NCBI GenBank assembly: GCA_905331475.1
Contig: CAJNYU010000435.1
Span: 422 to 64,421 of the forward strand
Source of the DNA: Rotaria socialis
Taxonomy: Eukaryota > Rotifera > Eurotatoria > Philodinida > Philodinidae
DNA length: 64,000 nucleotides
Direction of reading: 5' to 3'
Below, one piece after another: positions 1 through 64,000 of this stretch. The position numbers and the translations under genes were made by a program. Below the pieces are notes generated by a model, which saw nothing but the letters and a program-made list of their open reading frames with translations, did no database searches and had not been told where the DNA came from. The first letter of the stretch is position 1. Every line of letters starts with the position of its first letter.

Positions 1-1213
1 TCTTCATATATCTCTCTTTCCTTCCTTCCTTCCCTTCCCTTTCTTATATATCTATATATGAGAGCTAACATCAACTCATATAATAATCATTGTTTGTTTT
101 ATGAAACAAGATTTTAACTTATTAATTATCATACGTTTTCATTACCATTAAGGGAGCGTTACTTATCTCTGTATAAAATAGCACATAGGGAATAAGAATT
201 ACCATCATTATATATGAATTGATGACTTATGGATACCTACATAGTATACCAATAACAATAGCAATAGCAATAGCAATAGCAAAACCAAACCAATACCAAT
301 ACTAGCAATACCGTATTGACATTGTGATGTCCGCGTTAAGGAGATATGAGTAACACCATAACATGGGACGTCAATGTGTATAGGTACCGTCAAAATATAG
401 GACTTGAAGAACTAGGACTATCATCAGAATATATGATTTGAAGAGCTAGAACTATCATCAGAATATAAAACTTGAGGACCTGTGTATGTGATTGAGTAAA
501 CCCGAGTTCAGTGCATATCTAAATCCGATTAGATCCTTATCAAAGTGTCAAAAAGGTCTCAGATAGTCCTTGATGGTAGACTTGAAGATATCCTGAATAG
601 CCTCCATAATGGGCCAAAAGAGTTCAAGACGTTACTTTACAGGAGAGCTAAAATGTCCTTAACTTTAATATTTAATATTTAAAACATTAGTTTAAACTTT
701 CATACTCTATTAAAGTGTTTTCAAAATTGAAATGCCGCTCCTAGCTATGATCTTATATTCTGTATCCTCTGTATCGTCGCTGGATCCTCTGGATCGCGAC
801 CGTATCCCGGATAGACGGAATCCACTTTTCCCCCTTGATTTTTCTTTACTGATTTCTTTAAATAATGAAATATTGAACAAATATGTTGAACTAAGATACC
901 AATGAAATCATCTATTTTAGTCCTTCTATATGTTGTTCTTTTGGTTAACACTGCGACAATATATCAACGAAAAACGAATGAATAATGTACAAACAACTGA
1001 TAGTTAGTATTGATTTTTTTAAATTTCATTGAATATCGAAGGAAAAAATGATAAATTTTTTGCTTCTTTTATAGTTATAGAATTAAGTAAGATGAATAAA
1101 TGATTTTCTAAGAGAAATAAATCCACGCCGGTGTGTTGAGATATTCTTCTAGAAATTGATTTTGCTAATTAAGAAAATTTGATTAATTAATTTGTTGGTT
1201 TTTAATATTGTAG
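1..1213. other. Non-coding stretch with simple repeats
   Basis: No exon was recognised here, although the Piezo gene must continue upstream, so this is probably part of a long Piezo intron or its flank. It holds a TTCC/CTTT-rich run at 20-45, a CAATAG/CAATAC-type hexamer repeat at about 245-310, and a 34-bp unit repeated imperfectly at about 395-475, with the shared core TCATCAGAAT at 421 and 455. A 68-codon open frame on the minus strand at 745-951 has no recognisable family and is probably chance. Confidence 0.5.
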
Positions 1214-4200
1214 CGCGTCGAAACAGTACATCACATGATTCCTACCCTCGTCGATTAGGTAAATGTTATTTTTTTGTTAATTAAACAACTAAATTTACTT
1301 TTCATTTCTAAGGACGATGGTTAACTAACTTATTAACAAAGTATTGGATATTCGTATCGTGTGGCATGCTCTTACTTGTTAGCATTCAAACTACAGTTGT
1401 TCTTTATCGTATTATTTATATGGCATTTTATTTATTTTTTATTCTTTCATTTCAAGTACGATCGAAACGAGTACGGAGATATCACAGATTATCAATTCTT
1501 TTCTTCTTCATAGATTTCATTTGGATTTTGGCGAAAAACAGCGGCAACGTTTCATTTGGTAATCATCATTTATTCAATGTTAGTTCTAATCGGAATATAT
1601 ATTTATCAAGTATAACAAACTGTAATTATTTTACGAAAATATTATTATTTTTTTCAAATATTTTAGTTTGAAAATGTTAACGTATTTTTATCGGAAAGAC
1701 TTAGCAAAGAATTGTAAACGTTCTTTTTCTTTATTTAAAAAAATGAATATGGATATTGTTGGTTTGTTTAGACTTGCATCAATTGGACTTGAAGTTGTTC
1801 CATCAGATGTGTTAGCTGTTAAATTACTTACACCAAGTACATTCTTAGTTGTTAACATAATGCAACTATATTATTTTCATTCGGGTTGGATGAAATTAAT
1901 TACTATGCCAAGGTAGATTTTTATCTTAATTCGCTACGTATACAGAAAATTGTACAATCAAAGCGAAATTTTCACCGAGCGACGTTTAAAATTTCTTCGT
2001 AGTTTTCTCTTAACTGGAATACCCATTTAGATTTTTTTGTGCCATTTATATAACCTCAAAAGTAATTCGAATCGAATCTAAATGTTTGAGGAGATAATTA
2101 TTTTGATTGATCCATTGTCTTCGAGTACTTCATGTTAATATAAATCTCTGATACAGTTTCATGCAAATAGTAACGATTTAGGTTTTATTGAAAATCACAT
2201 TGACAAGAATACGAAAATTTTATTTTTTATTAACAATGACTTCATTTTAAACATGTATTTTTTAGTCAAAGAGATTTTCCAGGCCAAGCCAATGGCACAT
2301 TGACAGAGATTCATGCATATGCGAGAGGTAAACTATTTACTTCGATTTTCACTATAAATTTTCCGCGTATTATATAGAAAATACTGACAATGTCAATAAA
2401 GCACATACTGATCAAATCTTAAAAAGCGAAACTAAAACTTGGCAAGAAAAATTATATAAAATCTATTTTCGTACCAATCGTTTCTATAAACAATTGACTT
2501 ACTACGGTTGGCGTATTGCTGAACTACATACGTTTAAATTAATTCTCTTCATAATTGCTCTTACTTGTGCATTTAAAGTAAACGAAAAATTCTTACTTCT
2601 AAAGACAAACGATAATTTATATATCTCTTAATAGGTATGTGCATTTAATGTAATATTAATTATCTTGGCAACAGTCGGTTTAACAACATCTCAATTTCGA
2701 AAAATAATTAATCTATTAACATTAACTGCTACTGGTATTTATATTCTTGCATCCATGTGTTATCAATTAGAAATTGCTAAACAACATATAGTTGAAAAGA
2801 ATTTTTTTGTTAGAAATTGCTCTCAAGTATAGAGACAAAAGATTTTGAATTTTTAGTTTAATTCAATAGAATTTGATTTAGATTAGTTCAAATATGAGCA
2901 TAATTCCGAATGATACAGCTAAATGGTTTGGTTTAGAATTAACGTCAAATATTGATCGATTCATTGGCGTAAGAAAATCATTCAAGGAAATATACAGAAG
3001 AAATATTTCATTTTTGTTTTTGAATCTTTTAGTTTTATATTTTACTAACAATTTGTTTAACATTTGATGCCATTGTAAGATATAGGCAAAAACATCGCCG
3101 TTTATTACTGTCCGTACAATTCAATGTTCAACTCGTTGGAAATCGTTTTCCAGTTCTATTCGAACCATTTGCTATTAAAAATGCAGACGATGGTACACAT
3201 GAATTCGATATGGTTAATTATCAACAAGCTGATCAAGGAATTAATAATTTTTTTAAATATTTAGCAAATTTTATTTTTTATCGATTTGGTTTGGAGGTAA
3301 ACGACAAACAGACTTATTTATATTCGAAAAAATAAGATTTTATTGTTCCATTAGATATGTTATACAGTAATAGTTATTGTTGTTGGCTCTCGCCTGGATA
3401 TGATGGCTGTACTCTATGCTATTTGGCTTGGAATATTTTTAATTGCGAGTAGACGTTTTATTCAAAGAATATGGCCAGCTTATGTATTCTTCTTGGTTAT
3501 CGCTTTTCCTCTTCAATATATAAGTGTAGTTGGAGCACCGCCACTCCTTTGCTTTGGTAAGTGCTTACAATTATTTTCAGGGCAGTTCCAAAGATTTCTT
3601 TCGTGCGCTTCTATAATTTCTGTTGAATGGAAATAATTGACAGATATAGATTCTAGTGGATTCCAAGTTATCTTGGTTTAGAATAGTAGTGGCGCTCAAA
3701 ACCAAAACTTTGAAGACTACTTTTCAAATAGAAAGACAAACTCAATGCAAGTCTATATGAGAATTATTATATTATCAATCTATAAAGATTCCACTCATTC
3801 AAACACTGTGTTCATCAAAAACCGTTCAGATTTTGTTTACTTAGCGTAGCAGTAGATTTCATTGAGCAAAATTTGTCTGATTATTTTTCATTTTATTTTC
3901 CACATCTCTACCTTATAATCTGCTTTTCTTGTATTCAATTCTACTTCCAGGAGAGATCCCTAAATGAAAATAAGTGTAATCAATGAGTCTTCTCGAAAGA
4001 ATATTCTGTACAAAAAATCAAGAACATTTACAATTGTTTTCTAGACTATCCATGGATAAATATTAAATTTGATGGATGGATTCAACTGAGACGTTGGCTT
4101 TTCCTACCAGATTACGTTAATCCTCCATCAGCGACACAATTGATTGGTAATATCGAACACCTTTCATTGTTAAAACTATCATATTTTGATTTTTCAATTC

Positions 4201-7200
4201 AGGCGATTTCTTTCAATTGTTATTTGCTTGTCAACAATGGCGTGTGTTTAAATATGAAACTAATGCAAAAGATCGTATTTATACTAGAGCAGGCGGATCC
4301 AATCGTGAAATAATTTATGATAAAGAAAATTTTAAAGAAAATCCAACTTGGGATTTTGTTATGAATAGACGCAATTGGTTTGACCACATGAAATATGTGA
4401 TATTCATGTACAGTGCATGGACTGTATTATCAATTGTGTATCTAGCTGGAACAACAAGAACTAGTTTATTGGGTCTTGGTTATCTTGTCGCATGCTTTTA
4501 TTTCTTTTGGTATGGACAAGATTTTTTAACCAAACATGTCACAATTATGCTTCGATTGTATGTAAATTCTATTATTGTGCTTTACAATTTTTATGTTTTC
4601 AATATTGTATTTAGATGGGGCTTTTTGATTTATTACTGTTTTTCGGTTATATTTATTAAAACATGTTTACAGGTAAGGACAATCGGTATAGTTTGTGTGT
4701 TTCTTGAATTCTCTATTGAGAAAAAAAACAATAACCTTTTTCAGACGTTCCCTTGCATTGATATTTTATCAACTCGATACATTATACAGCAAACCTTTTC
4801 AGTCGCTTGTAAAAGATTAGACATGCAAAGTAGTTCCCTTTCTCTAGTTGTTTGATTTTTATCTATTTTATTTATGAATATCTTCTTCAATAGAGCATGA
4901 TTCTTGATTTAAATTGATTCTTCTCTAGGTGGCCGTTTGCATCTTTCTTTATCCATTGTTACCTTGTGATGGAGTAAAACGTACTTCTTCATTTTGTACA
5001 TTTGTCGATTTGCTTGTACCATGCTTGAAAACGGACTGGATTCCTCCAAAAAATTGTCCTGCAACATTTAAGGGTATATTCTTGTCTTTATCTATTTTGT
5101 TCTTTAAAGTAAATTAAATTTATTTCTTCGTGTTGTTGGGTTCTTTTTTAGCAAGTCAAGACCAATGCGATAGAAATGCAACTAGTGCCAATCTTTTCAT
5201 GTAAATTTCCAAATCGAATCTTTTTAGTTTTGAGCAAATAAATATTTTTCATTGATGCATAGGGATGGCTTTTGTATGATCTGCTTATTATTACAAAAAC
5301 GAATATTTGGCAGTTATCATTGGAAACATATTGTTGGTGAACTTCGTTTACAAGCTAAATTAGCTAGTCAAGGCGCTGTTTTATTTAATAACATCTCACA
5401 TAAACGTATGCGTGAAGAGGGAGAACGTGAAGAACAAACAGTAAACAAAATAACTCGAAGTTTGGAACGTATTAAAGAACAATTAAGATTAAATCAATTG
5501 GAAAGTCAAACTGCTGCAGCACCTGCTGATGTATCAGAACATTTTCAAGGTTTGTTGAAAACAAAAAGAACATTTTTGTAAAATTTTTTTTGTCGATTTT
5601 GTTTTTAGCTATTCGATCTGGTGATTATTATATGTTTGATTATGAATCAGATGAAGAAGAAGATGAAGGAAAACAAGATGAAGCAGCTGTTGCTCAGGAA
5701 CAAGTAAATAAAGAAGAAAAATAAATAATTATGTTTTATTGCTTTCTTTTTAGATCATACGAGTTATAGCAGCACGAGATAAATATGCAGCTACTGCTGC
5801 TCTACAAAGTAAGTCATATTGTGAAAAGATACTTTTATGTCTGCTATTTCATAAAATAAAGAATGCGGAAACATCGGATTTGCATCCGATTGTTATGTGT
5901 ACTGCAAAAACTGAGTCGATTTATATATGTTGTGAATAATACTGAGAAAAAAAATTTTTTTTTTGAAAAAATCCCTGTACTCCTCCTCAGGGATGGTCTG
6001 GTCAATAATGACAATTTTTTCGATAACTCAGCCGTTTCTTGACGGATCCATCGCATCTTCGAATTCGACTGAGATATTGATGTGATCATTCTGTGTACAA
6101 AATTTCATGACAATCGGACCAGCCTTTCAGGAGCTATCGTGTAAACGGTCGGACACTGACCGATTCTATAGTATACTCACTTTTGTTTTTTGAGTACACA
6201 AAAAGATAATCTATTCATATGACTTCTAGAGCCTCCGAATACACCTCTTCCTGAATCACCAAGTCAAGAATTTCTTCCAATAGAAGATTTTGAACCAACA
6301 ACACTTCCAGCAACAACCACAACTACAATCATGGAACCAACAACAATGCCCGAACTTACAGCACCTATTGAACCGAAAGGTAGTGCATTCAGATATTTTG
6401 ATTATTTCATGTATGTTTGTTTTATAGAACACTCAGAAAAAAGCGAAAAATCTGTTTTTTTTAAAATACGCCTAATTGGTCAAATTGCTCTTGATTATTT
6501 TACTAATTTTTTCAATCGAAATTCACGCGACTATCGAGATGTTTCAAAAAAATTAGGTCAAATGAAAGCACAAGACAAAATTGCTCAACAGGATCAGCTT
6601 CGTCGTTCCCAAGCTGGTAATGCAGCAGTAAGTGTCATTCGTTTTTAATTTTACGAAAAATAATTCTTTTTTATACTTTACTTCAAGACAACCGTTGTTG
6701 ATCTTGATGAAGATAATTGTGTTCCTGTAGAAAATGAGTAATTATTTTCGGATCGAAAATTTTTTCTGTTCTAATTGAAAGTTATTTTTTATTTAGTCGT
6801 TTTGATAATCGAATAGTTTCTCAAACATCTCAACTCAAGCAAAGTTCACGTCTTTATCGTTTTGTTGATTCATTATTTTATTATATAATGTCTCGTTCGG
6901 AACTTGTTTGTTATACAGCTATGGTAATCAATCATTTAACATCAGGTTCACTTCTTTCAATTCCACTACCATTATCAATATTTCTTTGGGCTATGCTATC
7001 GTCAAGGCCATCAAGAAACTATTGGATTACAATAATAACTTATACAGAAGCCATGATTGTAATTAAATATATCTTTCAATTTCGATTTTATCCTTGGAAT
7101 GCTACAGAGATAACAGAAATGAATCCATTATCACCTGTTAATATTATTGGAATTAATCGAAAAGAGAATGCTGCTTCTGCTGCAGATCTATTTTTACTTT

Positions 7201-10200
7201 TATCATTATTTATTCATCGATCAATTCTCAAAGTAGCTATATTTGTTTATTGTTTAGTTCACACGATAGTTAATAAATTTCATTTCTATTTTAGCAACTT
7301 GGACTTTGGAAAGCAGAGCCAAGTACACTCGATGGTAAGCAGGTTTCGTTCGATGAACGAAAAATACTATTTTTGATATTGCCTTTAAATAGTATCAGCT
7401 TTAATGAAAATAGCGTCATCGTAAGGGTTTCAACAAACGTTGACTTATGATTTTCGAAGTCTACGATTACCTAGGTAGTTTCTCAAAATTTTTGAATCCA
7501 ACATCACCCGTCAATGAGAGTTTAGTTCTTTCGGTTTACCCACACTTTATTACATTCAGCCATTTGAATTATGATTGCCTTAATCGAATCGTGATTGTGA
7601 AAAAATAAACAATTATCTGATCTGTAGTAAAAAAACAGTGTGTATAATTATAGCATGACTCTCATGTTGTCCGGGCTATTACGTTGACAAAATCTTGCAT
7701 CTGGAACTTGTAAGAATGCCATATAACTATGGCAATCAACTTTGAACTTACGAGGAAACATTCCCAAGTGGTGCGCATCGTTTGGTCTCACATTTGGCTC
7801 ATATGAAGGATCCAATGAGACTAGAAAAAGCCTAAAAGATTTCGTGCCCTTAGGCCGTTCCTTCGAAGTTATGACCGTTTTACTGAATTTTCGACCTTGG
7901 TCAAGGGACTTATATAGAAAAATTGAATAAAGGAATTCTGAGCTGAAAATTTTGCCTAATAATACGTCTCATTGGTATTAGAAAATTGTAAAACTTTCAG
8001 GTAAAACTGATGTTTTAAAGATATTACAGATTGAAGAAAACGGTCATGGTCCAAAAATTATCGTAAAATTGACTTTTCTTCAATCTGTAATATTTTTAAA
8101 AGAAAGCATCAGTTTTACCTGAAAGTTTTACAATTTTCTAACACCAACGAGACCTATTATTAGGCAAAATTTTCAGCTCAGAATTCCTTTATTCAATTTT
8201 TCTATATAAGTTCCTTGACCAAGGTCGAAAATTCAGTAAAACGGTCATAACTTCGAAGGAACGGCCTAAGGGCACGAAATCTTTTAGGCTTTTCCTAGTC
8301 TCATTGGATCCTTCATATGAGCCAAATATGAGACCAAACGATGAGCACCACTTGGGAATGCTCCCTCGTTAGAATGAGCATTATATTTCACTAGCGAGAG
8401 CCCATTCATACTGCACGGATCCTTTTTTTCCTGTGAAGTTTCACTTCTGTCCTTTAGCCTTGATTGGGAAATAGACAAAAACCCAGTTCGCATTATATAT
8501 ATATACAGATCGTACAGCCTGATACACCTGTAAACTCATACTCTTGTTGTAGTACTTCTTATAGCCTTATTCCGTTATTTCCTTATCCCTTATATCCTTT
8601 CCAGCCTTATCCATTTATACCATATACCCTTATCCCCTTATACTCTTTTAGCTTTATTCCTTATGCCCATGTAGCCTTAGCCTCTTATCCCCTTTACTCT
8701 TATATCCTTATATCCTTATCCCCTACTCCCTTATTGCCTTATAGCCCTAGAGGGCCCAGGGATGCCTCCATATAATAGCCCTTGATGACCCATGAGTGCC
8801 CACATATATAACAGCCCTTACAACCTTCGCGTTATAGCCTTATCTGACCTTTGACCGTTGACCTTTAACCCGGCACAGACAGACACTAAACATTATATAT
8901 ATAGATTCCTAATGTAAAATTTAGTTTAACGTAAAAGTCAACTGTAGCCTACCTAATACTTTAACAATTCTCATAAGAGTAAGATAATGCATAATCTCTA
9001 ATATAGCACCGCTCAATATGTTTGCACGTCACTGTGCATAGTAATCTTTCAATCAAACAAATTCATAATAACTCTCGATTAGGTTCCGCGGATCAAGATG
9101 CTGCTGTATCTACCGAACAAGAAATTTCTTCGTCACAAACATCGAAAAAGAAAACGTAAATAAATTTAAATAACTCCTTTAAATTTTCAAAAGTTGAACT
9201 AATTTACTTTTTTTTTCTAACAGAAATTTTTATTGTTTCGGACCATTTATTAACTTCTGTCGACGTCTTCACCAAGCATTATTTGTTCACGATGTTTATG
9301 CCTCATTATTTTTCTGTGATTTCATCAATATGATTATTGTCATATGTTTCTATAGTCAATTTGGTGTAAGTAATTTAAAATGATCTTATTTGAAATTTTT
9401 CTGTTTTTTCATATTCATTCGCTTTCAGTTAACAAGAGTTTCAAGGGTAATAAATTTGATTCGGAACCTAAGAAATATTATGAATATCCCTTCACTCGGA
9501 TGGGTGATGCACTTCTCCGTGATCCCTACCCTCCTTCTTTTTTATCTGCTTAAATATATTGAAAATAAATTTATTTAAATATTTAGGAAAGAGCTAGTGG
9601 AAATAATGTTGTACAAACAATAAAAGAAAATAAAGTAATTTGAATTATGATTAATAAATAGTAGTATCTATTTTCACACTTTCAAGGTCCCGGTGGCTTT
9701 TCTTGTGATGCTTTTGATTCAATTTTTATTAATTGTGATCGATCGAGCTCTTTATTTACGTCGAAATGTTCGTGGAAAATTATTTTTTCATTTATTCCAA
9801 GTTATCGGTGTACATATATGGTTATTTTTCGTTTTACCGGGCATAACGCATACGTACGAGAACATTGATTGATTGGTTTTTTTCTAAAGAACATTTTCCG
9901 TTTGGTTTTTATAGGAAATTCCGTGATAATGTTGCTGCTCAATTTTGGTATTTGTTTAAATGCATTTATTTTGGTTATTCATCAACACAAGTACGATTGG
10001 GCTATCCGAAACGTATTGCTGGAAATTTTCTCATGAAAAAATTTAATTATGTCAATCAAATATTATATCGAATGTAAGAATTGCCTATTGAAATTGAATT
10101 TTCGATTGTATTTATCACATTTTTTTAGTTATTTATTAATTCCATTTTTACTGGAGTTACGAACGATTATGGATTGGATTTTTACGGATACAGCACTTGG

Positions 10201-12840
10201 ACTATCAAGTTGGTTACAATTAGAAGATGTTTATTCAAATATGTATTTATTGAAATGTTCACGATGGGCTGAAAAAGTAAAAATAAGTTCCGATTAATGC
10301 TAGATGTATATACATAGTTATATGATTTTTCTTTTGATTTAGAAATATCCAACTGAACGTGGTGTAACTCGACCGAAATTAACAAAATATGGTGTTGGTG
10401 GTTCGCTGTTGGTTCTATTAATACTATTGATTTGGTTTCCATTATTATTCTTTTCATTTTCTTCATCATTCTATCAACCAAATCCGCCTACTGAAGTGAA
10501 CGTTGAAATTAAAGTCGGACCCTATCTGGTAAGTTTATATCGAAGTTTTATTCGCCCATGTTTTTATTTCATTGCAATTCTTTTGTTTATAGCCAATTTA
10601 TCATATGACAGCACAAGATATTGATTTAGTATCATTTTCATCGACTGATTTGAAGATATTACGTGATAAAATTGATACATTAAATGCAGACCCAACTATT
10701 AAAGTAGGTTTACGTACCAATAGAAAAATCAACTTGTTCAATTCGATCAAGCTCTTGATGATTAAAAATTCATATTAGTAATGAAAAAAATAAGATTGGT
10801 AGCAATCAAAAGAGAAGCTATCATATCATATCTAGCGTTCGTCCTACATTGATCGTTCGAGCTTAAACTTCATTATAAGATAGATAGGATATTTATAGAA
10901 ATAATAAATACAGATTATATATGATCATGAAGACTTTGTGTTGTGAATTACAAACAGATTGTTTTCGCTCATTCTTTCACCTATGCTTCTAGAAAGTCAG
11001 TAACACTTTTTCGATTGAATTTTCTCCTCCTACAAATAACTTTCTCAACGCTAAAAGTTTCTCCTAGGATTACAATTGGCTTCTATAGGAGAGCTGAGCT
11101 CATCGGAGAGACAATCATGAAAACGATCTGAAGTCTTGATGTAATTTTGTATTTGTTCACAGGATAGTGCGTATGGATTTTTACGGGATTTTAATTATGA
11201 TGATATTCGATGTGTCAATTTATTTGCTACAAGTGTCGATATTTGGGATATCAGTCAACCCGTACGTGATACTGTGGTGAATAATTTACGTTCAAATCTA
11301 ACAGTACCCGTTCGATTCTCATATACAATACGACGTAACCAATTGGATCAGGACAATTCAGCAGATGTTGCAGCAATCGTCACAGGAGAAAATACAATTA
11401 GTATAACGGCCAATGATAAACATATTCGAAATGCACTAATTCAAATACTCAATGGGACAGTTGATGCACAAATAGCAATGTATATTTTTCATAAAAGGAG
11501 TCAATTGAAAATTTCTGATTATTTTTTAATTTTAGAAATTTTACAATTTTAAATTTAATACCAAGATTTTTACATGTTAAACCAAAAGCAAATCCAGAAG
11601 AAATTATTGCTTTCAAAAATAGTAATTCATACTTATTACTTTCACCGACTTATTGAAATTATCTAATTTTGTTTTAGTTTTTCCGCGTGATTACTATGGT
11701 AATATTACGATGGGTTTAAATCGCACAAAAACCATTCCAAATAGTACGGATGTTTGGTGGGAAATGTCTGAACATGGAAATAAATATAGTTATACACCAT
11801 CATGTAAGAAAAAACTTATTCTATACGCTAAAAAATAGTTTGTTTTCTTTTTCAGGTGCCTACTCGACCAATCATAACTATTTGAGTATGCTCCTATTCA
11901 ATGACAAAGTTTCACCGGCTAATATTTCGTTTCTTACTCGCTATGGGTTCGTATTATAATTTTCTTTTAATAGGTCATAGTTACAGCACACAACACACAG
12001 AATGATTCTTCAAATACAATGCGTCTTTCACATTTATACTCTTGTCTGTACCAGTAAAAAGCTGTTAGCGCAATCTCTGTGGGATTAAAATGTGAAACAC
12101 GATAAAGCTCTTTTTCTGGAATCCGTCTACCACGGTCTGTGGAGCTTCTCTGTCGTGGTCTGTAGAGGCCATCACGGACCGTTACGGAGAGATTAGAAAC
12201 CATCACAGACCGTGACCGATAAATTAATCAATTAATTAACCAGCTAACTAATTAATTAATTTCTCTGTCCCAGTCTGTGGGGAGGGGGATGGGCCCAAAT
12301 TTCTACCCTATATACTTCAACACTCCTTTCAGATCGTGTTTCACAACAAAATAATTGTGCTACAGGAATACATGTTAACTGTTCAAATAAATAGATTATG
12401 GTGACAGTAATACATGAAAATCGGAATTTCGAGAAATGACATTCGTTACTTTTGAATAGTAGACTAATGAATTTTCAAAATGCGTGAGTCATTTCTTATC
12501 CGTTCGATTTCGAATGATATTGTGATATCTTAGGAATAGAATTAGAAATTCACTGTTTTTTCATCTTATTTATTTTGTAATGTAATCTAGGATAATCGGT
12601 TTATATACAACGTTTGTGGTTGTCGTTGCACGATTATTGCGTACAGTGTTGCAAACAAGTAGAACGATAATGTTCTATGAATTACCAAGTGTTGAACGTT
12701 TATGGCATCTTTTACGTAATATTTATTTAGTTAGAGAAAATGGAATGTTACGTATTGAAGAAGAGCTTTTTGCAAAACTTATATTTTTATATCGGTCACC
12801 GAAAACATTAATACTTTTTACGAAACCAAAGTCAAAATAA
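1214..12840 (+). CDS. Piezo: Piezo mechanosensitive cation channel, C-terminal ~1,830 codons, ~38 exons (5' incomplete)
   Basis: Piezo forms trimeric plasma-membrane cation channels opened by membrane tension. Exons read by GT..AG and frame: 1214-1258, 1313-1455, 1514-1609, 1667-1713, 1772-1912, 2266-2327, 2378-2577, 2635-2826, 2882-2968, 3033-3296, 3355-3556, 4045-4146, 4203-4557, 4615-4672, 4745-~4828, ~4929-5073, 5152-5200, 5263-5549, 5609-5703, 5754-5808, 6230-6379, 6428-6627, 6688-6737, 6797-7232, 7295-7334, 9083-9155, 9224-9365, 9587-9634, 9687-9853, 9915-10073, 10129-10276, 10343-10528, 10593-10703, 11163-11479, 11536-11621, 11678-11803, 11856-11946, 12591-12840. Recognisable vertebrate-like motifs include RSGDYYMFDYESDEEE, SELVCYTA..NHLTSG, LWAMLS..PSRNYW, GYPKRIAGNFL, VMDW-type TIMDWIFTDT, NDKVSPANISFL and the C-terminal AKLIFLYRSP. 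The first visible exon aligns by eye with roughly residue 500 of human PIEZO2, so the N-terminal blade repeats lie upstream. The blade, beam, anchor, cap and pore-end parts are all present without a stop. The junction 4828/4929 is unresolved, and an 18-nt microexon near 9428 is possible. Confidence 0.95.
3557..4044 (+). other. Long Piezo intron, no element recognised
   Basis: This 488-bp intron is far longer than the typical ~50-80 bp introns of the gene. It starts GTAAGT and ends TTTTCTAG. No open frame or inverted repeat was recognised inside. The intron at 10704-11162 is similar: 459 bp, nothing recognised. Confidence 0.6.
5862..6205 (-). repeat. Dispersed repeat family A, copy 1 (inside a Piezo intron)
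   Basis: Read on the minus strand, this copy carries the same succession of blocks as copies 2 and 3: a TGTGTACTC..AAAAAA terminus, CGGTCAGTG, TGAAATTTTGTACACAGAATG, TCGAATTCGAAGATG, CGAAAAAATTGTCAT, CCATCCCTGAGGAGGAGTAC, ATAAATCGACTCAG and GCAGTACACATAACAATCGG. It enlarges the Piezo intron 5809-6229 to 421 bp. No protein is encoded, so it looks like a non-autonomous element. The transposon class is unknown because no clear target duplication was found. It lacks the 180-bp segment present only in copy 2. Confidence 0.75.
7751..8368. mobile_element. 618-bp foldback (palindromic) MITE with 3-bp TTA target duplication
   Basis: Two arms, about 7751-8040 and 8068-8368, are inverted copies of each other at about 90 percent identity by eye, around a spacer of roughly 30 bp. 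Outer termini read CGAGGAAACATTCCCAAG and, in reverse complement, CGAGGGAGCATTCCCAAG. TTA precedes the left end (7748-7750) and follows the right end (8369-8371). A 3-bp TWA duplication is the habit of PIF/Harbinger transposons, so this may be a Harbinger-type MITE (inference). It encodes no transposase. It sits inside the 1,748-bp Piezo intron 7335-9082 and so leaves the coding sequence intact. Confidence 0.8.
8550..8755. repeat. Degenerate CTTATNCC minisatellite in a Piezo intron
   Basis: About 200 bp consist of imperfect 7 to 12 bp units around CCTTATCCC / CCTTATACC / CCTTATATC. The run is strongly pyrimidine-skewed on the plus strand, with almost no G until 8750. It lies in the same Piezo intron as the palindromic MITE and is followed by TATATATATAGA runs. 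This is simple sequence with no coding meaning. Confidence 0.7.
11947..12590 (+). other. Long last Piezo intron with CACGGTCTGTGG-type inverted motifs
   Basis: The 644-bp intron before the last Piezo exon contains several versions of one short motif in both orientations between 12128 and 12290: CCACGGTCTGTGG, CGTGGTCTGTAG, ATCACGGACCG, ATCACAGACCGTG and CCAGTCTGTGG, followed by a TTAATTAA-rich run. It also has imperfectly paired ends (AATGTGAAACACGAT near 12088 against ATCGTGTTTCACAAC near 12334). This resembles the remnant of a small foldback element, but the borders are not clear. Confidence 0.5.
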
Positions 12841-15800
12841 AACCATATATTATTAGCGAATAACGGATGGAAATCGATTTCTATTAGTGAATCAGACACA
12901 TCTTTGTTGTTGTTGTTGTTGTTGTTGTTTTTTTTTTGTGATACGCACTGTGAGTTTTTCCTTTATTTTTTGTCTATTGCTCAACACTGAAGACGCTCAA
13001 TGTATTTGTTCACTAAACTTATCAATTGATGATTATTATGCTTCAATTTAATGCTTCGAACTGTTATTTTTTATCTAACCAAAAGTGAAATAAACTATAG
13101 CGTGTGTGTGTGTAAAATTCTGGTTCTTATTAATCAAGTCCTCATACTTAAGTTGACTACGATTCCAGCAGAGAAGTAGAGATCAATTAGCTTTATCGAA
13201 ATTGATCTCATTATGTCTATTTGATTTTGAGATAAATATTACGATTTATAATAAAATATCCGAAAAAGGTAGTTGAACAATAATAAATATTATATTGAAT
13301 TCGATTAGCACAACTTTGATGTATTATTAAAAGAAAAAAGTGTTTTATTCAGAGAATTACTACTCGGTTGATGAGCATTTGAGAAAGAATATTTCAATTA
13401 TAGAATTATCAAGACAATCATTCTTATAATAGTTTCTCTGTTGAAATATGCTTTGTGATGTTTGCATATTTTGCTGGTTGTTGATGGATCATACTTCATT
13501 TTGTAACAGTACTCTATCTTTCGATCATTAAAAGCAGTTTTAACTTGTTGGGAGTGTTAACAACGCGATGCACTTTTGTTTAATATAGATTATAATGAAA
13601 CAAAAAAAGACACTTTCAAGTGTCCGCTTGCTTTTCCGCTGAGATTATATGCATTGCATAGGTTGTAAAACGCTATAAATATGCTTAGAAGAATTTTTGC
13701 CTCTAGCTAATTGTTACTGAATGATTATGTTTGACAAAGTGCATTCTAATTCTACACTGTTACCTCTTTGAAGTGCACATAAATATGTCACAAATTAAAT
13801 GTCCCCCATGTCCGCATAGTTTAAAAAATATAGAGAGAGTGAATTTATCATGCGGAGATAAAAAGTACAAAATTTATTTTTCTCAGATATATTCAATGAA
13901 TCATTGAGTGTCTCCATTCATCAGAAAAGATGGAAAAATCAATTTTATTCATTGAAAATAAGTTGTTGTTAGTTTAACCAAATTTTATAACGTTCACACA
14001 CGCCCGTGAACTGAATATGATGGCTGATATAAAAACGCACGATAAAAAAATGCAAGGAATAATTGTTAATATAGAAATTTCTAAAGTTAGATCTCAACGA
14101 AAATTCTATAAAAAAAACTCAGCTATATTCCAAACTCGCCTGCCACATTATACAAAGGATGCAGTTGAAAATTCATATTTCAAAAATGAAGTGTTCCAGG
14201 TCTGTATCAAATAGGCAACAGTATTGAACTAGGAAAATGTGTTTAAAAAGTAATAACTCAATAACAATAAGAAAGAGACATCAGCTCTTTTCATACTGTT
14301 CATAACTCGTTAGAGCCTATACAATTCGACTAGTTCGAACTGCAAAGTGAATTATTACTTAAGCACATTATCACAAAAGATATCTAAATCTTCGCAAAAT
14401 CTATTGGCGAATCAGTTTGATTACATCTTGGAAATCGATGAATACAATAAAAGTAATGAAGTCCTTTATTTCCACAACTGATCAATTATTTAAACGGGTG
14501 TTCTATAGAAATATTTGTTATTTTATTCTGTGAATGAAAAGCATAGACTATTCTCTTTGAATACAACGCATAGAGTATAGACTTCACTGTGCGATTAATA
14601 TTCTAACAGTTTCACAGATTTTCGAGCACCGTACATCATAATTATTTGATTGGTTACCATCAACTAAGATCGGTAGGCGCATGCGTTTTATGAATTAATT
14701 GCTTTTGCTCTCTTGCTACTCTTGAACGTTTACTGTTTATTATATTGATAATTCAAAGAACACATTAACCGGTTCAGTACCAACAAAGTTTTTTTGCGAA
14801 GTTCAATGGAATAGAACTAATTTTTATTGTCATAAAATGTCAATTACTGTTTGATAAAGTCAATGTGATAGTGTCACGTTAATTAGCCGATGTTGTTCTT
14901 CATTATAAGTAAAATCAAATTATCACGATGTCTTTTGACAATCAACGAACTGCTGACAACAACAATTCTTTCCTAGAGCAAATAAAAACTAGCTACCCGT
15001 TCATGAAAAGTAATCAAAACATTTTCCCTCTCCCTAAAATATCTCAATGATCATCACTAAGAAACATAAACCAATCGATTTGTTTCAAAATACAATTACT
15101 TTTCATATGCAGCACATTCATTAGAGATAATCCAGTACTGCATGCTTAATATCCAGGAAGTCAATAATGATGAATCACTGCCTGTAAGTTCTACAAAGGA
15201 AGTAATTTACCGGGGTCAAAGAAAATAGTTCTCTGCGTTCTGCTGGAGTTCATGTGATTCAACATTTGTTATTACTAGAAGCAAATTCTTCTAAATAAAT
15301 AATCAAATAATCTAACCGCGTGAACAGTAATAACTTTTTTTCTTTTTACAAACGAATTACTTTCCTATATAAAATATCTGACGTTAGTTAATCTATTCGT
15401 GTCATGGAATGTTTTGTACGCAATACCAATAAAACTATTTCAGATCGTTTTCAATGTGTTCATTGAACTTTATATTTTACGTAATTACGCTAGAACTCGA
15501 ACAGTTGAAGAATTAAGCAGGATATATATGATTTCATTACGAAGAATCCTTTAAGGCATTAAAATAATTTATTTAGTGTTGAATGATCGGCAATATACTG
15601 CATACACTTAAGATAGTTATCGCATTCTGAGAATACTTCTCTTCGAATGATTTCTAAGTAACGATAGTCTACTCGCAAAGATCAAACTTTTTCTCTAGAG
15701 AATTTTCACTTGACTCGCAGAGAGAAACAGACCGACAGAAAAAACAGCTCATTTCTACTTGTTACCACAAGAAAACAAAAATTAGTTCTTTTGACAAGAA

Positions 15801-17041
15801 TCTAATTTCTATTAATTGACACTAGCCTCTTTCAAACCTTTGAAAATGATCCTCATCAAGGAAAATATAATAAATTTTGCCTGAAGACCCGTTTTCCATA
15901 GAAGAATGAGAGAATCTATCCATCAAAAAGAAGAAGAAAAAGAAAAATCGCTTTTTTCGCAGTAGAGAAAATACTTCATTTTCTCACAAAAAAAATATCA
16001 TAAATCACGCTTGACTTCTTTTTTTTGTATTCGTATACATATAGAACTATTATTTAAAAATATAATCAATCTCAGAACGGAAAATCAATACATGGAGTAT
16101 GTTAAATAGAAAAAAACTCTATCAGAGAAACGATTATAATAAATATTTGGTTTCTATATGCTTGACGATAAGATTTTTCCTAATGAGAATTGTGTTGTTC
16201 TATATTTTATTTGAGCATTGCAAATTTTAATCTGACAACACACTGTTTCAACCCGCCATTATTAATTTGTCATAATAATGGGACTGGCTCCATTGAATCG
16301 ATTTTGCTCTTGCTATATAATTTAAGGCAAGAAAGAAATTGACGATAGTTTCTGTCTATCAACTATTGTGCGACTAGAAAGTGTAGAGAATAATCAAAAG
16401 TAACAGTTCTAATCATATCTGTGCTGCCGATATGCGCGTCCCATTAATTTCCCTGGATATATCTATATGCTTCTCTTCTTGTTGTTGTTGTCGTTCATTT
16501 TCAATATTTTTCTCTTCTTTTTTTTTTACATTAGAAATAGCTCATTACTACTTTTGTCCTTGAAATGTGAAGTGCAATGCGGAATGACAGACACGCAAAT
16601 AAAAGATTGCTAGATGATGTCACCAATAGCGTACATTAAAAAAAAATCAATTTATTCGTTTCAAGAATATCTTAAGCTAGGTGCCAGCCAGCCAGACTAA
16701 CGCAAAAAGACAATTTATTAAAAGTTCATCTCTTTGGTGTTTATTATAAAAGAACTTGTTTGCTGAATTTTTTCTTCTTCTTCTTGTCGCTTTGTCTTCT
16801 TTTTTTTTTAACGATCGATCGTTTTTGTTTACTCAATTATTTGACGTGCTACGGAAAAAAACTAGAGAGCAAAAAAGAAAACGAGTTCTTGTCACACTTA
16901 TCTAATAAGCAATAATTGAGAAGTAAAAGAGGAAAATTGGAGTGACATGTTCATCGTTTGTTTTAGTTTTTAACTATGTTTCTTTCTTGTTTCATCTAGG
17001 CTGCTCATTTGAACTTATCTACTCGATGTGCACACGTGCGT
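12841..17041. other. 4.2-kb intergenic region
   Basis: The Piezo 3' end is followed by a GTT trinucleotide run (about 12905-12927), an AATAAA-type polyadenylation signal near 13088 and a short GT run (13100-13113). The rest is AT-rich, with no recognisable gene; the longest open frame (14017-14214, 65 codons) matches no family. Pyrimidine-rich sequence and an acceptor-like CATCTAG ending at 16999 just before TBC1D24 suggest that its 5' UTR is spliced and that its promoter lies further upstream in this stretch. Confidence 0.5.
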
Positions 17042-19363
17042 ATGGCGGATAATCACAACCACCCGTTTAATAGCGATGTTATTGCTCATGATCGAATCAG
17101 ACAACTTGAACTGCATTTATCAATTCAAGGAAAAGAAGATATTTCAGAATATCGTCATCAAAAAAATCTTGATGAACTTTTGTTTTTAAAAGATCGAAAT
17201 AGCTATTTTTCAAGTTCAACTGATTCAACTCCTAGCATAGCATTGCATTCGATATCGGATGACGATTTTAATCGCCTAAAATATTTATTACGTTCAGTGG
17301 TATGGCCAATTGATCATCATATACGCGAACAATTATGGATAAATATATTAACATTGTATCGAATTAGTTCAATAAATCAAAATAATCATGTAACTCAAAC
17401 ATCACAAACAGTTTTATCATCATCGGCAATGATTGATACTAATTTTGGTTCTCTTTCATTAAAATACGAGCATTGGCCAAACTTTGTCGATACAACAAAT
17501 CTATGTTTTTATTATTTAACTGAACGGAGAGGTCAATCACTTGTACATGGCATTCTTTTAACATTTTCTTCCTATCATCCCGATGTAACCTACAGTCCAA
17601 TCCTACAACCAGTTGCAGCGTTACTTTTACATTATCATAATGAATATGAAGTTTTATATTTACTCAATCGTTTATTAATTAAAAATTGGCTATGTGGAGA
17701 AACACGTTTACAATGGGAAGCTCATTGTAATGTTTTTAGGAAGCTATTAAAAAAATATTACGTATGTTCAATTCAATAAAAACTGATATTATCTTTCTTT
17801 TTTCCTATTTAGAAATCAGCAGCTGATGTTATTAACTCGCGCTATAAAAATGTCAACGGTTTCTATCACGATTGGTTATGGTGGATTTTTCATTATTTAC
17901 CATTTTCTTATCTCGTACAATTTATTATTTCTATAGGATTTCATATCATCGTTTTTTGGTATTTCAATTTTAGGTAAAAATCATGGACTGTTTTCTTCTT
18001 GAAGGTACGAAAGTTTTATTTCGAATCAGTTTAGCTCTGGCTCATGTATTTACAAAAAGTATGTTACACAATTCGAGGAGATCTGCTTGTCTACTTGCCC
18101 ATATCATGCATATTTGTAGATATTCGACGCGAATCAGATGAAACTATTCATAATATCACCGATTTCTGTCGACATATTCCAATATCAATTGGTCGTCTGT
18201 TAAACGTAAGTTGTCGAATACGATGAAACTAAACCATCAGATTGCATTTAGCCAATTGATTGCTTGATAATATAAATTTAATTCGATATTTTTTCTTTTT
18301 CATTGCTATTCTCATCTAGATTGCATTTCATATACGAAATTTAAAACGACGTACAATTGAACAATTAATTGAGCACGAAGAAAAACTTTTACGAAGCACT
18401 CGCCATCAATTACATATTGATAATGCCAATGAAAATCATCATGTTAGTACTAATCATGAAATGACTTCTAATCGACCACCACCATCCATTACACCTCAAC
18501 ATCTTACACAAATACCACAAGAGTCAACGCTTAGTCAACAGCAAGTATGTCATCGTGTATTTTTAAAACAGTAAAAATCGAAAGAATGACTTTGATTTTC
18601 TAGTTTCTGACATTATGGAATTGGCTACCGGCACGTCTTAGTCTATCGCAGCCCATGGTAGTTTTTACGACTGATGAACATGGCTTTCGCTTGCAAACTT
18701 TACTAAATAAAGTTGATGAATTAGAATATTCAATTTTGGTAGTAAAAACCACGAATGGCGAGGTAATCATTGTTTAATTACAGTGAAAAAAAATAACATC
18801 GAGTAGTAAAGGAAAGAAAGAAAAACCTAAACGGAAGGAACATTTATTTCAGATATCGGAAACGGAACAAGAAATGAATTTTTCCTATACGATTTTTCTA
18901 TTCATGTAAGTAACAAAATAAGTTTTAAGTATTCTTTGAATAGATCTTTGGTGCATTTTGTGCTGGCCTTTGGTCTGATCGTCGCAATAGAGCATATTTC
19001 GGTTGTGGTGAATCATTTTTATTTACACTGATACCAAAACAGAAAAAATACGTATGGGTAGGCCAACAACAGCCTGCAAATAATCGACAAAATCAAGTTA
19101 AACGTGAAATGTTTTTATTTGTTGATAAGGACAAATTAATTATTGGTGGAGGGTAAAGGAAAACAATCGTTTGGCTGTTTTTATTTACTTCTCTGTTTTT
19201 GTTTTGTTTTTGTAGAAATGGTGATGGTTTATGTATTGATCAATCACTGTGTGAAGGCCAAACAGCCCATTGTGAAACATTCGATAATGAACCGCTTTGT
19301 TCTCAATCTTTTTTCTCCATCTCAGTTTTAGAAATGATTACTTTTGATTATTCTGCATCCTAA
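17042..19363 (+). CDS. TBC1D24: TBC1D24-like protein (TBC domain plus TLDc domain)
   Basis: Eight exons: 17042-17761, 17813-17914, 17974-18058, 18120-18205, 18320-18544, 18604-18762, 18944-19152, 19216-19363. The total of 1,734 nt gives 577 residues, close to the ~560 of the human protein. A TBC (Rab-GAP-like) domain covers roughly residues 75-290 (VVWPIDHHIREQLW, WPNFVDTTNLCFYYL, HPDVTYSPILQPVAALL, MDCFLLEGTKVLFRI). A TLDc domain covers about 407-577 (SLSQPMVVFTTDEHGFRL, FGAFCAGLWSDRRN, CGESFLF, GNGDGLCIDQSLCEGQ). The TBC+TLDc pairing is specific to TBC1D24/Skywalker, which acts at synaptic vesicles and endosomes, binds phosphoinositides through the TBC domain and protects against oxidative stress through TLDc. 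No classical IxxDxxR arginine finger was seen, as is usual in this subfamily. The start at 17042 is the first ATG in frame. The gene looks intact. Confidence 0.93.
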
Positions 19364-19678
19364 CTATCGTGGTACAGTTTTCGTTGTGAGACAATCAAAT
19401 GAATTAGAGAGTATTCTCTTTTTTTCTGTGTGTGCATGTTTTGTAAAAAGAAAATAATACATTTTAATGGTGGTTTTAGTTGTATTGTGCTATCATAGTT
19501 GAATCAATCGGCTGATTTCATTGGCTATGCCGAAAAGAGATACACAGTTCTACAGAAGAGTGCTAGAACTGTTAACTTGCAAAAAGCAAAAGTCGTAGAA
19601 ATCTATTTTGTTTTTCGATTAGCAATCGTGATTCATAATTTGAGGAAAAGGATTCTTCCATGAAGAAACGAATGACTA
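19364..19678. other. Spacer between TBC1D24 and the inverted-repeat cluster
   Basis: This holds the TBC1D24 3' UTR (possible AATAC/AATAAT-type signals near 19455) and AT-rich sequence. No gene was seen. Confidence 0.4.
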
Positions 19679-19898
19679 TCATTTACCACAAATAGAAATC
19701 CACAGACACATCTATACATCATATCCACACTTGTGGTGAATAAAACAAATATGATCCATTCTGGTGATCAAATAGGGATTTTTGATTTAGGGATTTTTCA
19801 ATTTAGGGATTTTTTTTTATACAATATCTTGTTCAAGTCACAACCGAACAAGGTCCCAGTTGGAGGTTCATCAGTACCAGTATACTGGGTACTGGTAN
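19679..19898 (+). mobile_element. Partial copy (left arm only) of the TA-flanked inverted-repeat element
   Basis: This is a close copy of the left arm of the complete element at 20315-21072. It begins TCATTTACCACAAATAG, preceded by TA, and runs through TACTGGGTACTGGTA, where it stops exactly at the single N of the window (19898). The 13 bp before it (AAACGAATGACTA) are also shared with the flank of the complete copy, so the two may come from a local duplication. No right arm is present. The break at an N suggests an assembly join rather than, or in addition to, a biological deletion. Confidence 0.7.
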
Positions 19899-20080
19899 GT
19901 TCCCGGCCAAGAACTGTTCGGGTCGACACAGTTCCCGGGTAGGAACTGTTCGGAGGATCTGGTTCCTGGGCAGGAACTGTTCTGGGGATCTGGGTTCCTG
20001 ACGGAGAACTGTGCATTCACTACAGTTCCTCGAAAAGATTCGGTTCAAAGAACCGAGAGCTGTCGTAGGTCTAATCATTA
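19899..20080. repeat. GC-rich patch of inverted AGGAACTGTTC units
   Basis: After the N, about 180 bp of much higher GC content contain repeated units in both orientations: AAGAACTGTTCGGG, AGGAACTGTTCGGAGG, AGGAACTGTTCTGGGG, GGTTCCTGGG, GGGTTCCTGACGG and CAGTTCCTCG. The composition is unlike both neighbours. It may be the inside of another foldback element, or a misjoined contig end. Confidence 0.55.
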
Positions 20081-20314
20081 CCATGACTCCATGTTTTTAC
20101 TAAGGAATAATTCGAAAGCTTTAGGCGTAAATTGATCAGCCACAGGAGACTTAGATGTCGCAGTTGTACGAGTACTCTGTACATCAGAACGATTCCACGC
20201 AAATACTTATTGTGAATAGATTGTGTCATCAACAGTGACGTATTTAGATGGAGGATTGATCGCCGGGTCAAAAAAACTCGTATTAATGATTTGTAAAGTC
20301 AAAACGAATGACTA

Positions 20315-21072
20315 TCATTTACCACAAATAGAAATCCACAGACACATCTATACATCATATCCACACTTGTGGTGAGTAAAACAAATATGACCCATTCTGG
20401 TGACCAAATAGGAATTTTGATTTAGCGATTTTTCAATTTAGGGATTTTTTTATACAATATCTTGTTCAAGTCACAACCGAACAAGGTCCCTGTTAAGGGT
20501 TCATCAGTACCAGTATACTGGGTACTGGTAACACTGGTGACCAGAATCATCTCTCCGAGTTTCTGATAAGAAGAATTACGTTTCGAAATGATTCTAATGA
20601 ATATTGAATATGTATGATTCTGGTAACCACAATCAGCTCTAAGAGTTTCTGATAAGTAGAATCACGTTTCGAAAGGAGATTCTAGTAACCAGAATCATAC
20701 ATATTTGATATCTATTAGAATCATTTCGAAAAGTAATTTCGCTTATCAGAAATTCTTAGTGCAGAATCTGGTTACCAGAATCATACATATTCAATATTCA
20801 TTAGAATCATTTCGAAAAGTAATTTCGCTTATAAGAAACTCAGAGAGTCGATTTTGGTCACCAGTATTACCAGTATCCAGTATACTGGTACTGATGAACC
20901 CTTAACAGGGACCCTGTTCGGTTGTGGCTTGAACAGCATATAGTATATAAAAAAAAAACCTAAATTGAAAAATCCCTATTTGGTCACCAGAATGGATCAT
21001 ATTTGTTTTATTCACCACAAGTGTGGATATGATGTGTAGATGTGTCTGTGGATTTCTATTTGTGGTAAATGA
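20315..21072. mobile_element. 758-bp terminal-inverted-repeat element flanked by TA
   Basis: The left arm (20315 to about 20540) and the right arm (about 20865 to 21072) are inverted copies, beginning TCATTTACCACAAATAG. TA lies at 20313-20314 and 21073-21074, the target pattern of Tc1/mariner-type elements. The interior contains further inverted repeats built around GAATCATACATATTC and AATCATTTCGAAA with GGTTACCAGAATC variants, so the whole element can fold back on itself. No transposase frame is present, so it is non-autonomous. It ends only about 240 bp upstream of the ubiquitin-like/Hint gene. Confidence 0.8.
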
Positions 21073-21315
21073 TAACCAACCGATGATGACTGCCGAGAAG
21101 TTGGAAGAAAAGAGGCGAATGACAAGTTGATGACGAAATACCTTGGGAGCAAGCGTTTTAGTAAACATTTTTCATTTTGTGTAAATTTCGTTTGCAATTC
21201 ATTTGTTTGCTTTTAGAGTGCCAGTGTCTACATCGCAAAAATCAACGTGTTCTAATTTCAAGATATAAGATAAAAGTTCTGAGTTCAATACATTATAAAG
21301 AAGAATACAATAGTG

Positions 21316-22437
21316 ATGGCCAACATCAACATTTATTTTTCGCACCACGATGGAAATATAGTGGCAGCCACTTTACCTGAGAATTTCAATCGCGAAGATT
21401 TTATTCGGATCTTGTGTGAACGTTTTAGTGATTGGTCCAGCTTTAGATTTATCGTGCGTGGACATAACATAGCCCTAGATGACAATGCACGATTTAATGC
21501 AAGAAAGCATGAAATTACTAATGGGTGCCAAATATATGTGTTCAAACGGATGACAGGCGGTTGCTTTCTTCCTCATACTTTGGTACTAATGGCTGATGGT
21601 ACTTCAAGATCTATAGATGCCATTCGTGTAGGCGACGAGCTGTTGGCATTCACCAACACAGACAAAATTGTTTCGTCAATGGTTCAACAGAAGTTCGTGC
21701 ACACAGTAACAGAATATGTTGAATTATTCGTTGGTGATGAATCAACCACTCCTGTTTGTGTGACTCACGACCATCCGTTTTACGTTGGTAAAGGACAGTT
21801 CGTTCCGTTGAAACATATAAATGGCAAAAACGACACCCTATTTACATGCGAACTCAATGAGGATGGTAAAAGTGTTTTAACAAAGAAGCCCATAATTGGG
21901 CGTAAGAATGTCACGGTCCCATCAGCATGTGTCTACAATCTTAGTACAGATTATCCGAACACGTTTTTCGCCAATGGTATTGCGGTTCACAATAAACTGG
22001 GAGATTTAGGGGCTGCTTTCGTTGATGTAAGTAACACGAGTGGTCTGAAACGCATCCAATGGAGTCATACAGCTCCTAGTTGGCGCATAGCTAAACCAGG
22101 TATTTGTCTGGAGGGTAAATGCAATAACACGAACTGTGTTGCTGTGGGTCGACAGGTGATCATGAATATTGGTTTGCGAAGTTTTGATTACCTCGGCGAT
22201 GTGAATGAGACCACAGCGATGTGTCCATGTTGTTCGAAATATGTCGAGCCAATCACATGTGCATTCAATCGATGTATGTGGCGTTGGTCAGGCATCAAGC
22301 AACCAGCACCAGGAGAACCACCGAGACAAATTTCCGCCGATTGGAAAGACGCTGACAATGCCTACCATTGCTTTGACGAACAAATCAGTGGCACCGTAAT
22401 ATGGCGCAAGCTTGTTCTAGAAGCGAAAGCTCGCTAG
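21316..22437 (+). CDS. Ubiquitin-like domain + Hint (BIL-type autoprocessing) domain + Cys-rich C-terminal domain
   Basis: One intronless frame of 373 residues, from the ATG at 21316. Residues 1-82 have a ubiquitin-like fold pattern (RFIVRGHNIALDD resembles RLIFAGKQLEDG; it ends KRMTGG). The Gly81-Gly82 pair is followed at once by Cys83, the first residue of a Hint domain (83-226) with GGCFLPHT, a TxxH block (T150-H-D-H153) and the terminal FFANGIAVHN, then Lys227. There is no homing-endonuclease insert. Residues 227-373 form a Cys-rich, probably zinc-binding domain (PGICLEGKCNNTNC, CPCC, PITCAFNRC, WRWSGIK). Known biology: Hint/BIL domains cleave or splice themselves, and ciliates have BIL domains fused to ubiquitin-like modules. 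Inference: thioester formation at Cys83 could release the Ubl with a free Gly-Gly end or pass it to a nucleophile; Lys after HN argues against ordinary splicing. The lack of introns, the higher GC and the protist-like architecture suggest horizontal transfer. No partner gene is adjacent. Confidence 0.85.
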   Translation: MANINIYFSHHDGNIVAATLPENFNREDFIRILCERFSDWSSFRFIVRGHNIALDDNARFNARKHEITNGCQIYVFKRMTGGCFLPHTLVLMADGTSRSIDAIRVGDELLAFTNTDKIVSSMVQQKFVHTVTEYVELFVGDESTTPVCVTHDHPFYVGKGQFVPLKHINGKNDTLFTCELNEDGKSVLTKKPIIGRKNVTVPSACVYNLSTDYPNTFFANGIAVHNKLGDLGAAFVDVSNTSGLKRIQWSHTAPSWRIAKPGICLEGKCNNTNCVAVGRQVIMNIGLRSFDYLGDVNETTAMCPCCSKYVEPITCAFNRCMWRWSGIKQPAPGEPPRQISADWKDADNAYHCFDEQISGTVIWRKLVLEAKAR

Positions 22438-23581
22438 TATTTTGGACTTGATTGTTATGATACTGAATGCTCCAATTCGTAATAAAAAATTTTCGTTAGC
22501 TTTCAAATATTTCAATAGAAATAATATAATCTTTTTATTGGAACCTATCACGATCCCAGAAATATTCTTCATAGCGCAACATACCATGAGTATTGGCGTC
22601 ACTAGAGACTACTGAGCATGGATTGTGTGAAAAAATAGATGTAGGCTTAAATTTTTGTGTCTGGCTGCATAGTTCTTTAGTGACCAAAGTATGCGTCGAT
22701 CGTTTTGTCTTCCCGTTGTAACTGTCATGAATAGTCTTACCCAGCACTATCACGAGACATTCGTGAAAAGTGAGAGCAAATGACAGATGGAATGGGTTAA
22801 AAAAAGGAAGCTCTTGAGGGTGTGGGTACACACCCACACCCACACAACCCTCAAGGACAAAGTTCATTAGCGTTGACAACAATATATTAAATGTAATACT
22901 TTATATGAAATATGCTATTCATCAACATAGCACTTATTGCTAGTTTGGGATTTTTTTCTACTGTCTCTCGACTTATGTTGATAATTATGAAGATACATGC
23001 TATGACTATAAGTCAACGATGACTTGAACTTAAAAGAACAAATTTTCTATTGGAATATGATACTTTCTTGATGCTTTCACATCAATAATCTTCGAGTGGA
23101 GAGTATTTGAATTCATAATCATTAGCGTGGATATCCAAGTTCAACCATTGTGACGTACACTTTTACTAGCATACGTTTTTTACAAAGGGAGTTAATTCAT
23201 AAAAAAGACTTTCTCAAGTGTTTTTTTTACCGTTGTTCGCTGCTATATGGATTGTCTAGTTTTGTTTCGATATGCTTTCTCTACGATTATCAAGTGATTT
23301 CAACTATTAGATGACATTAACATCGAAAAAATCATATACTAACAGTTTTCATGATTTTTTTATGCATAATCTAAGTTTATTATAAAGAATTTATTCAAAA
23401 TATGAATTTAACGATAAGGTTATGATTTTTGTTAGATGAGACATATTCAAACTCTATGCTAATGTTGTCGTAATTAGAGTTAGCGAAAACTATTAATTCT
23501 ATGACGGTTTTATAGTAAATGTGATGTCTTTCCCAGTCCATATTGCTGTTTTGTTCTCGTTGTTATTCCATATAATTCTTT
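22438..23581. other. Intergenic region with a telomere-like palindrome
   Basis: Apart from the telomere-like palindrome at 22812-22855, no gene is recognised. A minus-strand open frame of about 85 codons runs from that palindrome down to 22535 (for example PFFNPFHLSFALTF and LRYEEYFWDRDRF). It is somewhat less AT-rich than its surroundings and could be a gene fragment, but it matches no family I know. Confidence 0.4.
22812..22855. repeat. Telomere-like palindrome (GGGTGTGGGT / ACCCACACCCACAC)
   Basis: The sequence reads TTGAGGGTGTGGGT, then CACACCCACACCCACAC, then AACCCTCAA, so short TGTGGG-type stretches meet head to head inside an inverted repeat. TGTGGG is the telomeric unit reported for bdelloid rotifers. 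Here there are only about one unit on one side and two on the other, so chance or a healed break are both possible. Confidence 0.5.
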
Positions 23582-23935
23582 CTATTTCTTAACAAAGTAA
23601 ATGATCACCAAGACGGTGATGGTAATACCAATTAGTGTAGCATTAATATTCCATAATAGAGTGATCAAACTTCATGTTTTGGCCTGTCTGATGTCTCCAG
23701 TTCTTTTATATTCACGCACTTGTTTCGATAACATACAAGCAGCTAAACCCATTATAATTCCAGATAAACATATTTATTATAGACCAAACAAGATAATCGT
23801 GAACTCGATCGATCTCGCACTGCTGATCGATTATTTCTGTCTGCGATAGATCGTTTGGCGGTACTGGACTCTTGTTGTCATTTTCTGTTGTACTTGAAGA
23901 GGACTGTGGAGCAGACATGACTGAAGATTGCATTA
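23582..23935 (-). pseudogene. CD225/dispanin (IFITM-like) membrane protein gene, disrupted
   Basis: Read on the minus strand from the ATG at 23935, the product begins with a Ser/Pro-rich tail and then the CD225 signature VHDYLVWSIINMFIW. The matching continuation IIMGLAACMLSKQVREYK, then RTGDIRQAKT, lies in the next frame, followed by a TGA and then, in that same frame, LLWNINATLIGITITVLV to the stop at 23582-23584. So the family pattern (two membrane helices joined by a loop with a conserved Arg-Gly-Asp-x-x-x-Ala stretch) is complete, but it is broken by one frameshift near 23755 and one in-frame stop near 23665. Dispanins are small two-helix membrane proteins that affect vesicle fusion. Decay looks recent because the rest of the reading is well kept. 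A sequencing error at either site cannot be excluded. Confidence 0.7.
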
Positions 23936-25190
23936 AAAAATATGGTAACAAGTGAAAGAAACGGATAATTCAATTCAAACGAGATACATATATAAATACT
24001 CATGAGTCAATAGCGACTATTCGTGCGTGCTGCTGGTGATGTAATCTACTCGATGGATGTATGGATGATTTGCATTTGTCACTTCCTTTGACAAAATATT
24101 TTGGTCTACTACAAAAAATAGTGAACAATTATAAAAATAATGACGTTTTAAAAGAGAGCACGAGGGCAAGTCAATGCATACAGGTAGCCAGACGCCTCTA
24201 ATGTGCATGTGTTTGGGTAAAACAATGATCGAATGATTAAAAAGATCGCTTAAAATGAAGCTGTTTTAATACGGTCTTAACATTATAAGTCAATGGTAAC
24301 CGATTAGAACCGTGTATTAATTCATTAAATTCAGTGTTTTCAACGTAAATTTTGACACAGATATTCACGAATCAATATCTACATAATAATTCTTTCTGAG
24401 ATTTACTGGTTCAATCTTGAGAAGCTGACAAACAATTGATTGTATCACGGCTAGAATAAATTAATATATCAACATCGCTGGAATATTCTAGAATAGCTGT
24501 ATTTTTGTTTTTATCAAGATGCAGTTTCTCTGTGCTGTTATCAAAATCGACACAATCATCATCGAGCTTTTACTGGTGACTATCTTCAATTCACCATAAT
24601 AGCTTGGTTTCATATTATAATTGTAGCCTAATTAAAAAAGTAAGTGTTTATGCAACCAAACATCGATTGAATCGTACGTGTAAATAGAATAGATAGAGTT
24701 TGAGTAAAACTAGAAATGTAAACCTTTCACATTCATAGTCCTCCATTGTTGATTGATCATTCGCTTAGAACTAGTAAGTTTCTCTGAGTACGATATTTAA
24801 ATTTAAAATCGATGCTTCGAAATGGTAAGTTATAAATAAATGATTTCAGCTTAGTTTATCGAAAAATTTCTCGTCTGAAGCAGAGTGCACTCTATTTAGA
24901 ACATTGCAAACTGTATATTCATCGGTTTCAGTTGAGCAAATAAAATATGATGCCATGATGTTATTGTTACTAGGATCAGAAGAAAATTCATTGCAGTACA
25001 AAAAAAGATTGGTAAGAGACGAAAACGTTTTGCCAGCCATGTGCAAGAATCTACTTTATTGAAATAGCAAATCTACGAAAGTGCAAAGAAATAATACTAT
25101 GAAAAAGAAAACATGATCAGTGAAATTAGCAGTCTCCGATTTTAGTCTTTTTTTGCTTCATGACTTTTTAAGGCAAACTTCAACCAAAAT
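23936..25190. other. Intergenic region, no gene seen
   Basis: AT-rich sequence between the dispanin remnant and the first transporter. The short minus-strand frame at 24846-25046 has no recognisable family. The part next to 25190 should hold the 3' UTR of the transporter. Confidence 0.4.
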
Positions 25191-25826
25191 TTATGCACTC
25201 GGTTTGACTTCATCAGTTGGTGCTAAAACAAACACCCGCAAGTTGAAGTATGAGTTATCACCTTTTTTCATTAAACTTGCGAATCCTATGTACCATAGTA
25301 TCACTGAAGTAAATATCCCAATGGCACCACCTGCCCGTGTCAAACCGTGGTCCCATAAAAGAAAATAGCTTGCCGTAAATAAAATATACGTTAACATCAG
25401 GAAAAAGAAGAACACAATCATAATTACGTTTGCTCGAATCGATGCAATTAACATAACTAATGTAAATATTGTCCATCCGAGATAGAAAATGCCTAACGCT
25501 TTGTATTGTACAGTTACATCTGTTACGAGACTGTAAAAGCTAAAGGTATTGGCATAAAGAGCACCGAGTCCAAACCAATAACCAGCATAAGAACAGAATA
25601 GAAGAGCATGATAATTGTTTCCAATGCGTAGTTCAAATAAACCAGCCAGAAATTGAATGAGACCACCATAGAAAAGTGCAAGACCCATCGCCATAGAAGG
25701 TGATGTTGAAATAGGAACAGTTGCACCAGCCATATTCATTGAATAAACAAACAATGTTAATGCAAAAGCACAGAAACCGATTGGTGCTGCATTATGTGCT
25801 CGAGGTCCTAATGCCGAATAGCTCAT
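25191..25826 (-). CDS. SatP/GPR1/FUN34/YaaH acetate transporter, copy 1 (N-terminal part altered)
   Basis: This family moves acetate/succinate (bacterial SatP, fungal Ady2/Ato) with protons across the plasma membrane through six helices. The 211-residue frame contains all six hydrophobic segments, the N-terminal signature as NAAPIGF in place of the usual NPAPLG, and YGGLIQFLAGLFEL plus GNNYHALLFCSYAGYW. Compared with copy 2, the first ~25 residues are disrupted. A matching start (MSADRNSLVIYQRFLEFE) lies upstream, near 25885, but about 4 bp are missing before the NAAP motif, so that frame runs into TGA. Translation from the ATG at 25826 would give a shorter protein that keeps all membrane segments. 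It may be functional with a new start, or a young pseudogene. The family's taxonomic spread (bacteria, fungi, protists, not animals in general) points to horizontal acquisition. Confidence 0.88.
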   Translation of the reverse strand: MSYSALGPRAHNAAPIGFCAFALTLFVYSMNMAGATVPISTSPSMAMGLALFYGGLIQFLAGLFELRIGNNYHALLFCSYAGYWFGLGALYANTFSFYSLVTDVTVQYKALGIFYLGWTIFTLVMLIASIRANVIMIVFFFFLMLTYILFTASYFLLWDHGLTRAGGAIGIFTSVILWYIGFASLMKKGDNSYFNLRVFVLAPTDEVKPSA

Positions 25827-25889
25827 TGAATTTCGAATTCAAGAAAACGCTGATATATCACTAGACTGTTTCTGTCAGCAGACATTTTT

Positions 25890-27167
25890 TAAATTGCAAA
25901 AATATAAATATTCTTATCTAAAGAGGACAAGATAATCAAATCGAATATTTTGTTAGTCTTAGTAAAATATGAAATCTTGTTGTAAATAATATTTTTATAT
26001 AAATTGAAAATGAAAAGAATGATTGTTGTTTGCGTTATAATATACGTAGTTTTACGAAAAGATGAAGGCTTTTCTCGTAGCTATTTAAATTAAAAAGTTA
26101 CTGAATTCTATGATCAAAATAAAAGAGTGCATTTATAAATAAAATAAATGTGTTCGATTGAAAGTTTCAATACGACCAGTTGCTTACAACGAAATTCGAA
26201 AAAAAGGTGAGTAGCTGAAAGTCAAGTTATTAAAATCATTCGATGAATCAATTTGATTGAAGACAATACTTGCGAAAAAAATATGATATTTGTTATGTCG
26301 AAATTATTATTGCACTATCAATATTTATTCTAGTTCCGACAAATCTGTGAAACTTTATCAAAACAAAAAATTTGTAAATCATATGTAAAACAAGATCCAT
26401 CGAATGTACATTTAAGATTTGTACTACGAGAAAAATCCAGCAGAGTGCAAAGTCAGAATAAAAATATTTTAAAAATACGTGAACAATCGGTTAACGTTTA
26501 AAATCAACTGAATGGCACCATGCTATTGGCCTCGGATAGTTTCATTAATATTCTATTTTTATTCTTTAACAAAAACGGGACCTCAAAGCATAGTGTGCAT
26601 TTTTTTGCATATTCATTTATCTTGCCAAATAAAGATAAAATATCATAGAAATTATCAAAGTTTAATTGGTATTTTACCTTTCTTCTGCAAGAATTTGCTT
26701 GATTTATCAAGTTTGAGTAGTCTTATTAAACTTGGCGAAGCACATCTAATCGTGTATAGATATCGAAGAAAAAACGTTTACTCTATTTCGACTTCTCTCG
26801 CATCTTACTTGAGCTATAAAATGAAACAGAAAATATTTCGATGTAAACTGAATAAAAGATACTGATTTTGCTCTTGACCGAAACATTGGTAGTTTTTTTT
26901 TCAATTGCTCTTTTACAAGAAATCGAAACTTGGACTTATAACTTCTATTCTCTTTCTTCTAAATAAATTGTCACCCGTCAAATAGCTTTTACATCACTTC
27001 GTACTTTTGAAGTAGAAGTCTCCGTAGTTACTCTGTTTGCCATTGATGATCTTAAAAGTTGTGTTCTTTTATTTTCTGTTTCTATAAGTTGAGATATTTT
27101 CTTTTCAAATAGTTGCATCTGTATCAGTGTCACAGTCAATCAATCGTGTAGTTTATTTTTAGTTTGT
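25890..27167. other. Intergenic region, no gene seen
   Basis: AT-rich sequence upstream of the first transporter, which must contain its promoter. A 117-codon plus-strand frame at 26512-26865 has no recognisable family and an intergenic-like composition. Confidence 0.4.
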
Positions 27168-27695
27168 TTTTGTGTACTAAAAAAAAAAAAGGAGTACATT
27201 ATAAAATCGGTCAGTGTGTCCGTCCGTCCGTTTATTCGATAACTCTTCACAATTGCATTCGATTGAGCTGAAATTTTGTGCGCAGAATTATCTTATCAAT
27301 ATCTAGGTCGAGTTCGAAGATGAGAAGGATCGGTCAAGAAATGGCTGAGTTATCGAAAAAATTGTCATTTTTGATCAGGCCATTCCTGAGGGGGAGTACA
27401 GGGATTTTTCAAAAAAACTTTTTTTTCTCAGAATTATCCACAACATATAAATCGACTCAGTTTTTAACGCTGATTCCGAATCTGATATTAGTTTTGAACT
27501 AAATCGTAGCTTTCTAATGAAACATCGCCTGAAAAACATCTCAAAATGCACAAAAACTGCATCCAGAAATCAAATTGCCTAGTTTCTCATGATAATTTTG
27601 GTGTTCCGACATTCTAGAATGACTCATATGTTCCATGCACTTTTTGCAGTACACATAACTCTCGGATGAAATCCGAAGTTTCCACATTTATTTTC
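27168..27695 (+). repeat. Dispersed repeat family A, copy 2 (longest copy)
   Basis: This copy begins TGTGTACTAAAAAAA, shows GGTCAGTGTGTCCGTCCGTC, CGAGTTCGAAGATGAGAAGG, CGAAAAAATTGTCAT and ATAAATCGACTCAG, and ends near GCAGTACACATAACTCTCGG. A 180-bp segment (27461-27640), flanked by TTTTT on both sides, is absent from copies 1 and 3. The shorter copies may therefore derive from one deletion between these short repeats. It is non-coding. Confidence 0.75.
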
Positions 27696-28760
27696 CTTTT
27701 ACAATGAAGTGAAAAAAACAAATCTCCCAAAACAACAACAGAAAGGTATACCCTCTGTCACAAGTGTATGAAAAATAAACCACAGGCAGATGCATTAGGT
27801 GACCAGGATTCTTTTATTAAACAGCATGGATACCTTTTGGGTGTGGGTGTCAACTGTATTGCTGATGCAGCTATTACTAATAACTCCTATTAACACTGGC
27901 ACTGATGCATGCACTTAGGCACATCCACACCAAAGATAAAAAAGACCACAAAATTCATACAAGAACCAAAATATATTACTTGATATTGCTCTATCTCGTT
28001 TTTGCAAATCGAGAAAAAACTTGATGCTATCAGAAAAAAGTAATAAGACACATGTACAAAGGAATCATACGCTTGGAATTCCAACATCAAATAAATATCA
28101 CTTCGAATGTATTGATAATCATTGTCGGTATTTCTGGTAGAATTCGAGTGTCGTCAACATTCACATTTCAAATTCATGCATATAACGTATCACATTATTT
28201 GAATAATGAAACATTAATTAGACGACTGATCGTAGAGGGTATTTTTGTTCTACTTAATTCTTGTCCACATGTAGAAATCAAGCACATAGCAAAACATTTC
28301 TCAAATAAACTGCATCAGTTTAGAATCGTGAATGAATCTTACAAATAAGTTTTTAGTTTGTTTCGTCGATCTGGCATATCCACTCTCAATGTTTTACTTG
28401 GAGCGTAGAAAATGTTATATTGTACATGGGAATCAATTAACTCGAATCAGTCTATGTTAAAATATCTGTCTTCTTGTATATTTCATACGCCTTGACTTAA
28501 TTAAAGAATAAAACACATAATGTAATGATTTTATTGTTTTTTTAATAAAGAAAACTCGATGACAGAAAAAAAGAAAAATACCAAAAACCTGGGTAAAAAG
28601 AATCATCGTCGTTGCGTGAAAGAAAATGAGAAGGGATATTTATTTCAAATTCTAGACTTATAACAGTGCAAGAAACATCTCAGCTAAGAATTGATGATCT
28701 GCGCAAAAAACGAGTCCTACATTTCAGTTTTGCTTTTACGACATAGACTTCAACCAAAAT
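27696..28760. other. Intergenic region with one telomere-like motif
   Basis: GGGTGTGGGTGT lies at 27839-27850. A 98-codon plus-strand frame at 28052-28348 has no recognisable family. Otherwise the region is AT-rich, with the 3' end of the second transporter gene near 28760. Confidence 0.4.
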
Positions 28761-29459
28761 TTATGCGCTCGGTTTGACTTCATCAGTTGGTGCTAAAACA
28801 AACACCGGCAAGTCGAAGTATGAGTTATCACCTTTTTTCATTAAACTTGCGAATCCTATGTACCAAAGTATCACTGAAGTAAATATCCCAATGGCTCCAC
28901 CTGCCCGTGTCGTACCTTGGTCCCATAAAAGAAAATAGCTTGCCGTGAATAAAATATACGTTAACATCAGGAAAAAGAAGAATACAATCATAATTACGTT
29001 TGTTCGAATCGATGCAATTAACATAACTAATGTAAATATTGTCCATCCGAGATAGAAAATACCTAATGCTTTGTATTGTACAGTTACATCTGTTACGAGA
29101 CTGTAAAAGCTAAAGGTATTGGCATAAAGAGCACCGAGTCCAAACCAATAACCAGCATAAGAACAGAATAGAAGAGCATGATAATTGTTTCCAATGCGTA
29201 GTTCAAATAAACCAGCCAGAAATTGAATGAGACCACCATAGAAAAGTGCAAGACCCATCGCCATAGAAGGTGAAGTGTTTACAGGCACAGTTGCACCAGC
29301 CATATTCATTGAATAAACAAACAATGTCAAAGCAAAAGCGCAGAAACCGATTGGTGCTGCATTGTAAGGTTGACCTCCTGATGACGGATATTTTTTCATC
29401 AAACTTTCGAATTCAAGAAAACGTTGATATGTTACTTGGCTTTTACTGTCAGCAGCCAT
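28761..29459 (-). CDS. SatP/GPR1/FUN34/YaaH acetate transporter, copy 2 (intact)
   Basis: An intact, intronless 232-residue six-helix protein on the minus strand, starting at the ATG at 29459. The N-terminal cytosolic stretch (MAADSKSQVTYQRFLEFESL) leads into NAAPIGFCAFALTLFVYSMN. The Ala in place of the first Pro of the NPAPLG signature is shared with copy 1. YGGLIQFLAGLFEL and SYAGYWFGLGALYAN follow, and the tail ends APTDEVKPSA. Length is between E. coli SatP (188) and yeast Ady2 (283). Expected role: proton-coupled uptake or export of acetate or related monocarboxylates at the plasma membrane. It lies 3.5 kb from copy 1 in the same orientation, and the coding parts are nearly identical, so this is a tandem duplication. 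It was most likely acquired from bacteria or fungi, before duplication. Confidence 0.92.
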   Translation of the reverse strand: MAADSKSQVTYQRFLEFESLMKKYPSSGGQPYNAAPIGFCAFALTLFVYSMNMAGATVPVNTSPSMAMGLALFYGGLIQFLAGLFELRIGNNYHALLFCSYAGYWFGLGALYANTFSFYSLVTDVTVQYKALGIFYLGWTIFTLVMLIASIRTNVIMIVFFFFLMLTYILFTASYFLLWDQGTTRAGGAIGIFTSVILWYIGFASLMKKGDNSYFDLPVFVLAPTDEVKPSA

Positions 29460-30924
29460 ATTTGAAATTGAGTCTTTTTAAATATAATAATCTAAAGAGA
29501 AAAAGTTAATCCATATAGAATACTTCATTTTTCCCAGTAAATTCTAGCTATTCAATTCGAAAAAGTTTGTCAGGGTAGGTCCATTAGATGTACTATTTCT
29601 AAATTAGCGAGTTACAGTGGTTACCAGTGTATTTAGCTGACAGAGTTGCCGACTCAATACGTTTTAAAAGCGGAAGCTTTGCTCGTTCAGTTTTCATCAT
29701 AGCGTAAACTTGTATTGTTGGCAACTCTCGGGCTTCTAAGCGTTTGAAACTCGTTCCCTATTCATAGCCATTGCTTTTTTTTCTTCAATATATTGAGAAC
29801 AGCATGAAAACAAAGGAATTCTATTTAGAAATTTGTTTTTTGATGTGTACTTATGATTAGAATTGATTGCTCATTGACATGAAGCAATTGAGAGAGATGG
29901 GGGTCTTGAGAATGAAATTTCATATTAGTCGATATGGTTTCTAATTGAAAAGGAAGGAGATTGATAAAGCGGCAAACTTCGTCTTATAGCTAACACTTAC
30001 CATTTCCTTCTAGAATATCGATGAACTCTACCAATGAATTCAATTTTATTGCTGAGATAAGACAATGCATCTCTCAAAAAATACAAATGCGTCTGTGTTA
30101 TTTTTTGTCATTTTAAACACAGTAATTCCCTTCGATTATACATTTTTAGTCTCCATCAAAAACTTCCTTCATCCTCAAGTGTATTTTGAAATATATATAT
30201 GACGATTCCGTTTCTCATTTAGAATAAAAATAAAGTATTATTAATATTACCAAAGATTTTTTACATAAAGTTTTCATCTATAAAAATCTTACTCCCACTA
30301 AACGATGATTAGTCTCTAATTCGAGTCAGTGGATTCTATCTAGTCATCTAAGGTGTGTGAGAAAAAAATCTCAAACTTCATAAAGACTTTGTCACATCCT
30401 ACCTGTATTTAAAATAAACTTAAGAGAAACTTCTCGATTTAAAACGAATAAAAAATATCGATTTTATACTCGACCTTAAAGAGTGTAGTTTTTCTGTCAA
30501 GTATTCTTGTAAGGGAAATTAAAATTTTGCACAATAACTTATTCTCTTTTTCACGACGAAGCTGCTGTGACGCCTTATATACTTTCTGCATAAAGTCATT
30601 TTGTTGAACTAGAAGTATCCTTAGTAGCTCTGTGTTTCGTTGTTCACAATCTATAAAAAAGAAATTACGCTGTTTAATTTCTTTTTGTATAAGTGGATAT
30701 ATTTAGTTCTCAAATAAATGCAATGGTTGCCTAGTGCAGCACAAACAAATAGCATGACTAAAAATAACAACCTCGAAACATTATTTCAAATTGTCATTTT
30801 GTTTTAGTGATGAAATCAACATAATAGACTTTGTGGAAAAGAATAAGTATACATCGTACAACCTTATGAAACAAATAAATACTAGAGAAACGAATAGAAT
30901 AACAAGGTCTTTATTAACAAGTCA
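29460..30924. other. Intergenic region upstream of transporter copy 2
   Basis: AT-rich with no recognisable gene or repeat. The part next to 29460 should contain the promoter of the transporter. A 66-codon frame at 30791-30991 runs into repeat A and is probably not a gene. Confidence 0.4.
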
Positions 30925-31690
30925 TTTTTGTGTACTCAAAAAATGGGTACACTCTAGATTCGGTCAGTGCGTCCGGTCGTTAACACGATAACTCTTGAAA
31001 GCCTCATCCAATTGCCATGAAATTTTGTACACAGAATGATCTCATCAATATCTCAGTCGAGTTCGAAGATGAGAAGGATCCGTCAAGAAATGGCTGACTT
31101 ATCGAAAAAATTGTCATTTTTGACCAGACCATCCCTGAGGAGGGTGTTACGCTCTCAGTGATGTCGACTGATGTGCAGCTATTAAAAATATCAGGAGCCA
31201 CAATAACTGTTTATGACCAATTGGAGTAACGATAAGAATTATGACTTGGCTAAGGATACCAATGATTTATTGAACAAGACAAGATAGAGAAACGAACGAG
31301 AGTTATTCAACAATAGTTCAAAGAATTAGCGTTGAGTATGTTGAAGAACAGTTGAGAATAGAAAAGAAGAAAAAGGCAATGGAATTTTCTTCTACTATTT
31401 TGTTGACAAAGATGAATATATAGTAACTGATTTAGAAGAAAAAACAGTACGTAAAAAATACATTGATTTTTATATATTGGCGCGTCCGAGAAAAGAAACG
31501 ATTAATTATACTCATATAGAAAAGAATATATATATTAATAAAATCAGTAGTGACCGTACCGTCACAGAGGGGTACAGGGAATTTTTCAAAAAAAACTTTT
31601 TTCTCAGAATTATTCAAAACATATATAAATCGACTCAGTTTTTGCAGTACACGCAACAATCGGATGCGAATCCGATGTTTCCTCATTTAT
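30925..31690 (+). repeat. Dispersed repeat family A, copy 3, split by a solo LTR
   Basis: The first part (30925-31144) has TGTGTACTCAAAAAA, CGGTCAGTGCGTCCGGTCG, TGAAATTTTGTACACAGAATG and CGAGTTCGAAGATGAGAAGG. The second part (31567 to about 31690) continues with GTACAGGGAATTTTTC, ATAAATCGACTCAG and GCAGTACACGCAAC. Removing the inserted LTR and one copy of its 5-bp duplication restores the order of blocks seen in the uninterrupted copies. Like copy 1, it lacks the 180-bp segment. Confidence 0.8.
31145..31566. mobile_element. Solo LTR of an LTR retrotransposon (422 bp), fossil
   Basis: The insert begins TGTTAC and ends GTCACA (the TG..CA ends of LTRs) and is flanked on both sides by GAGGG (31140-31144 and 31567-31571), a 5-bp target duplication. 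It interrupts dispersed repeat copy 3. No internal region or genes are present, so it is a lone LTR, the usual result of recombination between the two LTRs of an element. The perfect target duplication suggests a fairly young insertion. The family cannot be named from this piece; Gypsy-like elements commonly make duplications of this size. Confidence 0.78.
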
Positions 31691-34600
31691 TTGTTTTAAC
31701 TTTGAAAGACAAAAAATTAGGCGTTCATCTCACGTTGCACGTAATCAAAAAATCAGCAATAGACAAAAAATCGATCGGTGAGATAAATGTTCATTTCAAG
31801 CGGAAAATGCCGTTCAGGTCAAAAATGAATTCTTTTCCCGTCCTGTCTATAACAGAAGACAAACTATATAAGTACGTATAAGTCAGCGTGTGTACACTAA
31901 ATTCATATCGAGTACTTTTGTCGTCACTGTTCAGAAAAGATATCCATTCATATACAACGTATTTCATGCTATACAGAACTTTACAAACACCAAATATGAG
32001 TAGTTTTCATTTTCATTTTCATTCTTCACATTTCTTCTTTCCCAACGATTCATTGAAATCAAATTTCCTATCAGCTCTTTGACATTCGTCACGCATCATC
32101 ACAAAACTATGACAGCTTTCGCTTATATCGCAAATGATTTTCGGCATCCCACCTTCATGCAAATTTACCCATCATTGTTTTAACCAAACTCAACCAAAAT
32201 CTAACCGACTGTAAATTTTCCCAACATCCTCAGTACCGTGCAAACTCCTTTTTCTCTTATCGCGAATACCTGCATGTCCATTTCGATTGCATACGAACGC
32301 ATTTTTCTCTATAGGAAAAATAATATTTCATTTATCTAAACTTTTTTCGCATTGAGTTTTTCATTTTCCCGCTGCAAATTCATTTTTACAGTGGTTTGAC
32401 GTTATCGGGGGAACGGGATATTTTCGTTACTGTTTTTATGTTTAGTGTCTGTATCGTAAGTTTAGTTTTTAAGCATTTTTGACCTGAATTCCATTTTTCC
32501 GCTTGAAACGAGCATTTATGTCACCGATCAAATATTTGTCTAATCCTTTTAACACAAAGACCAGATAAAAATTCAATTCTTGCATAAAGACTAACATAAA
32601 CTCCGTTCAATCTAAGCTGAAGCACGCAGTATATTGAACCGAACGAGTGACTATATTACTCAAAGATCAGTAAAACATCGAAGTTTAATTGAACAGAGTT
32701 GCAGAGCAAATTTTCCGCTTTTACAAACGAATTTGGTTTACTTATGTAACCATCGATAAGATTTTGCATGTTTATTCTTCTTTTTATTTTTGTTCATTTT
32801 AGAGAGTCACCTATTTCATTCTCTTAGTGTTAATGTCGTTTGCTTTTACCGACGTTGATCATGCATTTCACAACTTCTCTATCAAGCCTTCGCCTTCTGC
32901 ATAATTTACATGCGAACCATACTATTTGTTTTACTTGTTCTCCAATGTGATATTAGTACTTTCCGTCTTTTATTCGTTTCTAAGTATACTTTATTGCCCC
33001 AAAGTACCCTCACCCCAGACCCGAGTTAATAGAAAACGTCGAATGAGTACAATAAACTAAACAGGTCTGCAGTAAATATACGGTGATCCGTTTACCCTAA
33101 TATTTTTTATTACCTGAGGGTGTGAGGAAAGGTTGTAGATATGAGTTGTTTTCATGTAAAAAAAAACAGGATAAGAATCAGATGAAAATCGATTGACAAA
33201 CGATTAAAACTAGGTAGCAGAACTACAGCGCTTTCAAAAACATTTTCATCTTTTTGTTACCCTCTGTTTTAAATTGAGTATGGCCAAACACACGGGTCAT
33301 ATATATATCAACAGTTAGATACGTATACATCATATCCAGTTTCAATATTTGGTTTGGATTGAAAGAATTAAGGAGTAGTAAGTAATCAATTTGCGATTGA
33401 TTATTGAATAGTTGTTGATGAAAATCATAGCAAATAGCTAGCATGGGAACTGTGTAGTACGCCTAAATCTACACTCAGAGTCAAAATACCCACTGCCGTG
33501 TCATGCTTTTCATTAAAAGGTGTTTTTTTCGATTACTCTTGCATGTATCATGCTAAAGAAATCTCTTAAAGCGAGTGAACAGCTTGCATATCTTCCGTTC
33601 TGTAAAGATATTTGTTATTTTAACTTTACCCGATGAAATTTTTTTTCAACATGGATTTCTACAACAGTGATTTATTTTTTGCATCTATTTGTTCGCACAT
33701 AATTCTTCATTTTTCTCGTCAAAGGGTACCTGTATTTATACTGTACCATGTTGTGGCCATAACAGTTCAGCGGCGATGGTGATGTGGCGAGCGATGATGA
33801 TTATGCCTCCTTTAGAACTACGATTCAACAAAGCCTTTCGGAAAAACCTTCACACGCAGGCGAGTACAGTGCTGGCCCAGTCAGTCCCATTTCGGCGACT
33901 TCTGACTTCGGTTGCTACTTGAATGTCCAACTGAGTGGAAAAAAAAGTAACAAGTTATCGTTACTCAGGTCAATTGAAAGACGATATGGTCATTATTCGG
34001 TTTTACCATCACGATGCAAGACTTCAGCATGACTTTGTTGTGTTTGAAACAAATTGAAGGCATGCTTTTATAGTGCATTTAATAGGTGTGACGAATAAAA
34101 ACAATGGCACCGTTCTCTGTATACAAATCAAAGATACTGCATGAAAACCGTCTGAAGAAACTATTCAACAAAGTAATTCAACAGTTAAAATGCTAAAAAG
34201 ATCGCATCGAAACATTTTTAATGGGCTTTGGGTCGCACCAACTTGGCTTACGCAACTTTCGACACGCTTCACACGATATAGCAAAATATCTCGCACTGGA
34301 AGATGCCCGAAACTCGACCTAAATTGCCATCATACACACTGTATACATAAGACTTTTCCTGTCCCTTTCAATTTTTATATTCTGAATCATGATGTCAAAT
34401 ATGTCTTCTTTATTTTTCTGCATGCAAAAAGGATATGTGAATAATATTGCATGTTTGGGTTATTTTATTTCCCTATCTGACGTGAATATTCTTCTGAACA
34501 AGCCTTTTGGCGGTTGTCAATAAAATATACTAAAACAATACTTGCAACCTTTATTGGGAAAAGTATTTTTCAAAATTGCCTTTATGATGCTTCTAAGACA

Positions 34601-34955
34601 CATTCAAAGGGTACCATAAAACTATTGATCATTGTAGGTTCATGCAATGAGTAAAAATATTGTAGCAGCGGAAAACAGAATGATCTCAACTATCATACGT
34701 AACCAATTAAATACAGAAGGCATGCATTTGGAAGTCGAAATTAATAACTGTTCAATAATTACCGATATGAAAACTAATCATTATTGAAGTAAATTCCGAC
34801 AAATTTTACGCTCTGTCCATGTAGAAAATCTTTTGTATGATTAGATTGAGCTGAATAGTCTACTTGCAAATAATAGCTATGACAAAGATTTATTCTTATT
34901 ATTAAGGGTTGCAATAACTATGAGCGTATCCGGAAAAGAAGATGATTATTGGCTA
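31691..34955. other. 3.3-kb region without a recognised gene
   Basis: The region is mostly AT-rich. A patch at about 33740-33960 is clearly richer in GC and has two overlapping open frames; one continues across the patch with many Asp and Ser codons (SGDGDVASDDDYASF...). It could be a gene fragment or an exon, but no family is recognised. Nothing else was identified. Confidence 0.4.
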
Positions 34956-35262
34956 CCCTGAAAAAAATAAAGGAGGTTTACAGAACCCTCCGAAAAGGTT
35001 CTGTAGATTTTCAAAATGCTCCAAATGTGTTCAAAGTCTCAAAAGAAGGATAAAAATTTTGAAAGAACCTTTTTTTGGTGTCTTTAAAGGAAAAAAAGGT
35101 TCTGTAAGAGATGGTTCTGCACTTGGGTAAAACGCAGAACCTTCAAAAGGTTCTGTCAAAATTTTTATCCTTCTTTTGAGACTTTGAACACATTTGGAGC
35201 ATTTTGAAAATCTACAGAACCTTTTCGGAGGGTTCTGTAAACCTCCTTTATTTTTTTCAGAG
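34956..35262. mobile_element. 307-bp foldback MITE flanked by TA
   Basis: Inverted arms of about 110 bp (34956-35065 and 35153-35262) begin CCCTGAAAAAAATAAAGG and CTCTGAAAAAAATAAAGG (right end, reverse complement). They contain GGTTTACAGAACCCTCCG and GATTTTCAAAATGCTCC. TA lies directly before (34954-34955) and after (35263-35264), as for Tc1/mariner-type insertions. The centre contains further GGTTCTG/CAGAACC units. No protein is encoded. Confidence 0.85.
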
Positions 35263-35264
35263 TA

Positions 35265-35813
35265 GTTCAAATGAAAACGCTTTCGAACTCAAAAGTGCAC
35301 TTTGTTAAAGAATTATTTCAGTATGCATAGGTGAACATTAACCTACATTTACTCATCGCTGATCATATCCACCAACGTCCTCAACCACTGTTTAATAGGA
35401 TTCATTCGAAACGATATCCAAGTCATATTCATGTTATCATAAAAACATACTATGAGTGTACTCTCAAATACTGTACCTGAAAGTCTTGCGTTCGATATCT
35501 AATATGAAGAAAAATAATTTTATGATTCTCTTAAATATAAATTGGGCCCATTGTTTTGTATCAGATTCGTAGTACAAAATTTCCTTCGAGAGAACTCTTT
35601 TTCCAAACTGCAGTAGGAATTCAAGATACTTCGCTGCTACATTTAGCGACTATCAACAAGCAGAAATAAGCATTTTCGACTGCAAAACCTTCTCGCTCAT
35701 GTCTAACAACCTCTCTATATAGATATAAGAATTGGAGAATTAAATTATGTAACATGTCAATATGAACTCCTCGTATTTTAAGCAGTTCCATGATCCTTTA
35801 TTTGATTTCTATT
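35265..35813. other. Spacer, no gene seen
   Basis: AT-rich sequence between the TA-flanked MITE and the decayed minus-strand frame. No feature was recognised. Confidence 0.35.
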
Positions 35814-36136
35814 TCACAACATTTTCTGGTACTGCTCTCGAAGAAGGCGCAAGCTTTTAATGAAGTCTTCAATGCCATTCACTAGTGTTCCATATTCGAA
35901 TGTCACAAGTTTACTTTTTGTTGACCAATTGACTTCAATCCATTCTGCGCCACCACCTGCACAATCGGGCCAGCCTATACAATCGTCTAGCATTTGAAAT
36001 TTCTCTGCATCGAAAAGAGTAACGAATTGTTCTCATTGCGCCGAAGTAAAAGGAAACTGCCGTTCAATGGTTGGATATTTTGCTTGATTCCAACGAGTTT
36101 CTTTCAAAGCAATTAATATCAATGGAATATTGGTCA
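35814..36136 (-). pseudogene. Small hypothetical protein with a CIGWPDCAGGGAEWIE motif, one in-frame stop
   Basis: Minus-strand reading from the ATG at 36136 gives about 106 residues to a TGA at 35814-35816. It is interrupted by one in-frame TGA about 34 codons in (after FPFTSAQ). The second half has DDCIGWPDCAGGGAEWIEVN, VTFEYGT and GIEDFIKSLRLLREQY. This pattern (Cys-x3-Pro-Asp-Cys-Ala-x-Gly-Gly) resembles small proteins known from bacteria. That recognition is only moderate, and no function is known to me. The composition is less AT-rich than the flanks. A telomere-like motif lies about 45 bp upstream of the start. It is probably a decayed acquired gene. Confidence 0.5.
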
Positions 36137-36180
36137 TATTGGTTGATCGAAGACAGTAGCCAAGACATTCTCCAAACAAT

Positions 36181-36418
36181 GGGTGTGGGTGCCTCTTTTT
36201 CTCTCACACCCTCGGCGTTTGCGATTTTGAATTAAAATAGCGATCGTTACAAAACGAAAGATACAGGATATGAAGATTTTCATTTTTAATTTTCGAGCTT
36301 GCGACACTAATTTTGTCATCATCAGATTCAAAATAAAAAAAAACACTTGATGATATGAGTCTGGGCTTGGGAATTCTTTCACTCACTCACACTCAGACAT
36401 CCATATCCACACACCCAC
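36181..36418. repeat. Two telomere-like motifs facing each other
   Basis: GGGTGTGGGT lies at 36181-36190 and CCACACACCCAC at 36407-36418, in opposite orientation about 220 bp apart. Each borders what looks like a gene remnant: the minus-strand frame on the left and a membrane-protein tail on the right. Both motifs are short, so chance is possible. Confidence 0.4.
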
Positions 36419-36558
36419 TGCTTCCTGTTATTGTATTAATTATAGATTTGGTGATCAGCTGTATGTTTTTTATTGATCAAGAAAACCTACCAGAATTTAA
36501 ACAGATTGATGATGAATTGAACAAAAAAAGAGAAAAAAATCTAAAATTTGATCTATAA
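36419..36558 (+). pseudogene. Possible C-terminal fragment of a membrane protein
   Basis: An open frame ending at 36556-36558 encodes one hydrophobic helix (LLPVIVLIIDLVISCMFFI) followed by a charged tail (DQENLPEFKQIDDELNKKRE). This is the usual look of the last helix and cytosolic end of a transporter. There is no start and no other helix upstream; the frame runs into the CCACACACCCAC motif. It is recognised only by pattern, and no family is assigned. Confidence 0.3.
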
Positions 36559-38194
36559 TAATTGTTGAAAATGAAAAAATTCTACTTGTGAATGTTTTAA
36601 CACAATGCAAATAAACAATTACAATAAATAAGAACTATCCACATTGTATAACTCATCTCACTTGCATAATACATAAAAAAGGATTCAACTGAATTCTTTA
36701 GTCAACTGTGCCATGGATGCAATTACGACGAATGGTGTGCACTGGACATCCGCATCCTCAAGTGAAAACACAAATAACACAGCACGATACGTTGAGCATG
36801 ATAATCGAGCGCAAGAAAATAAGATATTCAGACGATATGGAGACTCGTATTCTGAATGAGTCATCATTAACACGTGCGTTATTACTTTTTGTTCTCTGTT
36901 ATCAGAATTGTTATGCTATCGTAATTCATGCGACTGTGTTGTGTACAAATATCATCAAAATATGTAAATCAAATTTTGCAATCTTATTCATGCTAATGCA
37001 AAAACGACTGAGCAACTCGTGATGAGTATCTCATTTAAAAATCTGAAGAGTTATTAAATGAAGATATTATGTTAGACCTTCTTTTTCTAAGCATACATCT
37101 AATTTCATTCAATAGATACTGCTTTAAATGGTTATCCTAAATATATTCACTAAGCACATATTATCTTGTCAACCCTAAATTACAGAATTGGATAATAAGC
37201 TTGATTCATTTTAATATAGATGATTATGAACAACAATATTTTGTAAGCGAAATATAATATTATTCAATTAACTATATCTGAGAGCTGTATTTTTTTCAAT
37301 AAAAATATTAGATTATTTCAATAGGACGTGTTCATTTCAAGCAACTTCTTTAAAAGCCTGTTTTCAGTTATATTGTATTTTGAGGTCACGATGTTCTCTA
37401 AAAAGATGAAATCGCACAGCATGGATGTAATTTTGGTGACAAATGACTGCAATAATCATAATATGTGACCGCTTGCACCTCTATTGAAAGAGGTAGTTAT
37501 TTAAAACGTTTTAATCTAGAAACTTAGTTCATAGTTAAGTTATACGTGATCTGAACCTAAACCATCTCTCGTAGTATCCTTATTCAAATAAAACAGCAGC
37601 GAGAAAATGAATGTTGGCAATTCCTAGCAGTAGTATATTGCATGCGTGATATGAAGGCGTCTGCCAGATTTCTTGAAATATTTTGATTGGATGAGTATGA
37701 GTTTGATAATATCATCTTAGGCAAGAAGCGAAAAAACAAAGTTGTCGATAGAAGACGTTAAAATAAAAAATAAAAAATAAAAACAGAAAAATGGTAGCTG
37801 AAATCCATGTGTGTGTGTGTTTTGTTTTTGTTATGATGTAGAAGAGACTATGACGCACAAACGTAAATTCGCGCATTTTTTCTTTCGCTTACGCTATGCA
37901 CATAGTGCCTGTAGGTTTGTTCGTTTGGTCATTTTTACTGGATTATTTTAAATGTCTTTTAAAGCAAAAAATGAATGCCTACGAAAAACGTGGGGAGAGT
38001 TTGTTTTTTGCTAAGTAAGTTACATTAGCATCATTTTACAATTCCTTGGGACTCATCCGAGTACTTTGGCATATCAAATTATTTACACGGAAAGTATGGA
38101 TTTAACTTATGCTGATTATGTTTTTTAAATTTTAGTATATAAAATCCTGGAAGTTTGAGCTTGGGCTCAAGTTAATTCTTTTGTGGCTGAAAAA
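36559..38194. other. Intergenic region upstream of the HECT ligase gene
   Basis: AT-rich with no recognisable gene. It must include the promoter and 5' UTR of the HECT gene, whose first ATG is at 38195. A GTGTGTGTGTG run lies near 37810. Confidence 0.4.
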
Positions 38195-41100
38195 ATGGGT
38201 CAACATTTGTCAAATGTGAATTCGAAACTTGTTGATTGGGCTAGTCAATATGGGACGAAGCTTGCGCCGGACTCGATTATAGCTGCCAATGGTAAAGAAA
38301 ATATCAGTCCATTTGTATCGATGAAAACACTTGCCGATGCAACAACAAATCAAATTTTGAGTTCTGAAAAATTATTGATAAAACAAATTCAAAATTACCT
38401 TTTATCACTGAGCAAAGCGAATGAATTGGTAGAGATCAATGCTGAAATTAATAAAATCCTCATGGAGAGTTGCTTCGCACCTATTATTGATCGTTATCAA
38501 AGTGAACTTCAAGGACTAAAAGCTATTGTTGATAAACAACAAGAATTACAAAAATATTTTAAGAAAACAATCAGGGAGAAAAACATCTCACTCGGTGAGA
38601 CTGCTACATCAAGTGGTATCATTGAGAAATCTACAGTAGCTAATGAAATACAACACATAGAAGCAAACGAAGCTCAACCATTTTCTTGTTTTGCAATAAA
38701 CTTGTTAGCATCATTATTGCTAGTTTCAATCAAAGCCCAAGAACGCATCGATCCATCGATTGCTACACAAATAATTACATCAGCTAGTCCGTTGTTCGAG
38801 CAAATCCCCATTAGAAATTTATCACCAGATGAACTATCGTCAAACATCAACAGCTTGGTGTCTAAATCATTGGCACCGTTGATAAATTATCTAAATGAAT
38901 TGTCTATGTCAGAAGATCACGCTTTAGCAAGACCAGCTGTGCAAATTTTATTAACGTTTTCGATTGCGCACGGATCATTCAAAGATCTGCTCCCTATCAT
39001 CAGCAGATTGATATTCAATTCTACTGACATTTATAATGTTCGAGATTTAATTGCAAAAATGAACAACAAACTTACAGAAACTATCAACCAATTTGAACAA
39101 AGCAAGGCAATAGCGAAGTCAACAACAGGTTTGTTTCTTACGCTTTTTTTCGAAATATAGGACCATATCTTTCTTTTGATAAGACATCTCAGTCTTTATG
39201 TTTCTCAAATTCTCGCGTTCCAAAAGATCAATTGGTCTAGAGTTAAATCGACGTTTATGAAAAAATATCCTTTTCCAAACTTTCTGAATCTATGTACAGA
39301 CGAAAGAATAGAAGTTCCGGTTTTCAGCCTAGCCTTTCATTATGCGATAATTAACTCAACAATGTAAGAGAATAAAATTAGTGATAACAGTCATAATTTA
39401 AACGCAAACAAGAATTGTAATACAAAAAAATATTTCTAGGCGAGCTATCACTGATTTCATTGGAGTATTTAACGTTCAATGGAGTATTTCCTAATGCAAA
39501 ATTAGCAGAAATAGATGATACAATATTTACTAGTGAATTTATTTCATCGGTTATTCTGGCATATGTTGACATTTACAATGAAATTAATTTAAACAAGCAA
39601 TACCAAAATGGTACAACGTATAGTTCAATTTCATTTGAATTTCATCCGAATACGTTCAAGCAATTGTTTCATATTCTAGCACAATTAACTACAATTATAG
39701 CAGAAAATCCCAAACCAGTCCTAAATCATATTCTAACTGTTTGCGTCAGATTATTTAAAACTCATTTAAGATTTCTCTCTAGCATGAAGTCAACTATTGA
39801 ACGAGAATTATTGGCAAAAACAGAAGATGAACTAATAAAAGTGACTCAAGACACTTCCAAAGAAAATGCGGATAATATTGATTTAGGTGCATTTGTAAAT
39901 GACGATGAATTAAACAAATGGTTTGATATATTATTGCAATTCGCTTGTGATGATCAGAAATCAGAACGAGCAACAACGTGTAGAGAAGCATCAAAAGCGC
40001 TGATTTACGTAATGAATTTAAAAGCAACATCATTTACAGAAAATCTATCATTTATTCATAAATATATTATTGAAAATAAGCATCACATATTGGTCGAACA
40101 ATTAATCGTTGAATTAAATAAAACAGTCACACGATGCAATTGGGTGGAAATTTCGTCTCGTGATAATACACCAGAAAATAGTGAATTGTCAACCGTATTG
40201 CATTCTTTCATCGATCTTTATTTCAATTCAACGAGTATATTGAATGACGAACAAAATCAGCAGATACAACAAGTACTTATGTCATTTCAACAATTTTTTC
40301 TAGTTCGTTTAGTACCACCTTCTAGAATGAAAAAAATTCAACTCCAACCGACGGATAATAACAAATTGGACGAATTTGAACTATTTATTGACAAGATTTC
40401 TGCATTGTTTTTCGCTCAGCATATCGCCTATATATTGAGAAATCATTTGAACAACATATCAAGATCAAATGACTTAATGAATCAAATCTTTGTTGGTCTG
40501 TGTTTAATGACGCAAACAGAAATTTTCAGTTTTACTACAGTTCAACCAATGTTCACATCGATTTTACCATTATTAGCAGACTATTTACTGATAGAGAGCG
40601 TAAACAATGAGGAAAACACTCTACACGGTCTCTATTGGCTGATGGGGAAAATGAGTAATGTATTGATTACTGGCTCCGAACAGAATTTATTGGAAAGAGA
40701 ACATGCTGACGAATTGAAATTATCTTTGTTGACTGGTGGATGCGAGAAAACAGCAATCGACGATAGCAAATATCTACGGAGCTTATATGAATCCAATCTT
40801 GCCGTTTACAGCAAGACTCCATGGGCGAATCAAAATCAGCTGCTATCGTCCGATCATGATTTTTTAATGACGGTACATAAAAACACTGGTCAAGGTGCAG
40901 AACTGATTAAAAAACTGAAAATCTACGTTAAAAACCAGCCGCATTTACTCAAATCAATAGAAGAACAAGTAAATGATGCATGTGCCGCTCTATTCGCTGT
41001 GTATCTTAAACACTATCGCCGAGTTAATATAGCCAAATTGGAACTATCTCGAGCAGACGATAGAAGACCACATCATAAACTCATATCTCTATTTGAATAT

Positions 41101-44100
41101 GCATGTCAAGTCCGAACATTATTTATCACTACGAAAGCACAAGATGGCGATTGCGATGCACTATATAAGAAAATCAAAATGAAAACATTATTTCTACTAT
41201 CAATTGTGAAAGAAAGTAATTTCATTCCCATAATTCAAGAGGATTTATCACAAATAACATCGAATAAAAAAGCCATGGTAGATGTACAACAAAACGCTGG
41301 TGCCGCGTTAAGGAAAGAAAGTTCACGATGGAAAACAGCTAAGCATATATTTACAATACTAAGACATACGCTACATGCTTGCATTCGATTTAAAAAAATG
41401 ATGCTAGCTAAAAGACAAGCCGTTGAACAAAATCAAGATATCGAAAGTATTTTGAATAAAGAAATCCATAGTTTTGTTTGTAGCCATCGCCATGAAAAGC
41501 TGATACCGATCGCCAGTGAAAAAACAACGTCGGAGTGTGATGAACTTGCTCAATGTATGATCAAACAATACGAACGAGCAATGACTCGATTGATGACATA
41601 TCGCTTTATAAATACATTTATACAGAAAACGTTAACAATCGAAGATAACACGCGAACGTCAATAATTCTATCTATATTTTCACCATATCTAAGGAGATCT
41701 GTGGTCAATTGGTTCTATTTAGAAAATATTCAAGTAACCAACGACGAATTGAAAGAAGAAATTCGAAACAACTATTATTCAATTGGCAAAAACATTTTAT
41801 CTTTAATTCTACAATCAAAAATAGGCGAACAAAATATCTTCAATTTATTGAATGTTTCGTACACGGCAGCCGACATTTATCTTCTACGTCGTCATCGATT
41901 CGTTGAAATATTATTTAGAACCTATGTTAGTTTTGTCGAAGTGAAAGATCATTCTGTTTCAATTGCTACAAAACTAATCGGATATAATTGGTTTCGACTT
42001 TATGTCTTAGAGGTATGTAGAAATGTGCAAATTGAAGAATCGAACCGAAAGATAAATGAAGAATTAATAGGAGAAGAAAATTTTCTCTTTAAAACACTGG
42101 TTCTAAACGAATTGAAAGGATTGAGGCAATTGAAACAAACATTATCAAATGATACGCAAGAAAGTATTGCAGACTCTGTAGAATGTAGAAATCATTCTTT
42201 GAATAATGCTTCCATTGGTTGGTTTATTCATGCAACAACGAAAGATCAAACAGTAGACTATTCCAAGAGTTTATCATCGAAATTTGAAATTGAACTTTGC
42301 ACAAATCAGTGGCTGAGTCTTTTGCTTCGATGCATTCATTTGTATGAACATGTTCGAACGGTGTGCGGAACTATTGATTTCATTGAAGAACTCCTATACA
42401 TTTATCGAAATAGTCAAAATCAAGCAACAATTTTACTTGCATTAAAAATCTTACGTGATTTACTTCCATTACTACCTGAAACTACAAATGGATCAGAAAA
42501 TTCAATGATCAGCACACTATTGAATGAATTTCTATTTTCAATCGGTGACAGTTACACTTCACAAACGATGGCATCCGAAACGTTGACTGAACTAATCTAC
42601 ATTTATCGTGCAATCATGTCGTATAAGTCGCCTTGGCAAATGATGGCAAGACAACTAGTATTCGATAGTATCACATCCAGTTCGAATACTATCGACTGGC
42701 AATCACTCGAAACCATAAGCACAAAACAATGGAACTATTTATTAGCTGCATTATTTATCTTAGGTGGATACATTCAACCGTATGGACTAGGTTCAATTGT
42801 GGAAATCTACATGGATGATGAAAATAATGAATACGAATTGGGTATCATCATTGATGTCGATACGAATGCGTGCGATCTTGTTGCGGTTGATTCGGCACCA
42901 TATCTTGTTCAATATTTACAAGGAGATAAAACTGAATGGGTTAAAATTGATAAATTGCAAGTTAAATTAGATGTATCTGCAGAGAAATTATTCGCCGTGT
43001 CAAATACTTGTGATTCAAATACAGATATAAATTCAATTCTTGATACATTAGGTTACATCATACGACTTGATACATCATCAACCGATTCGTTACATCTTTT
43101 ACAACTTAAACGTTATGCTATCACGGCGCTCTACGGCATTTTAAGTAAAAATCAAATAATTGATATTTTCATGGAAAAACCATATGCTTCATGGGTTGCT
43201 CAATTGTCCATGGCTGATTCGTTGAGTGAAGATCAAATTAAACCGGCTGATCTACTTCTATTTAATAGATCGCATTTGGAACAATATTGCTTTAGTTTAG
43301 ATCGGTGTGAACGGTTGAAACAAATTATTAATAATAGTTCTGAAAATGCAACAATAGAAAATACTCAAATTGACTCATCGCCAGGCGTTCACAAAAAGGC
43401 TCAAGTATATAATAACTGGAAGCGATTTGCATCGAAATTTGAAATAGAACTATATAAGGAGGGTCGAAATGGTAGCGATGACATTTCAATTGTTCCATTT
43501 CCACACAATATAGCTGATTTAGATGTAATTGAAGAGTGTGGCACTAACCACCGATTTAAAGGCCGAATTCATATGACTTCTCAAAATCAACATGGAGCCT
43601 TTCCTTCGTTTATAGTTGAAAATTTACAGTTAAGTCACGGTAATTGGTACTACTGCGTTAGATTATCAACGGCTGGTCTTGTTCAAATGGGATGGGCGAC
43701 AGCTGGATTTACACCCGAGAGTGGCGAAGGACAGGGTATTGGTGATGATAAATATTCATGGTCGTTTGATGGATCACGTGGGACTCTGTATAGCAACCAA
43801 GAGTTTCAATTTTTGTCACGGCATATTCAGTGGGCAGCAAACGATGTTTGCGGATGTGGAATCGAAATTGATGGTGAAAATACGCGAATTAGATATTGGC
43901 TGAATGGTAAATTCTTAGGTACAGCATTTGAACATCAGTCAAATATTGCATCGACAACAATCAAATGCAATCTTTTACCAAATGGACCGGCTACAACGTA
44001 TTTTCCCGGCATTACTATGCAAGCGCACTACGGCGGCGAACAAAGTTGTGAATTTATATTTAGTCCAGAAGATATGATTGAATGTCCATTACCCGAAGGT

Positions 44101-47100
44101 TACAAACCGATATTAATGCCAAAATTGATTCATAAAAAAGAATGTTTTGTTGCTTATCCATACAGTGCATATTTGGTAGGTGACGATGCTCAAGAATTTA
44201 TTTATACACCACGTAGGATATCACCCACCGGTCTTCTACGTGATTTTATCAATGAACAGCATATTGAAACTAAGTTACCGATCAGTGATAATCAACTTTT
44301 ATTGAATGAAGATGATGGTGGTGGTTTTCCGTTTTCCATTGATAATTCAACTTCATCATTAACGATTAGTTTTGATTTTCGAATTTTAAATACGCATAGA
44401 CATGCTTCAAATGACAATCTTGAGATTCCACTATTTAAATTACAAGAAACTAAAGAATATTCAGTACAAATACCATTCAATAAAAAGGATGAATCAATAC
44501 GAACTGTAATTTTAATTGATACCAAAGAACGGCAAATCAAAATCTTTATCAATAACAATTGTCAAATCACCGATGATGCATTCGATAATGCAACACTGAC
44601 CAAATTCAATTTTCATTTTCTGCCTAATATGAATGCTGGGATAAAAAATTTCGCTGTTTGGAAATATGCACTTTCAAAAGATCATGTTCGGCGCCTTTTT
44701 ACTAACGGTGTTTTTTATGTAGCCATGGATTACGCACAACTGAACACCTATCGTTTACAAGCGAACAGATTTACATTCATGAAAAATCAACAAAAATTTC
44801 AAAATAAATTTCTAGTCCCCATGAACGAGCCGTTTGATGAGACATTATGGGCACAAAAACAAATACAAGCTGACAACGATGAATCGAAATATTTTAAATC
44901 AATAGCTGGAACGAACGAATCAGTTGTGCAATTATACGGACATAAAAGTTATCTCGTTGCAAAAAAATCAGCTAGTACATGGAAAAATTATACACTCGTT
45001 CTTGACATTTCCATACCCGATTTTCCCAGTAGAAGAGAACAATTAACACTAGTTTTATTGAATCCTACAACAGGAATATTTGTCTCATCCGAAGGTAAAC
45101 TTTTTGTTTCAACGGCAGATAGCAGTAACGAAAGTGATGAAACGCTAAACTTGAATGAATGGATGCGTTTAGTCATTAGTGTAGATGATAAATTTATCAA
45201 TGCATATGTCGATGGATTATTACTATGTATGATCGAATTCAATGATGGTTCATTGTCTATGAGTACAAATCAATTTCATCTCTTTAGAGAAGTTAGTTTA
45301 CGGCGCAATAAAACATTTGAAGATACGCTTCGTATTGAATGTAAATCAATTACATATTTTAGTCGACCAATAGTATCTCATGAGATGGATGAAATATTGG
45401 AATCATCAAACTATTCTTTAGAATCATTAGTTGCGCCTTCCTATTCAGAAATCTCAACAAGTCTAATTGGTATAGGATATGAATCCGCGTGGATAAAATC
45501 CGTTATGAACGAATATAAAACAAGTAATATTCAATTAATTGATACCATCATTCGTGAAAATAAAAACGAATTGGTAAAGAAAGATGAGCAAAAGCGAAAA
45601 AAGCGCATTTTAAATATTCTATCAACATTAGGTTCTTCGATAGATCGCGAAAAATTGGAATATTTAATCGATAATTCATTAGCTGATACGGACGATCAGA
45701 CGGCAGCTATTGGTGAACTTGTGCTAACTAATTGGAATGATTTACAAACATCCACATCTTGCATTGTTGAAAAAGAAATTGACGGAGGTGATATAAGTAC
45801 AGATCAAACAGAAAATAAATGGTTTCGACGCACAATCAATAGATTTGGTTCAAATTATGGTTTTACTGAATGGATTCAAGATAAATCCAGCAAGACGGAG
45901 AGCATGGATGATACGTATCAACTATTCGATTACAGTAAATCGGAACATGAACAAACAATAGCAGCAACTGGACTTTGTGATCAACGAGCGAAAATTAAAA
46001 AATCTATTCAATATTCACATAAGAATATTTCCTACGAAGAATATTCTAATTCTCGTATTGCTTGCGAAAACGGACTCATATCGATTTATGCACGAGAAAT
46101 AATTTTGAATATATTAAAATTTGGATCAATGAGTAGATCACCACATGGATTCCCGCTGGAGAAATTGGGTGATTACCCATTTATTGTAAAGTTATTACGA
46201 TCGATAGACAATCATTATACATATGCCAGTATACGTTTCGATGATAGCGTGTATATAGTCAGTTCTTTAGTAAAATCTATTCTCAAAAATGAAATGAAAC
46301 AATTAATTGGAAATACTAATGAAGCTCTATCAAGCAAAGTTCCCTTATTTTATTATTTGCAAAAGGATATGATCGTACGATCGATTCTCTATTTATTGAA
46401 ACTTTCGTCATCGATGGACGAGTCAGATAACATATCGGCAATGATCTACGAGCGAACAAAAAGCGAAGAACCAAATTTGAATTTTACTCTGAAAATGTTA
46501 AACCTATTTGTAGAATTAGTAACCGATAAATTAACGATCAAACATGAACAAATGGATGCGATTATGTCGATTGTCTTTCCTGAATCATTGATAAGCGCAA
46601 TGTTCAATTTATTCCTACTGTTGCCAAAGCATCAATCGAAAAGTTTTATTCTCCAACTATTTGTTACGTAAGTAGAACATTCAATAGAACAATAATTACT
46701 TTCTCCCACCAATTGCGTTTACTCGTATTTCATGACTAGAAAAAATTCGAAATGATTTTTTTAGAATAGACAGACTTTCATGGATGTCGATATACAATTT
46801 GTAATATTTTCTAGTTTAATGCAAGCCAATGAAAATTTCGGTTTAAACAAACGAATACAAGATTTTATAAAGCAATTATTAATTGTACTACTATCCGATA
46901 AATCATCTATGGACAATCGAACGATGAAAACATTACGAAGTACTATTATGGATTTCGTGTTTCTAGATTTGACGAAAAAAAAACGTCAACTTGGCATAAC
47001 AAATGATTTACAACAGCAATTTGAATCCAAATTATCTGAATTCCCACAAAACTTTCAAGACCTATGGATGGTAATCGATATTATGGATGCACTAATGGAT

Positions 47101-48858
47101 GAAACCAAGAAAACGCCCTACCCTGAATTATTGTTGATACAATCGTTCGATATTTTAGATGATGATCTTAAGTTTTGTCCAGATGATATCGTAAATTTAA
47201 ACTCGTATTTTGATGATACATCCGATCTACAATTGATTAGTCTAATGAACAACGATGCACTCATCGAACATTCTTTCAGTGAATTTCTGCATAGTCTAGC
47301 AATTGCGTATATGCCAAATTCAGTATATTCGGAACTCTATCCAGCCTTATCTCACATTTCACCATATTACGTACAGAATCGTGCGAAACTCTTTTATCTA
47401 CTAGAGATTTTTGTCGAAAAAATTTTACCGTTACTCGATTTAAGTTTAGCTCCGAAAAAAAGTATTGTTACAGATAAAATTCGATTGGCGAAAAATTATT
47501 TATCCAATAGAAAAAGAATGGCTTGGCTTGAATACTCGTTATTGAAAACAAAAACCAATCACTATAATAGTTTCCCTACAGTTCAGTTTGATTTTGTACT
47601 AGCCAGTTCTATTGATGACGATGGTCGGCATAGTATGTTCCATCAGGGTTATGAACAACTACATACAAATGCTCATCTGCTATTTCGAAGTAAAAATGAA
47701 CGACTGTGGCGCGCACAATACGTTGGCATGCATAGTAACGATCAAGGTGGACCCTATCGTGACTCCATCACTAGTATGTGCGCAGATATATGTAGTACAC
47801 GATTGCCATTATTTATTTTATGTCCAAATGGTCGAACCGGTAGTGGTTTGAATGGTGATCGATGGATTCCAAATGTATTTCCACCGAATCAATCGATTCC
47901 AGCGGCAATCAAAAAACAATATCGATTTATTGGACAATTGATGGGTATGGCAATACGACGAAAACATTATCTAGATTTGAAATTCCCGCATTTATTATGG
48001 AAACAATTAGTGGATGAGCCCATCACTGTGAATGATATTGAAGCCATTGATATACAAAGTTTTGCCATTATTAAAGAAATGGAAAAAAATATAGAGAAAA
48101 ATCAATTCATCGATGTTGGCAGTGATACGAATTATTTATTTAGCAGTGTTATGAGTGAATTTCGCTTTGATATTGTTGGCTCATCTGGACACACATATGA
48201 ACTGATTCCTGGCGGTAAAGATATCTCAATAACAGCAGATAATTTCAAAGAATATTGTATGCGCTATCGTGATTATCGTCTGACTGAATTTCGTCGACAA
48301 ATTGAATATATTCGTCAAGGATTGTGCAGTGTTGTACCCAATGATTTTATGACTTTACTTACGAGTAGTGAATTGGAAGAAGTTGTCTGTGGAAAAGGTC
48401 AAATTGACATTGAACTATTGAAACGGAATACTAAATGTAATTATTCCAATTCAGAAGCGCAATATGTTCAACGATTCTGGAAAGTTTTAAGTGAAATGTT
48501 CAATGAAGAACAGAAGAAATTATTCTTGAAATTCGTTTGGGGACGAAATACATTGCCAAGCCGAGATGAATATTTTACAGAAAACTTTTCGATCAACTTA
48601 TTGATGAGAGATGAATGTGAGGCCGATAAAATGCTTCCACGTAAGTTACTTGTGAACATGTGAATATCAATCTGTTTTGGAGTATAATCTAGTTGAATAT
48701 CATTAAGATGGATTAGATGAATAAATATTGCTCTCATTTTAGGATCACATACATGTTCATTTGTTCTTCACTTACCATCATATTCAACAGTTGAAGTCAT
48801 GTACGAACGGTTGAATTATGCGATTACTCATTGTTCAAGTATTGACACTGATGGTTAA
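38195..48858 (+). CDS. Giant HECT-type E3 ubiquitin ligase with SPRY domain (HERC1/HECTD4-like)
   Basis: Four exons: 38195-39128, 39440-46667, 46770-48640, 48743-48858. The 10,149 nt encode 3,382 residues. The ~2,700 residues before the HECT domain are mostly helical repeat-like sequence. A SPRY domain lies at about 1680-1810 (GNWYYCVRLSTAGLVQMGWA, YSWSFDGSRG, RYWLNGKFLG). LamG/concanavalin-like segments follow at about 1940-2290, then a UBA-like stretch near 2315. The C-terminal HECT domain (about 3010-3382) has NDQGGPYRDSITSMCADI, LFILCPNGRTGSG, FIGQLMGMAIRRKHYLDL, FWKVLSEMF and LKFVWGRNTLPS. The last exon supplies the catalytic cysteine in SHTCSFVLHLPSYST, about residue 3349. HECT ligases take ubiquitin from an E2 onto this Cys, then transfer it to substrates. 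No RCC1 repeats were seen, unlike the HERC proteins, so the exact orthologue is left open. The 7.2-kb exon is unusual next to the intron-dense neighbours. A short optional exon at 39161-39199 would also keep frame. Confidence 0.9.
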
Positions 48859-51800
48859 AACTAAGTAAATAATCATGAGAAAAACACCGAAGTTCGCATG
48901 AATTTGTCGCAGACCAAATGTTAATATTTAATATAATCTTCTTTCGTAAATAAATATTCCAGATCACCTCATAATATAACTATTATAGAAGTCAATAACT
49001 CTATTTTCGGTATGGATTAAAATGAGCGAAAGAAATAATGTCGAAGGAAAAAATAGCGAAACATAAAATCCCAGGTGCATGAATCCAACAACGGATATTA
49101 TCGAATCCTATGGGATCCGACTCCTCGACAGAAACCGATAGGATTCCTGGGCACGGACCTATTGTCGGTCCCGACGGAAAAAATAATTTTCTTATTCACG
49201 ATCAAATAAGCATTTTGAGCCATCAGAGCGCAAGGATGATTCGATAGAGTTGGATTCCGTTAAAATTCAACATCGGATCTGATTGGATCCAATACCAAGG
49301 ATCCGACTGTAGATCCGTGTCCAGGAATCCTATAAGATTTCGTCGGTTTTATTGAAATACATATGATATTCGGTATATTCACTGTCTGGCCCTTGTCGGA
49401 ATGATTCTCCTGGGATGCCCGAAAAAATTATTTTAATATTTTTAGACTGCTAAGATGAAGATTTTTTATTTTCCGATAAAATTTTTAGTACACCAAAAAA
49501 GGAAATGAATGAAGTATAATTAGCTATAAAATTAATAAAAAGAAAATATTTCTTTATGTAAAAGTTTATTTCTTTCGTTTGACGATGATAAGTGAGAAGC
49601 CATCTAATAATTGATGAGCATCGATTTCAAAAAAGCTTTCAGCATATTCGTATATGTATATGCATGTTGTATCCATTTCTTTTGCAAATCCAGTATTTGT
49701 TTTATAATGTTTCACTTTTTACTCGATATACAAAACCGTTTAAAACTATCAGAGAATTTCCGTTATTAGCGATGGTAAAAGACACACTGCTACTATTAGA
49801 TGACTTCGAAAATTATACTAGATTAGCAACAAGTGACATTTAAAAAAATAAAATAAAATATGGCGTATCTTTATTTTATCAAAATATATATTTTTTTCTT
49901 TCTCCGTGCTTATTCCTTTAGCTAGATTCTACGATAATACTATTGACGAAAAGCGCCACGGATAAAAGTAATTTCATTTGTATGCATCGAGTGCAACTGC
50001 TAAGTAGATTTAGCGAGGCATGGTACTTGTGCTTTACTCATACAGAAAGCTTCTACTTTGTACTACTTGTTGAAATATAAAAAGAATTGTGTTCTGCTTG
50101 CTGGAAGTCTATTACTCTTGCTACGATATTTCCCCCTTGCGCTTGACGATGAAATGAAGAGAAAAAAGCGTTCGAACTTTTGACGATGTTATACGAGTAA
50201 ACCGATGATTTCGTTTGCTCTAAAGTTTGTAAATATTGCTGAAAACAAGATTAGGTTTCATAGAATAACGGTTTTGGATGTGGATATTGTGCGATGATAT
50301 AGCTATACTCAAATTCAATCCAGTATAAGAGCAAAGTGACTGCCGAAAAACGTAAGTAAAAGTACCGATATCAATTTTGAAAGCAGAAGTTAAATGATTT
50401 CGGTAGCTGTCTTTCTACTTGTCCTATCTTTACCATCCACGAACACAGTTTATGTTACTAAGAACGGAAAACTGTTTTTTTCTGAATATGCAATGCAGAA
50501 AATATTTGAATAAGATACATTGCCTTTTCATTTCAATCTATCTTACGGATGTGAGGGTGACGATGAAGTAACCACTACGTAGAGATTTCGATGAACGGTG
50601 GCAGTTAAATCTCCTCTTTGATTACATTTACAACCATATTCTAATCTGCATAGAGGGAATATTAAATTTTTCCTAATTGTAAATATTTGAAAATAGCACA
50701 TTCGTTAGTAGTGTTACTCATGAAACTGTCAGTGACTTTATGATGAAGTTTGAAACAGCAAGCATCAACGATCAAATAGCGAAAGGTTTTTCGCATTTAT
50801 AGAGAATAATTCAACCGTGGGCTCGATAAAATGACAAAAATTATGCTTTTTCACGATTTTTATAGAATGATTTCGGTCATAGTAGAACAGTATAACTTTT
50901 ATTTTAATGTTGCATGTACCATTATCGATTTCATTGTAATCATTAAGTGTATAAATAAAGAACGATATTAATAGTATTAAAATTTTCTGGACAAAACTAT
51001 TTGTTGTGAAGTTCTTGTTTATTTGATGTCTTAAATATTTCAAAATATTGTGGTACGTCCTACTTATGACAATATATTAACTTAAATCTAAATATTTAAC
51101 GCATTGATTATTTATTCGATGTATTAAAATCATGATTTGATGAATGGTTTAATAGCAAATAATGATTATTTATATACTTGCATAATTCTGATAGGTAAAA
51201 CTTGAATGACTGAAAATCTCGAAAATCTTTCAAAACAATTACAGTTGAAAGAAAACGTTTGTGAACACGAAAAGTTCGTTTCTATATGTTCGAGTGATGC
51301 AACGAAGTATAATAAAGATCTTGAAAACAAAAACACCTTCGATTAATCGTCAAAGAACGATGCTACGAATCAACACGGATAACAAAATGATTCATATGCA
51401 AGCGAAAATTCGATTGTATGCGTTAATATAATTTTCTATCTGATCCGTGAATATTCTTTACGACAATAAATAATATGTGCTAATATTAAACATATATATG
51501 CATAACTAATAGCATAGTAGTCAACATCATCTTCGAACGAGAAGCACATTAAGTGTCAGTACAAGGATTAAAACAATCCTCATAAAGTTCGACGCTGTAC
51601 ATACAGATATCTTAAATACAAATAATAAGATATATCTAGGTACATTCGCTTCAATATGTTGTTAAAATCATCGATTTATAATGATCGTCATGCGCCCTAG
51701 GAAGCAGATGAAATTCGAGACCAATGCATATAACATGCTATTGATTCTCTCTCTTTCATAGTTGCATGCACTGAAAGCATATTGCGATATGTTGCTGGTG

Positions 51801-52431
51801 TTTTTTTCTCTTTTTTTTATATATCAAACCATTTTTCGCCTCTCAATAGTAATAAAAAGTGACATATACAGCCAGCCGATGACAAGATGTTTGAAATTAT
51901 CGATTTAGTTTCTATTTAGGACGTATCAGAGAGCGATAGAGAATAGAAACAAAATCTTGCTCAAACAAACATTAACTAGTTTCGCTTAGTAAAGCATTTT
52001 AAAGAGAAAAAGAAAGACATCGAATCAAAACATTTCTCATGCTGCTGTCAATCAGCTCGAGGTACTATTTATGTTGTAGGCTTCTGTATTAGACGATTAC
52101 TCGATAAGTTACACTGTTTTTGTGCTGTGGTGAAAAAGCGAGGAGCGAGAAAGAAAAAAATCGATCTGAATCAAAGTTTTTCATAGTTTAATTTTTCGTT
52201 TTACTCAGATGAGAAAGACAAACAATAACAAAAGAAAAAAAAATGAGTAGAAACCTTGTGCTTGTAAATTCTTTTGTACAACGCTTGTCGTCGATTAAAA
52301 GAAGTAGCATCGAGCGTCGACATAAATTCTTAACAACTATAGAACTTCATCTTGTTCCATTCTTCAGAGTTTAAGTGTTGTTGATTTGTGCTCATTCACG
52401 CATTTTCGATATTGGCCTACAATCTGTCAGT
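48859..52431. other. 3.6-kb intergenic region
   Basis: It contains the HECT gene 3' UTR, a degenerate inverted-repeat element (49069-49415) and otherwise AT-rich sequence without a recognised gene. The open frames at 49592-49843 and 50765-51043 match no family. The last few hundred bases must hold the promoter and 5' UTR of PACSIN. Confidence 0.4.
49069..49415. mobile_element. Degenerate terminal-inverted-repeat element
   Basis: The left end TCCCAGGTGCATGAATCC pairs imperfectly with the right end, whose reverse complement reads TCCCAGGAGAATCATTCC. Inside, ATAGGATTCCTGGGCACGG and GGATCCGAC-type units recur in inverted order (for example ATCCGTGTCCAGGAATCC near 49313). It is richer in GC than its flanks, with no reading frame. 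It looks like an old non-autonomous element; the class is unknown. Confidence 0.5.
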
Positions 52432-53443
52432 AGTAAGTTTCATGTTTCTATTCTTTTTATACGAATTCTTTCAATGGATCCTATGTTTATTGTTTTATAT
52501 TCTAGTGGCCTGCATTCATTTACAATCGCAAACAACGCCTGAAAAGCATCTTCCCAATCCGTGGCACAATCGAGGTTTCTGTGAGCCGGATCAATATCAA
52601 GCAGCACTCCAACGTTGTCAAAGCGGCTATGAATCATGTGATTTATTCATTAAAATATTTGAAGAACGTGTAGCTATCGAACGCGATTATATCTCAGCCA
52701 TTCACAACTGGTCTCAATCATGTCAAAAACAAATACAAGAATCAAAAGAATTCGGAACCAATAAAATCGCATGGCTAGCTACACTTCAAACTGGTGAACA
52801 GGCTGTACGCACTCATACAGACATAGCTGAGCGTATTCAACATGATGCTATTGATCAAATGGTTGCATTCAAGAAACATAATTATGCAAAATCGATCATT
52901 CACGTAAAAAAGATTAAAGAATTCGAGAAAGAATTCGAAAGTATTCAAAAGCCATGGTTAAAATTGTTGTCTAAGGTCAAAGATGCCCAAGAGTCCTATC
53001 ACGAAAAAAAAAGAAAGCTAGATCGAGCCGAAAAGGCGAAAAAAATTATCGAATCGAATACGGGTGCAGCCGAAGAAGACAAGAAGGAGGCTCAACTGAG
53101 TGTTGACGTCCATACTAGAGAAGCGGCTGCAATTCGAAGTAAATACGAACAATTAGTCGATGAAATGAAACATTTACGACCGAACTATGAGAATAGTATG
53201 AAGGGTGTATTAGATCGTACGCATGCATTCGAAAGAGAACGTCTGAACAAATTCAAAGAATTATTTAACGCGTTTTACAATGCTATCAATATTCAAAATG
53301 ATCGTCACTTGGTTGAAATGTCTACTGCTTTTCAAAGCGCCTTTGCATCACACGATATTGAAGCAGATATTCAATGGTGGAACAAACACTATGGAAGTGA
53401 TACGAACACATCATGGCCAGAATTCGAGGAGCTAGTCAATTAG
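52432..53443 (+). CDS. PACSIN: PACSIN/syndapin-like F-BAR protein, start codon split by an intron
   Basis: PACSINs bend membranes in endocytosis through a dimeric F-BAR domain. The coding exon 52506-53443 opens with TGGCC directly after an acceptor (TTCTAG). The preceding exon ends with A at 52432, directly before GTAAGT. Joining them makes ATG GCC TGC in the frame of the protein, so the start codon is A|TG across a 73-bp intron, and the CDS is 939 nt (312 residues). F-BAR motifs include RCQSGYESCDLFIKIFEERV, IERDYISAIHNW, IQKPWLKLLSKVK, RLNKFKELFNAF and the PACSIN-typical end DIQWWNKHYG and WPEFEELVN. The protein stops right after the F-BAR; the linker with NPF motifs and the SH3 domain of animal PACSINs are absent. 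No other in-frame ATG precedes the domain, which supports the split start. An alternative is a missed upstream exon. Confidence 0.88.
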
Positions 53444-53692
53444 ACTATATAAATACGTCGAATTTTGATTCTTTTTTTGTATTTTTTATTTAAAAACTTG
53501 AATAAACTCCTTGCAGGGTCTGGTTCTACCAAAAACGTGATATTGTTTCTATCTGCCATCTTTGACACGTTTACATGAGTATTGATTTGCTTGTCATATT
53601 TTGTATTCAGCTCAGTTTCTAAAAGAAATGATGATTATTCATTCGATATTTGTTTCACATTACAAAGTAGTTGCTATCCCAATTTAGGCACA
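53444..53692. other. PACSIN 3' flank
   Basis: It contains an AATAAA-like signal (AATAAACTCC near 53502) soon after the stop codon. No other feature was seen. Confidence 0.4.
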
Positions 53693-54528
53693 GATGTCAT
53701 AATACCGTTACACTGGGTATCGTGATTTCGAAATCATAATACCCATCGAATTCTTTTTGGGGTATTACCCCTAGGGTATCCACTTTTACATAACTATATG
53801 TTTTAAATTGAGGAATTCGGAGCAGCTGCATAATTCCACATCGAATATAAACGAGATTTTCGAAGAATCCATTGATGACCATGGGCCTACTACAAGCATA
53901 CCTAATGTGATGGGTCTCGCAGAACTCAAGTCGTACTGTCAGCAACGTCAGACAAGATTCTCGGAAGTCGAGGAATAATCTTAGCAATCTGATCCATGGT
54001 TTCAGTAATTTCGCGTATTCTTTCAGAAGCCTCAGACATTCGTGTAGTAACGTCCGGTTTCCTTCTAGCAGTGGCAGGCTTCCGTCTACGAATGTTACGC
54101 ATTGTGAGAAATTCATGGTATGCTCCTAGGAATCATAATTTATGCTGTGCATTTCAGCCCCAGTAATATGCATGTCTAAATTCAAATTATATAAAATACA
54201 ATTCAGATAAAATTATATCATTTCCTTTTTCCTGTAGTGATATCTGTACCTTAAGCTTTTCCGAAGTGTTATTAGTCAGTACATCCATCTATTATATTCA
54301 AATTCGAATTGAGCATCTTATGCGAATTTGAGTTGTTTTGGTGTATTTCTTCTAGGATATCGAAGTTGTTACACTTTAGGGTAATATCTCAAAACAATTC
54401 AAAGCCCTCAACTTAAAATATATAGTTATATAAAAGTGGATAACCTGGGGGTGTAATAGACCGAATGTTTATAAAGTATGTTTAGCTGGAGAAAAAGTCG
54501 TTACCGGGTGTAACGGGATTATGACATC
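53693..54528. mobile_element. ~836-bp terminal-inverted-repeat element
   Basis: The left end GATGTCATAATACCGTTACAC matches the reverse complement of the right end, GATGTCATAATCCCGTTACAC. Matching continues in an inner block: GTATCCACTTTTACATAAC on the left against GTTATCCACTTTTATATAAC on the right, then TATATNTTTTAAATTGAGG. The arms are about 130 bp, partly diverged. A 139-codon minus-strand frame inside (53697-54116) overlaps the left arm and has no transposase motif, so the element appears non-autonomous. No clear target duplication was found. It ends about 235 bp upstream of the GH92 gene. Confidence 0.7.
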
Positions 54529-54762
54529 GTTCAATTAAGGTGCCTACGCATCAAGTGTGAATGAAACGCAGTAATGTGTAAGTTTCTATAACTCTCATAC
54601 ATTGAATCATAAGTACCAAGCCAGATATATCTCTCAGTAGTTAGATTCCTATCTTTTCATTGAGAACAAAAAGTAAGCTGCAGCTGCTTTGAAACACAAG
54701 GTAGCTCGTCGGCTGACTATTTCTCATGATTCCATATTAGATTTAAAGAGGAACTAATAGAT

Positions 54763-57174
54763 ATGAAAGCTTACACTAATATGATCAAGCTTTGGGGTGT
54801 TTTATTACTTTTCATATCAAGAGTCACTGCCGGAAAATTTCCACCCCTCGACTTACATATAGGTACGGGTGGTGAATTTTTAGGTGCAGCAAATCTACCA
54901 CTGGGCGCACAGACTCTCTATGGTACAGTTCGTCTCGGTCCCGGTACGAGTAATTCAGAAGACACCCCAGCAGTGATCAATCGTTACGCCGGCTATCATT
55001 ATTATGATAATTACATAAATATGTTTTCACATACACATGTCCTTGGCGCTGGTATTGTAGGTTATGGTAATGTTGGTATCTTTCCAGTTCAAGTCAATAA
55101 TGATAATGATTTACAACATGTCATAGCAAATAAACATGGCTATTGCAGTACATTTGAACATAAGAGCGAGATAGTCGAACCCGGTTATTATCAAGTCTAT
55201 CTTGACACACATAAAACCAAGGTCGAGCTAACAGCAACAGAACAAGTCGGTATTCATCGATATTCATTTGATGATTTTAATGAAAAACATCGTGTCGTAT
55301 TGATTGACAGTAGTTATGCACTACCACCCTATGGTTGTCAACAGAGTCATGTCAATATTAATTCAACAAGAAATGACATTACTGGATCCATTTTCTTTAA
55401 AGGATTTCTTTCCAGATCGTTTGGTGGAGTGACCACATATTTTGTAATTATATTTACGAATTGGACAGATTTCGGTGTTTGGACAGAAGGTCGTCTATTA
55501 CAGGGTGAAACAACAGCTGATGGATGTTCATCAGGTGCCTATGTTAAACTACCTGCCAATCAACAACAAGTCACAATTTATGTTGGTATTAGTTTTGTAT
55601 CAATTGAACAAGCACGTGACAACTTAGAGATACAGACAAAACTAGAATCATTTGATTCAATTCGTGATTGGATATAACAGAAATGGCTCGATGAAATGTC
55701 CCGATTCGAAGTATGTTTTAATGATTATAATAAAATAAAGTTTTCGAATTAGAAGAAATACATTGCCGATCAACAATGGCTAACGTAGTAGTATATAAAA
55801 TAGTATTTTCTTTTTCACTAGGTACAGGCTGATTGGAATATTGAATCTGAAATTAAATTTAATGCAGCACTTGCTCATTCAATGTCAAGTCCGACCATTT
55901 GGGACGAATCAAATGGTGTTTATCTAGGATGATTTGACGGTAAAATTCATACAAAACCCGATTATATGGATCATATCTTCACAGATTTATCTATATGGGA
56001 TATCTTCCGAACTCAAGTACCTTTTCTTATATTACACGATGCAAAACGTGCCAATGATATTGCCCATTCTATTATGCTTATAGTTGAACAAGGTGGTTAT
56101 TTACCTAAATGGCCTCTTGCTAATGGACATACGAATTGTATGATTGGTTCTCATGCTGATATTATACTGAGTGATTTAATTATGAAACGTGAACATGATT
56201 CTCATCTTAATATGACTCAAGTGCTCGAAGCATTACGAATCGTAGCTAATACCGAGCAAATACATGATAGTCGATTTGATCCACCTACATACATCAAATA
56301 TGGATATGTACCTTTTGATATGGATGAATATTCGGCATCACTTACGTTGAGTTACGCTTACGGTGACTGGGCTACCGGTAATGTTATGTATGCTGCGGGT
56401 CTCATAGACGAAGTACAAGAATATTATAGTCGATCTCAATGGTTTGAACATATATTTGATAATAATACAAAATTCTTCTGCCCAAGAAACAGTACTGGTG
56501 ACATTCTTTGCCCAGCAACCGAAATTGAACATTTGATTCCTTTCGATTATCGTTATACAGAAGGTGATGCATGGCACTATCGTTTCTTTGTACCACATAA
56601 TACATCACGTTTGGTCGATCTATTTGGTGGTGCAAAATATTTTACTGAAGAACTTGATACATTTTTTGTTCGTAGTCGAGACTGGCCGACAATAACAATA
56701 CCCAATCCATATTATTGGGCAGGAAATGAACATAATTTATTTTCTGTTTGGCAATTTCACTATGCAAATCGATCGGATCTCACTCAGCTACATGCACGTT
56801 GGCTGCTCGATAATGTTTACACAGTGAAACGTGATGGGATACCGGGCAATGATGATTATGGTACAATGTCAACATGGTACATTTTTACTAGTTTAGGTTT
56901 CTATCCATTATCTGGCTCATCGACATATCTAATCGGTAGTCCTGCATTTGATCGTATTACAATTCGCCGCAATAACGGTCAATGCATACTTACAATAATC
57001 GTTCACGATAACGCACAGAAAAATACATATGTTGAACGTGTTCTACTCAATGGTGAAATCCTATCAACATATCCATTTATAGATCATATCAATCAGCTTC
57101 GATGTTCTACTGATTCATCAGCTGTACAAGTAGATTTTTTCATGTCATCTACACCAACATTCAATTATCATTGA
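54763..57174 (+). pseudogene. Glycoside hydrolase family 92 (exo-alpha-mannosidase), two in-frame stops
   Basis: GH92 enzymes are calcium-dependent exo-acting alpha-mannosidases that trim mannose glycans. Two exons, 54763-55710 and 55822-57174, would give about 766 codons, the usual family length. A signal peptide (WGVLLLFISRVTAG) starts the product. The N-terminal domain shows IGTGGEFLGAANLPLGAQ and FSHTHVLGAGI. The catalytic domain shows YLPKWPLANGHTNCMIG, EGDAWHYRFFVPHN (Glu of the general acid region) and GIPGNDDYGTMSTWYIF (Asp pair). Two in-frame stops interrupt it: TAA at 55675-55677 (after IRDWI, followed by QKWLDEM in frame) and TGA at 55930-55932 (YLG, then FDGKIH). The rest is very well conserved, so loss is recent, or the stops are allele-specific or sequencing errors. 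GH92 is mainly bacterial and fungal, so this is probably an acquired gene that gained one intron. Confidence 0.85.
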
Positions 57175-57747
57175 ACTCAGTTACAAGTAAACATGAACTT
57201 TTGATTGCACTTTTTTAAATTACAAAAAAATTCTTTCAAGAAAAATGATCATCGCGAGCACAATCAGTTTTTATATCAGCATGTTCACTTATTTTCTATC
57301 TTAGCATCGATAGCAATTAGTTCTATATAGATATTTGATGGCAATAAAATAAATTTGAGTAAGAAACCAGCAATAAGAGAAACGATGTCCTCTTTGAAAG
57401 CTTCGCGCATTTCTCAAACGATACAGATCAATATACTTGAGTGCACCAAGGTCAAAGAAATAATAATTTTCGAATTTAACTTGTTATTTGATACGGTGAT
57501 GCTAAAAGTGTTCTTAAATTGAGCTAACAGTGAGAGAAAAACATATCATGACATAAAAATCTTTATTGTATTTCATTTCTGTAGGTTCAATCAAATAAAA
57601 GACGAAGTTCTAACGCCATCTGGAGTAGTGTCTCTTATAGTGTCTATACTGGCTGTAATAATGATCAATCACGGTTGGTGTCAAGTTTTGATGATGATGA
57701 TGATGATTATTATTATTATTATTACTGCCTTAAGTTGCTATTCTATC
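57175..57747. other. Spacer between GH92 and GPATCH11
   Basis: AT-rich sequence with an AATAAAATAAA polyadenylation-type signal near 57345. An acceptor-like CTTATAG before 57640 and GAT/ATT trinucleotide runs at 57689-57725 lie just upstream of the GPATCH11 start. No gene was seen. Confidence 0.4.
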
Positions 57748-58518
57748 ATGTCTAAAAGGTCCCATGATAATGATAATGATGATGAAGATGACTACATGTC
57801 TGATAAAATCTTAGCCGCTGCTGCTCAAGCATCTGGTCCTCAATTATTAAATCCTCGCCGTCGTGTACCACCTCCACCGCAACCACCAACAATTCCTAAA
57901 GAAAAAACTCGCCATTTAATTGAAGTAGAACAACGTGAACAAGGCTTATCAACGGCAATCACAAGTGATAATAAAGGTTTTCAGTTATTGAAAAAAATGG
58001 GTTATAAGGAAGGTTCGAAATTAGGTGCAAACCAAGTAAATGGTTTAAGTGAACCAATAAAAATAAATATTCATCCGTCTCGATCGGGCCTTGGCGAAGT
58101 AAATGAAAAGAAAGAAAAAAGTCGTATGAAAGAAGAAATTAAAAACAAATTTAATCAACAAATTCAATCCACCTATCAAGATAATTTAAAGCAAAGATAT
58201 TACTTTAAACGCGTTCGTATTGATATTGCGAAATGTCAATCTGTATGCGAAAGACTTGATAAAGAGAAATTAAGTCTCGAAGAAAATATTCTATGGAAAA
58301 ATGCTAACAAAGAAAAGAAAGAAGATGACGACGACGACGAAGAAGAAAAAGAACAAGACGAAGATGATGATGTTGTATCTAAAATGGAAACTCAATTGAA
58401 AAAATTGACTAATTATTTAAGAGAAAAACATTTATATTGCGTTTGGTGTGGAGAAACATTTGAAACTTTAGACGAATTAGAAAGCACATGTCCAGGAAAT
58501 GAACGAGATCTGCATTGA
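57748..58518 (+). CDS. GPATCH11: G-patch domain protein 11 (GPATCH11/CCDC75)
   Basis: A single-exon 256-residue protein from the ATG at 57748 (MSKRSHDND). Order: an acidic start with DDEDDYMSDKIL (the animal homologue has EEDYMSD), a Pro-rich stretch, and a G-patch at about 75-115 (NKGFQLLKKMGYKEGSKLG, then GLSEPIKINIHPSRSGLG). Next come a charged coiled-coil with RMKEEIKNKF, an acidic run of Asp/Glu near 190-210, and the C-terminal DUF4187 zinc-knuckle-like motif NYLREKHLYCVWCGETFETL followed by STCPG. G-patch proteins usually activate DEAH helicases; GPATCH11 is a nuclear protein linked to splicing and centrosome/kinetochore function in vertebrates. The upstream in-frame codons are GAT/ATT repeats and are not included. 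It appears intact. Confidence 0.93.
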   Translation: MSKRSHDNDNDDEDDYMSDKILAAAAQASGPQLLNPRRRVPPPPQPPTIPKEKTRHLIEVEQREQGLSTAITSDNKGFQLLKKMGYKEGSKLGANQVNGLSEPIKINIHPSRSGLGEVNEKKEKSRMKEEIKNKFNQQIQSTYQDNLKQRYYFKRVRIDIAKCQSVCERLDKEKLSLEENILWKNANKEKKEDDDDDEEEKEQDEDDDVVSKMETQLKKLTNYLREKHLYCVWCGETFETLDELESTCPGNERDLH

Positions 58519-59398
58519 ATTCTATTTTTTGTTTTCAAACAGTTAAGATGTGATCGGATAGATGGCAGTCAGCTTTTCATACTAAAACGTGTGATTAAAT
58601 CTATTCTATGTATTTTGTTTTTGTTATATAATTAAATAAAATCAAGATTTATTCAATTCGTGCAATCATAGCATTCAACATAACCCAATTTCGTTCGCGA
58701 TAGATACCGCTACACTGAGTTCCATACAAATATGGATAGAGAAGTAAAAAGAAAATTAGGTTTAACTCGAATGTAGTAATAAAATGTTACAGGCAAATCA
58801 GAAATCTAAATTAACTTCACCTACAAAAGAATAATAAACAATATATTCAATGAATAGATGAAATTGATCAACAGGAATAATTTTAATTTTTAAAGATATT
58901 GTCTAAAATCGTTGAATAAAACATTTGACAGAGTGCAGATAATACGATGCTACAATGTTTACGTAACATACGATTAAAATATGACATTTTTTTATGACTA
59001 CAAGAAATAAATAATCGAATACAAATATATGTGAGATAGAACGCTAGCTGTTTCTCATACGTATTTCTCACTGATCATGTCTGACATCTAGATTATATTT
59101 GCCTGATTTATAGAAAAACATTCCATGGGTAGTAGTCATTGCTTATTCCGTTCTACGGTTCTGTTTTTCAAGGCTCGATAGAAATCACACGGTGATTATT
59201 CCCTGAAATGACGACTGTTAATATAGAATTATAACCTATTACATTTTGTCTGTGTTATTTGTAGATTATTATTGTTAAAACTGCAAAATAAAATGTACAT
59301 GGTTTTCAGTAATTTTCTTTTTATCAATAGCTCCATGAAAGCAATAAAATTTATTTTGTTTTAACCGGTTATATTCAAATCTCTATTGGAAAAAGCAA
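58519..59398. other. Spacer between GPATCH11 and GPCPD1
   Basis: It contains AATAAAATC just after GPATCH11 (near 58634) as a likely polyadenylation signal, and AT-rich sequence that must hold the GPCPD1 promoter. No gene or repeat was recognised. Confidence 0.4.
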
Positions 59399-62300
59399 AT
59401 GATTTGTCGAGTTATCTACGACGTTGAATTTCGTGTATTAGTAAAAGAAAAATTAAGTCCATCAGATAGTGTTCTTGTCACTGGCTCATGTGAACAACTC
59501 GGTGAATGGACACCGAATCGTTGTATACCACTGACTCGTATTGATCGAACAGAAGATGGCGAAATATGGTCAACAAATATTAAAGTCAATGGACCCCAAA
59601 GAACTTTTTATCGATATGTTATTGCACAAATTATTCGAACGGACGATGATATGAATCTAATTATTAAAAAATGTAAAAATCTATTCATTTTTTTTTGTTT
59701 AAATATACTTATTGAATAAGAATGCTCATTTCTAAATAGGGGAAACATTTAAAGAAGCAAGATATTTAATATTCAACGAGACCGAAAAAAATGATCTCAC
59801 TAGTACTGAACAACCACAAGAGTGTTTCGATGTATTTGGTTGTTATAAAAATATAGTTCGAACTGATATTGGCTGGTTAACAGGTCAGTCGGAAATTCAA
59901 TTACGTTTTCATTCGAATTCTCTACAAATTTGGCCCACCAAGTTACGTGATAAAACATTCTCATTAAAAGTTTCACCGATCGATTTAAAATATCAACAAG
60001 AAAATGAAGAAGTAACATCAGAATCAGCGAATCAAACCTACACACCAACATCCAAAGTATTTATTCAATCAGCTATTTTACGTTTATCCGGTTGTGAAAC
60101 AAATATTCAAAGTGATTACGGTGCAGTACTCGGAAAAGATGATTATCTCATTGTTAAAATTCAAACCTTTGAACCTGAAAATGTTACTTATCATATTGAT
60201 TTTTATCTTGTTGATGAATCAACACCATTAAGAAAACATATAGGATTTGCATATGTTCTACCGGTACATTCAAATCTTGAATTAGCCGATAGTAAACAAC
60301 TCAATCGAACAGTACCCATTATTGGACTCAAACATAATCCGTTCGTACTGTTTTTATGTTACAGTTTCTAGAAGAATAACGATGTTTTTGTTTTAGAATA
60401 GGGCAAATAAAAATAGATGTTTTGTTAATTACACCATTACAAGGCATTGAACAAAAATTTCTTGTTTCGCCATCAAAATATTGGCGTGAAGGTCGAAGAC
60501 CAGTCAACGTTGGTCATAGAGGTTTAGGTGAGAAAGCTCGTCGTAATAAAATGTAGAAATTCATAACAGGCACGATATGAATCCTTACTTGATTATAAAG
60601 GAAGAATTGAATTAAGTCAGAAAAAACAAGAATTAGTAGAATTTCAATTCTTTTTTTTCTCAAAAAGATTAAAACTAACTGAAACTTATATTTTAAATTG
60701 GATGTTTGGTTTCGATATCGAATCATTCTGTAAAATTTTAATTTCAGGTAAAACAAATACTGAACATATTCCATTAAAACATCATTCAAACGATATAACT
60801 CGTCTTCGTTCAAGTGATTTGCCACTCACTGCAATAAGTAGTTCTTCGCCTCTATCATCGATGCCACCAACAACACGACCAGTTCAAACAAAATTTGTCA
60901 GCGAAAATACGCTAGCTTCATTCACCGGTGCATTTCAACTTGGTTTTGACTTTGTTGAATTCGATGTACAACTGTCAAAAGATAAAATACCTGTTGTCTA
61001 TCATGATTTTCAAGTTGCTATTACGCTTAAACGTAAATTTCATCAAGCAGAATTATTTGTTGTACCCGTTAAAGATTTAACATTGCCGCAATTACAATCC
61101 CTGAAAATTTATCATGCCAGTAAAACTGATGTTATTAAAATTGAAGACGATATAGATGAAGATGAACCAGTTGGGCAAGAGCAATTTAGTTCATTATTTC
61201 CGACACTACAAGAATTATTTGAACAGTTGGATCCTCATCTCGGTTTTAATGTTGAAATAAAATATGCTATGCAATATCGGCATGGTGGTTCTGAGCAAAA
61301 TTATTTTTTTGAAAGAAATGAATATATTGATTGTATTCTTCGTTGCCTGATCACTTATGGTTAAGCGAAAAAAAAATCTTTCTTCTAATAATTTTTTCTT
61401 TTTAATTTGAATAGCTAATAAACGTGTTATTGTGTTGTCAACATTTGATCCTGATTGTGCATCGATACTTCGTCGAAAACAAACATTATTTCCTGTGCTT
61501 TTTTTAACACAAGGTGAAAAAAGTGATTCGCCACAATTTTTAGACGTACGAACATGGTCGATAAATATTGGTTTATGTTTTATTGTTGCTGAACATTTAT
61601 CAGGTTTAGCTGCGCCAGCAATAGATATTATTGCAGATAAAGATTTTGTTAAACATGTTAAAGATAATGGAAAATTATTATTTATTTGGGGAGATGAAGC
61701 AAGTCAGTAGCTTTGTTTCCTTCCTGCAAATTTGAGGAGAAGAATTTATTTTAGATGATAAAGATGTATCGAAATGTTTGATTGACTTGAAGGTGGATGG
61801 TTTGATTTTTGATCATGCAGCAGAACTTAGAGATGAACAGTCAACAACAGAAAATCTTTTCATTGGTAAGACTTGAAATAATGACTATTTATGTATCTGC
61901 AGGAGATCAATGAGTATCTAGTACTAAATGACTTGAAGTAAGCGTTTAGTAAACATTCTCAGTAACACGACAATAAAAGGATTTTCGACGAATCAAATTG
62001 AGTAGAAGAATTAAAATGATTATTTGCGATATTTCGAAAGTTTATCTGACCTAAAATGATGTTTACACCGTCAGCAAAGAATTAATTCGTGCAATCGTAA
62101 AAAAACCTTCTTCCTCGGGATATTTTTATTGAAGTAAGCCGTGTGTTGATTTAAAACTTTCATAGAACTACTCGTTCAGTTTTAAGCAAAGAGATGCGCT
62201 GAATTGCAATGAAAGATTTTTTATTTTTATTTTTATTTTAGCTGAAGAACGCGAAGAATTAGAAGTTCTCAATAGTTTTCGTGAGAGACAACTTGAAATA

Positions 62301-62462
62301 AGACATCGCCAACTGTTACAAGAACTCGAAAGTTTACAAACAGCACGCGAAACAAGTAACTCATCAACTGCAGCTACAAATCCACCAGCCAGATCATTTG
62401 GAAATATTTACAGCATATCAGAACAATGCGCCATAGATTCTAATTTTAAAGATTTTATGTGA
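59399..62462 (+). CDS. GPCPD1: Glycerophosphocholine phosphodiesterase (CBM20 + GDPD domains)
   Basis: Seven exons: 59399-59672, 59740-60340, 60397-60527, 60748-61359, 61415-61702, 61755-61865, 62242-62462. The total of 2,238 nt gives 745 residues, against 672 in human. A starch-binding CBM20 domain is at about 5-95 (VTGSCEQLGEWTPNRCIPL, FYRYVIAQI). A glycerophosphodiester phosphodiesterase TIM barrel begins near residue 330 with NVGHRGLG (metal/substrate His-Arg). It continues with SENTLASFTGAFQLGFDFVE, FDVQLSKDKIPVVYHDF, LGFNVEIKYAMQYR and LFIWGDEA. The enzyme splits glycero-3-phosphocholine into choline and glycerol-3-phosphate in the cytosol. The C-terminal exon adds a Glu-rich coiled-coil (AEEREELEVL). 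Between HRGLG and SENTLASF there is a Ser-rich insert of about 45 residues. All junctions are GT..AG and keep frame. It appears intact. Confidence 0.94.
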
Positions 62463-62587
62463 CGAATTCGCATTTATTTTTCACTAGAAACTATTATTTT
62501 CTTATCTCATGATAAAAATCGAATACAATTTGACGATATAATTAATAAAATATTCATATCTTTATTTTTTTGTAGATTGTAATAATC

Positions 62588-62860
62588 ATGATAGTTCATT
62601 TCATTAATGTTATACTGGGCTTTTTAACTCGACCATATATTGCTGTAGAAAAATATTTTCTTCTTACATTTCAATCATATTTACCAACAGATTTTGATGA
62701 AAAATCATGGTGTATTCTATTTGGTTTAATGAGCATAGTTGCAATAATTATTGCATACACACTTAGTCGGTATGTAACAATAAAAGATGCCGATGATGAT
62801 CCTGTTTATCAACGAGCAAAATTATATTCGATTCAAAGAAAATCTCAGAAAATCAACTAA
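62588..62860 (+). CDS. Small membrane protein, 90 residues
   Basis: A single frame from the ATG at 62588. It has a hydrophobic N-terminal segment (VHFINVILGFLTRPYIAV), an amphipathic part, and a strong membrane helix at about 43-62 (ILFGLMSIVAIIIAYTLSRY). A charged tail follows (DADDDPVYQRAKLYSIQRK). I do not recognise the family; it has the size and shape of small integral membrane proteins (SMIM-type). It starts 126 bp after the GPCPD1 stop, on the same strand, with an acceptor-like TTTTGTAG shortly before the ATG, so a 5' UTR intron is possible. The clean frame and Ala/Asp-rich tail suggest a real gene. Confidence 0.6.
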   Translation: MIVHFINVILGFLTRPYIAVEKYFLLTFQSYLPTDFDEKSWCILFGLMSIVAIIIAYTLSRYVTIKDADDDPVYQRAKLYSIQRKSQKIN

Positions 62861-63712
62861 AATATGTCTAGCTGTGTATTTGGTTTTTGTGTCATTTCTT
62901 CTAGAACCCGTCTCATGGAATGAATAAAAAAGAAAGAAACCGATGTAATTTACATCATTCTCACAAGATTTTCCTCGCGCACTAATTATTGTTGATGTAA
63001 TAAAAATAAATCTCATTTTCGAATGATGAAACCCGATATATATATTCAAATCTCTGCCTATTAAAATTCCTTATCTCGTGCTTAACGATTGTTATTCTCG
63101 AAGTCGCGGCATCTTCTCCATTAAGTTATATTCATGTAATTCATGAGATAGATCACTCGATTAAATATGAAAGAAGACATATGTACTAAACTGACAATTC
63201 TTTTCTGAAAAAAACCAAAGTTCCCTTAAATGAGTTAGTGTGGTTTTGTTCACTGTATCGAATTTTGTCTAGAAAATTTTCAGTGTAAAAATGAATCACA
63301 AAAATCATCAACATCAATAAGAAGGCCGCCATGTTCTTTTTGCTTCAAAATAAATGGAAAATTGACTCGATTATTTTAATATGAACTGCAAGAGCTTTTG
63401 ATAGGCTTTCTGTATCTTTGCAGCGTTCTAACAGAGATGGAGAGAAATGAACGAACACTTGCTCCAGAATGACTAACAGATGGTAGCATATAGCTTTAGC
63501 ATGACAGCCGGTAAAATTTATAGATTCAGTAATAATATTGATTTCACTGGGCGAGACATTTTTCTATTGAATATCATTAGTATAAATTAAACAAGATAAA
63601 TTTTCTATAAAAAAATATACTCTTTTTATCTAGTGCATCTAAACTATAATAAATCAGATTGTCAAATATGTCGGACTGTTTTTAAAATTTTCAATGAAAT
63701 GGTCGAAAAAAT
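62861..63712. other. Intergenic region, no gene seen
   Basis: AT-rich, with AATAAA near 62923 shortly after the small membrane protein gene. No gene or repeat was recognised. Confidence 0.4.
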
Positions 63713-63804
63713 ATGAGTTGTTATATGGAACGACGAAATCAATCAAGAAATAGAAAACGAAGCACGGCAAATCAATTGAGCAGTTCATGTCGACTGTATA
63801 CTGA

Positions 63805-64000
63805 TTGCCGTTGTTGTTGAACCTAGAAAAGCAACGAAATCAACTTCAATATAAAAATGAATGCCATACTTGTTTTCTCCATTTTGATTGTTCATGTGAA
63901 ACTAAATGCAATACAATTGACGAGCGTCTATTAGGTCGTAGTTCGTTATCGGTTGGTTCACTAAATACACATTCTTGTGTTGGATTTTGTAGATTATTAT
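63805..64000 (+). CDS. Possible Cys-rich gene running off the right edge (partial)
   Basis: An open frame without a start runs from just after a TGA to the window end. It encodes LEKQRNQLQYKNECHTCF and then FDCSCETKCN, with further cysteines in HSCVGFC at the edge. Cys spacing and a low stop density suggest coding, perhaps an exon starting after the AACCTAG at 63820-63826. A shorter ATG frame in another register (63713-63820) ends in CRLYTDCRCC. No family is recognised, and the true structure needs the sequence beyond 64000. Confidence 0.3.
   Translation, partial: MPLLLNLEKQRNQLQYKNECHTCFLHFDCSCETKCNTIDERLLGRSSLSVGSLNTHSCVGFCRLL

Follow-up and report, generated by a model that had tools for sequence, protein, structure and literature searches.

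Hint domains joined to ubiquitin-like domains (Ubls) are so far known only from ciliates. In the BUBL1 polyubiquitin locus of Tetrahymena, the Hint domain BIL2 (structures 6tmm and 6y75) lies between Ubl domains, and it is reported to conjugate the upstream Ubl, independently of ATP, to a lysine of the next Ubl or of other proteins (PMC8616854). An RGG motif precedes BIL2, and the BIL gives an activated Ubl without consuming energy (PMC9200820). The A-type BILs, by comparison, cleave at their HN motif and do not ligate (PMC7765530). The gene described here lies in a 64-kb stretch of DNA from the rotifer Rotaria socialis, called the window below. It encodes a probable SUMO-like Ubl, a Hint domain and a Cys-rich module in one frame. 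A first-pass annotation had pointed to the ciliate BIL-Ubl system as its nearest precedent, and this comparison holds: the best structural match of the Hint is BIL2, with Z 22.1, and the layout of Ubl, GG and Hint is the same. A literature search found no published work on rotifer Hint proteins.

The open reading frame starts at an ATG at 21316, flanked by G at both -3 and +4 and with an in-frame stop 5' of it, and ends at TAG (22435-22437). At the local base composition, 373 stop-free codons have a probability of 7e-11. The frame runs unbroken across all three domains, with no stop, frameshift or loss of a catalytic residue. Its coordinates and the residues Gly81-Gly82-Cys83 and His225-Asn226, with Lys227 next, are as originally annotated. 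The features are as follows.

21316..22437, + strand: whole open reading frame of the SUMO-like Ubl, Hint and Cys-rich protein; 373 amino acids plus TAG stop, single intronless frame
21316..21561, + strand: probable SUMO-like ubiquitin-like domain, residues 1-82, ending Thr80-Gly81-Gly82; matched by the SUMO profile in hhalign, other Ubls without match
21556..21561, + strand: Gly81-Gly82, predicted Ubl C terminus and N-extein positions -2/-1; aligned to the GG of SUMO
21562..21993, + strand: Hint (BIL-type autoprocessing) domain, residues 83-226; PT-HINT, AlphaFold and BIL2 (6y75) match
21562..21564, + strand: Cys83, predicted nucleophile of the N-S acyl shift; at least 90% conserved in 44 sequences
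21763..21774, + strand: block B, Thr150-His-Asp-His153 (TxxH); Thr150 invariant, His153 at least 90% conserved
21988..21993, + strand: His225-Asn226, predicted site of Asn cyclization; Asn226 invariant, His225 at least 90% conserved, TIGR01443 above cut-off
21994..21996, + strand: Lys227, the +1 residue, not a Cys/Ser/Thr nucleophile; Lys also at +1 in at least 12 of 117 Hint relatives
21994..22434, + strand: Cys-rich C-terminal module, residues 227-373, nine Cys and two His; an orphan in the libraries searched, possibly zinc binding
22481..22486, + strand: AATAAA, candidate polyadenylation signal, 44 nt past the TAG stop

Residues 83-226 are certainly a Hint domain. They match the Pfam family PT-HINT (PF07591) with an E value of 1.1e-8 and 35.8 bits, against a curated cut-off of 27.7, and they score above the cut-off of TIGR01443, the intein C-terminal region. 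By sequence, the closest solved relatives are the BIL of Clostridium thermocellum (2lwy) and 6tmm/6y75. For residues 81-220, an AlphaFold model built with 43 relatives reached block means of 91-98 in pLDDT. Its top structure match was 6y75 (rmsd 1.3 over 139 aligned residues), effectively tied with 6tmm (Z 21.7) and 2lwy (Z 21.5), and further matches to other BILs and inteins lay at Z 20-22. An alignment of 44 sequences shows Cys83, Thr150, His153, His225 and Asn226 to be either invariant or conserved in 90% or more. The PT-HINT match, the pLDDT, mostly above 90, and the retained residues together confirm the annotated Hint fold and its intact catalytic center. Structure prediction, which the annotation had proposed as a check on residues 1-226, was thus confident for the Hint; for the Ubl, modeled alone, confidence was low (pLDDT 50). 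Of the BIL2 zinc ligands, H48 is matched by His129 of the window protein and H125 is replaced by Asn208. In a Hint tree (88 rows, 136 columns) the window sequence sat on a long branch (1.91) with no supported placement, and AU tests neither rejected nor supported a joint clade with BIL2 (p 0.21) or with the actinobacterial toxin-Hints (p 0.44). The window holds one Ubl and one Hint, with no second copy in its 64 kb.

Three other Hint classes were considered and do not fit. The Vint profile scored 16.1 bits, against a cut-off of 27, and there is no VWA domain. The match to PF01079 (E 4.9e-7 for the full protein) covers only profile positions 10-93 of 213, the domain ends in HN and there is no sign of a sterol-recognition region, so the Hedgehog Hog class does not apply. 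A canonical intein would have Cys, Ser or Thr as its +1 residue, which here is Lys227. The same residue bears on what the domain might do. The TIGR01443 motif and the intein-like fold could suggest canonical protein splicing, with the Hint excised and the Ubl and Cys-rich parts ligated. We regard this as very improbable, given the Lys at +1, the absence of a homing endonuclease from the window Hint and the failure to find, in the libraries searched, a Hint-less homologue that would represent an uninterrupted host protein.

The nature of the N-terminal domain was addressed with SUMO and other Ubl query sequences entered by hand. Residues 1-82 alone matched no Pfam family, and phmmer against PDB sequences gave a weak alignment to SUMO-2 (residues 3-82, E 1.6), as would be seen if this were not a Ubl at all and the likeness to SUMO were a product of chance. 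Profile comparison argues against that explanation. Aligned by hhalign with a profile of six SUMOs, the domain gave P 4e-5 over 75 columns at 27% identity, with TGG on TGG at the end. The score of 29.0 exceeded the maximum of 24.4 in 887 shuffles with GG fixed, and shuffle-based Z values for the SUMO match were 7-9. The HMMER score was less decisive than hhalign, being equaled by 19 of 10,000 GG-fixed shuffles. Among nine Ubl queries, the SUMO pair alone matched (Z 7.5 and 7.2), whereas FUBI reached 2.6 and the rest stayed below 1; ubiquitin and NEDD8 gave no hhalign alignment to residues 1-82 and did no better than shuffles. A single-sequence AlphaFold model of the Ubl alone has a pLDDT of 50, which also leaves room for a chance match; its order of elements, beta-beta-alpha-beta-beta-beta, is that of the beta-grasp, and SUMO chains account for the majority of its best, though weak, fold matches (best SUMO Z 3.6). 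Foldseek with this model gave E values above 0.4. Together these data make a SUMO-like domain probable and a chance match improbable. The annotation had described a ubiquitin-like domain ending in GG and fused to the Hint Cys. The fused, GG-ending Ubl stands, but the ubiquitin family does not, since ubiquitin, NEDD8, UFM1, URM1 and ISG15 all fail while the SUMO profile matches.

We then asked how common the junction letters are in Hints. Of 148 relatives collected on their Hint sequence, irrespective of GG, 14 have GG directly before the Hint Cys. Among the 117 in which an HN was recognized, Lys comes next in at least 12; this count is a lower bound, as a simple rule served to locate the HN. 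The pattern GG-CF...MxDG is matched by at least 120 viral stretches. Among the matches listed, 76 of 101 distinct GG-Hint junctions are preceded by Gly-rich linkers, and none of the 101 has a SUMO or ubiquitin score above noise before the GG. Likewise, no Ubl was detectable before the Hint among relatives with the GG or HN-Lys letters. As GG is also common in Hints without a Ubl, a modifier cannot be deduced from the junction alone, and on these base rates we rejected the idea that GG-Cys or HN-Lys marks a ubiquitin junction. GG before the Hint Cys, read earlier as the place where ubiquitin is matured, is therefore no evidence by itself of such a site. The Lys after HN still speaks against canonical transfer, as the annotation held, but it is not special, being ordinary for A-type BILs. 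Such junction letters are commonplace among Hints of this class, and the unusual feature here is the likeness to SUMO of the sequence that closes with the GG.

The viral sequences are of interest in themselves. Environmental viral proteins very often carry a Hint after a poly-Gly linker (GG-CF), followed by HN-Lys (viral contigs L149-L268), and some contigs, for example L151, L153 and L261, have tandem pairs of GG-CF Hints. This cassette is apparently abundant and little noted.

The frequency of these letters raises the possibility that an in-frame Hint cassette, from GG-Cys to HN-Lys and of a type common in proteins of bacteria and viruses, came to sit between the Ubl and the Cys-rich domain and cleaves off the latter, as polymorphic toxins do. 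The Ubl would then be a targeting or folding domain and not a released modifier. Such an arrangement fits several facts: many Hints of this class have GG in front and Lys behind, the best Pfam family match is PT-HINT, HINT autopeptidases directly precede C-terminal toxin domains (PMC3482391), and no function is assigned to the Cys-rich module. Nevertheless, the SUMO alignment extends through the terminal TGG, so that the GG agrees equally well with the natural terminus of the Ubl; there is no indication of a toxin; and the Hint is not clearly in the actinobacterial toxin-Hint clade, although the AU test does not reject that position. Overall, we consider the cassette explanation rather unlikely.

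The Cys-rich module (residues 227-373) had no relative in Pfam, NCBIfam, PHROGs, PDB sequences, phages or plasmids, nor in viral contigs searched with four query forms. It contains nine Cys and two His, and its lysines are Lys227 and eight more. From the Cys pattern we would guess that it binds zinc. Two sets of candidate matches were dismissed as chance. The single match from a bacterial phylum represented by 395 genomes (G022; E 5.6e-4, calculated for one genome) has three internal stops and overlaps a bacterial frame in another frame; four viral contigs share GICLEGxCxN in a 36-residue frame.

The genomic context is that of an animal. The window is AT-rich and gene-dense, and the neighboring genes encode a Piezo channel, a TBC protein, a giant SPRY-HECT protein, a G-patch protein, a syndapin/PACSIN (E 2.9e-38 to a solved syndapin) and a GPCPD1-like protein (CBM20-C2-GDPD). 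These animal-type neighbors indicate that the window is animal DNA, and the animal context already annotated is upheld. The codon usage of the gene is atypical for the window: GC3 is 0.39, compared with 0.17-0.32 in nine neighbors, and the codon score is near zero, compared with 0.10-0.26 in the other genes. The gene may therefore be recent, foreign or little used. Codon use is homogeneous over all three domains, consistent with transfer as one unit or with low expression. These values, the lack of an intron and a repeat-rich inverted-repeat element immediately 5' would suit a decayed or silent gene taken up from a protist or microbe, with a product that never underwent processing or has ceased to, and with catalytic residues still in place. 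However, the frame has no stop, frameshift or catalytic loss, TxxH and HN are kept and there is a poly(A) signal, while low expression can also explain the codon bias. A silent foreign gene is therefore, in our judgment, unlikely.

Several other features of the window deserve mention. The 5' element (19666-21074) consists of nested direct and inverted repeats, with arms at 19677-19798/20953-21074 and 20445-20677/20721-20953, and is foldback or MITE-like. About 0.4 kb 3' of the gene, a short hairpin (22813-22855) carries TGTGGG telomere-like repeats. It includes an interstitial TGTGGG repeat, TGTGGGTGTGGG, at 22833-22844 on the minus strand, where none is expected by chance. TGTGGG is the telomere repeat of bdelloids, and together with the AT-richness and gene density of the window it suggests a bdelloid rotifer. 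Near-perfect inverted repeats with short spacers at 7747-8372 (270 nt, 96%) and 34953-35265 (121 nt, 98%) are probably foldback elements. Two genes on the minus strand (25191-25838 and 28761-29477) belong to the GPR1/FUN34/YaaH acetate transporter family, which is typical of fungi and bacteria. A 300-nt stretch is 96% identical between them, and they were possibly acquired and then duplicated. A glycoside hydrolase family 92 gene (54730-57174), with N-terminal and catalytic domains, lies amid the animal genes and was possibly acquired horizontally. Both families appear to be of kinds often transferred from microbes.

The reading we favor, with a probability of roughly 0.55, is that the gene encodes a cytosolic or nuclear precursor in which the protein's own Hint, and not a protease, matures a SUMO-like modifier. 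The annotation had inferred that the tag is released or attached independently of E1, E2 and a protease; we likewise infer all of the catalytic steps, by analogy with BIL2 and the A-type BILs. Cys83, assisted by Thr150 and His153, would take the Gly82 carbonyl as a thioester in an N-S acyl shift. Water would then release a free SUMO-like-GG acid, whereas an amine would give an amide, or an isopeptide if it belonged to a lysine; Lys227 or one of the eight other lysines of the Cys-rich part could supply it. Cyclization of Asn226 would free the Cys-rich domain with Lys227 at its N terminus. Because the +1 residue is Lys and not Cys, Ser or Thr, classical splicing is unlikely, and the expected outcome would be cleavage at both ends with some aminolysis, as in A-type BILs and ciliate BIL2.

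Self-processing is supported by the retained catalytic residues in a confidently predicted fold, whose best matches are BIL2 of Tetrahymena BUBL1 and the Clostridium BIL; by a SUMO alignment that runs end to end and places GG exactly at the Hint boundary; and by an intact three-domain frame with an upstream stop and a poly(A) signal. Against it stand the frequency of GG in non-Ubl Hints, the distance of the SUMO match (27%), the pLDDT of 50 for the Ubl model, the single BIL2 zinc His with a counterpart and the atypical codon usage. A stronger version of this model, in which the SUMO-like protein held by the Hint as a thioester is passed on to lysines, either in the Cys-rich module or in partner proteins, would be a single-gene, ATP-free route bypassing SENP, E1 and E2; we consider it a doubtful though conceivable extension.

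If the domain is active, the Ubl-Hint principle of ciliates would reach both animals and, among modifiers, the SUMO branch, and maturation of Ubls without a protease, and perhaps without E1 or E2, would have evolved or been transferred more than once. This protein is small, its gene has no intron, and it lends itself to direct tests in E. coli; protein chemistry might also draw on it as a natural source of Ubl thioesters.

In layout, the known system closest to the protein is the BUBL locus of ciliates. As in BUBL loci, a GG-ending Ubl is joined directly to the first residue of the BIL (Cys1); the C-terminal motif FFANG..HN is common to BIL2 and the window Hint; and, like BIL2, for which a lysine amine is reported, it would need no standard splicing nucleophile. 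Unlike BUBL loci, it has one Ubl and one Hint and no array, its Ubl is SUMO-like where theirs are ubiquitin-like, it carries an orphan Cys-rich module and it lies among animal genes. It also differs from BIL2 in having Asn208 for the zinc His125 and no supported grouping in the tree. Judged from its sequence, the protein would work like a BUBL unit yet is not classed as one, because it lacks an array, its Ubl resembles SUMO, only one of the two zinc ligands is present and the tree lacks support. With the SUMO family it shares a whole-length profile match and the TGG end, but identity is 27% and its tail is a Hint, whereas SUMO precursors end in a short peptide that SENP/Ulp cuts off. Hedgehog Hog, the known animal Hint, and Vint provide further examples of the Hint fold in eukaryotes, but both are described without the C-terminal HN in which the window Hint ends. 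Like A-type BILs and PT-HINT domains, it has Cys1, TxxH, an HN end, no endonuclease and no obligatory Cys, Ser or Thr at +1 (here Lys227), and GG before and Lys after are frequent in that group. The prokaryotic members of the group occur in phage, adhesin-like or polymorphic-toxin proteins, with no detectable Ubl before those fetched. By these sequence traits, the window Hint is a new member of the BIL/PT-HINT Hints, set in what is probably a new architecture.
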